DNA of 64,000 nucleotides, taken from the NCBI GenBank assembly GCA_032622095.1, contig CP136061.1, forward strand, positions 43,655,797 through 43,719,796, in the 5' to 3' direction. Under the pieces are notes generated by a model that did no database searches, was not told where the DNA came from, and was given only the letters and a program-made list of their open reading frames with translations. A program made the position numbers and the translations under genes. Positions 1 through 64,000 of the stretch are shown here, in pieces. The DNA is from Siphonodentalium dalli. Lineage: Eukaryota; Mollusca; Scaphopoda; Gadilida; Siphonodentaliidae. How positions within the stretch are numbered: position 1 is the stretch's first letter; each line of letters starts with the position of its first letter.

Positions 1-2
1 AG

Positions 3-1112
3 TGGCGCCTAAATATAAACGGGAATAAATCGAAAATTATACACTTTCGAAGGCCACAAAGAAAAAGAACTGAATTCGTGTTTAATGTTTGTGGTGATGT
101 CTTCGAAATCGTCTCATGTTATAAATATCTCGGTGTTTTATTCGATGAGCACACTACTTTCAAGGCTAACGCCGAAAATCTTAGAATGTCCGGGGGTCGC
201 GCACTCGGTTCTGTTATATCAAAAATTCATAACTATAAAGATATAGGTATAGAAACTTTCACCAGATTGTATTCTTCTTGTGTAATCCCTATTACTGACT
301 ATTGTAGTGAGGTCTGGGGGTTTGGCCAATTTCATCAGATCAACACAGTTCAACACCACGCCTTGAGATATTTCCTTGGAGTGGGTCGCTTGACACATCT
401 ACCAGCTCTCATAGGGGACGTTGGTTGGAAGGCCCCATATTGTCGACGTTGGTTGACAATGCTTAAATTCTGGAATCGTCTTATCTCTCTACCTGCCGAT
501 AGGTTACCCAAACGAATTTTGTTATGGGAATTACTTTCAGATAAAAAGGACTCATGGGTCTCAAATATTCATTCTATCCTCGATAAATTGAATCTTCTTG
601 TATATTATGACAATCGACAGATATGTGATATCGATCTATGTAGCTCAAAGCTTGATGTGTATTTCCATGCCTCGTGGTTGGCTGATGTCAGGAGATTGCC
701 TAAATTGAGAACCTACAATATTTTCAAATGTGTTTACAAATTGGAATCCTATGTGAATAGTACTTTAAGTAAATCTGAACGCTCAATCTTTGCTCAATTC
801 AGATGTGGCGTGTTACCACTAGCCATTGAAACTGGTCGATATACAAATACAAGCGTAGATGAACGATATTGCATCGTATGCAATTCGGGTGATGTTGAAG
901 ATGAAATGTATTTTGTATTCAAATGTCCAGCATACTCTAAATTGCGAAACGAGTTTATGTGTACAGTTAAACGCGCTTATGGTCGCATACATAACTTTAC
1001 TGAAAATCAACTTCTGATTATCATTGTTGACAGACTTCACATCCCTTTTGGCAAATACCTGTTTAAATGTTACAAAGTCAGACAACAAGTTTTGTCAAAA
1101 AAGAGTGGATGA
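3..1112 (+). CDS. Non-LTR retrotransposon reverse transcriptase, C-terminal part (5' end outside window)
   Basis: The reading frame is open from the first bases of the window to the stop at 1110-1112, giving 369 residues, so the protein is cut by the window edge. A GTG at codon 78 is not the start: residues before it already read as element protein (NGNKSKIIHFRRP), the segment that normally precedes the last palm/thumb motif. Visible landmarks are YKYLGVLF about 40 residues in, ITDYCSEVWGF (the common P-x-x-x-Y-x-x-x-W-G thumb-region signature), RYFLGV, LFAQFRCG-like FAQFRCGVLPL, and a closing Cys motif CIVCN with a later CPAYSKLR. This order is typical of Jockey/CR1-like elements of molluscs and annelids. 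The protein would reverse-transcribe its own RNA at a nicked genomic target. The catalytic FADD box and any endonuclease lie upstream and are not seen. No frameshift or internal stop is present, so this copy may be young. Family-level naming is from recall. Confidence 0.88.
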   Translation, partial: WRLNINGNKSKIIHFRRPQRKRTEFVFNVCGDVFEIVSCYKYLGVLFDEHTTFKANAENLRMSGGRALGSVISKIHNYKDIGIETFTRLYSSCVIPITDYCSEVWGFGQFHQINTVQHHALRYFLGVGRLTHLPALIGDVGWKAPYCRRWLTMLKFWNRLISLPADRLPKRILLWELLSDKKDSWVSNIHSILDKLNLLVYYDNRQICDIDLCSSKLDVYFHASWLADVRRLPKLRTYNIFKCVYKLESYVNSTLSKSERSIFAQFRCGVLPLAIETGRYTNTSVDERYCIVCNSGDVEDEMYFVFKCPAYSKLRNEFMCTVKRAYGRIHNFTENQLLIIIVDRLHIPFGKYLFKCYKVRQQVLSKKSG

Positions 1113-1310
1113 TTTCCACTCTAGCTGCGCAATCAGCATAGACAAATATTCCATCCTCATAGTGACATATAGGCCTCGATGGCCGGGTGTTATATTGAAA
1201 TGTTATATATATACTTATATTCTATCACCTGTATGTGATGAATTTATTATATGCTTGTAACACATGTCACTTTAATAAATGATTATTCTATTCTATTCTA
1301 TTCTATATAT
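1113..1310 (+). mobile_element. 3' UTR and (TTCTA)n tail of the retrotransposon
   Basis: After the stop codon there is a short UTR with a small GGCC-stem hairpin (around 1170-1185), an AATAAA at 1274-1279 and a tail of TTCTA units from about 1284. Microsatellite tails mark the 3' end of CR1/Jockey-like elements. The stretch starting GTGACATATAGGCC at 1162 reappears in diverged form at 55113-55190, so both are ends of related elements. Confidence 0.75.
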
Positions 1311-1337
1311 AGATACTTCACAGAAGATGAGGCATAA

Positions 1338-1432
1338 GCAGAATGAGGTCCACATTGGACGAATTTGGTGAAGCTTGCCCGCCTTGCAGGATAGCGTCAC
1401 TATAAATTCACCATCTGATGACCTCATTCTGC
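1338..1432. repeat. Short inverted repeat (13-bp arms)
   Basis: GCAGAATGAGGTC at 1338-1350 is matched by its exact reverse complement at 1420-1432. GGTGAA follows inside each arm at different spacing, so the arms may once have been longer. It could be the end pair of a tiny decayed MITE; no target duplication was identified. Confidence 0.5.
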
Positions 1433-1547
1433 AAATGACAGACACACTATTTGTAGGCTTGGACAGCATTCACGGGGGCAATTATAAATCCAGAGTTCGG
1501 CATCTCCGACAGGCCCTATAGCAACACTTCATCAGGAGATCTTTATT

Positions 1548-1765
1548 CACGTACAGTTATAATGTAAGAGCGTTAACAGTATTGTCAGCACGCCCACTTG
1601 TCCCCAAACAGAACAGTAGTCAATGGTGTGAGCCAAATGGGATGCATCGCTTCCGACAATTTATCAGAGTTGTGGTGTGCAATTTTATCGTCTTAGGACT
1701 CTCGTTATAGGACAATCGGATCAAGGAAATGACCCCCCCCCCCCCACCACACACACACAATCGAT
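1548..1765 (+). repeat. Diverged direct repeat (partner at 3955-4145), with poly-C/CA tract
   Basis: The block from TTATAATGTAAGA through GGATCAAGGAAAT aligns by eye with 3955-4145 at perhaps two thirds identity: shared pieces include ATCAGAGTTGT, CTCTCRTTA, ATCAAGGAAAT and GATACGGGAATC. A C(15)-like run followed by a short CA run lies at about 1729-1760 and is absent from the partner. No coding potential is evident. It looks like an old dispersed element in two copies. Confidence 0.5.
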
Positions 1766-1976
1766 ACGGGAATCCCTGTCCATTTTACACTCAAGTTGTC
1801 TTTAGTTGGAAACTGTCCAATCATAATAGGTTTCAGATTTGAATCGGTCAGCAATTGAAAACTTGGGAGTACCAGCTGGAAACTGGTAACTCGAGGGCGG
1901 CGCGCATACAATATTCCACAATCGGGAATTTGCTCTAGTTCGAAGTGGAGTGTGCAGTTTTCCGGGAATTCGAGGT

Positions 1977-2336
1977 TTAACCCTTTACCCAACAAAACGG
2001 CCAAAACCGGCCAAATAAAGCTTCAACAGCCTAAAATATCTTCGGTCTGTCTCAATAGAACCATACAAATATGGATATCATTGGAACCGGCTCCTTGACC
2101 ACATTGTGATAGTTACAGTTATGCCCTGTGCCAATGCATTATCTTATATATGCGAGTCGACCATAGGTCGCCTCGCATATATAAGAGAATGCATTGGCCT
2201 TACATTCTTTAACAATTTTATAATTTTTAATGTCTTAAGCCAATGCATTCTCTTATATATGCGAGGCGACCTATGGTCGACTCGCATATATAAGAGAATG
2301 CATTGGCACAGGGCCCTTCTGTTGGGTAAAGGGTTA
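1977..2336 (+). mobile_element. TTAA-flanked MITE, copy A, with two internal 69-bp palindromes
   Basis: The element is bounded by TTAA and has inverted ends CCCTTTACCCAACA at 1981 and the reverse complement ending at 2332. TTAA targets are used by piggyBac-like and some other DNA transposons; no transposase is encoded, so it is non-autonomous. Inside are two long palindromes, 2130-2198 and 2239-2307, each starting GCCAATGCATT and ending AATGCATTGGC around a GTCGACC..GGTCGCC centre. The second palindrome is the reverse complement of the first. Copies B-D lie at 3195, 33543 (inverted) and 46752, with a diverged copy at 53490. Confidence 0.85.
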
Positions 2337-2715
2337 ACCCTTTCCATACTAAAATAAGATGACGTGACCTGAATGATAACACCATTATAGACTCATTAGT
2401 ATATAATGCACACATGATTTCGGCCTTTTGTGAAGCCCTTATCAAGTGAAATCAGGTAAGGCAAGGTTCAGACATCGCGTCTAGAGATGGTTGAGATTGA
2501 GTAACGAGTAAGGTGTTATCGTGAATGACGACATGGTTGTCACAGAGAAATGGACTATTTCGTCACTATCGCATAATCTAAAGGGTATTTTCTGAAGCAC
2601 GAAATGGCAGCTTCATTGGAATACTTTTGTTCTGCATTTTAATATGAAAATTTGAATATGAACACGTTATTTCTAACATCTAATTCTATTATCTAAGATG
2701 CAGAGAATTATTATG
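2337..2715. repeat. Diverged repeat block, inverted partner at 4435-4830
   Basis: The stretch from the CGTCTAGAGATGG region (about 2480) through TTTAGATTATGCGAT-like sequence and TTTTGTTCTGCAT (about 2640) matches the reverse complement of 4435-4640. Similarity continues weakly to GTTATTTCTA before the next element. No open frame of interest. It is read as one arm of an old inverted duplication or of a larger decayed transposon. Confidence 0.55.
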
Positions 2716-2978
2716 ATTGGGGCTACTTACACCCCGAATTATTATCTGAACATTTCCCTGCAGTAAATATGACGGACCCCTTCGGTACTTTGTATTACCT
2801 ATCCTCTGCTACTTAGTTTTCTTGAAAACCCATCCAAATGTATATTATACCATTCCAATGTATACTTTTATAACATATTACTTTTGTAACATACATCTTA
2901 TTTCTAACATATATGTGTTTCGACCATGTACAATGTAATGCAATTTGAACATGCGTTCGGGGTGTAAGTAGCCCCAAT
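2716..2978. mobile_element. Short TIR element with GGGGCTACTTACACCCCGAA ends
   Basis: A 23-bp sequence at 2716-2738 (ATT then GGGGCTACTTACACCCCGAA) is repeated as an exact reverse complement at 2956-2978. The 263-bp interval has no coding frame, so it is a MITE-sized element. Its interior (about 2743-2885) belongs to a family also seen at 3695-3870, 41515-41640 and 58515-58680. A degraded version of the end motif occurs at about 4757-4783. Confidence 0.6.
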
Positions 2979-3194
2979 TGACATTTCATCGGTTAACGCG
3001 AATAAAATATCGCATTGGTAAAGTATTGGTAAAGTATTGGCATGAATAGAGAGAATCTGCAGTTTACTCCATTACCATGTTGACACAAACTGCTCCCTTC
3101 TCAAACGCCTTGTGGATTTCACCTCCGTGCTCCATCATCTCTAGACGTGATGTCTGAGCCTTTTTCCAATTATGCGACCGATAAATCTTACAAC
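2979..3194 (+). repeat. Diverged direct repeat (partner about 4170-4330)
   Basis: ATTACCATGTTGACACAAA followed by AAACGCCTTGTGGATTTCAC and later ATGCGACCGATAAATC is shared with 4183-4325. MITE copy B begins directly after this block, so the insertion is younger than the duplication. Confidence 0.55.
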
Positions 3195-3587
3195 TTAACC
3201 CTTTACCCAACAAAACGGCCAAAACCGGCCAAATAAAGCTTCAACAGCCTAAAATATCTTCGGTCTGTCTCAATAGAACCATACAAATATGGATATCATT
3301 GGAACCGGCTCCTTGACCACATTGTGATAGTTACAGTTATGCCCTGTGCCAATGCATTCTCTTATATATGCGAGTCGACCATAGGTCGCCTCGCATATAT
3401 AAGAGAATGCATTGGCCTAAAAAAATCTTTTTTTAACACTTTTTACCATTTTTTCTTACATTCTTTAACAATTTTATAATTTTTAATGTGTTAAGCCAAT
3501 GCATTCTCTTATATAGCGAGGCGACCTATGGTCGACTCGCATATATAAGAGAATGCATTGGCACAGGGCCCTTCTGTTAAGGGTTAA
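3195..3587 (+). mobile_element. TTAA-flanked MITE, copy B
   Basis: Same design as copy A: TTAACCCTTTACCCAACA at the left, the two GCCAATGCATT palindromes, and TTAA at the right. It differs in having extra T-rich spacer between the palindromes (about 3419-3460), a 2-bp loss in the second palindrome's left arm, and a right end shortened to CTGTTAAGGGTTAA. Inserted in the older repeat cluster. Confidence 0.83.
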
Positions 3588-4434
3588 TCAAGACTCATAC
3601 GACTACACATATATATCATCATATACTAAAATAATCATTCACGATTAGTTATCCCGAAGGAAATGTTAAGATAATAAGTTCAACAGACGAACTTAAAATC
3701 TGAACATTTTCCTGCAATAAATAGGACGGACTCCTTCAGTACTTTGTATTATATACATGTCGTCTGCTACTTGGTTTTCCTGAAACCCCCTTCAAATGTA
3801 TATTATACCATTCCAATGTATGATTTTATAACTGAATGGGAAAATCCATATAGTATAGAAAGGGTTAGTATATATCCTCAAACAAATACCATCTAGGTAC
3901 AGCCAAACTTCCTTATCACCCTTGATGACATGCATTAGATTTGTATTCACGGAGTTGTAATGTAAGATAAGTCTGGTCATCACGCCTACTGGTCTCCAAT
4001 AGAACAGTCACCCTTGCTGTGAGCGAAATGGGAAGTCTCGTTCTCGACAATTGATCAGAGTTGTTGTGGGTAATTGTATCGTATATAAGCTCTCATTACG
4101 GAAACGCGATCAAGGAAATTGAGCCCTCGCGATACGGGAATCGCGCGGCGAAATGGAACTATATCTCCCAACTGGAAGATTTACTGCATTACCATGTTGA
4201 CACAAATTGGTCCCTCATTAAACGCCTTGTGGATTTCACTTTCGTGCTCTTGAATATGTGAGATTACAATGAATAGGAATGTCTCTGCCATGTACAATGT
4301 AATCCAATATGCGACCGATAAATCAAATATCGAGCATTCTTGAGATACGTGGTCCGCTTCAGATCATCTTGATTATCTGACAATTTTGCCTTTCGGTTTC
4401 GAGCCTTAATAGACTTTCAGTTTCAAGTATTTGT
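3588..4434 (+). repeat. Cluster of diverged dispersed repeats, no gene
   Basis: 3695-3870 is a copy of the family that contains CTGAACATTTTCCTGC, ACTTTGTATTATATACATG and CATTCCAATGTAT (other copies 2743-2885, 41515-41640, 58515-58680). 3955-4145 pairs with 1548-1765, and 4170-4330 with 3040-3190. The order of blocks partly repeats that of 1.5-3.2 kb, which suggests two diverged copies of one larger element. The open frames here are short and lack recognisable protein motifs. Confidence 0.5.
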
Positions 4435-4830
4435 CTCGAGTTGGCATAAAATCGATGCAGAACAAAAGTAGCCCAATGAAACTGCTATTTCGTGCTTCAG
4501 AAAGAACCCTTTAGATTATGAGATAGTGCCGACATAGTTCATGTGTTTTCTCTGTGACAAATGTATGGCCATTCATGATAACGCCGTACTCGTTACCATA
4601 TCTCCATCATCTCTAGACGTGAGGTCTGAGACTTTTTCTTGTTGCGTTTCAGTCACTAAGATACAAAACACGTTATCTTCATGCCTATAACTTTCAAATG
4701 AGTAGTTGCCATTGTCGCGCTATTTGGTTTGATTAGCATTAACCGATGCAATGTCAATTGAGGCCACTTAAGCCCCAATATGTTATGTAAATGCATGTAT
4801 GCTAGAAATAACAAGTTAAATGTGTACGAA
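4435..4830 (-). repeat. Inverted copy of the 2460-2735 block
   Basis: Read on the minus strand it shows CTAGAGATGATGGAGA, GTCACAGAGAAA, CATAATCTAAAGGGT, TTTTGTTCTGCATC and a degraded GGGGCTTAAGTGGCC, in the same order as 2460-2735 on the plus strand. No gene. Confidence 0.55.
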
Positions 4831-5084
4831 CGTGGAATTCTAAATTCCAACAATAAGGGTTCGTTCACACGCTGGCAAATTTACATAGTTATTTTTCAGG
4901 CAATTTGTCGTTTAGGGCTGTAGTGTGCTAGGTTATAAACGACGAACATCTTATAACATACACATGCGCCATAGTTTACTACATGCACATTACTATTACT
5001 ATTACTAAAACCTTGTTGTTATACAATTTACACTTTCCTGAACTGAGGTGAATCAATCGTGCAATAGCTTGTGTCATTACATAG

Positions 5085-5190
5085 ATTTGATGAGAAATAA
5101 AATAATATTTTTCTTTAAAGTTTTTACACTTTATGTATTATGATAATTGTGATTTGCCATGAAATAAAGATATTCTGATTCTGATCGAAG
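5085..5190 (+). mobile_element. Possible 3' end of a CR1/L2-like retroelement
   Basis: The sequence ends TGAAATAAAGATATTCTGAT followed by a second TCTGAT. An AATAAA-like signal plus a short ATTCTG-type tail is the usual 3' terminus of CR1/L2-like elements. No upstream coding remnant is recognisable (4830-5085 shows nothing else), so this is a short 5'-truncated copy at best. Confidence 0.4.
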
Positions 5191-5325
5191 ACACACATTC
5201 TGTAATTCACAATCAGTATAGTCATGTTGTTTGTAGTCCAATCATAAATTGCATGTCGCGCTATACCATATCATGGCTGTAGTTAAGTTAACCTCTACAA
5301 AATAAAGTCGCTGGTATATGGCTGC

Positions 5326-5982
5326 GGACACACGTAACACAGCAGCGATGGCATAGTAGGTGTGACAATTTATTATGGTGGAGTTTGGTGACAATTGGTC
5401 ATCATAATTAATATGCCATAGCAATCCATGTCAGCCTCTGCAAATTCGCACAATGAGTCTACCAAGCTCTACCAGCGACGGTTGATCTCTCAAGGATGTA
5501 TCAACCTGGATGTCTTGTCGCTGTTGATCTTTATTCAACACGCAGTGTTATATTTTGCATGCTAACACACAAGTCCACTTGATAACTTAACGCATAACCC
5601 ATCTCTGTCAACAGCCATGATTCTTCTTACTAATGAAATTAATATAAGTAGATAAACATGCATGCATGCATTGAGATCATATAAAAAAAACGTACCACAT
5701 GCATGATATCTGAGTCAATGAGGAATTGCCACCAGGCCACGGTCAAACACAATTCTGGACGATCTATCGTGCAACTATATATATAACGTAGCGAATACAA
5801 TTTAGCAAAACGTAATGAGTAGAGATCAACCTTGGTGAAACGCAATGGGTTAATTGGTCCAGTCTACTCATTGTGCGGAAAATCAGCGGGCGACATGGTT
5901 AGCTATGGCAAAGAATTATGACGGACCAATTGTCACCAAACTCCACACCTACTGTGCCATCGCTACTGTGGTACGTGTGTCC
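5326..5982. mobile_element. Inverted-repeat element, ~160-bp arms, no ORF
   Basis: The arm 5326-5490 (GGACACACGTAACACAGCAG, then GAGTTTGGTGACAATTGGTC, GCACAATGAGT and GGTTGATCTCT) reappears reverse-complemented at 5815-5982. The left arm has a small extra insert near 5370. No protein is encoded between the arms. It is a foldback or MITE-like element of about 657 bp; no target duplication was found. Confidence 0.6.
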
Positions 5983-6132
5983 GAGTCAATTAGATCAATC
6001 TGGTGAGTACCACTGCATCGGACCTGTCAAAACCTACCGCTCAAACGACGAGATCGTCCTGTTCGTCCGGCGCCTATAGTTTCCTAGCTATAGATAAGAT
6101 AAAACATGATAATATAAATGGGATTCATTCAC

Positions 6133-6190
6133 GTATTGTGTGGATTGCCGTGGCCAATGACGGCCGTCTACCCGGCACCCCTGAATGTGG
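6133..6190 (-). repeat. Copy of a GGCC-hairpin repeat (partner 27496-27560)
   Basis: On the minus strand it reads GGTGCCGGGTAGACGGCCGT, then GGCCACG and TCCACACAATA, matching plus-strand 27500-27560. The GGCC..GGCC stem resembles hairpins near the 3' end of non-LTR elements. Confidence 0.6.
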
Positions 6191-6199
6191 CCGAATTTA

Positions 6200-7320
6200 G
6201 TCAATAATGGTTGTTTATTAATTTAACTATTTCACTTTAATTTTCAGATTGAATTTTATATATTTAAATTTGAATTTAAATAAGATTCCAGTGAATAAAC
6301 AAATATATGTAAAATGCATGGATACAAATGGATACGGAACGGTCAGTTTTGGAGTATGTTTTGACTGAATATATTAAGGGAAATTAATAAGAATTTGCTC
6401 ACACTGGAGGAAATCCGCTTAGCAGACCTTCAGGCAATTCGCCACAGAGGGATATCACATGTAACAATATAAATGATGTACTTTAATAATGAGATGCTTA
6501 ACATTTGAAGGTGTGTGAATAATCTAGTCCTGTAATTGCCAACTATTGTCAGGTAAATTCGCCAGTATGTGAACAAACTCTAACCCGCTAATAATTATAC
6601 TAACTATAGTGTATGTTTAATAATTGACGCAGTATGTATCATAATCCTCAACATTACAGAGTGGCCGACTATATGTTTTATTTCGCCCAAAGGGAGATTA
6701 TAACTTGGGAAAGTTGGATTTCACTGTGTCAACAGATTTCACACGTGTATCTTGGTTTACAAATATGAGTAAATGTTAGCCCGAAATTACCATTGCTTTT
6801 CTTTGTTATCATATGGAATCGTATTAAACCAGCTCCGAATCGGATCAAACCAGCCCAATATATATTGACATGTGTCAATGGTACAACGATATACCGAGAA
6901 CAATCAGCAACAAGAAATAAAGATGCATGCATCAGATCGCCCATGAATAATTTACAAAGAATTACTTTTGAAATCTGATACAATCTATGATGTATTAAAT
7001 AACGTGTTCTACTAAAGTACACGATATATACTATACATGTTGACTATATATATCTCTCTTATAAAAGGGTAATGTGCAATTATTAATTTTATACTTGTTC
7101 TTGGTAACCACTTAATGAGTATTTTAAATGAAGTTTGTGACGTGAAATGAAGTAAAAATCGATACGATATTTTGTACATGGACGGAAACTTTGTTGTGGC
7201 GTATTTACGATGAGAAGAAGCAAATAGTTAATTACAAGTAGAATAATTAATATTATTATTTGACATTTCGTAACGTAAATAGGTTTATAAAAATGTTAAT
7301 TAAAAGATTAAACTCAATAC
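6200..7320. other. AT-rich non-coding stretch
   Basis: Only short open frames without protein motifs. A small tandem pair built on CGTATTAAACCAGCTCC / CGGATCAAACCAGCCC is at 6829-6858. Nothing else supported. Confidence 0.6.
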
Positions 7321-7321
7321 C

Positions 7322-7960
7322 ATATGCGTGTGTTCATGGGTGTCACACGTAGTGACGCAGCGACAGGGGTTGGGGTGTACGTACTTAAATTGTATGGGAC
7401 ACTATCGGGTCTATTTGAAAATTTCATGTGCATGTTTTCACGTCTGGTCATCACATGTGGGGACGCGGCGACAGGTGATTGAGGTGCACGTAAGTACTTT
7501 TTTTCTAATATTGATTGTGACACTGTCGGTCTGTTTGACAATTTCATATGCATGTTCTCACGACTGGTTAGATGTAGGGACGCGGCGACATGGGATTGAC
7601 GTGTACGCACCTGTATTTGAACATTTCATGTGCATGTTTGCAAATGTCACAATATGTCCTGCGTAGAGACGTTGCGACATGGGGTTAGGGTGTGCGTACT
7701 TATATTGAGTGGGACACTGTCTTGTCTATTTTATTATTTCTTGTGTATGTCATTAAGGCTGATCACATCGCCACGGAGGCGTGGCACAGGGAGTTTGGGT
7801 GTACGTATAATTATATTGCATGCAACACTGTAGGGTCGGTTTGAACATGTCAATTTCATGTGTATGTTCTCATGGCTGGTCACAGCGGCGTGTTACGAGG
7901 GGTTGGGTATACATACTTTTATTGCATTTATTTATAAGGCAGCATCTTCTGTTTGATATA
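7322..7960 (+). repeat. Degenerate satellite, ~115-125-bp unit, five to six copies
   Basis: Each unit carries in order a CATGTGCATGTT / CTCACGRCTGGT piece, GGGACGCGGCGACA, a GGKGTACGTACTT piece and TGGGACACTGTC. Units differ by many substitutions and small indels, so the array is old. The open frames over it come from the repeat, not from a gene. Confidence 0.75.
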
Positions 7961-8731
7961 TCTCAAATTGCATATGTATATTTGTGGTGACAGCTAGTTA
8001 AGCCAACGTTTCTTTTCCGAATTCCGGAAACATGAACCTCAGCATCCATCTTGGATTTTACTCTTTGCATCATTAAAGTTTTTGGGATACGTTGCAGCCC
8101 GAATCAGTCCGTCTGCATATTGGTTGTCACGATTTGAATCTATCGGCAAACCATATAGCCCACATTTATGAGCAGGTAATTATCTAATTGGACATGCACG
8201 ATCAAGCGTCATGGGTAATGTGGCCTTGTAAGCACCATGTGCTTGGTCGCGAGTGAACCAGGTATCTTGTTCTGATATATGGGTATATGGGTATATTTGA
8301 ATTTCTAATATTAAATTTATAATATTTCCCCAATGTACGTGACTTATTTTTTGTAAAATAATTCTTGGGCGATCTTCTTTTCTTGTCATAATTGTCACCG
8401 GGAATGGGCAGTGATGGCTTGCATGGAACATTCCGCCAGTCATATTTTAGATATAGATAGTAAGTTCATATGAAATGAAAGAGAGAAACTTAGCGTGCAC
8501 CTGTCGAATCTTATGTGAATCTAAGCGTAGCATAATCAACTACTTCACATGTCAAATAAATTATTTCTTATTTCTACGCAATTGACACATGCCAACTAAT
8601 TGGCATATCCACTTTAAAGAACTAGACATAAGTCTTGATTCATATTGACAGAGCACTTAATAGAGGATTTGAATAGAACATTCACGTCGCGCCATGCATT
8701 TTTTTTAGGATGCAGGCTAATGAGAGAGGGG
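7961..8731. other. No gene or repeat recognised
   Basis: Mostly unique AT-rich sequence up to the TIR tip at 8732. No motif-bearing frame on either strand. Confidence 0.5.
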
Positions 8732-8865
8732 TAGTATAGTCGTTGTGGTGATTTTGGACGGTGAACGTAGAAAAACTTGTTATAAAGCCAGTTTTGGTGT
8801 CATTTTGACCGGGAATGTTTGGACAACAATATATCCAAAATCCGCTAAAATCCGGTTTGGGGAAA
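8732..8865 (+). repeat. Left terminal inverted repeat (outer copy)
   Basis: Begins TAGTATAGTCGTTGTGGTG and ends near TTTGGGGAAA. It pairs with the reverse complement of 13653-13782; the strongest stretch is ATATCCAAAATCCGCTAAAA. Confidence 0.8.
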
Positions 8866-9411
8866 TTGTTTTACAGTCATTTGAATACAGGACGTTTCGT
8901 CATTATGCCACAAAATTTTACTTGTGTTAGCTCGCAAACCACTAAGGCGTGGCAAGTTCGCATGAATAATTGTCATATGATGACACGACAACATGACCCA
9001 CCACAGTGTAAGCCATATTTGCCCCCACCAATAAAGAGCGTCGAGTAAAATACCATACATAAAGAGCGTTTTGTGAGCGTTGAAGGAAACACCACAATAA
9101 GCCATGTGTGCGCTCCAGTGATAAAGCACGTTATCATAGAACGACATAACGCACTTCACTGCAGTTGTGCAAACCACAAGTCGCATTGTTCAGTTGTTTC
9201 TAATATATCACTTCGATTTGTATCTCTAATTGTGAAAGTTGTAAAAGTAGCTTTTTTAGGAGTCGGACAAATGTTTCCTGTTGAAAACTAACGGTGACAA
9301 CGTACGCAGGAGATTTGTTTTGGTTAATTTGATTGCTTCATTCGTTGTTCTCGTGTTCTGTTTTATTATTGCATATTTATTCTCGCTCTATTTCATTTCT
9401 CATTGTTGATA

Positions 9412-9660
9412 ATGGCCGACAATCGTACCGTCGGCGATGAGCTTAACCCAGCTGAAGACCTCTGTGTCATATGTGGTTTTGGTTTTGTTAATGATCCACC
9501 GGTAAAGGTGGGGGCAAAAGGTATTGTGACTCTCATAAGCTTTTGCGGACAACGGGGGCGACCTAATTTGAAACAATACCTCACCGCGCGCAGCCAGGTG
9601 ACGCCTGTCGACAAAGTGCTGGTGCATGCAGGTTGCCGGAGAGATTTTACCGACACATAA
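9412..9660 (+). pseudogene. Duplicated N-terminal fragment of the CXC transposase-like gene
   Basis: ATG at 9412 opens MADNRTVGDELNPAEDLCVI and the frame runs to a TAA at 9658-9660, giving 82 residues. It carries C-V-I-C-G-F-G-F near residue 18 and H-A-G-C-R-R-D-F near the end, a Cys/His arrangement that probably binds zinc. It is the same as the start of the longer copy at 10384, including the premature stop, so the stop arose before the duplication. The fragment ends at the junction with the second TIR copy and has no downstream continuation. If transcribed, it could yield a finger-only peptide; there is no evidence that it does. Confidence 0.75.
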
Positions 9661-9702
9661 AGAAAGACACAAGATAATTTGGTGGTTTCAGAAGCGAAAA
9701 GA

Positions 9703-9836
9703 TAGTATAGTCGTTGTGGTGATTTTGGACGGTGAACGTAGAAAAACTTGTTATAAAGCCAGTTTTGGTGTCATTTTGACCGGGAATGTTTGGACAACAA
9801 TATATCCAAAATCCGCTAAAATCCGGTTTGGGGAAA
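9703..9836 (+). repeat. Left terminal inverted repeat (inner copy)
   Basis: Identical by eye to 8732-8865. The duplication junction falls exactly at its first base: AGCGAAAAGA from inside the first copy is followed immediately by TAGTATAG. Confidence 0.8.
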
Positions 9837-10383
9837 TTGTTTTACAGTCATTTGAATACAGGACGTTTCGTCATTATGCCACAAAATTTTACTTGTGTTA
9901 GCTCGCAAACCACTAAGGCGTGGCAAGTTCGCATGAATAATTGTCATATGATGATACGACAACATGACCCACCACAGTGTAAGCCATATTTGCCCCCACC
10001 AATAAAGAGCGTTGTGTAAAATACCATACATAAAGAGCGTTTTGTGAGCGTTGAAGGAAAACACCACAATAAGCCATGTGTGCGCTCCAGTGATAAAGCA
10101 CGTTATCATAGAACGACATAACGCACTTCACTGCAGTTGTGCAAACCACAAGTCGCATTGTTCAGTTGTTTCTAATATATCACTTCGATTTGTATCTCTA
10201 ATTGTGAAAGTTGTAAAAGTAGCTTTTTTAGGAGTCGGACAAATGTTTCCTGTTGAAAACTAACGGTGACAACGTACGCAGGAGATTTGTTTTGGTTAAT
10301 TTGATTGCTTCATTCGTTGTTCTCGTGTTCTGTTTTATTATTGCATATTTATTCTCGCTCTATTTCATTTCTCATTGTTGATA

Positions 10384-13342
10384 ATGGCCGACAATCGTAC
10401 CGTCGGCGATGAGCTTAACCCAGCTGAAGACCTCTGTGTCATATGTGGTTTTGGTTTTGTTAATGATCCACCGGTAAAGGTGGGGGCAAAAGGTATTGTG
10501 ACTCTCATAAGCTTTTGCGGACAACGGGGGCGACCTAATTTGAAACAATACCTCACCGCGCGCAGCCAGGTGACGCCTGTCGACAAAGTGCTGGTGCATG
10601 CAGGTTGCCGGAGAGATTTTACCGACACATAAAGAAAGACACAAGATAATTTGGTGGTTTCAGAAGCGAAAAGACTACGATCTGATGCAACGCCAATCAA
10701 TATAGCAGAAGACTGCTTAATATGTGGAGTTCATACAAGCACTGATGTTAGACACCCAGATAGGTCCACACCAATGAGCCAAGTAGAGACCATCCCTTTC
10801 AGGGACAAGCTCTTACAGTGCTGTGCGCATAGACAGGATGCTTTAGCATATGACGTGGAGAAGCGCATTCAAGGGCGCATTGACTTGGTAGCAGCATAGG
10901 CCGTTTACCACCACGGATATCTGACTCGATTCTTGCAAGGCAAGGGTGTAAGTCAACCCGAAACAGGAAAAGCAGGTCGAAGATCAGATCAGGGTATGAA
11001 ACATTGGTTCGAAACGATTTGTAATTGGCTCGAGACAGAAGCTGGTGCTGAATGATACACTGTTAGTGAGTTACATTCCAGAATGGTTGAATTCGCAGGC
11101 GAGTCAGAGGTTTATACTATTAAAAGTTTGAAAGGTAACTTAGAGGAATACTATGCAGAATTCATTTTTTTCGCCGAGGTTAAGGGACGAAAGGATGTCG
11201 TTTGTTTTCGAAATATGGCCAAATTCATTATAAATGAAAAGTGGTACATTGATAAAAAAACAGGATTTAGATGAGGAGGCAGACAGGATTGTCTTGACTG
11301 CAGCAAGAATAATAAAAGCACAAATAAGGGAGGCCGATTTCAGTCGCGAATCTTATCCACCCAGTGATGCTATATCTATTATTAGTCAGGGGCGAAATTG
11401 GATCCCGAATCACCTGCAAAGCCTACTAAAGATTTTAATTCCGTCCGATGTCAATCATGTCAAGCAGAATAGCATCGGTCATTCCATTGTACAGGGTGCT
11501 CGTCCACATTCGGTTATAACACCAACGCTGTTTGGACTGGGTGTAGAAATGGACAATGTGTTTGGTTCCAAATGGCTAGTGAACGAGTTATCCTGGTTGG
11601 GATTCTCTGTTACCCACGATGAAGTTGAGAGGTACAAGCAATCCGTCATTCAGACCGAAACGCCCAGTCAAATACTAACTGACTATGCACCCGGTGCCTT
11701 CGTTCAGTGGGTGGCAGATACTGTCGACCACAACATAGCAACTCTATATGGCAAGGGGACCTTCCATGGAATGGGGATAGTTGCAATATATGCACCCATG
11801 AATCAATCAGCACTGAACATGAAATCGCGTGTAATCATGAGACAAAAGCGGTTGAGGGTTGATGAGCTCGTGAAAAACAAAGGAGTGTCCATCTCCCAAT
11901 ATGTTGATGTTATTGGCAAAGGAATTTCCAATATCAAACTGAAACCTCTTCTTCATTTGGCCACACCATATACCCTCCCATCTGACCTCAGCACAGATCT
12001 GCTGTGGCACTCAGCATGCTTTTTCAGTAAGAGTGAAAAACCTAGCGCGAACTGGTCAGGTTTCATGCAAAGTGCTTACTCGCAGGACGACACTCTGACC
12101 GCTGAGAAATCAGATGTTCTGTTCCTTCCCATCATCGATCTGAATCCGTCAGATGACGATTGCATTTATTCTACACTCATTTATGTTGAGGAACAGGCAC
12201 GTAGATTGAACATCCACACGCCATATATCACTTTCGACCAGCCGTTGTGGCTCAAGGCTGTAAACATAATAAGTTCTAAGTCGATGAACATAGTGTGTAG
12301 GCTGTGCGGATTTCACACTGTAATGAGTTTCATGGGGAGTATCGGTTCGATGATGAAGGGGTCGGGGTTAGAAGAAGCTTTGGAGAAAGTGTACGGTCAG
12401 AACACAGTGACCCATATGATATCTGGAAAGGCAGTGTCGAGGGCATTGCGTGGTTACTACCTAGTTGAGGCTGCGCTTTTCAATAAGTTGATAGCTGAAG
12501 TTGTCCCAGTTGAAAAGGACGACAGTTCTGCGGACATCGAATCGGTAATGGAACAAGATGACACAGAAGCCTCGCACATGCAACAGTGTGATGTACACGT
12601 TGTTGGTGAAAACACGATGGGCAAAATGCACCAGAGTGGAATGGACAGAATACAAAAACTGCGTGAAGAGATTGAAATTGGCGTTGTTCCTATATCCGGT
12701 GGCTGCGGACTCAACTGAACTGTTGAAGGTCGAGCAATGTATCAATTGTTATAAATCACTGCTTGTCAAAGAATCCCTCACAGCAAAATTGTGGGTGCAG
12801 TATATGGATTATGTGCAAACCTTAAAGAACTTAATCCGTGCTGAGCGAACAGGGGATTGGAATCTGCATATTGTAACATTAGGGAAGATGCTGAACCTCT
12901 TCGCCGCCACTAGTCATATAAATTACGCAAAGAGCTGCAGACTATATCTCCAAATGATGCTAGAATTACCAGTGAAGCATCCTTGGGTACATCAGTGTTT
13001 GAGGAACATGGCTTCCATGTAGCCCGTAGAAGTAGCAGATTATGGGCGGGGTTATCAACCGATCTTATACACTGAATAATGACGTATTGAATGCTGATGG
13101 GTGGGGTTGGGAACGACGTGGTGAGGATCTTTCCCCAGTCATGACTGACCAGAATGCAGCCCCAGACAAATTGCTCAAGTTTGTACGGTGCAAGTGTAAG
13201 ATGTCATAAAAAACCATGTAACACCAATGTGTGTACATGTCGCAAACATGGTCTGAAATGTGTTATCGCTTGTGGAGATTGTCGTGGAGAGGGCTGCGTG
13301 AATTCAGAAGAGGTTCTCATAGATGACGAGGGTGAGGTCTGA
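10384..13342 (+). pseudogene. Decayed transposase-like gene: Cys fingers, putative catalytic core, C-terminal CXC motif
   Basis: One protein can be followed across 3 kb through broken frames. Frame 1 (10384-11270) begins MADNRTVGDEL, with finger 1 (C-V-I-C..C-R-R-D-F), finger 2 (C-L-I-C-G..C-C-A-H-R), then a Y-H-H-G-Y-L-T-R-F segment. In-frame stops are TAA at 10630, TAG at 10897 and TGA about 11053. A frameshift in an A-run near 11262 leads to the longest open piece (to 12718, about 490 residues). It holds VADTVDHNIATL and FHGMGI (about 11711-11780), FDQPLWLKA (about 12232), GFHTVMSF and KAVSRALRGYY. Further shifts carry it to LWVQYMDY, IRAERTGDW and a piece ending RRSSRLWAGLSTDL (about 13075). 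After a gap come SPVMTDQNAAPDKLL and a CXC motif RCKCK / CTCRKHGLKC / CGDCRGEGC, itself split by a frameshift near 13208. From recall, similar intact proteins occur in many copies in invertebrate genomes, often labelled tesmin/TSO1-like CXC. The Asp/His-rich motifs suggest a DDE-type nuclease core; that is inference. Confidence 0.8.
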
Positions 13343-13652
13343 GTATATATGATATATTTGACACACAAGTGTCGAAATCATGAAGTATTTCTCATTCTGG
13401 TCATCACTGGCTGATTTCGATCAACAAAATAAACAAAAGAAATAATTGTCATTTTAGCGGCCATTTTTGGTTGCCATCTTTTGACTCTGCGACTGATATT
13501 TGGTCAGTGTGACTCCCGTGGAATCCTTTGTCAAACGTGATGAAATTTGTACGAGAGCAAACTCATTACCCCTACCTCACAATGGACTAATGCTGATTGG
13601 GGAATATTTATAATCGTTGGCCGCCACATTGGACGCCATCTTGAATCCTGAA

Positions 13653-13782
13653 TTTTCCCCAAGGCGGATTTTAGCGGATTTTGGATATGTTATTCCTGAT
13701 ACTTTTGCGCGCAAAATGAGACCAAAACCAGCGTTATAACAATTTTTTCCAGGTTCAACCTCCCGACGACCACACTAGGGTA
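13653..13782 (-). repeat. Right terminal inverted repeat
   Basis: Reverse complement of the left ends with scattered differences. Its tip reads CACTAGGGTA on the plus strand. Inside it sits TATTCCTGATA, a piece also seen beside the ATAAAGAGCGTT motif elsewhere in the window. Confidence 0.78.
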
Positions 13783-13793
13783 GCAATAAGTAA

Positions 13794-13955
13794 CTTCTGT
13801 CGTTGTCCCAGAAATACATTGACCAATATATGAAAGCTGTTGCAGAAAAATTGAGGCCAATCAATATATTAAAAAGAACGGCGCGTACACAATGCCAGTG
13901 CAATATGCGTGGCCAAGGAACATGTCCGAGAAAGCCAACTTTCTTGCTCATTTGA
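13794..13955 (+). pseudogene. Unassigned 53-codon ORF with a CxC...C motif beside the transposon end
   Basis: Directly outside the right TIR, an open frame of 53 codons reads like protein: SLSQKYIDQYMKAVAEKL, RPINILKRTAR, then Q-C-Q-C-N-M-R-G-Q-G-T-C-P-R-K-P before a TGA. Basic residues followed by C-x-C-x(7)-C suggest a small metal-binding or nucleic-acid-binding tail. There is no start codon at its head, so it is either an exon or a fragment of another element interrupted by the transposon. Function unknown. Confidence 0.35.
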
Positions 13956-14915
13956 ACTCTCGATGTTCGTTTTGTTAGGAAAACACATTTGCGAGAGAAT
14001 CGGATTTCTTAACTATAATGTTTGAAATGGTTAATTTCAGCATGCGATACCAATGTGAATCTTCCGTCTTAATAGATAGAGTTCCGATATTGTCAATGTA
14101 CAATTTACGCTGGGAAGCTGTTCTGGGACGACCACTTCAGAACTTACAATTCATAGCTACATGTACATCCAAGAGAAATCACCCACATTCTTCGAGTCGG
14201 AAGCTCTCCAATTACTGGACATCGACGTCAGACGTCACGTGACGTCGCTCGCTGTCGTGGGATAAGCTCGTTCGCCGAATAAGGTTTCAGAATTGCTTCC
14301 ATTCATCTTGTGTTGGCTAATTTAGATAGCTAACAAGTTATATCAATTGCTCTACATGTCTAGTAAATCCAATTACACTCAGTTAATGCCTCAAAGTATC
14401 AATCTTATTGGGAAAGTATTGACTGTCATGAATGTTGACCGGAGGACGCACGTCCCGTTTGGCTATGAACTAGATACGTCTGTGCCAAGGAATGTCGAAG
14501 CTGAGGTCATGTGTCATCGTAATGTGGAATTCGCTCAACATGCTAAATTGCTTTCGTGCTTTGTTAGTGGTTATTGATGTTGTTGGTCGCTGGGACAAGG
14601 CTGATTTTTATGGACGACAACGTATGTTTTTCTCCCATGTGGGACACGCCGTATCATTGGAACCGGATTTGTCATACTTATTTCAGTTCTTTGCCAGCTA
14701 CCATCTAATTACTAAAGATGACTGAGCGCATGCATAATGGCACTTACATACTGAGACATAATGAAACTTACAGACTGAGACATATGGGGCGTAGGCGTGT
14801 TTTTATAACCGGTCAACAAGGCATACAGTTTGTAGACTATATCAAATATCGGATAATGTTCTTAGTGCGATGAAACACTATGAATGAATGAATTCTATCC
14901 ATAGCTTATCGCTAG
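13956..14915. other. No gene recognised; contains a CRE/E-box palindrome
   Basis: Short frames only, with no motif. The one notable item is the 16-bp palindrome at 14231-14246, listed separately. GAATGAATGAATTC near 14883 resembles a retroelement tail but has no support upstream. Confidence 0.5.
14231..14246. promoter_or_regulatory. Perfect palindrome GACGTCACGTGACGTC
   Basis: An E-box CACGTG lies between two TGACG half-sites, with a further GACGTC five bases upstream. Such sites are bound by bZIP (CREB/ATF) and bHLH factors in animals. No gene start is evident nearby, so a role is only possible. Confidence 0.3.
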
Positions 14916-14970
14916 AGGGGGGGGGGTGTGGGGGGGGGGTGTCTGGGGTGTCTCACCCCCCCCCCCCCCA
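14916..14970. repeat. G-run / C-run low-complexity tract
   Basis: Runs of 9-12 G with TGT breaks are followed by a run of about 15 C. The two could pair as a hairpin or form G-quadruplex structure. Confidence 0.85.
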
Positions 14971-14984
14971 GCAGAGAGCTATAT

Positions 14985-15760
14985 TTTCAATAGTTGGAAA
15001 TTTCATACCTGCCACAACGAAATTTCACACCAACAATAGGTTGAAAATGTTCTTGTAGTTTGATTATAAAACAATTTATTGGGGGGAATTTATTGTTTTT
15101 CGACCAATATTTGCATATGTTCCTATTTTTGATCCAAAATTTTTACAGGAATGGTCATCAGTTGGAAATATTCCAACCTTAGGGGGGTGACAGGTTGGAA
15201 ATTTCCAACACTTGGAAAGCTTGTGTCCTGGTCCCTCCCCCGTGGCCAGTCAAAAACTTCTAGTTAATTTAAGAAAACAATATTGTCATACAATTGGTCA
15301 ACATTATCATTGGAATTGTCATCAGTTGGAAATTTTCCAACCTAAGTGGGGGTGTAGAGTTTGAAATTTCCAACAGTAGGAAGGCTTGAGGCTAGTCTAG
15401 ATGTTAGGATTTTGCGATTTTCTTGTTCAGATTTCAAAATTTTCGCACACCGAGCCGAACCATGGTCGGCCCGGTGTGTCATTGTCCCATCCACATGGCC
15501 AATACAAAACTGATAATTAGTTTAGCAAAACAATATTTTACTACATTTGGTCAAACTTGTAGACATAAATGGTCATCAGTTGAAGAATTTTCCAACCTGA
15601 GGGGGAGCATGAGGTATGAAATTTCCAACACTAGGAAAGCTTCAGTTGAGGCCAGTCTAGATGCTAGGATTTGCGATTTTCTTGTATAGTTTTAAAATTT
15701 TTCTCACACCGGGCCAAACAACCATGGTCGGCCCGGTGTTTCCTGGTCTGTTGTCGGTAG
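14985..15760 (+). repeat. Degenerate tandem repeat, ~240-bp unit, about three copies
   Basis: Units share GGTCATCAGTTGGAAATWTT, CCAACCTWAG, a G-run, GGTTGGAAATTTCCAACA, GGAARGCTT and AAAACAATATT; the last two also share GGATTTTGCGATTTTCTTG and CATGGTCGGCCCGGTGT. TTGGAAATTTTCCAA-type inverted pieces recur, also at 31090-31165. The ORFs here are by-products. Confidence 0.7.
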
Positions 15761-15901
15761 CTGTGTGCATTTGTCTGGAATTAGATCACTAGTTGTTTTT
15801 TTGGGGGCAATTTTCAGGTTAAAATATCTTAATGTTCTCATACTGGGAAAATAGAAGCATGGTTTATGAATATATAGGAAATTAGGCCTGAGCATGAGGT
15901 A

Positions 15902-16078
15902 CAAGGGGGGGGGGGGGGTGCAAATGGAATTATGCAAAAAGTTGTGCTGGTGCGATTCCGACTCAAGGGGGGGGGTGCAAATGGAATTATGCAAAAAGTT
16001 GTGTTGGTGTGATTCCGACTCAAGGGGGGGGGGTGCAGTTGGAAATTCCCAAGGTGGACACCCACCCCCCCCCCCCCC
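15902..16078 (+). repeat. ~57-bp tandem repeat with G-runs, ending in a C-run
   Basis: Two full units and a partial third: CAAGGGGGGGG, GTGCAAATGGAATTATGCAA, AAAGTTGTGYTGGTG, YGATTCCGACT. A run of about 15 C closes the block. Frames through it encode repetitive peptides only. Confidence 0.8.
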
Positions 16079-16359
16079 CTCAGCGGAGACCCTCTAGCCA
16101 CATCCCTGATCGAATACCTATCCATGCACGGCAGTCCCCTACTGACATTCTTACAGGACGATCTGTAGCCGTGAAAATTGCATACGTTCATTTTGAAAAA
16201 AAAACACGAAATCGTATTGTGAGCGGAGCTAGCTCAGTGCTCCTCTCCCACATCCCTCATATTATTGTCTTTAATTAAACAAACAAACAATTATCTCGTC
16301 CTGATCTTGGGTTGTTGTTTCTCGGACGAAGAGTGTTTTCGCGGTGATTTATGTCTATG

Positions 16360-16713
16360 TCAAAGAGATTTGCAGGGCCTTGGTTGTTTTTGCTGAGCCT
16401 TGGTTGTTTTTTTCTGAACCTTCTTAACTTCTTCGATAGCCTTTCTCTGTCTTGTGGTGAGGGCTTCGGGTGTAGAAGGATCGGGTGGATATGCGAACCT
16501 CGTCTCCAGCGGAAGCCAATAATGCCATATCTCCCGTCTCCATATGTGGCGTGTGGACGGTCGCTGCGATTTTGTGACATCAGTCACGGATGTGTATCTG
16601 GCTGTGGTGCCGTTATCCTCGGCATTCGCACTCCACAGGCTTCCATGCGAAGGCGCACTGAGATGGTGTCTTCGACAGTCTCCGCTGCTTGGTAGCACCA
16701 TTCGTTTGAACAA
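16360..16713 (-). CDS. Hypothetical protein, 117 residues (weak)
   Basis: On the minus strand an ATG at 16713 opens 117 codons to a stop near 16360. Composition is protein-like, with W/Y/P-rich RREIWHYWLPLETRFAYPPD, then a basic Lys/Gln tail (KAIEEVKKVQKKTTKAQQKQ). A second overlapping minus-strand frame (16275-16580) is also open, which weakens the case. I do not recognise a family. It could be an exon or an element fragment, or chance. Confidence 0.2.
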   Translation of the reverse strand: MFKRMVLPSSGDCRRHHLSAPSHGSLWSANAEDNGTTARYTSVTDVTKSQRPSTRHIWRREIWHYWLPLETRFAYPPDPSTPEALTTRQRKAIEEVKKVQKKTTKAQQKQPRPCKSL

Positions 16714-16960
16714 TCGAAGTTATATGAAGTTTTATATTGTGTTTTGTACTACTTGTCTAGAACTCTTATTTTATCATACAATCATTCATTTATGCATAGC
16801 CTGGGATACGACACGGCTATCGCTATTAGACTCCTACGCTAATGCAGAAGACTGGAAGCCTTCGGGGATATAGCCATGGGTATGCTAACGCCGTATGTTA
16901 ACGCCGTATGTTTGGTTAGCAAAAAGAGCATAATCACCCAAACTATTCTCACACAACCCA

Positions 16961-17395
16961 AATTATTCCACACGAAACGACTTAACTTTCACCGGACAAC
17001 CACCATAATATTTCAACCTACTCCCACATAACCAAATCATTCCATATGAAACTACTTTATTTTTGAAAAAAAAACTATCAAACCGGCCCACCAATTAATT
17101 CAAGTGAGTCTATACGCAATAAAATGATAAAACCTTAAGTTTACTTTCGCGGGCAGGGACAGGAAGACGACCATTTACTGTCATGACACTGCCCAGAAAT
17201 ATATATCATTTTGTTTTTGTTGTTACAAACTGTAAAGAAATTACTGTGATATACATTACTGAATAAACAATCTATATAAAAATATCTATCTATCAATCTA
17301 TCTGTATATCTATATATCTATCTATCTATCTATCTAGCTATCTATCTATCTATCTATCTATCTATGTTGTTCATGTTCACTGAGTTAAGCAAATA
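16961..17395 (+). repeat. Two-copy repeat, then possible retroelement 3' end with (ATCT)n
   Basis: 16961-17060 holds two ~75-bp diverged units (CACACAACCCAAATTATTCC... / CACATAACCAAATCATTCCA...). From about 17150 the sequence runs to ACTGAATAAACAATC and an ATCT microsatellite at 17283-17365. An AATAAA followed by a simple-repeat tail resembles a non-LTR 3' end, but no coding remnant is seen. Confidence 0.4.
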
Positions 17396-17442
17396 TGAAG
17401 CAATGGACACTCATACTGAGTCCGTGCCTCCATACCTCTGAC

Positions 17443-17512
17443 ATACACACACACACACACACCCTCACACACACCACCCTCACACACACACACACACCCT
17501 CACACACACACA
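17443..17512. repeat. CA microsatellite with CCCTCA interruptions
   Basis: ACACACAC runs broken three times by CCCTCACA, then CATATATATC and ATCTATCA units. Confidence 0.9.
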
Positions 17513-17529
17513 TATATATCTATCAATCT

Positions 17530-20500
17530 ATTTATCTCTATATATACATGTAGGTCGATTTCCAATGATTTTCCCACGACAGTCACTATTATAGGAGACT
17601 AAATATACCCTTAGATGTCCTCGCCATAAATAGTGTGAAAACTGTTTACATGCACCATCTGCACTTAGCATTGCGTTGGAAAAGTCCTAAAACTCTACCT
17701 TTTTCTGTACAATTGATGTTATTTATCACTCCGTTCTCCTCCAGACAAAGAACGCCAATGTCGCAAGACACATTCGCCACACAACCTCATCCCACGCGGG
17801 TTGCAGATCGTACAATGTATACGTCGCTGTGAAGTGTGTGAGGCAATGTTCACGAACAGCTATCAAGAGCGTCTGGGGGAGAGCAGTAATGTAGATTGAT
17901 CTTTCCTTTGTTCAATGGTGTTTATTTTCACATCTTCCGGAATAGCTATTCCGTAAAAAGTGTCGCCCGATCGATTGAAGGGGGTCATGGCAGGGTGTAC
18001 TCGCATAGCCAACTCCGGCTGTCCATGCAGATAATGTCGGTCGATCTAAATTAGCGTCACACCAGACAATAGCATCCGGCAGACAACCAGTCGCCCGTAG
18101 AAAATAGTTCGAATTGAAACAAGTGCACCACACATAATAACCCCACGCATCGGTGGCTATTCGCAGATAATTTTCTGAGGTGGCTTAAATCGAGACATCC
18201 CTTATTCCGATCGGTGATTACTGGGTAAAACATGTTGCATGTGGATTTTCAGGTGGATTTCATCGCATTGTGGTTGATGAATATATCAAAGATCTTTTAT
18301 ATCATTTTACACTCTAAAGACTGTACATGTACTTTCATAAGAAATGAATGGACAAAATGGTTACTTGGTGATAGTGTTTCATTTGTGCTGCCTCGTGGGC
18401 ACATTCAATATAATTGAAACGTGACATATACGATGACTGAGATACAGACGACGGACGCCAACCCATGGCAACAGCTTAAACTTGACTTCAAGTTAAGCCA
18501 AAAAAGAGGATATTTCTGGCCACCGACAACATGAACCCTGGTCAAGATACAAACTAAAAAAACAAGGACGGCGTTGAGTCACAAGTACATACAGATATTG
18601 GTCCATCCATTAGCTGCGTGCGTTGCTGTAAGATGTTGAGGATGTCGGTATGGTCGATCGCGTAGACGACCGCGTACATGATTATGCGGACAAGACATGC
18701 TATAGTTTGTTGGTTCGCCTGCCGTTGCAGTGTCAGAGAATATTCAGTGGACCCCATGACCTCACGATAGTGACATCAAACGAAAAAGTCAGCACAACTT
18801 ATAGGTATATTGCATGAAGTTAGACTTAACTTGCTTATATGTTGGGCAGAAACTCGTTTGATTGGTCATATCGGTAAATTGTAAACCATGGTATACAGAA
18901 GGATTGCGCCCAGATGTGAACAGACTAATTTCTCTATGCAATGGTATACACAAATTGATCACAAACTATTTCGAGCATGGTCGGGCATAAATGAGATGGA
19001 AGACGAATGCAATGGTTCCTTGTTTCAAGGTGTTATGTTATTAGCAACATATAGTCATTACTGCAGATGAACGTCGTTGTGGGTGTACGGACATCAAACT
19101 GTATGACTGGTAAAAAACCTTAACCTAAGAGCACTATTGTTAAAAACATTCAAACAGAGAATGTTTTCAGTATGAAATGTGACTGATATTACAGATATTA
19201 GGACAATATTCGTCTTTTGGCCAACAACATAAATGTACAATACAGTAATTATTTGTTGGAATTTAAATATATAAGCACAATCTTAAAAAGCTTGATATAT
19301 TCGAATGTTGTTTCAAATACGATATTTTCAACTGTTGGAATTTATTACCAATATTTTGGAGTTACTGCACTAGGTATTGCGGAGTAAATGTACTGTATTC
19401 ATACGCCATTAATTCAGACACTTGGACAGAAGAAAGGTCGACAAGGCAGTCGGAGTAATATGCTGCGCAAGTCTTTGCAAGGCCTTAATGTGACATTCTT
19501 GCATTTTCGTCCGCTTTGTCGCAAATGCCTTGGTAACACAAAGGATTATTTTTGAGAGCAGTTTCCGGTTTAGGCGACTCTGATAGCTTTTAATGACAGG
19601 ATTGAGGAACAATCGAGTGTTTTTGTGGCTTCTCGATAAGGCGTTAATGGCTGGAGGATTAGACGCCCGTTATAAATCTGATCGATTCCGAAAGTGCAAT
19701 ATCACTTCAAAAACCTTTTAGAAAACTTCAAACAGGTTGCTTTATCTTTTAAAGCCTCGAAAAAAAATAACTGGTCATGGAAAGCTGCTTGCTTTTGATG
19801 CGTGTTGCATGACTTACACGTGTGACGAATATCAATCTAGTAACGGAAGATATGGGCGGGGCGACAATGGGTTGGTCGGTTTTAGTTTGCAACAGGTGTA
19901 ACTGTTATGCTCGAATCAACCGTAGTTGAGACGGAGACACATTAGCCACGTCCATGACAACAGCGAAATGTGGTATTTGGGGTGACCGATGTAGATCCGT
20001 TGTTACATGTAAGGTACACGACGCAGTATGACAACACCATAAGCCGTCCAGTGATGGCGAAGGTGGTTCTAATCCAGATAACAACGGATTTGTCATCCAC
20101 AGTTTGTCAGTTGCTTTTGAAATCGAATTGATGGCTTCTCTGTGCCGTGGAATAATGTCCCAGTGAAGATAACCTTCCGTGCATAACACTGATAACGCCG
20201 TGAAGTGGCCTAACAGCTGCAACACCGATAAATTGTGTTAGACTAAGATTTTGAGAACCCCTGGTTATCATATCTCCATGAAGATACAGATGTTTTAAAG
20301 AAATGTCCAGGTGCTCCTCTGTTCATGGTGCTATACTGGCCAACTATTCTCAGTTTAAATAAATGTTGCTACACATCAGCTACATGTTCCCGGCACAGAG
20401 CGAGATTTTACATTTGTTAGTTAGGATACATTATTATATATAAGTCTGTTTGGCCGAAATCAGCGCTAAAATAGTTTTATTTTTTTTTACCAATTTGTGT

Positions 20501-20640
20501 TACCCTCCCCCCCTCCATGTATAAGATTGGTGGAAATCGGCGACAAAAAATGTTGCTGCCCCTCCCATTTTTTTGGCCTTGACAATAAGAGCGCCACTTT
20601 AGAAAATTCTAACCCACACCATTATCTTCCTCGTAACAAG
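17530..20640. other. Non-coding stretch, nothing recognised
   Basis: Only short open frames; the largest is a 106-codon minus-strand frame at 19905-20225 without known motifs. No tandem array or TIR pair was seen. A host intron or intergenic region is likely. Confidence 0.5.
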
Positions 20641-20739
20641 TTACCCCTGTCATACCCCGTTGGTGTCATCTAGATGATCCCCCGTGAATTTCAATAGAAC
20701 ACATACAGACAGGCAGACATATATTCGCAAATATAGATA

Positions 20740-21530
20740 GAGATATACACCAGAGCACAACCAAATACGATGGTCCATGACCAAGTTACAAGCCGACATT
20801 TTCATACGGATACAAAATTCAGATATTCCCAAGTCAAACAAGCGTTGTACATGTAACTGATGTAAAAACGAATACACAATATCCGTAGTATATGGGTATC
20901 CTTTACCGCATGCACAACATAGCTGATGATCCATGCCCGAATTGAAATGTTCACACAGACACACAATTCAAAAATGTTCAAAGTCAAATAAGGGCCGTAA
21001 CTCTGGTAAAATTAATAGACGAAACATGTTGTGAGTCAGCCATATTCTTTCCCCCGAGCTGTGATATCACCATTCCAAAGCACAAGTGAACTGGGTGATC
21101 CTTGTCCTTGGAATGTTCTTTCGGTCATAAAATTCACAAATTTACAATTCAAACGAGGGCCGTAGCTCTGGTAGAAATAAATGGACGAAACACGTTGTAT
21201 GTTATCTCTTCCATCAAGCTGTTATCACCATACCAAAGCACTATCAAATTCGATGATCTATGCCCGAGTTACAAGCTGAAATGTTCGTACAGACACAACA
21301 TTCACATATGTCCAAGTCAAACAAGGCCCGTTACTCTGGTACAATTAACGAACGAAACCCGTAGTATGTGGGTATCCTTTCCCCCAACCAGTGCTGTCAT
21401 CATGCCAAATGGCATCAAAATCCGACATTTAACACCAGAGTTACAAGGTGATATGTTTGGATGGACGGACTGACGGACCGACCACTCGGTTATATGACCC
21501 GAACATTCTACGGGAGTCCGGGCATAATAA
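20740..21530 (+). repeat. Degenerate tandem repeat, ~170-bp unit, about five copies
   Basis: Recurring ordered pieces are AGTCAAACAAGGGCCGT, AACTCTGGTAMAATTAA, GACGAAACACGTTGTATG, GGGTATCCTTTCCCCC, RTGATCYATGCCCGAGTTAC and CACACAACATTCA-type sequence. The array closes with GGACGGACTGACGGACCGAC and ATTCTACGGGAGTCCGGGCA. From recall, such arrays with GACGGAC edges are common in molluscs. Confidence 0.75.
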
Positions 21531-21785
21531 CACTAACTCGTCCTTAAGCATTTATTTTGTGTATTTATCTTCAATTAGTAATTTTTCCTAACTTTTCCAC
21601 AATTTAAGACACCGAATTCTATTTGGCAAGTACTATTAGGAATTTGTCAACAACAAGTAAATGTCGCGGCAGCCCCAACCCTGCTTATATTTTTCAAACC
21701 TATATGGGTGTGTCATTCTGTTCTCTACAAAACCCGCACATTATCTGCTTATAATAGAACTAGGTTTAGGTAGATACTGTGCTTA

Positions 21786-21866
21786 GAATCGCCTCATTTT
21801 GAGTCGATAATGTGCTGAAAATGAGACCGTTTTACTCACATTATCGACTCACAATGAGGCGATTCG
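21786..21866. repeat. Hairpin repeat with AATCGCCTCATTTTGAGTCG arms
   Basis: About 28-bp arms pair with one or two mismatches around a 22-bp loop containing CTGAAAATGAGAC. A half-copy of the same sequence (GGATCGCCTCATTTTGATTC then CTGAAAATAAG) occurs at 29343-29381, so this is a dispersed family. Confidence 0.65.
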
Positions 21867-21869
21867 AAG

Positions 21870-22784
21870 CAGGTTATACGCCAACTCACGACTTTCTAGG
21901 TGTACGATCTTTAACACGTGTTTTCACTGTGCCCCGCGCCATAAAACGAAATAACTGGTATGCGTCCATTATCTGCTCATTTAAGAATAAAATAATCACA
22001 TTATGTGCCTATTTCACATTATAGGTCGATTATTTGCGTATTTGCGCGAGGATGTGTGCAGTTGGATACTTCGAGGTTCCTTTGGACAATAGTTAGAAAT
22101 TCTGTCTACGAAGGGGCCTATAGTTGGAAACCACAATGGTCCACACGACACGCCCCTGATCAAAGATGTATAACACCCTTGTGTTTTTGTACATCGACTA
22201 TTGTTCATGTGGGAGAAGTGGTCAACAAAGCTGAACAGCAGAATTCATAGAAGACGCGTGGCTCTGGCTGTGATCATTGTTCGTGGGTGCAAATTGCTTG
22301 GAGTCTAAACACTTTCTATACCAGAATCAATGGAATTATTTGATTAGTAACAGGTACAATGCATCTATGAGTACACTGGATACAATAAACTGGGTGATTA
22401 ATCTGAATGTTTGTCTGTGGGTTTGTCGGAGCAACATCGAGTAGAAAGTGATGGAAACGTTTATCCTCCAATATTGTTTGACTCCCCTGCCACCAAGACG
22501 ACCGCTGGTTCGGCCACACAGCCCATAAGGAGATCAAACGCGAACATGTACTGTCATGCAATTCGGCTGACGTTTATATTACGACCACATAACGTTTTGG
22601 AGCCAAAAGTATACCTGGTAGTGCTCGATTGTGTTACAAATCGGCCCGGTTCCGGAGATCACAATATAGATAGATAACTGTGTGTTCATTGTGAAACAAT
22701 ACAGATGGGTTATTGTCACTCTATTCCTGATATGGTATGAATAAAGAGCGTTTTTCTCACTCTTTATCTCACATGAGACGAAGT
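21870..22784. other. No gene recognised; one ATAAAGAGCGTT motif at 22741
   Basis: Short frames without motifs. CTATTCCTGATATGG at 22723 precedes ATAAAGAGCGTT at 22741-22752, the same pairing seen at 51.7 kb and 57.7 kb. Confidence 0.5.
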
Positions 22785-23420
22785 CTCCGGTGGGGCTATA
22801 GCCATCACTCCCCGTCCGTCATCCGTCCACCCGTCAACAATTATTTAAACATCCTCTTCTCCCGAACCGTACAAGACCGATCCGGTTCATATTTGGTACG
22901 TATGTTCCTTATGTGACTGCGGGTTTCACATTTGTTCACATTGGGTCACCACGTCGAATATGGGCGGAGCCAGAACTGTTTCCCTCAATATTAATTTTTA
23001 AGACGACTTCTTATCCAGAACCGCAAGACCCAACGGAGTCATATCTGATGGGGTAGTCTATATGTGACTGCACGGGATTCAGATTTGTTCAAATTGGGCC
23101 ACCCGGTCAAATATGGCAGAGACATAACTCTTTCCGTGCACAGTAATTCTTAAAACGACTTCTTCTCAAGAACCATCAGGCCTGTTTAACTTATATTTGG
23201 TACAGAGGGTCCTTGTGTGACTGAGATCAAGTCGACCGAAAAAATGAGCGAGTTAGGGGAATCAACACTTTTCTTCCAACGAACTGAGTCTCATTAAAAC
23301 ATCTTCTCGGGAACCGCCGTACTGATTAATCTGACATATGGTGTGAAGGCGCCGTGGTGGTAGGGACTCAGATTTGTTAAATTTGGAACAACTAGTGAAA
23401 CGAGACACCCCATTATCCCA
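22785..23420 (+). repeat. Degenerate tandem repeat, ~150-bp unit, about four copies
   Basis: Units begin TTAAAACGACTTCTTCTCMA-like and contain GAACCGYAAGRCC, TCATATTTGGTACG, TATGTGACTGC and TCAGATTTGTTCAAATTGGG. The array is led in by CGTCCGTCATCCGTCCACCC. Different family from the 20.7-kb array. Confidence 0.72.
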
Positions 23421-23525
23421 CTTCCTCCCCTTGCACTCGCCCTCCACTCTACCCTCATCCCTCATCATACACCCCAAATAAATCTTGTCAAAGTTATTCT
23501 TTCTTGCTTTGACAATGAAAAGCAT

Positions 23526-24697
23526 TTAACTCTTTCGCCACCAAATTTACAGAGGTCAAATTTTCCAGGACACCGGGTTTGCATCAGTTTATGTGGAAAT
23601 TCAGTGTCTCACATGTGGGGCATTCATACTAGTATTTATAGATGAGGTAGGTATGGACACACATATATTGTCATGACCGGTGACAACTGCTCATCAATTT
23701 GAACTAACTGCCGATGGAGGATGTCATATAAATCTGATTATATCGCCATGGTAACGCATGCCATGTGTACCAGGTGCGTAAATATATTTGAACTCACTAT
23801 TTACTGTTACAGTTAACGTTATTTGCAATATATCACCACACGTATATTGACCAAACTCACATTCAAATAGTTAGCACTATATCCATCACATTTCGAAGAT
23901 TTAGCATACGTGGTGATAAAGAATGAAATTAGAAGGCGTAAAATGAGCATAGTGATGAGAACAGACCAAGTGTATGACCAAGAATGCGTTCTTCAACCGA
24001 GATAAACCCATTTTCCCGGATTTATGCCAACGTGTAATCAACTGTAATAATGCTAAGCAATTATGAATAACTTTCCAAACACAACTGCCAATGTCCTCAT
24101 TGCATTCCCAAAATGTGTATGCATGTCATTATGATGCTTACAACATGCACTCGCAGCTATTATTATTGAAATCGCGCTATTGCACGTCACGGTGAATTTG
24201 GTAACATCACGTCGAAAATAGGAGAAACTAGACGGTTACCACGGAAAACGTCGTTAGAAAGGGCAACAATCTTTATTCCATAAACATGTGTTATCGCAAT
24301 GTGTTGGCCATAAACAATAACAAACTTAATCAATCGGTACATGTGTATCTGAATAAAAACAAAACCCACACATCGCCATTGTTTCATCAGCATTTTTGGA
24401 GAAAACCCACAATAGTAATTGTGACGTCATATATCAACTGTATATATTTAGGTCGGGAACATCTAATTGTGGCCGTATTTGTCAGGTCTACGTGTTCAAC
24501 AGTAAATTAGCATTGATACAGAATATCACCCAAATGATATCTAACTCGCCAGTCAATAAAATCATTAGTATATCTCCGCAAACGTGATAGTATTGCCTGT
24601 TATTCCCGAAAATGATTCTCTGCTAAAGCGGGCAGCGGTGTTGAACGTAAATTACGTCGTGCCCGTCTAAAGCTGGCTGCCGCGTTGAAAGAGTTAA
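23526..24697. mobile_element. Possible TTAA-flanked element (TTAACTCTTTC ends)
   Basis: TTAACTCTTTC at 23526 is mirrored by GAAAGAGTTAA ending 24697. The inner right end carries a direct duplication (CTAAAGCGGGCAGCGG / CTAAAGCTGGCTGCCG). No protein is encoded. The end match is only 11 bp including the TTAA, so chance is not excluded. Confidence 0.3.
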
Positions 24698-24699
24698 GG

Positions 24700-27060
24700 T
24701 TATTTTAATGAACTACGGTGCCACTGTCATGCCATCATGTCATATTTGATATTTTCTGACAAATTTGAATAAACAAACAGTTCCATAGATCTGCATTGGT
24801 ATGGTTCTACCAATGTGTCACTGGCTGTTATGTTTGTTTCAACATTGTTTTGTTAACCACCACTTAGCCAGGTTAATTTATTTAACTAGACCAATAGCAA
24901 GGTTCTTGTGCGTTTATAACGGATCAAACAGGGTCGATATAGGAGATTTAACGCCCCACCCACTGCTGTAAAAGAGAAACTATTTTTGCTGTTGAATTCA
25001 AGTTTGGTATAAATAGATTCCTATGATCATACAGTAGTCAAGCTATATTGACCGGTTATATAGGTGTTACACTGTCCTCTCTTAACCCTTTTCGTTAATG
25101 TAATGAGGTATATAGCAATTACTAGTATAGTGAAAGCATATATTTACGGTACGATATCTCTAGGGTGCAATAGATGATGCTGACTAAACATTCCCTAAAT
25201 TGTGTTGTCACCTTTGGGGAACGTGGTATCACTAGACATTGTTTAAATAATTATGGAATCATAATGGGTCCAAAAAAAGAAAATGCAGTTATTGTGAAAT
25301 GTTCAGCTTAGCATGAGAGAGCTTGAGCAGTTGATTTAAATGTTTAAAAGTTATTCTTAATTGAACAAACTGCAGTACACTTCACAGTACATGTATTATC
25401 TGCCCGGACAGTCTAGTTGCGACTGCACAGTCATTGACTGTCTTGTTATATACGGTATTTCGGGTATTTATCCATTGTCCATACAACAACACCGCATATA
25501 TACATAGTTTTGGGGTTTCTGATGAGCCATGTATATTTAATTAGACTACTAATGCTTATGCGACGAATTAGCTTCATTTTTAGGATGTCCAAATCATAGT
25601 GCAGGTGGCTGGCTATATGTCGCGGATACCACCATCACAGTCCAGACTATAGCTAGACAAGCCGGATGTGCATGGTGCGAACACGACATCGGTGAACATC
25701 GGAACCCATTGTCAAAATTGATCTCGTTAAGATTGGTGAACATCGAAACGCGCCAATGCAATCGAGACATGAAAATTTAAATAATAAACAAAACATTTAT
25801 AACGCTTATTTCGAAGCACCTAATACTGAGTATTACACATTCAGATACATCTTGATAACAGCACATATTATTAATCATCCGATTTTAAAATGAATGATTT
25901 ATTTATCGTGTTGCCAGACTGGATTTGTCACCTCAATGTACGTATGTTATCCTCGTTTGTCTTATCAGCGGAACGAACATGGTGCCTCTTGTTACCACGC
26001 ATTCTAACATTACTGAAATTAAACGCGATCGAATATAAAAACGTCAGCGTATTCCGAAGACGCTCGATCCCAAGAGGTTGATAAGAATATAACTTGTCGC
26101 CACGTTGAGATAATTCATATAGAATGTGAAAACTTTGATAATCGTTTTACGGACATTAAATTATTCCGCAATTCTCCTTGGGCCGAATCAATTCCACGCC
26201 CGTCGGACGAGCTCGGTTTGTCGCCATTCGATACAAATATTAAACCTACAGGTGCGAGAAACATGTTTTATTCAAATCTTTATGGCGAAAATATTTATAA
26301 TCTCAGCACCCAAGAGGATGCGTTCAACGGTCGAGCAACTTATACTGCATCTCCAGTGACATAATATAATACAAGGTGGCGATTGAAAGTGAGAGCTTTC
26401 CGATGAATAGCAACAAACCATATTTCCGACTAAATCCTGAAAAATCACCCATAATTCTGCTGTGGTTAAGGAGTCGAGTGCATTACTGTATGCATCTCCA
26501 GTAACAACATATAATACATGGTGGCGTTTGAAAGTATTTACTAACAGTATACGCAAAGAGTGTGCGATGAGCCAAACACTCAACACCGGGGGACCTAACT
26601 AAGCCCGCTGTGGATCACCAGAATTCGAGATGGTTGTTTTAGCGGCGATCCACGATGAAATTGTGTGCATGGAGCGGATAGATACATACATGTACATACT
26701 ATAGCCTGATCAGAGCCTGATCAGGCCTCACCAACAATCACCACGAACCATTGATAATCGCGGACAACTACTTTTGACATTTTACGATATATCGAATTAT
26801 TTTATAACATAATTAACTCAATATTGATTATTGACCTGTTCTGACTTGTTTAATCTTTCAATTCACGTGATTATATATATAATACATGTATGTTATTTGA
26901 TTCGAGTCGAGGAACCCACCATCAAAGCTCATATTGATCAGATATCGATTTTTGAAGTTTGTTATTTATCGAGATGTGCAATTATTTGTGGCCCAGAAAC
27001 ACGAGGTCAAGCGAACGATCGTGGACAATATTGCGGATGAAGATGGATAACTCTAATAGC
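24700..27060. other. AT-rich stretch with one small duplication
   Basis: 26341-26390 (GCATCTCCAGTGACATAATA..GGTGGCG) is repeated at 26488-26537. 26443-26470 (ATAATTCTGCTGTGGTTAAG) reappears at about 62000-62025. No gene seen. Confidence 0.5.
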
Positions 27061-27237
27061 AAGTGGTAATACGGCCAAATTTCGTGATACTTAAGTGATA
27101 ATACGGCCATATTTTGTTGAACAAAATGTTGATAAATAACAAATTTTGGGAAATGTTATACCATAGTTGAAAATGGTTAGCATTATTTGTTGCAAATAAG
27201 CATATTTTGAAGAAATGTTGTTGTTGTATCTTGATGA

Positions 27238-27396
27238 TATGTGGACCGTCTGATCGGATTGAGTACCTTTAAAGCTATACGGACCAACCGTTTAGATTTA
27301 GAAACAATGGGAATATCTTTCCTGATACCACCAGAGATCCGACAGGAACGTACACGTGGTCGAGCAAGACTATGGTACAGCGGCAGACCAGAATAG
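27238..27396 (+). pseudogene. 52-codon coding-like remnant before a retroelement-type 3' end
   Basis: The frame reads YVDRLIGLSTFKAIRTNRL, then MGISFLIPPEIRQE and TRGRARLWYSGRPE before a stop. I-P-P-E-I-R followed by basic residues resembles linker segments in some non-LTR element proteins. About 100 bp further on lies the GGCC-hairpin repeat (27496-27610) with an AATAAA. Two stops directly precede the frame. It may be an element tail; assignment is tentative. Confidence 0.35.
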
Positions 27397-27495
27397 TTAT
27401 CTAAATCCAAATTAAATATTAATCTAATCTGAACATTCAGTTATAGTGAAATATTTAAATTTTGTATGTAGCCATTATTGATTGTATTCTGTCAG

Positions 27496-27610
27496 TCAGG
27501 GGTGCCGGGGTATAGACGGCCATCATAGGCCACGACACTCCACACAATATACAAACTGACTTATATTATAATGTATTAATGTATAATGTATTGTGAAATA
27601 AAATATTATC
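27496..27610 (+). repeat. GGCC-hairpin repeat with AATAAA (partner 6133-6190, inverted)
   Basis: GGTGCCGGGGTATAGACGGC, a GGCCATCATAGGCC stem and TCCACACAATATAC are shared with the minus strand of 6.1 kb. AATAAAATATT at about 27598 looks like a polyadenylation signal. Probably the 3' terminus of a retroelement family. Confidence 0.55.
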
Positions 27611-30204
27611 CTATACAATGCTGACGGTAACGTTGTTGAAGATAATTACGACGGCAGACGACATTTGTTGATGACAATTGTTTGTATTTTTATCATTTCC
27701 ATTTCTCAATATCCATCATGTTATATAGACCAGGGAATAAAGCAATTATTGGGCAAATTTTCCAAGGACAAAACAAAGGTTGTCGCCATACATCGAGTCG
27801 GGGAATGGAGGAATTTGTGTAAAATGTTTATTCATGGATTGCATTTACAAATAACTTTTTATTGTAGATTTCATTCGTATCCCATTAAAATTAATGGACA
27901 ATGTACGAATCTGTTGATTGAGATAAAAAAGAAGGATATAAAATGGAAATTGGATCAAAAGTAATTACAACTTATGCGAACCTCTATCATCATGGACCAT
28001 GTTCAAGATAAACAATTGCGAAACATAATGGGATATCGGGATGTAGAAACCATCAACAAAGAAAAAGTAATACATGAGTAATGTAAACACATTGCGGGGT
28101 CGGAAGCAGAAATGTCATATACACATGTATACTAGATGTTGTGAATTTACTTGATTGGGTGATTGTCGTATCAAATAATAGTTCGAGATGGTCACCAAAT
28201 TGTCCCGAGGAAATGGGAAATTTGGACAGCAGTTTGGACGAATCAGTCAACATATCCAAATAAGCATACCGGTATGCTTATCGTTTAGTTTCTTTTTTTT
28301 TGTGTGCGGAAATTGTGACACCCTGTATGGGGCTTATTTGGGACTGTATGTGTATTTAATAATGGGGATCGTCATGGTTGTCATTTAGTAATAATGCAGG
28401 CCTACCAGCATTGCTTGAGCAATCACTCTGATTAGGCGACGAATGTGCAAATATTTTGCTCCAAATCTGTTTTGTATGGCAAAATAACATTTTATGAATC
28501 TGTTCCAAAACTCCCAAAGCATTCTAGCTTTCTCAGCCCCCCCCCCCCCCCCCCCTGTCATTACATACAGCTTGACAGTGTTTTTTTCCTCAATGTTCAC
28601 CAAGTATGCCCAGTAGATATTTTATCGAATTGAAGTAATATACACTCATTGCTGGAGCATTTGAGTTGGAGCAAACAAAATATATGATTGATGGCATAGT
28701 ATAACAGACTTATTTTCCTCTATGTTGGAAGTTGCCATGCAATTTACTGTCTTTCCGCCCCGTATACTGTTATTGGCTTCACCAGGTCTGTCCACCTCGG
28801 CACCTTGCATGTATCCTTATTCCGCGCCGTATTATTGTTTGGACCACGAGAGTTTGTATTAATATTGCGCAGATCGCATATTGTCACTGATGTACAAATA
28901 TGTTCGCACAACGGATGGTGCAGCATTATTTCGGATCGCATGTTTTCACCAATGACTAGTAAGCTGAGAAACCAGTGGCATTAGTTATACGACGACAATC
29001 GTCTTAGTAATCGTAGCTTCGCTGATTCATTTGATCTAGAAATTGATTCAATTTCCATATCAATCAATCGTTCGAATGTTGAGAGATTGCATATATGTCG
29101 ACATAATCGCCACAGATACATTTATGCGATTAAATTATATACAACATATGACAAATTGCTGGCGTGCGCACAAACGGGAACAGTCGGTCACCACAGTGAG
29201 AAATACTTCTGCGTTCAGATTTAATGAATTGAGCAAAAACATAAGCTAAATACACATAAGCTAAATACCCAGCATGTTCTCCCGAATATCAGCAGGTTTT
29301 TGGGCTCATTATATGAATTGTTTTATATTCCTAAACGGCGTAGGATCGCCTCATTTTGATTCCATAACTGACTGAAAATAAGTGTCACTGTCGGCCCATA
29401 ATGACTTACCATAAGTTCATTAAGGATGGGAGACCACAGGTATTTGGCATAGATATACTCAACCACCTTATTCATATATATACCAACCACCTTATTCGTG
29501 ATCAAATATGGCATGCACGACAGAAAGCCTGTGTCGACATGTCACACACGGTACACGTTAAAAAATTTATCAGAATCAGGCGTACGAAATGAGAGGATGG
29601 TGCATCTCCCTTTTGGCTGGATCAGATAAATAGAGTACTTCCGCTGTATTTAAGTCTAATCTACCCCCGACAAGCTGAGCTCGTGTACCCAACCTCAATA
29701 CAAACCAGTGTGCTCCTAACATCAATTCAATTCATTTAGTGTATTCTCTTAAAACTCATATTATACAGTTTCATGAATATGGAGACATAACATATTTACA
29801 ATGAGAATAGGAGAATATTGCTATATACAGTAGCTATTATATGAACACAGATCCGAATCAGCTGATCAATCGAAGCCGGTGTCACGTTATCGTATTTAGT
29901 ATTGCCTGTTCGGAGGAACCAATCGAGCAGAAGCAATACAAGGCATCGAAAGGGTTTCTAAATCTCGACGAGTGTGTTTTATGGAAATCATGGTAGTAAA
30001 CTAATGTTTGACATTACTCTTACATAGCTCCGCTATGAACTTTGGTATTCTGTAAATTCTGATCAATAAGAGCCAGGTAATTAGATTGTACTCATACTGT
30101 ATAGGTGTATTCGATATCACGTGACAATGACAACAAAGATGATGCCCACCGCGTGCAAAGATAACAACCCATTAGTTCGGTTGATTAGTAGGGTTGTTCC
30201 TCTC
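27611..30204. other. Non-coding stretch, nothing recognised
   Basis: Contains a perfect 22-bp palindrome (28260-28281, centre ACCGGT) and a poly-C run (28537-28555). The 99-codon plus frame at 27665-27964 has no known motif. Confidence 0.5.
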
Positions 30205-30312
30205 ACGGGATTACAATGATGCTCGCCGATGGGCTGACAACATACGAACAATAACAGTAAATCTACGCTCGCCACGCGAACTACATGTATACACACATGG
30301 ATAAACAAGAAA
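30205..30312 (+). repeat. Dispersed repeat (partner 31236-31340)
   Basis: ACAATGATGCTCGCCGATGG, ACATACGAACAATAACAG and ATGGATAAACAAG match ATGATGCTCACCGATGTG, ACATACGAACAACAACAG and ATGAATAAACAAG at 31240-31342 in the same order. Confidence 0.65.
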
Positions 30313-31235
30313 ACCCTAATCAGAAATGGTAACGCGCTCAAGATAATATATTATATACCCATGATTGTAATTATAGAATATAAAATATATTGGTTTCGCG
30401 AATGACCAACTAAGAATTCCGTTAAAATAACAATAACAACCGGCACCTAGTTAACGAACGGCGGCCGACTCGGCCGTCTCCGACCACAATTCACAGTGGG
30501 CTGCAGAACGAAAAATGTCTATAAAAGTTGAAATATAAAACTTACAAATTATCTTTTTCATTTCTTTTATTTGTAATCGACATAGCTTGTCACAAACCAA
30601 AAATCAACATTATTGACATAATAATGTAAAGGATAATAAACGAAATTGAAATTCCGAACTATACCTTTTACCGGACTCGGCCTCCGGCTCGCAGTTCGAC
30701 TTTAAATCATCCAAAAATTTCCCATTCTATAAATAAAACACCCATGTTAATGTCAGCGCCCACAGCTATCTGGAATCTCTAGGACAGTATACACGCGGCG
30801 CGCGTAACAAGCACTATTCCCTAACACAACGAACACGTTCAATTGAACCATGGCTATATGCATAGCAAGCCGGAGCAAGAGACATTAAATGATTTCTATG
30901 ACATGCCACGCAGGAGGGCACGACGAGCCAGAGGGGCAATTCGGATATAGGTTTCCACTAGACAATGGTAGGGGCGAGGTGGAGGGTCTCCGTCGGATTT
31001 TGTCCAAATGCACCCCGTTAACCCAGAGCCACAATCGTCAGCTCGGGAAATTCCATTTGAACACCCATTGAGTTATAATTTTCCAACTGTTATCGCAAGC
31101 TTTCCAGCGGTTGGAATTGTATACCCCCCCCCCCCCCCGAGCTTGGAAATTGTCCAAATATTTGATCGAAATTAGGTCATTTTTGGAATATGAAATATAC
31201 AACTGTTAATGTGTTTGCCAAAGTCTGTCCGTCCT
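30313..31235. other. No gene; part-copy of a block flanking the 31.8-kb element
   Basis: 30884-30975 (AATGATTTCTATGACATGCC, GGAGGGCACGACGAGCCAG, GGTTTCCACTA) is related to 32609-32710. A poly-C run is at 31123-31138. Confidence 0.45.
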
Positions 31236-31357
31236 CGTGACTTAGATTTTAATGATGCTCACCGATGTGTTGGCAACAATCGACATACGAACAACAACAG
31301 CAATTCTGCGCTGGCCTGAACAAGTCACATGAATAAACAAGCAGTATGCATTGGCAA

Positions 31358-31833
31358 AACCAACACGAAAACGTTCAACCACAGCGCACAACCAACACGA
31401 AAACGTTCAACCACAGCGCAAAACCAACACGAAAACGTTCAACCACAGCGCACAACCAACACGAAAACGTTCAACCACAGCGCACAACCAACACGAAAAC
31501 GTTCAACGACATCGCACAACCAACACGAAAACGTTCAACCACAGCACACAACCAACACGAAAACGTTCAACCACAGCGCACAACCAACACGAAAACGTTC
31601 AACCACAGCGCACAACCAACACGAAAACGTTCAACCACAGCGCACAACCAACACGAAAACGTTCAACGACAGCGCACAACCAACACGAAAACGTTCAACC
31701 ACAGCGCACAACCAACACGAAAACGTTCAACGACAGCGCACAACCAACACGAAAACGTTCAACCACAGCGCACAACCAACACGAAAACGTTCAACAACAT
31801 CGCACAACCAACACGAAAACGTTCAACCACAGC
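31358..31833 (+). repeat. 32-bp minisatellite, ~15 units
   Basis: Unit ACCAACACGAAAACGTTCAA then CCACAGCGCACA, with rare C-to-A/G and CAGCG/CATCG variants. Because 32 is not a multiple of three and the unit has no plus-strand stop, all three plus frames are open for over 500 nt and give the same repetitive peptide. This is a by-product, not a gene. It starts just after the 31236-31340 repeat and ends exactly where the next element begins. Confidence 0.92.
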
Positions 31834-32629
31834 TATTTATATAAATATATATATAAACACCTCAAAAAAAGAAAGCCCCCCTAATATATTCGGTAATATT
31901 TTATGAGATATTGGATGGATTTTGACGAAACTTTACGCAAATGTTTAGTGGTATCTGATACACAACCTGTGTGAGGCACCGTCCTGTGAGTTATGGCCGG
32001 CTGAGCATGAATTGAATGGAAGAGGGGTGCTTTTCAAAAGTTGCAAAACACTGACGTAGAGTGGAAAGTCACTCCATTGTTCACACACGTTGTTACTGGC
32101 TGTAAATGTGGTTTAAAAGTGACACTGTGAGTCCACGATAGCATGCGTGTCATCTTCGGGACACAATGTTCCTGCTGCATACCCAGGCCATTCGGTCTAA
32201 CCACATTCCTTTGGAATGACACCTTGAAGGTTCATGCTGTGAGCAACACAGAGTTATTGATATCAGTTTCTTTGAAGCCATTTTAAAGTAAACCATGTAT
32301 CCAACCATGTAGGCCATTGAGGTACCAACAGATAAGGATGTTCCAATCCTTGCGAGAGGTGGGGACCAAGGCACAGCTGAATGTCTGTGATCACTCTACC
32401 TGTGTTTTTGCAACTTTTGAAAAGTGTCCCTCGTCCATTCAATTTGTGCTCACCCAGCCATATCTCACCTCACAGCACAGTGATTAGCAGATTGATGTCT
32501 TTGATACCACAAATCATTTGATGAAAGTTTCATCAAAATCCATCCAATATCTCATAAAATAATTACCGAATATATTAGGGGGGACTTTCTTTTTCTGAGG
32601 TGTTTATATATATATATAAATCATTTATA
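31833..32629. mobile_element. TIR element with ~210-bp arms, CTAT(A/T)-TATA-rich tips
   Basis: Left arm 31833-32050 and right arm 32400-32629 are inverted copies: a TATA-rich tip, AAACACCTCA, GAAAG, CCCCCTAATATATTCGGTAA, TTTTATGAGATATTGGATGG, ATTTTGA, then ATTGAATGGA and TTTTCAAAAGTTGCAAAA. The middle (32050-32400) has a 74-codon minus frame with no recognised motif. Non-autonomous TIR element of about 0.8 kb. Its left tip touches the last minisatellite unit. Confidence 0.78.
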
Positions 32630-33542
32630 GGCGTGTCAAGCAGAAGGGCATGGTGGGCCAGGGGGATTGGACAATCGGGACATCGGTTTCTACTAAAACA
32701 AGGGCAACATATCCTTGTGCAAATAGGTTCATAATGGACTTAAATATTCATAAAGGATCACATTGGACTTATTTGATTCTGAAATAAGCCCATAGTGCAC
32801 TTATACCCGTTATTCCGTGTTATGGTGCGGGTCACAGTGAAAATACATTATAAAGAGCGTACATCTGGTAAGTCGATTTATTATGGTAAATGCTGTTGGG
32901 AGTGGAATAAGTGGATCAAATAAGGCCGATGTGAACTTATTTAAATTGAAATAAGTCCATATGGAACTCATATCTCGTTGAACGTTTAAGTAATACAATT
33001 GTCTTTATGTTATATTTGTACCATTAGCTTGTTAATTCATGTGCATGATTTAGAGAATAAAATATGTTTACACCAACGTTTAAGTCCTTATATGGCTTAT
33101 TTCACATCTAAATAATGCCCACTGATGCATTCCTGGTTATCCTGGCTGGGCATATACCTGTACATTTACTATACAATTACAAATACGGTGTCGAGTACTA
33201 TAAACATCGATAATGAATAGTGTAGGCGACACCTTGTAAATCACCAGCCTAGGACAATCGAGTACTATCTAACTACATCACTGAAAAGATCGTACAGAGA
33301 AGAGGACTTTTTTAAAAAGTCACTTGCTTGTTGTCAAATCATCTTTCTCAAAATCTCTGTATCTACATGAGGGTCCTACATGTATATGTGTATTATGTTT
33401 GTATTATATGTTTGATTTAAAAAAAAACAACATTGTTTATACAAAAAGATGAAACGTGACTCAGGCATTCCATTCCCGCCAAATGCAAACAAATCCTAGT
33501 CAAGGTTAGCCCAGTAAATAGATGCCTCGCCGAAAAGACGGT
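32630..33542. other. No gene; short diverged repeats
   Basis: 32630-32710 resembles 30895-30975. ATAAGTCCAT / ATGGACTTAT pieces recur in both orientations at 32730-33120. One ATAAAGAGCGT lies at 32850-32860. Confidence 0.45.
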
Positions 33543-33918
33543 ATAACCCTTTACCCAACAGAACGGGCCTGTGCCAATGGATAGGTCGCCTCGCATATAT
33601 AAGAGAATGCATTGGCTTAACACATTAAAAATTATAAAATTGTTAAAGAATGTAAGAAAAAAATGGTAAAAAGTGTTAAAATTGTTTTTTTTTTAGGCCA
33701 ATGCATTCTCTTATATATGCGAGGCGACCTATGGTCGACTCGCATATATAAGAGAATGCATTGGCACAGGGCATAACTGTAACTATCACAATGTGGTCAA
33801 GGAGTCGGTTCCAATGATATCCATATTTGTATGGTTCTATTGAGACAGACCGAATATATTTTAGGCTGTTGAAGCTTTATTTGGCCGGTTTTGGCCGGTT
33901 TGTTGGGTAAAGGGTTAA
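33543..33918 (-). mobile_element. TTAA MITE, copy C (inverted)
   Basis: Read on the minus strand it begins TTAACCCTTTACCCAACA (right edge 33918) and follows copies A, B and D. On the plus strand its first palindrome is truncated: GTGCCAATGG jumps straight to ATAGGTCGCC, so one arm has been lost. The outer end reads ATAACCC instead of TTAACCC. Confidence 0.82.
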
Positions 33919-36900
33919 ATCATTTCTCGTCGATAGACAAGGAACGAGATACACTGGTAGTATAGACATTAAGTTGAATATATGATATGTATAAAAGACA
34001 AGTTTTGTTGTTTACAATCCACCTGCGATGTCAGCATAATCTCTTTATTTCGAATTTATGATTAGTACATGCATGCATGCGTTATGCGTGTGCACATGTC
34101 AACGGTATTTCGTACATGCAACCTGTATCGTCGGTATCTGTACATTATACTCTCTGAACCATTAAATAAACTTCGTTTGACATAATTTAAACAAATCAAT
34201 ATCGAGTCTGGCATTTGAAAGTGTGCCATTGTGATAACATGCAGTGGTGGCAAATGGTGAAATATTTTATTCACACGGAAGTGATCTTTAACGAACTAAT
34301 TGGATAAATATTTCTCGCTGATGACTCGGAGTCTTAGTTCGATATTTGCAGGATGTAATTACTTTAGCACACAAAGTTACCTTAACCGTTCAAAGGTATG
34401 GGAGTACGCTGCAAGGTTGATCACACTGTATGCTGAAACTGTACAGAAACTACGAGGGCATGTTTAAAGCTCTTGAAGTTTACATATGCATGGTATCTAC
34501 GGGCTTCCTTTTGAAACAACAAATGCATCTGCTGTGTGTTCTCATGTCGAGTTTTCCGTATTATTGGTCGATTTCAGTTATATTAAATGGTCAACATAAT
34601 TGTCGTTTTAAAGGATTACACACAGTAATAATGGGATAGATCAAACATTATAAACGTGGACCACACAAGATCATTGATCAGATACGAGAAACCACAAATC
34701 CCATTGCCAATCTAATCACCACGGATAACATATAATGGCCGCGTAAAATAATGGAACAATGCGTGTCGCGTATACACAGCCATAATACACGCAACACATG
34801 CATTTACGCGTGTTTATCGTTTGGGTATATCCCAAAAGTGACACATGCGAGTAAATACCTGCGACAATATAATGGTAGCCTGTTTATTCTGCATACGCGT
34901 GTATTCACATAAAACCGTACACAACAGGCTTACTTATATATATCCGAATATTTATCCAATTTGTGAGCGCCTGTGCTTGATCGTAAGCTGTTGCAAGGCG
35001 TTATTGTTTAAAATGGTAATCATATTCTACTGGGTTGTCATGTCGGGTCGATGTTGCTGTTCGGGTCAGATGTGATGTATGAACTATGCCTGAAATAGAG
35101 ATACTTTTATACTGCAATTTTTGGATCGGAGATTAAACTGTTCACTTCACCGACATATATATTGTCCTTAAATTAGATACAAACAAATGCCGGTCACACG
35201 ACGTGCATCCATATAATGCAATAATTGTGTTGCCGTCTATGGCTATAGATGTTGTACCGATACGCGATACACAGGAACAAAGCTCAAGAATTTAAAATCT
35301 GAATTATTATTTAAAAATGAATACTCGATTGATCTCTATTCAAGTCGCTGGGAATGAATACGGTGTATGAAAGACGCGTGAATGAAGTGAGCGAGATGTG
35401 AGCGAATTGGAAGAATGTCAATTTATCTCTAATAATGTGTATATATGTTTGTATTAACATTCCTTCGCTGATGTATGTTTATTCGAATAAAAATATAAAC
35501 AATAATAACTGCGTTGCCGAACTGATACGGAAGACCGATCGTCCAAAAATGCGACATTATAATATACAGCGCATGACTTTTCGGTACAAAATATGGAGGG
35601 TGTTTTGCTTGTGTATATCTTCCATTAACCATGTGTAAAATATACAGGCTGCCGGCACATTGCCGCAGAGATTTATAACTTTTGTTGCTGAATGACATTC
35701 GGTTTTATTTTATTGAAGTTTTATCGTCGATTCAATCGCTAATCCATGTCGCGACGTTAAAAATTTAGTAGTCGATGATCAACCGCGCATATATATTAGT
35801 CAATTTCACTAAACAACCACATACGTATAGAAAGCACTGACCGCAATGAGAACTGACAAACTTACCAAAATACAAGAATCATATTACCATCTCTTTGTGT
35901 GGATGACCTGGATGACCCATCCACGACTAACCGGGATTCAAATCACCTTTGCTGTCGCTTATACCGTATAATCTCCCTCCAACTCAACCACCAGGGAGCG
36001 CCGATTGACCTTAATTGGGCTAATTTACTTTTTTTCTCAGAGACCTTTCTCGTTCGGCTGCATGTACATGGGTCAACTCCATTGAACATCTTTATAATAG
36101 ATGTTGAGTGCCACAAACAAATGTCTATATAATCAGAGCAAGAGGTGAATTCCCCCCTCTCTCTCACTCGTTACGTTTTTGTTTAGCAATAGTGCAAATC
36201 ATTATTTGCTTGGTTTGCCAACTCATTGATCAGTTGCTCTCACATCAGATGATTTCTTAACTTTGTTTTGCAAGCTATGTTCGAGAGACATGGATACGAC
36301 CCCCGCGCCTCAATCAAAATGCTTCTTAATATTTTATGTCCACATTATAAACTTGTTGCATATATATGCATGAGTAAAGAGAACAGTCACACCAATTGCA
36401 TGTTTGTGGAGTAAAACATGTGATCGCCGCGTGTTCCCTTCAATGGTTGGTCATTCCGAGGAAGTACACGTACTCCCTCCCGATTGAACGCCCGTGTGGT
36501 CTAGACAGCATGTGTCGGTGACAGTGAATTAGCTTGTCTTAATTGTCATGGTTGGAATTCCAAACGAACGTAGAACGCTGGGGAGAGCATTTGCGTGTTT
36601 ACTAAGGGGTTATCGAGTCCCGTGCCAACATCAAGCTAAAATCAATCGCATGCAGACAAAAGACCACTCAACTCATTGTGAAGTACACCGACAGAGATGT
36701 CAACGCCGAACAATCGGTCAGAGATTCGCAATGAATCGCCTTCAGACACCAACATAGGACAGGCTGGTTGGGAATATAATGTAGTAAAGAACAACTTCCG
36801 TTCCTATCTCCGGGAGTGGCCTGAATGAAAGCATGCCTGGGATCTGTGCTGAAGCCCATTTAAGAGATATTGACGGCTGGCAGCGAAGCATGTTCTGTGG

Positions 36901-37494
36901 CTGCCATAACACTGATTATTCAGCACTGCACTTGATGTAACGTCAAGCCGACTTAGTTACATTATCGTTGTTGGTGGGTGGTATTTCTGAATGGAAGATT
37001 TGGGTGTTGACCAACCATCGTGCCAAGAGTTTGGTTATGTGTAAGACACCCAACATATTCAAGGGTTCCCCTATTTTTTCGAACGTTTAGCTTCACGAAT
37101 TTGGCAATCGAAACCCGGGTGGAGAATATAAGCATCATATGATTCCCACGATATCATGACAAATATGAAACAGTTGGCTCTCCGTTATGATTACAATTAA
37201 TATTGCCAACATCGAATTCTGATTAGCAATCGAAACTCAATCTGGCATGTGATTGTCGTGTAATACAGCACATTGTGGTTACACCAGGTTGTCTAAGTGT
37301 GTGATTTATACATAATTATTCCATTAATATATATATCAGGTGCAATATGGTTTCAACTATTCAACGGATTCTAAAAAGCGAGGATTCGAACTGTCCGAAC
37401 TAAACTCCATGCGCTCATTTAAAGTTGGATAAATAGTGGGAAAGAGAGACAATCCTAGTTGATACTGAATTTAAGTATATAAATATAAATAATA
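33919..37494. other. Non-coding stretch, nothing recognised
   Basis: Short frames on both strands without motifs, no arrays and no TIR pairs seen. Likely intergenic or intronic. Confidence 0.5.
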
Positions 37495-37632
37495 AACGGC
37501 GGATTCAACGTGGTCATGGGTTTTGACCGCGATAAAAAATCAGCAAACTCCGCATGAACACCTTCGGGGTTCATGCAGTTTGTTGAATTTTTCTCGCGGT
37601 CAAAATCCCATGACCACATTGAAACCGCCGTT
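37495..37632. repeat. 138-bp foldback with ~66-bp arms
   Basis: AACGGCGGATTCAACGTGGT at the left mirrors ACCACATTGAAACCGCCGTT at the right. Pairing continues through GTCATGGG, TTTTGACCGCGA, a few mismatches, AGCAAACT and GCATGAACACC to a TTC loop. RNA from either strand would form a long hairpin. Confidence 0.85.
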
Positions 37633-38808
37633 CATTTCTTATGTGATTACTACATTTATAATTTCATCATGCCCCTGCATTGGGAAGTTATTGGTGGGTC
37701 GCCGAGTTGGTAGTCTGGTTTATATTATATCGAACATAAGTATAGACATACGCAAAATCCTACCTAATTGTCGTTTTCAATGGGAAACATTCGTGATACA
37801 ACTCCAGCATTCTCGAAAACGCTAATTTCACCAACATTCCATCGAAAGACCGTGTGATTGTGAATATCCGTACCAAATTCTATTGAGGTCACAAACATAT
37901 AGGGCTCAACATCTCAAGCGGAAGGACAAAAACATTAGTTCTAGATACACAAAGAATGAGTCTAGAACCAAAAAAGACGAACAGCGTGAAAGCAGTCCCG
38001 ATGACGAAGCTCCATATCAAGTTGCAGTCAGAACCGATAGCCCATGCGTGGCTAGGATACACATGTATGCCGAAACAGATGGATGGACTGCGGGCAGACA
38101 GAAGACATCTTCGGATCACATCTCCATTGGCGTGATATGGGATTATATATGTAACCTTTTCTGTTAAATTATCAATATACTTGGACTCATCATTATCAAA
38201 ATATATACTGTACAATCAACAGCAGGTATTGATACCTACAATTATCGATATTTCAATAATGAGGGGCGTACAGCATGCTTAGAAATCTGAAAGACCTGCC
38301 ATTTCACAGCATTTTTCCTGTATGATATATTATTGATTAACATATACCATGTGCGTGTGTAACCTCGACAGGCAATATAGTGCACAGTGTGGAGGCTCAG
38401 TTCGACCGTGTGCGTGTGCAAATCTCATGCATTGAGAACATAAGCCAGTACTGTATGAAATAAATTTTATCGATACAAGAGGAGAGTAAGTAATTGCATG
38501 CCAAAGTACAGAATAAAGAAGACTGGGCGAACAATTGCTGTTATCGATCTTCCAACAATTGAGAAAACAATATGTTCCCAACCAACTCAGAAGGGTGCAC
38601 TGAGAGACTTGTGAAGTACTTTTCATTGGTGTGCTTCGACGTATTTCAATCGAGTTGTTTTTATGATCAAATGCGAAACAATGCATACTGCTACAAGTAT
38701 ACACGAGTGCAAATCGCATACAAATATATTACGAAATGGATCAAGTACTAATTTACATATATTAACGTCAATCAGAAGAACGCACTATAAGGTCCAGCTG
38801 CGCCATAC
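37633..38808. other. No gene recognised
   Basis: A 94-codon plus frame (37883-38167) is Lys/Arg/Ser-rich and ends in a hydrophobic stretch, but carries no family signature. A 129-codon minus frame (38330-38719) is likewise unassigned. Confidence 0.4.
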
Positions 38809-39637
38809 GTGTTCTATAATTAGCCAATCTCTACCACAGCGCGACAGTCATACTTCCCTTCTGAGACTGTAACCGGCTGGGTACGAAGTTCTAAGTTCTA
38901 TATTTAGCCAATCTCTACCACAGCGCGACAGTCATACTTCCATTCTGAGTCTGTAACCGGCTGGGTACGAAGTTCACAGCGCGACAGTCATACTTCCATT
39001 CTGAGTCTGTAACCGGCTGGGTACGAAGTTCTAAGTTCTATATTTAGCCAATCTCTACCACAGCGCGACAGTCACACTTCCATTCTGAGTCTGTAACCGG
39101 CTGGGTACGAAGTTCTAAGTTCTATATTTAGCCAATCTCTACCACAGCGCGACAGTCATACTTCCATTCTGAGTCTGTAACCGGCTGGGTACGAAGTTCT
39201 AAGTTCTATATTTAGCCAATCTCTACCACAGCGCGACAGTCACACTTCCATTCTGAGTCTGTAACCGGCTGGGTACGAAGTTCTAAGTTCTATATTTAGC
39301 CAATCTCTACCACAGCGCGACAGTCATACTTCCATTCTGAGTCTGTAACCGGCTGGGTACGAAGTTCTAAGTTCTATATTTAGCCAATCTCTACCACAGC
39401 GCGACAGTCATACTTCCATTCTGAGTCTGTAACCGGCTGGGTACGAAGTTCTAAGTTCTATATTTAGCCAATCTCTACCACAGCGCGACAGTCACACTTC
39501 CATTCTGAGTCTGTAACCGGCTGGGTACGAAGTTCTAAGTTCTATATTTAGCCAATCTCTACCACAGCGCGACAGTCATACTTCCATTCTGAGTCTGTTA
39601 CCGGCTGGGTACGAAGTTCTAAGTTCTATATTTAGCG
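38809..39637 (+). repeat. Highly homogeneous 84-bp tandem array, ~10 units
   Basis: Unit: CTAAGTTCTATATTTAGCCA, ATCTCTACCACAGCGCGACA, GTCAYACTTCCATTCTGAGT, CTGTAACCGGCTGGGTACGA, AGTT. The third unit is truncated to 56 bp. Interior units are almost identical except for a CATAC/CACAC site, which falls as T,T,T,C,T,C,T,T,C,T. The outermost units are more diverged. Homogeneity implies recent amplification. No RNA gene boxes were recognised. Confidence 0.93.
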
Positions 39638-40006
39638 CGGGTTCCTTACACAAATGTCGGAGACCACAACTCGTCAATGATTGTTGAATGTGGAATTATT
39701 TTGCCTGGTGAAAATTGTCACACGGAGCACTCTTCGATAGATCGGAACTACATATCAGAAGGCTTTCAATTGAATATTTGTGTCGTTTGAGTTAATTATG
39801 CCTGATACACTTAACATGTTTACATGACAGAAGAGTTTAGTGTGGTTTTGTGACAAATTAACCGGAAAACCGGATCACAACATTGCGCAAAATGGTGCTC
39901 GGATTCTATGGGCGTTTTTCGTATGAAATGATAAACTATACTTGAAATTGTGTTGGCCATTAACGGTAATTTGTATCACTCTTATCTTAGTGTGTATACG
40001 ACTAGC

Positions 40007-40235
40007 ACGGACATCAACATACCGTGGGTAGATATCGCCGGCGCCAGCAGCCATTTAGAGTCGTTACGGGGAGATAAATCCTGCTTGAAGCGTACTACTC
40101 AGTTGGGATTTTAGACTATCACGGACATCCACATAACGTTTGTAAATATCGCCGGCGGGAGCAGCCATTTAGAGGCGTTATGGTGAGATAATCCCTGCAT
40201 GGAGCTTAAAACTCAGTTGTGATTCTAGACTTTGG
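40007..40235 (+). repeat. Tandem pair, ~115-bp unit
   Basis: CACGGACATCAACATACCGT..ATATCGCCGGCG..AGCAGCCATTTAGAG..AGATAAATCC is repeated as CACGGACATCCACATAACGT..ATATCGCCGGCG..AGCAGCCATTTAGAG..AGATAATCCC, each ending ACTCAGTTGKGATT. Confidence 0.8.
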
Positions 40236-40456
40236 ATGTATGCAAGGCCCCCCAAATGGGAGACTCGTAATGTAAGAGAATGGACTGAAAAATGGTCTTT
40301 AATGCCCCACCAGCGCGGCTCCCACCATGAGGGTTAAGATGGTGCTGGGGTTCAACTTTTGTTGAAACAGTATTAATTCAGCCCTCGATATACATCAGAC
40401 AATCATTGAACACTGTCATTCAGATATATCAGTATCTAATTTAGGCCTTGTTATAT

Positions 40457-41005
40457 CACACCGACCGTACCCCAGGATTCCGTACGAGGTGGTTCATGCA
40501 CTATCGTGCAGAAGACATATATGTACCAAAATACCATTCCCAAGTCGGTAGCTCGAGCGGAAACGGGATTGTTTATGTTGTGGACGGGTTCGCCAAGTAC
40601 GCACAACAAAAAAGGCACCTCCCCAAGCAGTCTGGCCATATGATGCAGCGAACACCCAACTGCATCCATGTGCGATCGGACAAGTTGCTAGCTATAACGC
40701 GGAACTGAATATATGAAGCAATACGCTACGGTCGGGTTTACGATGCATATACGCAAAAACACAAAGGGTCACACCCACCGACCGTACCTCCCACAGGAGT
40801 CAGACCGAGATGATTTATGCACTATCGTGCAGAATAGACATGTATTTACCAAAGTTACATCCCCCAAATCGGTAGCTGGGGGGGGGGGGTGGGGCTAACA
40901 GTGCCGTTTCCGCTCGAGCTACCGACTTGGGGATTTTGGTACATTTTGATACTATTCTGATCCGTCTCTTTCGGACTCTTGGGGCGTTGGTACGATCGGT
41001 GCTGT
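40457..41005. repeat. Three-copy ~105-bp repeat, two direct and one inverted
   Basis: Copies at 40457-40567 (+), 40776-40877 (+) and 40901-41005 (-). Shared pieces are CACCGACCGTACC, GCACTATCGTGCAGAA, TACCAAAAT and CCCAAGTCGGTAGCT. Copies 1 and 3 form an inverted pair with arms ending CTCGAGCGGAAACGG. A G-run of about 14 sits in copy 2. No gene. Confidence 0.72.
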
Positions 41006-42695
41006 TGCACGCGGTCGGCTTTTAGTGGGACCGATGTCATCCGCGCGTTCGACTGAATAAAATAAACCCGATTTCAGCGATGGCCATTAGAGATCCGACA
41101 ATACAGAGTCAGCGTCTCCCAGCGACAACAAATGTCGCAAGAAATCTCGATGGAGATTAGACCCCACCATAGTTTATGTGACGTTCAATTAAACCCAATT
41201 TAATCGAGACAATAAACTTAAATAGATACATACGAGTCCGTCTGCACGGATTCCTTAGAGAATCAATTATTGTCTAGCAGATACGTTCTATACTCGAGTT
41301 TTCCATTTGATTCCGAAAGAGAAACTATAGGCTATAGCGTCTAATGGTCCGGGGGAAATACACATGGACTAGCATACACTGGTATATAGAATATTTCATT
41401 CCATCGACTATTGGGTCTTTAAACATCTATTTGCTAAATATTCATTAGCAAATGTTTAGACAATAAGCTCAAGTACATGTTATCGAAACATTTCCCACTG
41501 ATTAACAGGAATCATTCTTGTATTATATGTCCACATACCTGTTGTCTGCTTATATTATATTATATTACATTCAAACAAATGAATCACAATTAATAAACAA
41601 CTCCAACGTATACCTTTATAACTTAATGGTAAAGAAAGTGCTTAACCCAGTCAAAACCCGGACGTTTTTCAATTTCATCACGTGACTACCGGTTAGCAAC
41701 CGTGTGGATATTGTCAAAGCGCGGAATGGGCAATGGACTCACGAGATGAAAATAACATTGGCTACTTCACAACTTCCGAAGAATTTCCATGTTATTTAGA
41801 CCGAAGCCTATTGGTTTCATTAAACCAATTTCGTTGATTAGGTTAATGAAAACCAGAGAACACGTCGTGCCAAGGTTCACGACTTTATTTAGTGTTACGG
41901 CACAGCGTCCAGACAAGATATTGCACTTGGTATTTAGTCTCCACCGAGCCACTGCATGATGTTACATATTATTCTTAGCAGCTGTCTCCGATAAAATTAA
42001 GCAAATTTGATGCAGGAATAACAATGACTATCCATGCGCTATATGTGATTGCCGGGATGCAAGATTGTTATATTGAACCGCAGCAAATTGTGTGATAACT
42101 CCACTACGTGTCACGTACGATCATATTATTTCTTGGTGGTAATCAAATTATTCGTCGCCTTGAAACACGAGAATCTTGCGAAACACAAAGCACTACTCTA
42201 TGGCATGATAACGACATAATTAAAGATGACCCGTCTCTTCCTGACAACAATAAAATTTATACAACAATAAAATTTATACAACAATAAAATTTCTAGGAAA
42301 TTCATTTTGGAGTCACATTAGCACCATTGTTCACAAAGAAACACACGAGAAACATCTGGTGTTTCAAATATATCACATGAAAATGTTTTTAAAAATATAT
42401 TTTTAATCAAAATGTAGCCATGTTCTGAAAATAGCCACATAAGCTACCCCGATTCAAAGAAAATAATTCATAAAAAAGTCCTTTCCAGGTGACATAATCA
42501 CCAGTTTACTGTTTCCCTGACTCCTAGTTATTATTTTACAGACCCGAATCTATGCAAAATGTCCATGCAGAGATAGCGCATCTTTAAACAAAGCATAATA
42601 TCATCTATACTAGAGGGACAATCAATTCTTCATTATCATGGCCTATTTTATAATACATATAGGTATCGAGATAACAGTTGTGCACTATCTACATA
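41006..42695. other. Non-coding; dispersed repeat copy and small repeats
   Basis: 41420-41458 is a hairpin (TAAACAT.TATTTGCTAA around TATTCA). About 41515-41640 is a weak copy of the family at 3695-3870. 42244-42293 holds three 17-bp units of ACAACAATAAAATTTAT. No gene recognised. Confidence 0.5.
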
Positions 42696-43374
42696 TAGTC
42701 CAGACACATTAGGTTTCACTAGTGCAAAACATCCGGGAAAGCTGAATTTTTCAGCGATTAATAAGAACACGTTTATGAACAACTTGGCAAAAGTCCCCTA
42801 GAATCCGAGTTGAGCTTTTTGAGATATCATGATTTTTCGTAATGGTGCAAATTCTGACGAAATTCCATTAGACCATATGCGAATGCAGTCATATGTAGGC
42901 TAATTTATGGACTCGATCTTCACACATACCCGTCCATCGTGGAGCAGATGTCGATATATATGCGTAATTGATGCTAGAGCTTACTAACAGTCGATATTCC
43001 ATAATTGTGATGACATTTATTGGCGAAGAGAGCATATACATCGCATGGTGATTCAAAAGAGGGCGAGTAAAGATATTCAGACGACAATGAGCTAAAATAT
43101 GAACCATTATACTAGAACAGTGGTTAGTTCAGAACAGGAAAATGATGAGATATATCGAACCATCACCATCCTTAAGATTTTATAGCCGGAAACATAACAC
43201 TACCGCCTAAAACGTACGCCATGGATTTGAGTGTCTGAACGGCAAAAATACCACATAATAGTCCTGGCGTTTGACGTAACAATAGTGCAAATAGTGATAA
43301 CACTATGACACTTGGCACATATGTTCCTTATACACTATTAATCATTTTAAGATGTGTAGACATCGCGGCAGGTC

Positions 43375-43780
43375 CTTCCTTGGCAACGGTTGCTATGCAA
43401 CTATCCCACATCGAAGAAATACAAATACGACTGATATTATGGCAGTTTTAACAATATAACCTACGTCATGCAGCATTTTTATGGTGAAAATAATATTAGT
43501 TGTTGTTCGAGTGGATCTGGCTGGAAAATTACCATAATTCTTACTTACAGTGGTGTTAACGGTTGCTATGGACATACCAGACATCGAAAAATGCACACAT
43601 GACTGATATTATGGTAGTTTTAAGAAACTAAACTACATCATGTAACATTTTTATGTTTAAAACAATTATTTTAATTGTTGTTAGTGTGAACATGGCAGTA
43701 AAGTTGCCGCATTCGTTACCTAACGGGGGTGTAATGGTTGCTATGGACATACCCACCTTTTAAAACATACCATATGTATG
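43375..43780 (+). repeat. Left-arm tandem array of the 3.45-kb element
   Basis: About 2.5 units of ~170 bp: GGTTGCTATGSAMAT, CATCGAARAAATRCAMA, ACTGATATTATGGYAGTTTT, ACATTTTTATG, TTGTTGTT. A further 2-copy ~55-bp repeat (TATGAGTTTC.. TGTTTCATAATATG) lies at 43776-43868. Confidence 0.8.
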
Positions 43781-45039
43781 AGTTTCTGGTAATTTAACTG
43801 ATATAACTGTTTCATAATATGGTATGAGTTTCGGGAAATTTGCATGATATAATTGTTTCATAATATGCCATAATATGCTTATATTGACAATAATGCATAA
43901 CTAAAGGTTGTTGTGTTGTGTACTGATGCATTATCGTGTGATTCTCGTGTGGCAAATTGGCACTACATTTGACAATGGCATCCATGCAGAACACTATATG
44001 ACGGTGTGGTAGCATCCGCATACCAGTTGCTATACGGTATGAACTAACCGTGTTTCCTTCCTATACATGCCATAACTACATATATGTCAATACATGGTCA
44101 TGAGTCATTTACAAGTCTATAGGAACTCGTACATAAGCGTGGCCTATATATTTCAGACTGAGATACCATGAACTACCCTTTGGAACCGGTGACCAATACC
44201 CATTTACATGGGCAGCCATGGGTCCATTACCAACCCACAGTTACTAAGGAACAGCATCCAATGACGTGTCTTAACTACTGTGTCCATGTCATGAAAGGGG
44301 CCTGGACCGATGATATACTATTTAGGGTTGGTTCTATTGATTTGCCGTATAAACCTGGGTACATGTCATGCGTTCATAACCATAGACACCTGTGTATTTG
44401 CACTACATGTGGTGTTCATATGGGTCCATGGCGTACGCGTGGCTGTGGTTATAACCTAGATAGTCATGTAACATGTACATTCATGGGATGGTTTCATGGG
44501 CTGTCCAGAGTGGCCCGTCTCAATTTCGTACCTATATGAGCCTGGGTCAACAGCCAAGCTATGGTGGTACACACGGCCAATCGATAGGGACCTCCATCCT
44601 ATAGGGCATTGGTCGAATGGCTGAAAACGGACGTACGTATATGGTATTCGTATAGAGACGTGGATTCATACACATGCATTTTGGTCCATGACTTACCCGT
44701 AGGCATGGGGTCCATATGCATCCTATATATGTGGATCAGTCCATTGCCTACCAGCATATATGTGAATCTATGAAATGATTAATAACGCCGGTGCCGTAGC
44801 TTTTATTTAGGGACATGTGTCCATGTCCTACATTGTACATATAGGCACCTCTATCCACTGCATACATCATTATAATCACCTGTTTATTAGCACTATTTAA
44901 ACTTGCCTGGGTCTTTGGTGTAGATATATCACGTATACGAGGTGGGTCCATATCATACATAGGGACAGACACCTGCTTATGCCTGGGTACAATGCAATAT
45001 GGCATACATATATCGGCCTTGGTCCATGGCCTACACGTT

Positions 45040-45480
45040 AATACTACCATAATATCAGTCACATGTGCATTTTTGTATTTGGGGTGACCCTGGCAACAGT
45101 TACCACTCATATAAGAAAGAATTATATGGTATTTTTTCAGCCAGCTCAACACTAACAACAACTATTCTAATTGTTTTCAACATGAAAGTGCCATTAGGTG
45201 TAGTTTAATTTGTTAAAGCTACCATAATATCAGTCATATGTGCATTTTTAGATTGTGTGTGTGTGTGTGTCCCTAGAAACCGTCACCCCTTGTGAGTAAG
45301 AAATGTGGTAATTTGTCAGTCAGATCAAAACTGACAACAATTATTTTCACCATCAAAATGCTACACGACGTAGTTTAGTTTGTTAGAACACATATAATAT
45401 CAGTCATATGCATTAATCCGATGCCGGGTAGTTGCCTAGCAACTGTTGCTAAGAAGAGCCTGTCGCAAATATCGCCACAT
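45040..45480 (-). repeat. Right-arm tandem array of the 3.45-kb element
   Basis: Inverted counterpart of 43375-43780: ACCATAATATCAGTCAYATG, GCATTTTT, GGCAACAGTTACC-like pieces, AACAACWATTNT and GTAGTTTAGTTTGTTA, in two to three units. A short GT microsatellite lies at about 45255. Confidence 0.78.
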
Positions 45481-46145
45481 GTGAAAATGAGCAGTAGCGT
45501 ATAAGAAACATATGTGCCAAGTTTCATGCCTTTATCGCCCTTTTCACAGTTGGTGTGTTTTCTACAACAAGCACTTGGACTAGCAAAAGAGCAAAATGTG
45601 ACGAGAGCCAGTTTAGGGGGTAGGGTTAAGTTCTTAAGTATTGACCACTTATCATAGATATAGTTGCTAATCCCGCATATTATATTGCAGGATTGATGTC
45701 TGTGCAGTTTTTAAAACAAATTGCTTGCGCCTACGTAATGAATAGCCCGAGAAATTTGACATCGAATAGGGCAGTTTGTCTGAAAAAATCGTCATTTTTT
45801 GGGGTCATTATGTTATTTTATATCCATATCTGCGAAATTCTTTCAAATCCCCCAGTTGAATTTGTATCTTTGGTTCGAGAATTGTGTATTGAACAATATT
45901 GAGTACATCTGGTATATGTTTCGGCTGAAAAATTGTTATATCATCCCATTATTCCTATGATTGTGAAAAATATAAAAGTTTTTTTTTTATGGAAAAAATT
46001 GGGTTAACTCCGAAAGCTCAACTCCGATTTTATGGGACTTTTCGTGACGCATCCGCGATGTTATGGCCTAAATAATATACAAAAATCAGCTTTCCCGGAT
46101 TTATTTCCTTACTTTTCCCCATTCACGCCTAATGTGCCTGGACTA

Positions 46146-46751
46146 ATATAACATGGTACATATATATGCATATTATACATGATATTATTATAAATATATA
46201 TAAACACATTATAAATAAATATAATAACACTATCATTGCTATATATAACAATATTCATTTACTGTGATAATAGGCTTAGAAGTGTACATATAAATTTATG
46301 CACACAAATACACACACAGTTATATATCAATTTATCAATAATGTACATGCCTCATATACAAGACGGTGCGTCAAGTTATCTTTATAAAACTGTATCGAGT
46401 ATTACAATCGCTATCATTCAATATTAGATAGTTCGCGGTTAACAATTTTAATAAAATCACATAATCGTCGTAGGCTTGTTGGATTTTTCTAATTAAGTAG
46501 TATTGGGCCGTTTTTCCGAAAACGTTTTTCTATAAACGGCGCCTGGCTTTAGATAAGCTTTCGCACTCGTATGGGCGGCTTCACACTTTAAGTACACAAT
46601 AGTCATGACAATCATAACCACATCACCATACTGTGAGTCGCAAGAATTTTGAACGGCACGGTGTTTTCACAAACGGCCTTGTAGTCGTCAATATTGCGAA
46701 CAGGTTTTTGGATCGTCCGAAAAATTTACGACTATTAGCTACTCGTGATTC
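46146..46751. other. AT-rich stretch, no gene
   Basis: ATA/TAT-rich sequence to about 46440, then unique sequence up to the MITE. Nothing recognised. Confidence 0.5.
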
Positions 46752-47132
46752 TTAACCCTTTACCCAACAAAACGTCAAAACCGGCCAAATAAAGCTTCAA
46801 CAGCCTAAAATATCTTCGGTCTGTCTCAATAGAACCATACAAATATGGATATCATTGGAACCGGCTCATTGACCACATTGTGATGGTTACAGTTATGCCC
46901 TGTGCCAATGCATTCTCTTATATATGCGAGTCGACCATAGGTCGCCTCGCATATATAAGAGAATGCATTGGCCTAACACTTTTTACAATTTTTTCTTACA
47001 TTCTTTAACAATTTTATAATTTTTAATGTGTTAAGCCAATGCATTCTCTTATATATGCGAGGCGACCTATGGTCGACTCGCATATATAAAAGAATGCATT
47101 GGCACAGGGCAGTTCTGTTGGGTAAAGGGTTG
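46752..47132 (+). mobile_element. TTAA MITE, copy D
   Basis: Begins TTAACCCTTTACCCAACA, holds both GCCAATGCATT palindromes with the GTCGACC..GGTCGCC centre, and ends GGGTAAAGGGTTGA, so the right TTAA has mutated to TTGA. Very close to copy B, including the ACATTCTTTAACAATTTTAT spacer. Confidence 0.85.
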
Positions 47133-48762
47133 ACAGTTGTATATGATTGAGCTAAAGGTTTCTAATGTTAGTAGATGGTCACAGATTGGTGATATCAATT
47201 GGATATCAGTAGATGGCATTAGAATCAGCGTGGTGCAACAAACGGTATATCGAATACCAATGCATCCTTGTTCCAGCTGTCTCGACACAGTGGCGTCTTC
47301 TACTGAGTAACAAGTATATCGATTCACGAGAGGTTTCGCAAGCTCAGGGTTAGAAGATACGGTCAGAGTTAGGACACTACTGTGTTTCCGATGCTATAAT
47401 CTGCAGCTGGCCAGTTTCAACATATATAGATTTAAAAAGAATTCATAACTCGGATTGTTTTCTATTCCAAATACATTCTTCGCGAAGTCGAAAATGCATT
47501 ATAATCTTAAAGACATATTATCTACTTGTTCGGATGCGTGAAACTGATTTGTTAGTATCCAGGTGCTATGCCAACTGGGGGAATGTAGCACCGAAAAGCT
47601 CAAGCAAATCGACCGTACCACTCCATAGAAAACATTGTTTGAACCACGTTAAATTGTAAATATTTACTACTCGAATTGGGACGCATCTATCGCCGATAAA
47701 CTAACGAATACGATTTAGCCATCGGAAGTCACTGCATTTAATTAATATATAAGAATGACGGTGTGTGTTGTCAATTTAGATATAATATTTGTAAAAATAA
47801 CTTCTTTGAACAAGATTATTCTCCATTTCGATTTGATCACCTTACCGGAGTGTTTCACATCACTTTAATAACTGAACTTAAATTATCAATATCAATGGGG
47901 AGCTGAATATGTCTTGTTCTTAGTTTGGGAATATATCAACTGAATATTCTAGTTCTAGAAGAAATTGGCTTCAAAATATACTTTGAAAACTCTAATTAAA
48001 TTGATTTACATGTATATCGACGTATTTGGTCCTGCTTATTTAGGTATCGACTAGACATAAACAAAGTGTCTTGTTCGCGGTATTGGGGTAAATCCGAACA
48101 AACAAAATCGCAGATAATTTATAAAGTAAAGTAGCTCCATTCTGCTAAAAAGCTGTAAAACATGAATTGTCATATATGTGGGGGCAATTGATTACGACAA
48201 GACAAACTGCCGGCATGCAATTAAACCCTAAATTCGGATAGACTTATATACGGGATAATGTCATTATAAAACGACTATTCGATTACAGAAGTCTTAGCAG
48301 CAACATCAAGTGGAAGACCGCAATATGTACTGCTACAGACCGATGAATTATACGAGCCACGACGGTCTCCACATTAAACCACACTCATCAGGGCTGGGAT
48401 ACAGACAAATTCGTCTGTGGTATATTCCTCGGTGTCAATTAATGTTGTAATATTCTACTCGTTGATACGTCGAATATGTGTGTATTACGTCGATACCATG
48501 TCGTAAATTCGCTCTAAATCGCGTTCAGATGGAACAATCAACCAGGATTCCAGGAATACAATTATGTGCTAAATCTTTGTCGGTAATAGATAGTACGAAT
48601 GACATCAGTCATTGCCAGATGAGCGTGCTGGTGTCACGTTCGCCAACGTTCGCCACGTGTCATGTCACGTTTCTCTAAGGGAAACCGGGAACAGTCAACC
48701 AGGAAAACAAGTATGTGCAAAATCATGGATGATAATACATATAGACGACGAAGTACATCCGT
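47133..48762. other. No gene recognised
   Basis: Short frames only. At 48615-48660 the sequence ATTGCCAGATGAGCGTGCTG, GTCACGTTCG resembles 50139-50175, just beyond the next element, so the element sits between two similar pieces. Confidence 0.45.
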
Positions 48763-50137
48763 AAGGCCCGTTCCAAACGACGGATTTTTGTCGATTTTTG
48801 TCGACTCAAATCCAATACCAGACCCACAATTGTATTAAATGCGTCAAAAATGCGACGTTTGAAACAATTAGATCCGTGTCAGACGCATCACAGACGAATC
48901 TCCGTCCAATTCAGACGAATCTTCGTCGGTGATGCGTCTGAAATCCGTCTTGGTTTCAAACGACGGATTTTTGACGACTCGAATCTAATACATGTGCCGC
49001 CGAGATGAGCCGAAAGTTGCCGAATAACGAATGCAAATGATATGATAATGACATAATAATGAGGGAGTTCCCCTTATCTGCGGAAATACCCACATGACGT
49101 CATTTGTCGCACGCTCTCTTTGTTACAAAGAAAGACATAACTATAAGCATTTAGGTAACATTGTTGCAAATTGTAAATATTATGGTAGTTTGATTTCTCA
49201 ACAAACATGGCTTGTCACTGACTCACATCTTATAATGGATAGAGTGTTAATGATTTATACTAATTCATATATACCGGTATATGGGGTAGGGGTTGCAGCA
49301 ACTGATTTATAGTAATTCATATAGACCGATATTCCTTATTGTAAGGGATATGGGGTGGTAGTCTCTGATGTATAATAATTAATATATACCGGTATTACTT
49401 ATTATAAGGGGTAGGGGTGGTACCGCTGATTTATAATAATTCATATATATACCGGCATTACTTATTATGAGGGGTATAGGGGTGGTAACCTCTTATTTAT
49501 AATAATTCATATATCCGGTATTACTTATTATGAGGGGTAGGGATGGTAGCCTATGATTTATAATAATTCATAGATACCGGTATTCCTTATTAAAAAGGAT
49601 ATAGGGTGGTAGCCTATGTTTTATAATAATTAATATATTCCGGTATTCCTTATTATAAGGGGTAGGGGTGGTGATGATGATTTATTCTCATAAGTGGTAG
49701 TCTCTGATTTATAATAATTCTTGTATACCGGTATTTACATGCATGGTATACACATATATGGCAATTGGTTGCAAGATATAACATTTATTTGTAGCGCCTA
49801 TTATAGTATATTATATATCTGTATGTACTATATACATCATCATATACATGTGCACATATATTCGCGCTGCAATCGCGCATACATATATATACATAATTTA
49901 TACTGTATTTTAGTATATATCTGTATAACATACCGGTATATATAGGCCTCTATATCTACGCGTGACCATTTTGTGACGGTAACCGGGAATCCACCTTTAA
50001 ATAAATCTACCGTTGTATTAGATTCGACGCGACGAAGATGCGTCCGTCTGAAACAAAATTGACCGCAGTCGCATCACCGACGGATTTAATACAATTAGAT
50101 TCGAGTCGACAAAAATCCGTCGTTTGGAACGGGCCTT
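48763..50137. mobile_element. TIR element (AGGCCCGTTC ends) carrying a minisatellite
   Basis: The left end reads AGGCCCGTTCCAAACGACGG, then ATTTTTGTCGA; the right end (about 50100-50137) is its reverse complement, and similarity continues through GACTCGAATCTAAT and TTGTATTAAAT. TA flanks both tips. A nested hairpin (GTCAGACGCATCAC / GTGATGCGTCTGA) lies at about 48877-48955. No transposase is encoded. The interior is mainly the minisatellite at 49250-49735 and AT-rich sequence. Confidence 0.75.
49250..49735 (+). repeat. ~63-bp minisatellite, about eight units
   Basis: Unit: GATTTATAATAATTCATATA, TACCGGTATTACTTATTATR, AGGGGTAGGGGTGGTAGCCT. Units vary in length by several bases and by substitutions. 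It lies wholly inside the TIR element. Confidence 0.85.
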
Positions 50138-50747
50138 ATTGTCAGATGAACGTGCTAATGTCACGTTCGTCCAAAGACATGACGAAGTTTTTGTTTTGTC
50201 AAGGACGAATATTGATTATGTGAGATATATTATTCATCATTTAGAACGTATGGATGACATCGACATGGCTCCCAGGCTTAATTTAGCATTGGTGGTTACA
50301 TTCGGAATATATCTGTTATATCGACTATATAAAGCGGATCATATAGGCGCTCATACGGAGAAAGGGCCTCAATTTCTTTGGAAACAGTGCTGGCCTAGTT
50401 TTGATTATTAATGACGTTTGTTTTATCTTCATATTGTTAACGAAGTCGTCACTAACTATAACATTTACTATCATGGCCAAAACTCATTTTGATATCTATT
50501 ATATATGTATCGATCCAGCCCACACTTGGAGTAGCTGAATAACATATATATATATACTTTTATGATGTTACCAACAACGATCTTCTAAATGATAATGAAC
50601 ATCATTACCTAATATTATGTAAGCAATCTCACACTGTGAGCTTATTCAAACATGACGGGAAACGACACACATAAGGTTTGTGCTTGATGTCTGACCGCCT
50701 CAGTACGACCAATATTCATACATCATTTCTTTAACTATATATTTTGA
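50138..50747. other. No gene recognised
   Basis: Starts with the flanking duplicate GTCAGATGAACGTGCTAATG. A 95-codon plus frame (50124-50411) begins inside the TIR and is likely fortuitous. Confidence 0.45.
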
Positions 50748-50957
50748 ATAAATACTGTTTATATCAATACATATTGCGGGATCACACCGTCATGGTACAA
50801 TGTATGTACAGCCGGACTAGTTCACTCGAGTTTACGTCCATGTACTTCACTGCACCGTTTGTTCGAATATGATGCAACAATATGTCAGAGATGTGGCATG
50901 GAGGGGACGCATCACATGTTGTTAGATGAGAAATTCATAACGACAATGAAATGGTGA
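50748..50957 (+). pseudogene. 69-codon fragment with a C-x2-C ... H-H motif
   Basis: The open frame reads YCGITPSWYNVCTAGLVHSS, then LRPCTSLHRLFEYDATIC, QRCGMEGTHHMLLDE and a stop. I-C-x-x-C-G followed by T-H-H-M-L-L resembles the C-terminal Cys/His knuckle of many non-LTR reverse transcriptases (C-x-x-C..E..x-H-x-L). There is no start codon and a stop lies directly upstream, so it would be a truncated relic. Alternative: chance. Confidence 0.33.
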
Positions 50958-53489
50958 GAGAGTAAGAGATGGCGTAGCCAAATGCTGACACAACTGTGCG
51001 CAGAATCCTCGTTGGTGTCAGACACACTTCGCCTTCGATAGTGGCATCAGTTGTCAGCCATATATACATTCTGGTAGAGAGATTTTTTATCGGTAACATA
51101 TATAGGCTATATATAGCCGTCAGATAATGTGAAAAACCACAAACAGCGAGCTGTTCAAGCTATTTATAAATCGGGTCGGATCACGATCCGCCAAAATGAA
51201 CTTTCTCGGAAAAATCCGCGTTTGGATCGGAATCCGGATTAAAGATGCACACGCGTCTTCGAATTACATGTGGAATAGCCGACTGGTGTGCTTTAATTTG
51301 TTAGAATGTGTCGTCCTTTCAGCCACAAAAACTTATAATGACGTCATTGTAATAGTGAATGGTAGACCGTACTGGCGCGAAATCACAATATATTACTCCA
51401 GTGCGCATAGAAACCACCGGTAAGCTGTGGACTATCACACATACATGTACTTGTATATTTATAAACTCTATCGCTTACATTTGTTCTCAAATTTTTGTGA
51501 CGATGGGACCTTAAAGGTACGGTTGGCCTTGGCGGTGGGTATCCTGTGAAAATATTTCCACCCGTCAAAAACCGCCACAAACAGGAAGAACATCAAAATG
51601 TAGACAGACTTTGTCCGTATATAAATAAAAAATATCGCATAAACAGTATGTTATTCTCATATGTTTAACCATTGTTATGTAAACAACAGCATAAAAAGTA
51701 ACTTTTCTTGTGTTTGTTTGTATTATGATCGTAAACATAAAGAGCGTTCTTTGTTGGTGAATTCCTGATATGGAACTAATAAAGAGCGTTTATGCCATTT
51801 GTGTGTGATTAGCCAGTAGCATTGTGCTGTCCTCTGTAACACAATCAGGCTCTTGCTTAGGTAAAATATAATAGGTGATCTATATATGCTGTTTACGTGA
51901 TGATCATGGTATATATGAACGAAACTGTATGCGTTTTAGTGTTTTTCTGTTTACGGTGTTTGGAACAAATATGAATATTTTCGACAATTAAGGCCGCACG
52001 TGCCTTTAAGTGAACTACATGTAGCATATCCACGTGCATGGCATATGTCCCTACACTCTGAACGGGTTTGGTTGTGGTGCAACGGAAGCTCTTACTCTTG
52101 GGGCAACTTTATTTCTATAAGTGGGTTTAGTGTGTTATATCACGCATTGAGATTTTGGGGTAGTCATAACCTATTCGACCATTCAGTATTATCAAACTGC
52201 ATGGTGTTTTTGCAAATTCTGTTCCGGTATTGTTTGATGTGATATGGTTTGTAGGTGTTCGGAAGGGAGACTCATTAAGAATGGACCTTTCGAACAGCTA
52301 TCAATCACATAATTATTAGCATACATTTTATACCAATCAGCGAATGAGCCGCATTTGAAATGCTTTGTTCACCCTAAGATTGATAACCAGTGTTAAATTG
52401 CGTATTTTCAAACAACTTTTTTGTTGTCAAATCATAAATAAACTGAAATTTGTGCAATGATACACGATTTTAACCTTGTTTTTCATTTTGTGTGACACTC
52501 ATCATATATCTTACAATTAAAGATGAAAAGAGGGTGTGCTCTCGGGTATCTTATAACATAGCGGCAGGCGCTGTAAAACTAATTAAACTGTTTTAAGAAG
52601 ACACATTGTCTCATGTCAATCGTTATAGCCCCCCCCCCACCAATGAATAGGTATGTAAACCTATATTTGCCTACATGTATGCGTGCTACATGTATCATCG
52701 AGCTTCCCTGTTCTTAAATTGAAATATAAACTGATATGTACGTGGTCAGGACAGATAATTTCTTTAATATAGAAACGTGAATCCTGTAAAATGTTGTTTG
52801 TTGTTGCAGTATCTCGAATTCTCGCATGGTATGTAAACGTTACCAAATTGCAGTTGGATCCTTGACATCTATGGTGCGATTATGTAGTTAGGTTCATGAA
52901 ATTAAACCCGTTTATCTACATGTATACATCATCCCATAATTGCGGAAAGACAGACATTACGCTGAGTACAATGCACTCACTATATGTAAATGTATGCATG
53001 TTTCATGTAGTCGGATAGACTATGGTAACCGGAAACATCTGCACAGGGAAAACATGAAGCCATTCAGATGATATAGCTCTATGGATTGACTTGGTGTGTG
53101 TGCTCACATGTTGTTGGACTGTCGAGAAGTCGTGGTATTTGCTCTCGCGTGAAAGGAATCGTGTTGGCAAACATATACGGGTGAATAACCTCTTGGGCAA
53201 CTGTTGACTGAACGGGCTAGATCAATTGAGCGAAGTTATTGAGATCAGAATGAACTATTTCAGCAAGTGTGGTGTAGACTGTACGCAGACGTCACAGTCC
53301 TTTTTATTGAAAGTCAAGAGAGCATATCACGTATAATGGGCCCCGGTATGCGCAACGTGGGGATACAAAGTGGAAAATAAGGAAAACATACCAAACCCCA
53401 AAGTAATGGCAGTTTACAAAAATAAATACAATTGTTTTTTTAAATTATTAAATCTTTCATGACGGAAGCTGCATTGGTGCATCATTAAA
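50958..53489. other. Non-coding, with paired ATAAAGAGCGTT motifs
   Basis: 51737-51748 and 51779-51790 are ATAAAGAGCGTT motifs separated by AATTCCTGATATGG. A poly-C run is at 52630-52638. No gene recognised. Confidence 0.5.
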
Positions 53490-53705
53490 AATCATGGGCC
53501 AGTGCATTCTCATATATATGCGAGTCTCACATATGGAGCCTCGCATATATATATTAATACACTGGCTTACAAGGTCAAGGTAAATATTGTCAAGGTAAAT
53601 ATGTGTTCTCTTATATATACGACACTGCCTAGGGGAGACTGGCATACATACGAGAATGTATTGCCACAGGGCTTTCGCAAAATTTCAGCAAGGGTTAATT
53701 TCATA
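53490..53705 (+). mobile_element. Diverged TTAA-MITE relative, copy E
   Basis: GGCCAGTGCATTCTCATATA, ATGCGAGTCTCACATATGGA, GCCTCGCATATATA and ACACTGGC form a decayed first palindrome. A second, weaker one follows (TGTTCTCTTATATATACGAC .. ATACGAGAATGTATTGCCAC), then AGGG and GGGTTAA. The CCCTTTACCC left end is not visible. Confidence 0.6.
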
Positions 53706-54876
53706 GAAGGGTTAAACGAGTGTGTTGATTGAGATCTGAAATACTCACACTTCACTAACACCAGTGATGATGGCATCATGACCACAAATTATGTGCGAAA
53801 GTATTGTGGCAATGACCATACTGTGTGCTTATTATTTTACATAATATGTAAATGTCGTAACCCGTTCTCATATTCGGATCAACATATCGATCCTTTGCAA
53901 CAATAAAGAAAGTCGGATTGAGTATACACAGCCAAGAACATTTCACAGTCTTAGCATGCAACCTTAACGCACAATCTTAACAGTTGAGGGGGAACTATTT
54001 ACAATGATTCCAGAGAGCCATGCATGTCCAGCAATTTGGGAGATAATTGGATGGTACTTGGTACACAACAAGTTTTACATATGTTCACTACTAAGAGTGG
54101 TTTAGGTGCTGCTCGCATGCTACCTGTGGTTCTGTTGTATGGCTCGAATAAATGTGTTTTACGTTCTCGAAAATATCCAGGGTTATCTCTCCGAGTTCAT
54201 TATCTGAAACTGCACAAGAGAGGTAACTTCCCTGATATGTTATTAACTGATTGACATCGGTGTGACTAAAACCCACCGGACCACTCTTGGAATAGCTTGG
54301 AGACACATTGTCCGATTAGTTATGAGCGACTCACTGAATAAAATGTTACAGATTATGAAAATGTAAAACTCCCCAACATCACAGAAAGAAGGAGCTGGTG
54401 TACTCGATAATTGATGTAGTCCATATATACGAGGCTATGTTCACTTCTAATGTTCTTCTGACGCAACGTCATGTGTCGCGATGTTTCCTTTTTAATCTCA
54501 GACTAAATTGCGTAATTAAATGGCCTGGTTTTATAACACGATTGTCCAAATTCAAGTTACCATCGATGTAGTGAAGTTTGAACGCCCAAATATTCTTAAA
54601 TACAATTCAGTTTGATGTTAGATTGTTGCAGTATCCAAGATTAGTTGTTGGGTTAGCCACTACTCTAATAGTTTACTGATATATTCGGAAATGCAGAAAT
54701 ACGAATGTTTAAATTTTCAGGTGTGGTATTTTGCCGCCATTATCAAATAACACGTGTGACGTAGGTTTCCGGCGCGATATATCTTTCACAGTATCGAATA
54801 AAACGCCACTCCATACCTGAAGATTTCGGCCGTCACGGCCTTTATGAACGACAAAACAAAATGTATAACATAATTA
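53706..54876. other. No gene recognised
   Basis: A 76-codon plus frame (54024-54254) is followed by AATAAA at about 54338, but has no known motif. GGCCGTCACGGCC at about 54828 is a small palindrome. Confidence 0.4.
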
Positions 54877-55190
54877 GTGGATAGTATAATCAAAATTCTG
54901 AGTCATTTATCGAAAAATAATTGTACCACTTTTACTATTGTGTTTTTGTTGGTTATACACCATCTAGAAACCGACATCGATGTTATGGTTCACTGTATAA
55001 ACAAGTTCCCTGTATATAGTGCTAAATTTATTTCAGAGGCTTATGACATAAGACAATCAAAACTTTCAAAATCCACACATGTGCACAAATAATTAATTGT
55101 TTATCGTATTCAAAGTGACTTATAGGCCCTATGGGCCGGATGTTATATTTATATACATAATGTCACTATAATAAATAAATTCATTCATAT
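54877..55190 (+). mobile_element. 5'-truncated non-LTR retrotransposon 3' end
   Basis: The last codons read KFISEAYDIRQSKLSKSTHV, comparable with KYLFKCYKVRQQVLSKKSG at the end of the 3-1112 protein. The following UTR (55113-55190) keeps GTGAC.TATAGGCC..TGGGCCGG, GTGTTATATT-like sequence, GTCACTATAATAAATA and an ATTC-type tail. It is a short, decayed relative of the element at the left edge. Confidence 0.6.
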
Positions 55191-55432
55191 AGAATGAGGC
55201 ACAACATAGTATATTCCCCTTTTCACATCGTGTCCCGGATTACTACTACATTACCCCAGCTGTTTTTTATAAGTAATGCCTGCTGCCATTTTAAAGGCGC
55301 TTCACTAGAGAGGCTTACGGATACCCAACGGGTACCTATTTCTCGTCTAGGTACGACGAAGCGAGCACAGTACAAGGGACCTTGCACAAGTGTCACAACC
55401 TGGCGCGAGATATGAAACAGCGTGTGGCTATA
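55191..55432. other. Short unique stretch, no gene
   Basis: Nothing recognised. A 73-codon plus frame lacks motifs. Confidence 0.4.
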
Positions 55433-55599
55433 TATATAAGGATTAACTGTCATATGGACTGTTTTTATGGAGATGTAACGGTGAGGTAAGTGGACATAAC
55501 TTGTGTAAAACCCGAAGGGTTTTACATACAAGTTATGTCCACTTACCTCACCGTTACATCTCCATAAAAATAGTCCACATGACAGTTAATCCTTATATT
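55433..55599. repeat. Nearly perfect 165-bp palindrome, ~80-bp arms, GAA loop
   Basis: TATAAGGATTAACTGTCATA at the left mirrors the right edge. GGAGATGTAACGGTGAGGTA, AGTGGACATAACTTGT and GTAAAACCC lead to a GAA centre at about 55515 and then the reverse complement. Only a few mismatches (CATATGG/CATGTGG, GTTTTTA/ATTTTTA, TTGTGT/TTGTAT). It would extrude as a cruciform or give a long RNA hairpin. Confidence 0.9.
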
Positions 55600-55936
55600 T
55601 ATATACATTTAGCGAAAAAGCCACTTTTGTAAATATATTTAAATCGAAAAGTGTATCGTGACAAGATCAGCCCAAAATACCCAATAGCACCCTTGGCAAA
55701 AGTTAATAGGAACAATTTCTCTTCATGTTGAAACCCGATGATGTATTAAGTCAATCCTGCGCGAGTCAAAATGCGCCCAAAGCACTACGCGTTCATCTTT
55801 CCAAACCTAATGACGTATCGATGGTGTTATTAGCTTGGTGTTATTAGGCGTTGCGCATTCACCGAGAAATAACTGCAACTAGCCACGTGGGCGCCGACCA
55901 ATCAGAATGCTGGATTTAGTGATGACAACACTTAGT
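55600..55936. other. No gene recognised
   Basis: Short unique sequence between the palindrome and the SINE tail. It includes a direct pair GGTGTTATTAG (about 55823 and 55837). Confidence 0.4.
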
Positions 55937-55939
55937 GTG

Positions 55940-55993
<54 letters not shown>

Positions 55994-56118
55994 ATACCGC
56001 TCAATCCGGCCAATCCACTGCTGTGGAGACGATAGTCCATCGGCCGGGCGCGAACTCACGCCGGTGCATTAACACCATTGCAAGTCTGACACTCAACCCA
56101 TTGGGCAACACTTCCACT
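55937..56118 (-). mobile_element. tRNA-derived SINE
   Basis: On the minus strand a tRNA-like head reads GTGTTGCCCAATGGGTTGAG (A-box type), a GACTTGCAATGG anticodon-arm-like piece, and GCGTGAGTTCGCGCCCGGC (B-box type). The A and B boxes are about 40 bp apart, right for internal Pol III promotion. A ~60-bp body (GACTATCGTCTCCACAGCAG .. GGCCGGATTGAGCGG) leads to an (AT)n tail at 55937-55990. The head is too diverged for a working tRNA. Confidence 0.7.
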
Positions 56119-56143
56119 GTATATATCACCTAATGCGCATAAG

Positions 56144-56719
56144 ATTGTCCACTTATAAATGGACAATCGGTACCTAAAATGGTCGTTAATAAATGGACAA
56201 TCCGACCACGCGTGGCATGCGAGCTTGGGATTGTCCACTAAATCACGACATATATAGATAATCGTGCATGTTAGCTTCATATTAAATCTAAAGGGTAATA
56301 ACTCTATAAAGAATGTACCTCTACTAAATGACGGAGATTTGTGTGAGAAATTTGCAACACCACAACAGATCAACTTTTGTGAAATATAAGTCAAATTCTT
56401 CCCTTGGGTGGGTGGGTTTGGGGGAGGTTTGGGCAAACACTTCTTCGAATATTTCCGTTATTTCGTCAACAACTCTTCTTCAAATATCTCCGTTATTTCG
56501 TCAAAAACACTTCTTCTCATACAAATCACCGTTATTTAGCAAATTAATATTATTTATAGAGTTATTGCCCTTCATATTAAATATGAAGCTAACATGCAGG
56601 ATTACCAAAACATGTCTTCATTTAGTGGACAATCCCAAGCTCGCGTGCCACGCGTGGTTGGATTGTCCATTTATTAATGACCATTTTAGGTACCGATTGT
56701 CCATTTATAAGTGGACAAT
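56144..56719. mobile_element. TIR element with ~165-bp arms (ATTGTCCACTTATAAATGG ends)
   Basis: Left arm 56144-56312 and right arm 56550-56719 are inverted copies: GTGGACAAT tips, a small stem TTGTCC..GGACAA, CGGTACCTAAAATGGTC, TTAATAAATGGACAATCC, ACGCGTGG, GCTTGGGATTGTCCACTAAA and GTTAGCTTCATATTAAAT. The middle has a two-copy 36-bp repeat (CACTTCTTCGAATATTTCCG / CTCTTCTTCAAATATCTCCG). No protein is encoded. It lies about 25 bp from the SINE head. Confidence 0.78.
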
Positions 56720-57134
56720 TCTTGAAGAATTGCCTGGTATATATGCGTCCCCTGTTCCCAAATACGCCATTGTTTAGTTCCACAATTTAGACCAATTGTT
56801 AGGTTCGTAGAATAGGGTCTATAAATTCTTACTTCTTGATCACCACTACCGTCTTGGGACTCGGCCTGACTGCACAGTGATATTCAACTAACGTTCAATC
56901 AATAGTAACTCTGGTCGCAAAATAATGGGACTCATCAACCGCTATATATGGCGGAAAGCTGGCAGATTTGAAATGAAATAAAGAGTGGATGGTGCCGATA
57001 ACTGTATTGCAGATTACGGAGATATTTCCCTCGGTACGTCCCTTCGTGATCTTACGATCTTTCCGACGGTATGCGTCAAATACGATTGGCGTGAATAAAT
57101 TGAATTACAACGACACTGGGAAATTGAAATTACG
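56720..57134. other. No gene recognised
   Basis: Unique sequence, no motif. Confidence 0.4.
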
Positions 57135-57260
57135 CTGTATAACCTGGTATAATACTGTATAACCTGGTATAATACTGTATAACCTGGTATAATACCGTAT
57201 AACCTGGTATAATACTGTATAACCTGGTATAATAATGTATAACCTGGTATAATACTGCAT
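57135..57260 (+). repeat. 20-bp minisatellite, ~6 units
   Basis: CTGTATAACCTGGTATAATA repeated head to tail with single-base variants (CCGTAT, ATGTAT, CTGCAT). Confidence 0.95.
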
Positions 57261-58514
57261 ATATAGTTTTAGAGCTCATTCGGCAACCAGCTGTTACCAT
57301 CAAACCGTTAAGGTATTACGCTCTTTGGTAGTCATGGTGTATATGGTACATGTATGTAATGGCTCATTTTAACTTCCTAATTCTGTCTATACATGTATAA
57401 TTTGGAGGGACGGATTTGATAAATATAAATCCTGGTTTCATGCAAGGCGAAAAACACAGTTTCTATCTTGATATTCGTGATTAGAAACTAAAGTAATTTA
57501 CACGTCACAATTTAAGAGACGAATAAAATGGACACGACTCATTGGAGCTGCATAAAATCTGTCTACATATTTGTACATTTTAATTTGGAAGGCGCTATAA
57601 TATCTGAACAATAATTCCATGATCACAGCTACATGTATTTGAAGCTGTTTTCAATAGTTCGGATAGAAGTGGAAAAAAACGTCTTTATGTCTGACATATC
57701 AGGAATAGACTAACACGGAACGCTCTTTTTCCATTCCATTCCGTGCAAATGGCTGACAAATGTACTCAGTGTGCTCAGATGTTTGTATGACAAAGGACCT
57801 GTTCATAACTGTAATAGAATAACCATATACATGTAGTACAATTTAATAATCATTTATGCGGACGCATACGTGACTCAAATAAGTAATTATATATGAACGG
57901 TCACCGTGCATTATTTCGTATCTACGTGTGTTACGTCATCAAATCAGTATATTTCCCAGAATGAGTTCTAAATATAGACATTAAAACACACAGGTCATGT
58001 GTCTCAAGTTTTTGAAGATAAACACACAGTGTCCAATAGTTGGCATACATGAATTTCACTAAACAATTTATTGATATTGTTTGGAATCTGTCGGATAGAT
58101 TCTGTTCATGTGGGCAAGTGATCTGTTTATAATCTCCATATCCCCGGCTGCCAGCGTGTCTCCGCTGGGTATACTGTTTTACACAGGAATGCAGGTAGTG
58201 AAAATTCAGACAATTAGTGTATTTATTTGCAAAGAGACAATCAAGCTTATGTATGTTATGAATAATTAATATATATCAAATATGACATATTTTTATTCCC
58301 AGACAAAGAACATCTGACATTCAAAAGAAATCACAAAATTTATTACTATTTTGGTCAACAGGACATGGACGAAAGTATGTCTATTGGTCGCGAATAATGA
58401 GACGGAGACATCGAAACCAAACTACAAGACACAGTTCAGTCCCCTCGCTGCATTTGTCTGACAACTGCCACAACGTATACATAATGCAAGGGAATATCTC
58501 GTTTGTTGAACTTA
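57261..58514. other. No gene; diverged ATAAAGAGCGTT pair on minus strand
   Basis: 57674-57728 read on the minus strand gives AAAGAGCGTT, then CTATTCCTGATATG and ATAAAGACGTTTTT, the same layout as at 51.7 kb. 57316-57326 also contains ACGCTCTTT. Otherwise unremarkable. Confidence 0.5.
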
Positions 58515-58680
58515 TTATCTAAACATTTCCTTCCATACAGAGATCTTCTTCATTTGTATTATATATCGTCTACGTTTATCACCTTAACATCACTCCAAAT
58601 GAATAATATATAATTCAAATGTATACCTATACTGATTGGGAGAATCCATTTAGTCTAGAAAGTGGTAAACTCCCACTTTT
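58515..58680 (+). repeat. Dispersed repeat, copy of the 3695-3870 family
   Basis: TTATCTAAACATTTCCTTCC, TTGTATTATATATCGTC, TCAAATGTATA and TGGGAGAATCCATTTAGTCT, AGAAAG follow the same order as 3690-3870 (ATCTGAACATTTTCCTGC .. TGGGAAAATCCATATAGTAT). Confidence 0.55.
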
Positions 58681-58969
58681 GAAAGTCGATATAAGGTCAT
58701 CAAACTCCTATACAGGGCTGGCGCTGGACCCAAAATGTTTTCTTGCCAAATTATTTTTGTTTACCAAATTTCAAAATGATTTGCCAAATATAATTGAGGG
58801 TATAATTGGGAAATTAAAGGAACGTCTCAATTTTTATCTGTGTTATATAATACAACAAGAGCACGCCGTGGCATAATACGCCCGTTTCTGGAGTAGAGTG
58901 GGGCAAGGTTTAATTCATTTGTTTGAAACCTTTGACTTAAGACAAAATAATAACAAAAATAAAACAAAA

Positions 58970-59330
58970 TAACTTCAAGTGTGGTATTTTTGACTGAAAA
59001 GTTCGAACTTGACCTGCAAAATCATGTAGACTGAACCCATATTTGAACTTGATATGTATACCAAATTTGGTTCAGTTCAGTCGAATCAATCTAAAGTTGT
59101 CATCTGGAAACCGCATATCAGGTAAAATCTAAGTCGAAAAAGGGGAATAACTCAGTCAAAATCATGCGGACGAAACCCATATTCGAACTTGATCTGTATT
59201 TTGGTGTGGTAAACTAACATACCAAATATGGTTCAGTTCACTCGATTCAATCTAAAGTTATCATCCGGAAACCAAAAGCGGACGGACGACGGACGGACGG
59301 ACAACCCATTTACATAATACGACCATTTTA
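58970..59330 (+). repeat. ~170-bp tandem repeat, two copies, GGACGG edge
   Basis: CCCATATTTGAACTTGATMT, GTATACCAAATTTGGTTCAG, TTCAGTCGAATCAATCTAAA, GTTGTCATCTGGAAACC occurs twice (about 59035-59120 and 59175-59272), separated by AAAAAGGGGAATAACTCAGT. It ends in GGACGGACGACGGACGGACG. Confidence 0.75.
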
Positions 59331-59344
59331 TCAAACGGGCGTAT

Positions 59345-60135
59345 ACAAACTAACCACATACATAGGTATAATGATACCTATGAATGGGCTCGCGAGTCTC
59401 TAATTATTGTCTGGGACAGAAGGCGTAAAAACGTTAGTTTTAAGGTATCAAATCTGACAAGACATCTTTAATTGTTTTGTTAATGGAACGTTCACCCCTC
59501 CGAACCCAAATTCAATTGTGTGATGCCGCTAACGTAAAACGTGTGTTCGTTGCTGCAAATATATGGTACATCGATGAGAAGCAACAACGATTATATTTAT
59601 ATACACACACAAATGATTTGATTAAACTTTGCTCTTGTATGATGGTGTATCGCTTCCTAAGAAGATGTATATAGTTTCCTGGGTATAAAATAATAGCTAA
59701 GAATAGAAGACTCCTGTCCTGAAACGTTTCTATCTATTAATACTGATTTCATTTCGATTTTACTAGTATAATACATACCATTTTTGGGACAGTTTTATAG
59801 GCTATTTTTAGAACACAATCTACAGGCGATCTCACGGAAACGATCGGAGCGTATCAAGAGGAAGAACTCGATCTTGTCAGTACCCTCAATCAAGGGATTT
59901 TCAACTAACATATTTCACCGCGAATTACGCTCAGTTATATACAAAATCTTCAATTTCATCTGTTTTTACTCATAAAAAAAGCTGTTTTGTAGTTTATGGA
60001 TAGGGTTTTTATAAAAAATTATATTTTTGTTGTAATCTTTAATGATATGGTAAACATTGCCAGAGGGTATAGCTGTTAGAAGAATAGGGGGCTCGTTCGC
60101 GTCACATCTAAAAATAGAATCTTTGGGGGTCTAAA
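59345..60135. other. No gene recognised
   Basis: Short frames only; ATAGGTATAATGATACCTAT at 59363 is a small palindrome. Confidence 0.45.
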
Positions 60136-60139
60136 ATTG

Positions 60140-60332
60140 GTTGTACTAAAATATTCCCAAAATTTCAAAACCCAAAAATTATTTTTCCAAAAAAAAAATT
60201 TCAAAACCCAAAAATTTATTTTTTCCAAAAAATTTCAAAATCCCAAAACTTCCAAAAAATTTTAAAACCCCAAAATTTCAAAAGAAAAAATTTCAAAACC
60301 CTCAAAATTATTTCTCTAAAAAAAAAAGATTA
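60140..60332 (+). repeat. A-rich degenerate tandem tract (TTTCAAAACCCAAAA type)
   Basis: Repeated TTTCAAAACCCAAAAATT and TTTTTCCAAAAAA pieces of irregular length. Confidence 0.85.
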
Positions 60333-60591
60333 AATAAAAAATTTATAACGAGTTTTCGGTTTCTGATAATCTCGATATTAAAAAATGTCGAATGTTAAAT
60401 TATTTGCGCGTAATATCTTTCGTTATTTTTTGTGTTCAAATATTTTTCATGAATTTATTAATCAATGTTTAGAAAATAGCTTTATTGGACATTGCGACCA
60501 TCGATATGAATGCATACATTCCAGTGTTTATCGGACGCAGTTCATATAATTGTCATACCTGAAAATAGACACCATTACTTTTACATAAATA

Positions 60592-60665
60592 ATAAAGAGC
60601 GTTTATTCTTTACACTCTCTATCCCATATGACAGGTGTGTATTATCGTGAATTATTGGAAGTATT
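60592..60665 (-). pseudogene. Possible relic of the zinc-finger gene's 5' end, beside an ATAAAGAGCGTT motif
   Basis: Minus-strand 60661-60640 (CTTCCAATAATTCACGATAA, then TACACACC-TGTCAT) matches the leader and first codons of the gene starting at 63904 (CTTCCAATAATTCGCGATAA, then TGCACGGGTGTGAT). The match fades within about 35 bp. ATAAAGAGCGTT is at 60592-60603. Confidence 0.35.
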
Positions 60666-61048
60666 GAGATGTACTATGTTGAATCACTAACGGTCGAAAA
60701 TTGTAATGTGAAATTACAACCCTCCAGAATGAATTGTCATATTCGCTGTACACGCAATCACACACGCGACATTGGTGGTAACAATGTGTCTTTCACACCT
60801 TTGCTTTACCAAATGAATTCTATTATTTCCCCGGTCACAGTTATATGCCATTCAGAAAACATATCGATTTAATGTCTGAACAAACGGGTTAGTATCAATT
60901 AAGGTTGATAAACTGTGTCATTCACACGATAATTAGTTATCCAAAACATGCATACGTCCAGGACACTCAATTATAGAAATTGATTCGATGACATTGTTAT
61001 AACAACATTACGTAATAACCACTTATCGCCCCACATTCATACTTACGC
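60666..61048. other. No gene recognised
   Basis: A 67-codon plus frame has no motif. Confidence 0.4.
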
Positions 61049-61256
61049 TTTGGACATTTTATCAGTTTATCACGTGATCACTAAATGTGGCAATCGGGTA
61101 TCCTCCGATGCCTGCAATATATTATTTATAATAATTGGACTCATTGATCTCACGTGAATAATACTCTTAGTTGTTCCAATAAAATAGTTATCAAATTCGA
61201 TCACCAATAGATTTGACTGTGGAATGTAATGACCTTTAACTTATTTATCGATCTAA
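61049..61256 (+). repeat. Duplicated block R1, copy 1 (copy 2 at 62312-62517)
   Basis: TTGGACATTTTATCAGTTTA through TTTATCGATCTA is nearly identical in both places, with only a handful of differences (TCCTCC/TCCACC, ATATAT/ATTTAT, GTGAAT/GTAAAT). A short frame (HVITKCGNRVS..LIDLT) is open in both copies, but nothing known matches it. Confidence 0.88.
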
Positions 61257-61552
61257 AGGGACACTCATTATGAATGAATGTTAACAATACAAGCGCACGA
61301 ATGAAGAGCGTTGAACATATACGAAATTACTACACGAATGAATTGAACATTGAAATTTATATTTCACATCTTACCAACAACAGCTACAGACATAATCATA
61401 GTATTATACTGTCTTGCATGTACACACGCTATGACATCATTAAAGGTGGACAATCCACTCACGGTGTGACAACAGATACGGACATAGGCATAGTGTTATA
61501 CAGTCTTCTATGTACCCACGCTATGACACCATTAACGTACATTGGATGTTAG
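61257..61552 (+). repeat. Block R2, copy 1 (copies at 62681-62905 and 62914-63265)
   Basis: AAGGGACACTCATTATGAAT, GAATGAAGAGCGTTGAACAT, ATTACTACACGAATGAATTG and CATCTTACCAACAACAGCTA occur in the same order in all three. Each copy has an internal partial duplication around GTGTTATACNGTCTT..CACGCTATGACA. The 92- and 85-codon frames are conserved only as part of the repeat. Confidence 0.85.
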
Positions 61553-61576
61553 GTCTATGACTCTTGAGTATGCACC

Positions 61577-61923
61577 AATCAATGAGCAAATGAGCAAGAA
61601 AATGAGCAAATGAGCAAGAAAATGAGCAAATGAGCAAGAAAATGAGCAAATGAGCAATAAAAATGAGCAAATGAGCAAAAAAAAATGAGCAAATGAGCAA
61701 GAAAATGAGCAAATGAGCAAGAAAATGAGCAAATGAGCAATAAAAATGAGCAAATGAGCAAGAAAATGAGCAAAAAAATGAGCAAATGAGCAAAAAAAAT
61801 GAGCAAATGAGTAAAAAAATGAGCAAATGAGCAAAAAAATGAGCAAATGAGCAATAAAAATGAGCAAACGAGCAAAAAAATGAGCAAATGAGCAAAAAAA
61901 TGAGCAAATGAGCAAAAAAATGA
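61577..61923 (+). repeat. ~20-bp minisatellite AAAATGAGCAAATGAGCAAG
   Basis: About 17 units; the A-run length and G/T at the last base vary. Minus-strand frames give Leu/Phe/Cys/Ser-rich repeats and are not genes. Confidence 0.95.
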
Positions 61924-62311
61924 GATGTAACATTATATCACTGTTATTGTATCAATTGATAGGTTCAGACAAGTTCGATGTTTAGAAAAGAAAAGTTACC
62001 TATAATTCTGCTGTGGTTAAGCAGTCCATTATTTAGGGCATACCTGTATGTAGGCCTACCAGTGGATGAATAGTCTGCCGGAGAAGTACTGTGTAGACAG
62101 GTCTTGTCGGTAAGAGAGTCAGACGAGAAGTGGAGGCTCGGCTATTAAAACATAGTAATGCGATAGCGAACATCAAACGAGTCTGCGCACGCATATCTGT
62201 CAAAGGATACAATGGCAGTCATTGGTCAATTTATCCCCGGTGTCAGCTCAGTACCCAATCGAGACGAAGCCGATGGTCAACTCATTTTTTTTGCTCATTA
62301 TAGTACGTCAC
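61924..62311. other. No gene; short shared piece with 26.4 kb
   Basis: ATAATTCTGCTGTGGTTAAG at about 62001 is shared with 26443-26470. Confidence 0.45.
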
Positions 62312-62517
62312 TTGGACATTTTATCAGTTTATCACGTGATCACTAAATGTGGCAATCGGGTATCCACCGATGCCTGCAATTTATTATTTATAATAATTGG
62401 ACTCATTGATCTCACGTAAATAATACTCTTAGTTGTTCCAATAAAATAGTTATCAAATTCGATCACCAATAGATTTGACTGTGGAATATAATGACCTTTA
62501 ACTTATTTATCGATCTA
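62312..62517 (+). repeat. Block R1, copy 2
   Basis: Near-identical to 61049-61256. It is followed by about 160 bp of unrelated sequence before the R2 copy, whereas copy 1 runs straight into R2. Confidence 0.88.
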
Positions 62518-62680
62518 TGTTAGAACATGGTCTTAACAAAAAACTTGACCATAACAAAAATTACCTTACATTTATGCATGAATCTAATTAGACCATACGT
62601 AAATATTGTCAGCTTATCGTCTGATGAGCAAATCCGATGTTTATCAAAAATAGTACAACTTCCAGTTGGTAATTACTCTT

Positions 62681-62905
62681 ACGAATGAAGAGCGTTTAAC
62701 ATATACGAAATTACTACACGAATGAACTGAAATTTATATTTTCACATCTTACCAACAACAGATACAGACATAGTCATAGTGTTATACTATCTTACATGTA
62801 CCCATGCTATGACATCATTCGAAGGGGCAATACACTCAAGGAGTTAAAGTGACACGAAACAAGGGACGTGATGTAATATTGGTGTTTGAATCTTAAAGGA
62901 ACACA
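62681..62905 (+). repeat. Block R2, copy 2 (shortened)
   Basis: GAATGAAGAGCGTTTAACAT, then ATTACTACACGAATGAACTG and CACATCTTACCAACAACAG, ending CAAGGGACGTGATGTAATAT. It lacks the second internal unit. Confidence 0.8.
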
Positions 62906-62913
62906 AGACACTC

Positions 62914-63265
62914 TAAAGGGACACTCATTATGAATGAATGTTAACAATACAAGCGCACGAATGAAGAGCGTTGAACATATACAAAATTACTACACGAATG
63001 AATTGAACCTTGAAATTTATATTTCACATCTTACCAACAACAGCTACAGGCATTATCATAGGGTTATACTGTCTTGCATATACACACGCTATGACATCAT
63101 TAAAGGCGGACAATCCACTCACGGTGTGACAACAGATACAGACATAGGCATAGTGTTATACAGTCTTCTATGTACCAATGCTATGACATAATTAAAGGGG
63201 GATAATACACGCACGGTGTGGAATGTTAAAGTGACACGCGGTAAGGGACGTGATGTAATATTGGT
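62914..63265 (+). repeat. Block R2, copy 3
   Basis: Starts AAGGGACACTCATTATGAAT like copy 1 and ends TAAGGGACGTGATGTAATAT like copy 2, so it is the most complete. It lies 70 bp from the 3' end of the zinc-finger gene. Confidence 0.85.
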
Positions 63266-63323
63266 GAAACCCCCTCCCCACTTATAGATATATAACGAAG
63301 ACGAGAATAACATGTTGATGAAG

Positions 63324-63329
63324 TTTATT
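63324..63329 (-). terminator. Polyadenylation signal AATAAA of the zinc-finger gene
   Basis: Minus strand AATAAA begins 5 bp after the TAA stop (63335-63337). Confidence 0.55.
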
Positions 63330-63334
63330 GAAAT

Positions 63335-63904
63335 TTAATCATTGTCTGAATCTTCGACCGTTAGATTTACTTCTAAGAGTTTCTTGAATTTTCTCATCGC
63401 TTCATCTGCAGCCCATTCATTATTATATCCGTGTTTGGTCAGTTTGACCATTTTCTTCATGATCATGGTATGTATGCGTGATGTTTTCAATCGATACTGG
63501 TATTCTATTAATCGTCTATAACTTTTGAGAAACAGAGCAAACTCTGTGTCGATGGTATCCTCTTTTCCCGACATGCTCTCATCTCCCGAAATGCTCTCTT
63601 CTTCTTTCACATCATTGGTGACGCGTTTCATCATACTTTTGAATGTGTCCATCTCGTTGACACATCGCGCAGCTTTCTTAAGACCGAATACCGTTCTACT
63701 ACCGACGCCATTACCATCTTCTGAATCTGATAGCGTTCCACGTTCATCTTCATCTGAATCTAGAACCGCTTCGTCAGATTCATCGGTATCTTCTCCGAAG
63801 AGAGTTGGTTTTGTCTCGGACATAACTCCGTGTTTAATCTGTTTATGTCTTTGTAGATTGTAGTTCGTCGATAAAATAATGCCACATAAATCACACCCGT
63901 GCAT
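63335..63904 (-). CDS. Small acidic C2H2 zinc-finger protein, 189 residues
   Basis: ATG at 63904 opens MHGCDLCGIILSTNYNLQRH, a C-x2-C-x12-H-x4-H finger at residues 4-25. An Asp/Glu/Ser-rich stretch follows (about 38-65), then a second acidic patch with ISGDESMSGKEDTIDTE (about 104-120). The last 70 residues look helical and basic (LKSYRRLIEYQYRLKTSRIH, MIMKKMVKLTKHGYNNEWAA), ending in the acidic EDSDND. The frame is intact. A TATA-like TATAAG lies about 33 bp upstream and AATAAA only 6 bp after the stop, so the unit is very compact. One finger suggests nucleic-acid binding, but function is unknown. From recall, small proteins with one N-terminal C2H2 finger and a helical tail occur in many copies in mollusc and annelid genomes, some within large DNA transposons; that link is inference. 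The start codon fits the first Cys of the finger being near the N-terminus. Confidence 0.65.
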   Translation of the reverse strand: MHGCDLCGIILSTNYNLQRHKQIKHGVMSETKPTLFGEDTDESDEAVLDSDEDERGTLSDSEDGNGVGSRTVFGLKKAARCVNEMDTFKSMMKRVTNDVKEEESISGDESMSGKEDTIDTEFALFLKSYRRLIEYQYRLKTSRIHTMIMKKMVKLTKHGYNNEWAADEAMRKFKKLLEVNLTVEDSDND

Positions 63905-63933
63905 TATCGCGAATTATTGGAAGAACCATCACT

Positions 63934-63942
63934 CTTATAAGT
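63934..63942 (-). promoter_or_regulatory. TATA-like element upstream of the zinc-finger gene
   Basis: Minus strand ACTTATAAG about 30-38 bp before the ATG at 63904. If used, the leader would be only a few bases. Distance and composition are the only evidence. Confidence 0.3.
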
Positions 63943-64000
63943 AGCGATAAAAAGAGAGAATAAGGTGTGGTATACAACCGTCGCTCTAAGAGTACGTTCG

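Follow-up and report, generated by a model that had tools for sequence, protein, structure and literature searches.

Structure of the element in the window

The window, a stretch of 64,000 nucleotides, contains a 5,046-bp element at positions 8732–13777, a length that includes a 971-bp tandem duplication at the 5′ end (Table 1). Its outermost tips are TAGTATAGTCG, starting at 8732, and CGACCACACTA, finishing at 13777, so that the inverted ends read TAGT...ACTA, and the arms at 8756–8865 and 9727–9836 each pair with 13654–13763 over 110 nt at 79% complementarity. The long inverted arms anticipated by the original prediction at both 5′ copies and at the 3′ end were thus recovered, whereas the outer limit it gave, 13782, gives way to 13777. 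Between the ends lies a decayed gene; as predicted, the motifs VADTVDHN, FHGMGI, FDQPLWLK and GFH all fall within the core open reading frame at 11234–12718, and the CXC piece falls within that at 13145–13342.

The copy is non-autonomous and carries an internal deletion of ~1.6 kb, the 5′ tandem duplication, and several stops and frameshifts. The two duplication units differ by three substitutions and two gap columns, and a single 5′ tip was present in each of 14 other loci checked. An identical deletion junction was found in 11 of 12 derivative loci (L001–L012), the match at the remaining locus, L004, ending before the junction; a nuclease-bearing sister copy, L013, is ~95% identical.

Table 1 Features of the window element and its flanks
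Feature	Position	Strand	Remarks
Left target-site duplication, GGG	8729..8731	.	
Whole element	8732..13777	+	Tips common to sibling copies
Outer 5′ terminal inverted repeat	8732..8865	+	
First unit of 971-bp 5′ tandem duplication	8732..9702	+	Begins exactly at transposon tip; extra copy of N-terminal coding piece from ATG 9412
Subterminal 24-bp block, 10-bp-phased repeat	8831..8854	+	Proposed protein-binding site
Second duplication unit	9703..10673	+	Continuous with remaining element
24-bp block, inner 5′ end	9802..9825	+	
N-terminal coding piece, first CxxC...HxxC module	10384..10632	+	Premature stop at end
Second Cys-module piece	10633..10899	+	Premature stop at end
Coding piece upstream of core	11056..11274	+	Out of frame with core
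DDE-like transposase core, 494-aa open frame	11234..12718	+	Candidate acids D162 or D165, D335, E381; putative DDE assignment
Linker coding piece	12549..13022	+	Shifted frame
Junction of shared ~1.6-kb internal deletion	13068..13069	.	Nuclease region removed; frame into CXC tail broken
Open frame with C-terminal CXC tail remnant	13145..13342	+	Aligned part 13202–13339
3′ terminal inverted repeat	13654..13777	-	
24-bp block, 3′ end	13665..13688	-	Opposite orientation
Right target-site duplication, GGG	13778..13780	.	

A multicopy family with 3-bp target duplications

Judged from sequence comparison, the element belongs to a large family of cut-and-paste DNA transposons in its own 2.2-Gb genome. 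A loose first look with the 5′ end gave 955 candidates, of which all 40 that were scored match at E ≤ 2.2e-56, and the core protein gave 2,355 candidates, with 89 matches listed, each at E ≤ 2.1e-56. Because matches to both the 5′ end and the core are abundant in the same genome, these features of the element are not due to chance.

Exact 3-bp duplications flank 18 of the 22 copies tested in this genome, a perfect duplication being missing in L003, L006, L009 and L023; L004, L005, L014, L019, L020 and L021 did not enter the count, as at least one of their ends was absent from the fetched stretch or not aligned in it. The length of the duplication was exactly 3 bp in 13 of 17 pairs, as against 3 of 272 cross-pairs of mismatched flanks, and 4 bp in none of the 17. 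L016 provided one further 3-bp duplication (1/1). In addition, we observed a gene-less family with such ends, in which 4/4 copies have 3-bp duplications. L015 is inserted in a satellite made of units GATATCACTAATTC; when its two flanks are merged at the 3-bp duplication, such a unit is obtained again. A search for an empty site for L012 using joined flanks returned no match that covered the junction well, one 90% hit starting 5 bases before the junction. The locus and its relatives thus present the features of a class II transposon with terminal inverted repeats (TIRs): inverted repeats with fixed tips, a target duplication of constant length, multiple copies, and both long-frame and non-autonomous forms.

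Full-length relatives are 5.7–6.5 kb long (5,703–6,468 bp for L013, L015, L016, L017, L018 and L023) and encode one intronless protein of ~1,500–1,600 aa. This protein comprises, in order, two N-terminal Cys-modules (CxxC...HxxC in L013), the DDE-like core, a probable nuclease of FEN1/XPG-like type and a CXC tail with nine cysteines. The 5,923-bp element of L016, which has a TAG duplication, contains an uninterrupted stop-to-stop frame of 1,585 aa (~1,547 aa counted from its first Met); open frames of at least 1,575 aa occur at six of the places listed in the genome, and three 6,085-bp copies are mutually 98.8–99.2% identical.

Of 40 ends considered on each side, 30 on the 5′ side and 28 on the 3′ side have a listed core at the expected place, as against ~6e-5 expected per end. 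The remaining 10 five-prime and 12 three-prime ends have no listed core, although 2/10 and 4/12 of these, respectively, have a listed nuclease match instead. For this count we used 68 of the 89 listed core rows, namely 67 of the 69 with identities of ≥77% (the other two are second pieces of listed copies) and one of the 20 at 58–65%. We also used 39 of 117 nuclease rows, hand-picked at high identity; a few of 84–97% were omitted, mostly short or second pieces. The association of TIRs with the gene that the original prediction put forward as a check therefore held for most ends, though not for the gene-less family. The prediction of a DNA transposon with TIRs around a gene was itself borne out by the inverted arms, the fixed tips, the GGG duplications and the copy families. 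Rather than the single-copy, intron-bearing relatives lacking TIRs that the prediction had named as its counter-case, the relatives in this genome are multicopy and have intronless open frames and ends with TIRs and target duplications.

Outside the host genome, the core pattern matched none of the viral contigs searched, and the 58 pattern matches to the nuclease and 39 to the full alignment in these contigs yielded no relative by tblastn; phage records contained no match.

Domains of the encoded protein

In the Pfam tables shown, no family was above cut-off for the core or nuclease pieces, and the weak hits included neither a transposase nor an XPG family; a scan of 7 members that extended to E 10 listed no Pfam transposase family, within the limits of its sensitivity. 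An AlphaFold2 model of the window core alone was uninformative (mean pLDDT 32.9), and an RNase H-like DDE fold was not recovered. Conserved acidic residues are nevertheless present in the core. Sequence searches of the PDB returned chance-level rows, one for the core (E 1), two for the nuclease piece (E 0.28 and 0.48) and one for the nuclease profile (E 1), and no matches for the full profile or the CXC profile.

The acidic motifs of FEN1/XPG occur in order in 5 of 7 nuclease rows and in none of 140,000 shuffles, using a pattern that was written after both families had been seen. Pfam XPG_I was found at 12 places in the genome, none of them at the listed element places when compared by eye. 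Aligned profile to profile with five archaeal FEN1s, the nuclease scored a non-significant 18.5, lower than the reversed control (19.7) and than the highest of 100 shuffles (27.5). Weak Pfam rows for LacAB_rpiB (best E 0.002, below cut-off, 4/7 nuclease rows) and NYN_YacP (E 0.062, 1/7) were not relied on. We regard the nuclease of the full-length relatives as probably FEN1/XPG-like.

Of 8 CXC tails, 7 had TCR among their listed Pfam matches (E 0.095 at best) and 5 had MSL2-CXC (E 0.017 at best); the unrelated family CFSR, listed for one of the 8, has a better E (0.009) than either. The TCR cut-off of 23.5 bits was reached neither by the window piece (8.6) nor by the L022 piece (8.1). When the evidence is combined, nine cysteines are present in 7/7 non-window members. 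Four of the alignment rows start after the first Cys, L015 carries an additional Cys, and in the window piece the reading frame is broken at the start. As the original prediction held for the CXC motif, the tail is part of the transposon's own predicted protein, full-length relatives encoding it in the same open frame. Because these relatives hold core, nuclease and CXC tail in one protein, a gene labelled 'CXC domain protein' would here belong to a mobile element instead of the host, and recognising this helps to avoid mistaking such genes for expansions of host gene families.

A conserved subterminal block

The 24-bp block ATATCCAAAATCCGCTAAAATCCG agrees in 11/11 ends of 5 subfamilies, barring one T/A position and one 1-base insertion. 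It has 4,441 exact copies in the genome, as against 0 for the reversed control. Among the first 100 sites listed, 58 form inward-facing pairs, and neighbouring blocks within 8 kb are oriented inward in 29 cases, outward in 3, ++ in 2 and -- in 2. The block thus provides a simple marker for locating many members of the family.

Selection

Between the subfamily members L013 and L015, dN/dS is 0.083, a rough value given a dS of 2.27, and across 78 pairs of 13 derivatives it is 1.08. Values near 1 are also found among nuclease-bearing copies (1.13 for L017/L018/L023; 1.03 for L014–L015), so the ratio in the derivatives is not, by itself, proof of help in trans.

Discussion

With good though incomplete confidence, we read the element as an Academ-type (AcademX-like) DNA transposon, here in a copy that has decayed, has lost an internal segment and is non-autonomous, and whose full-length relatives encode a multidomain protein. 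The placement is made because duplication length, probable nuclease and size fit, the likeness being one of described features. The original prediction could not place the element in a named superfamily; on the same grounds, such a placement probably can be made.

Unlikely, in our judgement, is that the element represents a CXC-tailed, nuclease-bearing lineage of an as yet unnamed superfamily of DNA transposons, which shares with AcademX only its duplication length and the presence of a nuclease. The analysis linked the sequence to no named superfamily, and none of the papers found on CXC together with transposase concerned such an element by title. This silence in print is weak evidence because the literature was searched without the defining Academ papers, and duplication length, nuclease and size all match AcademX or Academ as described in excerpts of PMC10045372 and PMC10294476.

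A Harbinger- or EnSpm/CACTA-type element is very improbable. Although duplications of 3 bp are standard in Harbinger and compatible with EnSpm according to the excerpted text of PMC12730594, the ends read TAGT...ACTA in 17 copies, and not CAC...GTG, the criterion for CACTA in the same excerpt. In addition, the seven scanned members gave no Pfam transposase match at E up to 10, and there is a single large nuclease-bearing protein here as opposed to a transposase plus Myb/SANT pair.

CxC domains are associated with KDZ elements (Zisupton, Dileera, Kyakuja), which, like the present family with its CXC-like tail, encode a large protein that contains a cysteine-rich module of CxC type. The original prediction leaned towards this type, for which we see even less of a case: Zisupton, the one KDZ group for which the excerpt of PMC12730594 gives a length, makes 8-bp target duplications, whereas duplications here are of 3 bp, with 8 bp in 0/17 pairs, and the scanned element proteins have no KDZ-like or TET/JBP Pfam match.

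That a host CXC gene family is flanked by chance by unrelated inverted repeats has almost nothing to recommend it beyond the purifying selection between subfamilies, being at odds with the near-neutral divergence of sibling copies and the uninterrupted long frames, and refuted for this genome by the linkage of ends to listed cores, the target duplications and the copy families.

For the Academ-type transposon that we favour, we infer a mode of working in which the Cys-modules and/or the CXC tail would bind the 10-bp-phased repeat AAAATCCGC[TA], situated ~100 bp in from either end, the DDE core would cleave the ends and link them to target DNA at positions staggered by 3 bp, and the nuclease would trim strands or flaps in excision or joining. 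The subgroup to which the window copy belongs probably lost the nuclease in a single deletion event and may then have multiplied by means of protein from full-length copies; such natural nuclease-less derivatives offer a ready test of the role of the extra nuclease in transposition. More tentatively, and leaning against it ourselves, we raise the possibility that the family represents a lineage of its own, either inside Academ or next to it, and marked by a CXC tail. Its single protein would unite a DDE core with a flap-type nuclease and with a DNA-binding CXC tail, which would read the 10-bp-phased repeat at both ends; the site at the 5′ end would lie deeper in the element by one helical turn. 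On this reading, transposases would account for many of the invertebrate proteins now annotated as CXC or uncharacterised, and derivatives lacking the nuclease would be evidence that it can act in trans.

Comparison with known systems

In the nuclease, the acidic motifs IDGG, VFDG, DxD, DDTD and GCD follow one another in the same order as in FEN1/XPG/EXO1 flap nucleases and at roughly similar distances, but no profile match is significant. The tail shares nine cysteines and a C-x4-C-x-C-x6-C-x3-C stretch of the CXC consensus with tesmin/TSO1 (Pfam TCR) and MSL2-CXC, but scores weakly and has one CXC unit where tesmin has paired units. The Academ superfamily and its AcademX lineage reportedly go back to Kapitonov and Jurka (2010) and Kojima (2020), and the Academ nuclease is of the XPG type. 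AcademX elements have 3–4-bp duplications and an encoded nuclease in the excerpted text of PMC10045372, and curated bivalve Academ elements have a mean length of 5,565 bp in that of PMC10294476; the present family is alike in its 3-bp duplications, its TIRs, its large protein with a probable XPG/FEN-type nuclease and its length of 5.7–6.5 kb. It differs in its CXC tail and 10-bp-phased subterminal repeat, which go unmentioned in these excerpts. A Hydractinia gene, not necessarily a relative, is listed as 'CXC domain-containing protein-like' in PMC9926710. In all likelihood the family adds a further member to a known type of element, its fresh details being the CXC tail and the subterminal repeat with 10-bp phasing.

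Target-site duplications and copy family of the element

All the features on which the original prediction drew, namely the inverted ends, the core and the CXC motif of the window element, were found in the sequence, and the inverted arms are 110 nt long with 79% complementarity. Searching the window's own genome (2.23 Gb, 9 contigs) gave rough counts of first-look candidates: 955 loose ones for the 5' end (40 scored), 2,229 for the 3' end (40 scored) and 2,355 for the core protein (87 scored, 89 matches). Fifteen loci were compared first, and eight were added for full-length members and four from a short non-autonomous group.

Identical 3-bp flanks were present in 13 of 17 copies that have both ends (the window copy and 16 loci), against 3 of 272 mismatched flank pairs used as a control, and no copy (0/17) had a 4-bp duplication. 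Together with the full-length relative L016 (TAG, 1/1) and the short gene-less group (4/4 copies; TAC, TAT, TTA and TGT), 18 of 22 copies carry a 3-bp duplication; those without a perfect one are the derivatives L003, L006 and L009 and the nuclease-bearing L023. The nuclease-bearing L015 provides an empty-site argument: it lies in a satellite, with three GATATCACTAATTC units in its left flank and two in its right, and joining the flanks on the duplication gives back this local unit. When the joined flanks of the derivative L012 were searched against the genome, no clear empty site emerged. (Those joined flanks gave 5,079 first-look candidates, and the right flank is part of another high-copy repeat.)

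Ends and core travel together: among the cores listed, one on the correct strand lies downstream of 30 of 40 five-prime ends and upstream of 28 of 40 three-prime ends, and among the matches listed a nuclease match accompanies 2 of the 10 five-prime and 4 of the 12 three-prime ends that have no listed core. At two places 5' ends recur in the same orientation, possibly as tandem arrays of whole elements.

Coordinates of the element and of related loci
Feature	Position	Detail
5' tip, window element	8732	TAGTATAGTCG; set by comparison with sibling copies
3' tip, window element	ending 13777	CGACCACACTA; set likewise
Target-site duplication	8729-8731 and 13778-13780	GGG, 3 bp
Tandem duplication, 5' part	8732-9702 and 9703-10673	971 bp; 3 substitutions, 2 gap columns
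Deletion junction	13068/13069	~1.6 kb missing (reference L013)
L028-L031, gene-less 2.18-kb family	G000:C1 near 37 kb, 1.755 Mb, 56.095 Mb, 36.297 Mb
Right flank of L012	G000:C4:231363523-231363705
Same-orientation 5' ends	G000:C3:301167213-301177735	three, ~5.2-kb spacing; ~200 kb from contig end
Same-orientation 5' ends	G000:C5:104435745-104440854	two, ~5.0-kb spacing

Decay and internal deletion of the window copy

The two 5' copies in the window arose by tandem duplication within one insertion, because the GGG duplication encloses the outer copy and not the inner one; each of 14 other loci checked has a single 5' tip. The start of the duplication coincides exactly with the transposon tip, which would fit nested insertion followed by recombination, or aberrant repair after tip cutting. 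The N-terminal coding part of the window copy contains premature stops and frame shifts, and open-frame relatives exist in the genome.

The longer relative L013 (5,703 bp) is ~95% identical to the window copy and has a stop-to-stop frame of 1,494 aa; this frame, too, is shifted ahead of the CXC tail. Relative to L013, the window copy and its 4.1-kb siblings lack ~1.6 kb, a loss that puts the CXC tail out of frame. Since the junction is identical in 11 of 12 derivative loci (the match of L004 ends before it), the loss is most simply one deletion event, later multiplied, and the pairwise distance of 0.8-2.4% among eleven derivatives makes the burst look recent. A nuclease match lies within 4.5 kb downstream of at least 13 of the 68 core copies examined, a lower bound among the matches listed that used 39 hand-picked nuclease matches. 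The nuclease-less derivatives form a useful natural set.

Core dN/dS, by the Nei-Gojobori method, was 1.08 among the 13 deletion derivatives including the window copy (78 pairs), 0.385 for derivatives against L013, and 0.083 for L013 against L015, the last being rough because dS is 2.27; in four more distant pairs synonymous sites were saturated. Nuclease-bearing siblings gave ratios near 1 (L017/L018/L023, 1.13; L014-L015, 1.03). Judged from these ratios, selection holds the lineages and inserted copies drift, as in transposons. The claim that the gene is part of a mobile element is borne out by the 3-bp duplications, the copy family, the end-core linkage and the drift among siblings, and for the S. 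dalli genome we regard it as virtually certain.

A subterminal block and a gene-less group

Eleven ends of five subfamilies share ATATCC-AAAATCCGC[TA]AAAATCCG, a 10-bp-phased repeat ~100 bp from the tip that looks like a putative binding site of an element protein. The site lies 9-10 bp further in at the 5' than at the 3' end across the five subfamilies, L019 contributing its 3' end only, and the L013 5' end has one base inserted in the block. The exact 24-mer occurs 2,222 + 2,219 times in the genome and its reversed pattern 0 times; among the first 100 sites listed, neighbours less than 8 kb apart comprised 29 inward, 3 outward, 2 ++ and 2 -- pairs. AAGATGGCGTCCAA is also conserved in 6 of 6 three-prime ends (window, L013, L015, L016, L018 and L019; variant ATATGGCGTCCAA in L018). 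AAGATGGCG, which resembles a YY1 site, is also present in the L014 5' end, the 5' stretches compared being mostly too short to judge.

The gene-less L028-L031 have hybrid ends, of which one is nearest to the L016 subfamily and its partner to L019; compared by blastn with five nuclease-bearing loci their interior gave no match, and they contain no frame above 110 aa. Because they share these ends and have 3-bp duplications in every copy, they suggest that ends alone are enough for movement in trans.

The full-length protein and its candidate nuclease

L016 (5,923 bp) has an uninterrupted stop-to-stop frame of 1,585 aa, or ~1,547 aa when counted from the first Met, and open frames of at least 1,575 aa occur at six places among the matches listed, L016's included; L017, L018 and L023 are 6,085 bp each and mutually 98.8-99.2% identical. 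From the N-terminus the protein comprises two Cys-modules, the core (invariant blocks QWVA--VDHN, FHGMG, LPIIDLNPSD, TFDQPLW, GFH and GSGL-EALE), a linker, an acidic-motif segment (VIDGG, VFDGY, DADT, ADDTD and GCDTTSA, in L016 among others) and finally a tail with nine cysteines. As candidate DDE acids we propose, in window numbering, D162 (6 of 7 rows; N in L015) or D165 (7 of 7), D335 and E381; the fold prediction for the window core was uninformative (mean pLDDT 32.9).

The five acidic motifs of the putative nuclease have the same order and rough spacing as those of FEN1/XPG enzymes. A pattern drawn from both families, after both had been seen, matches 5/5 archaeal FEN1s, 5/7 family rows (the misses are L021, a piece without the first part, and L022, which lost the first acid) and 0/140,000 shuffles, and is absent from the remaining L016 protein and from window frames of at least 200 aa (0/2). 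Profile methods gave the resemblance no support: a nuclease profile had no match in the PDB, a Pfam XPG_I search of the genome did not recover the element nuclease loci, and hhalign, with shallow profiles (Neff ~1.8), scored nuclease against FEN1 at 18.5, the reversed control at 19.7 and the best of 100 shuffles at 27.5. With profiles this shallow, we do not read these results as evidence against a nuclease.

The window CXC piece scored 8.6 bits for Pfam TCR against a cut-off of 23.5. Among eight members, TCR was listed for 7 (best E 0.095) and MSL2-CXC for 5 (best E 0.017), and CFSR, an unrelated family, reached E 0.009 in one. The cysteine spacing of the tail fits the CXC consensus.

Relation to known superfamilies

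The defining Academ papers are reportedly those of Kapitonov and Jurka (2010), Kojima (2020) and Yuan and Wessler (2011). A literature search pairing CXC with transposase, conducted outside the key Academ papers and hence a weak negative, found no such element by title; PMC9926710, among that literature, is by its title not about one. The original prediction leaned towards KDZ and placed the element in no named superfamily. This leaning is disfavoured by duplication length, which is 3 bp here versus 8 bp for Zisupton, the KDZ group compared (PMC12730594). In the AcademX lineage of Academ the duplications are 3 or 4 bp long and the elements encode a nuclease (PMC10045372), and the mean length of curated Academ elements from bivalves is 5,565 bp (PMC10294476). 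On grounds of structure, not homology, the family probably belongs to Academ.
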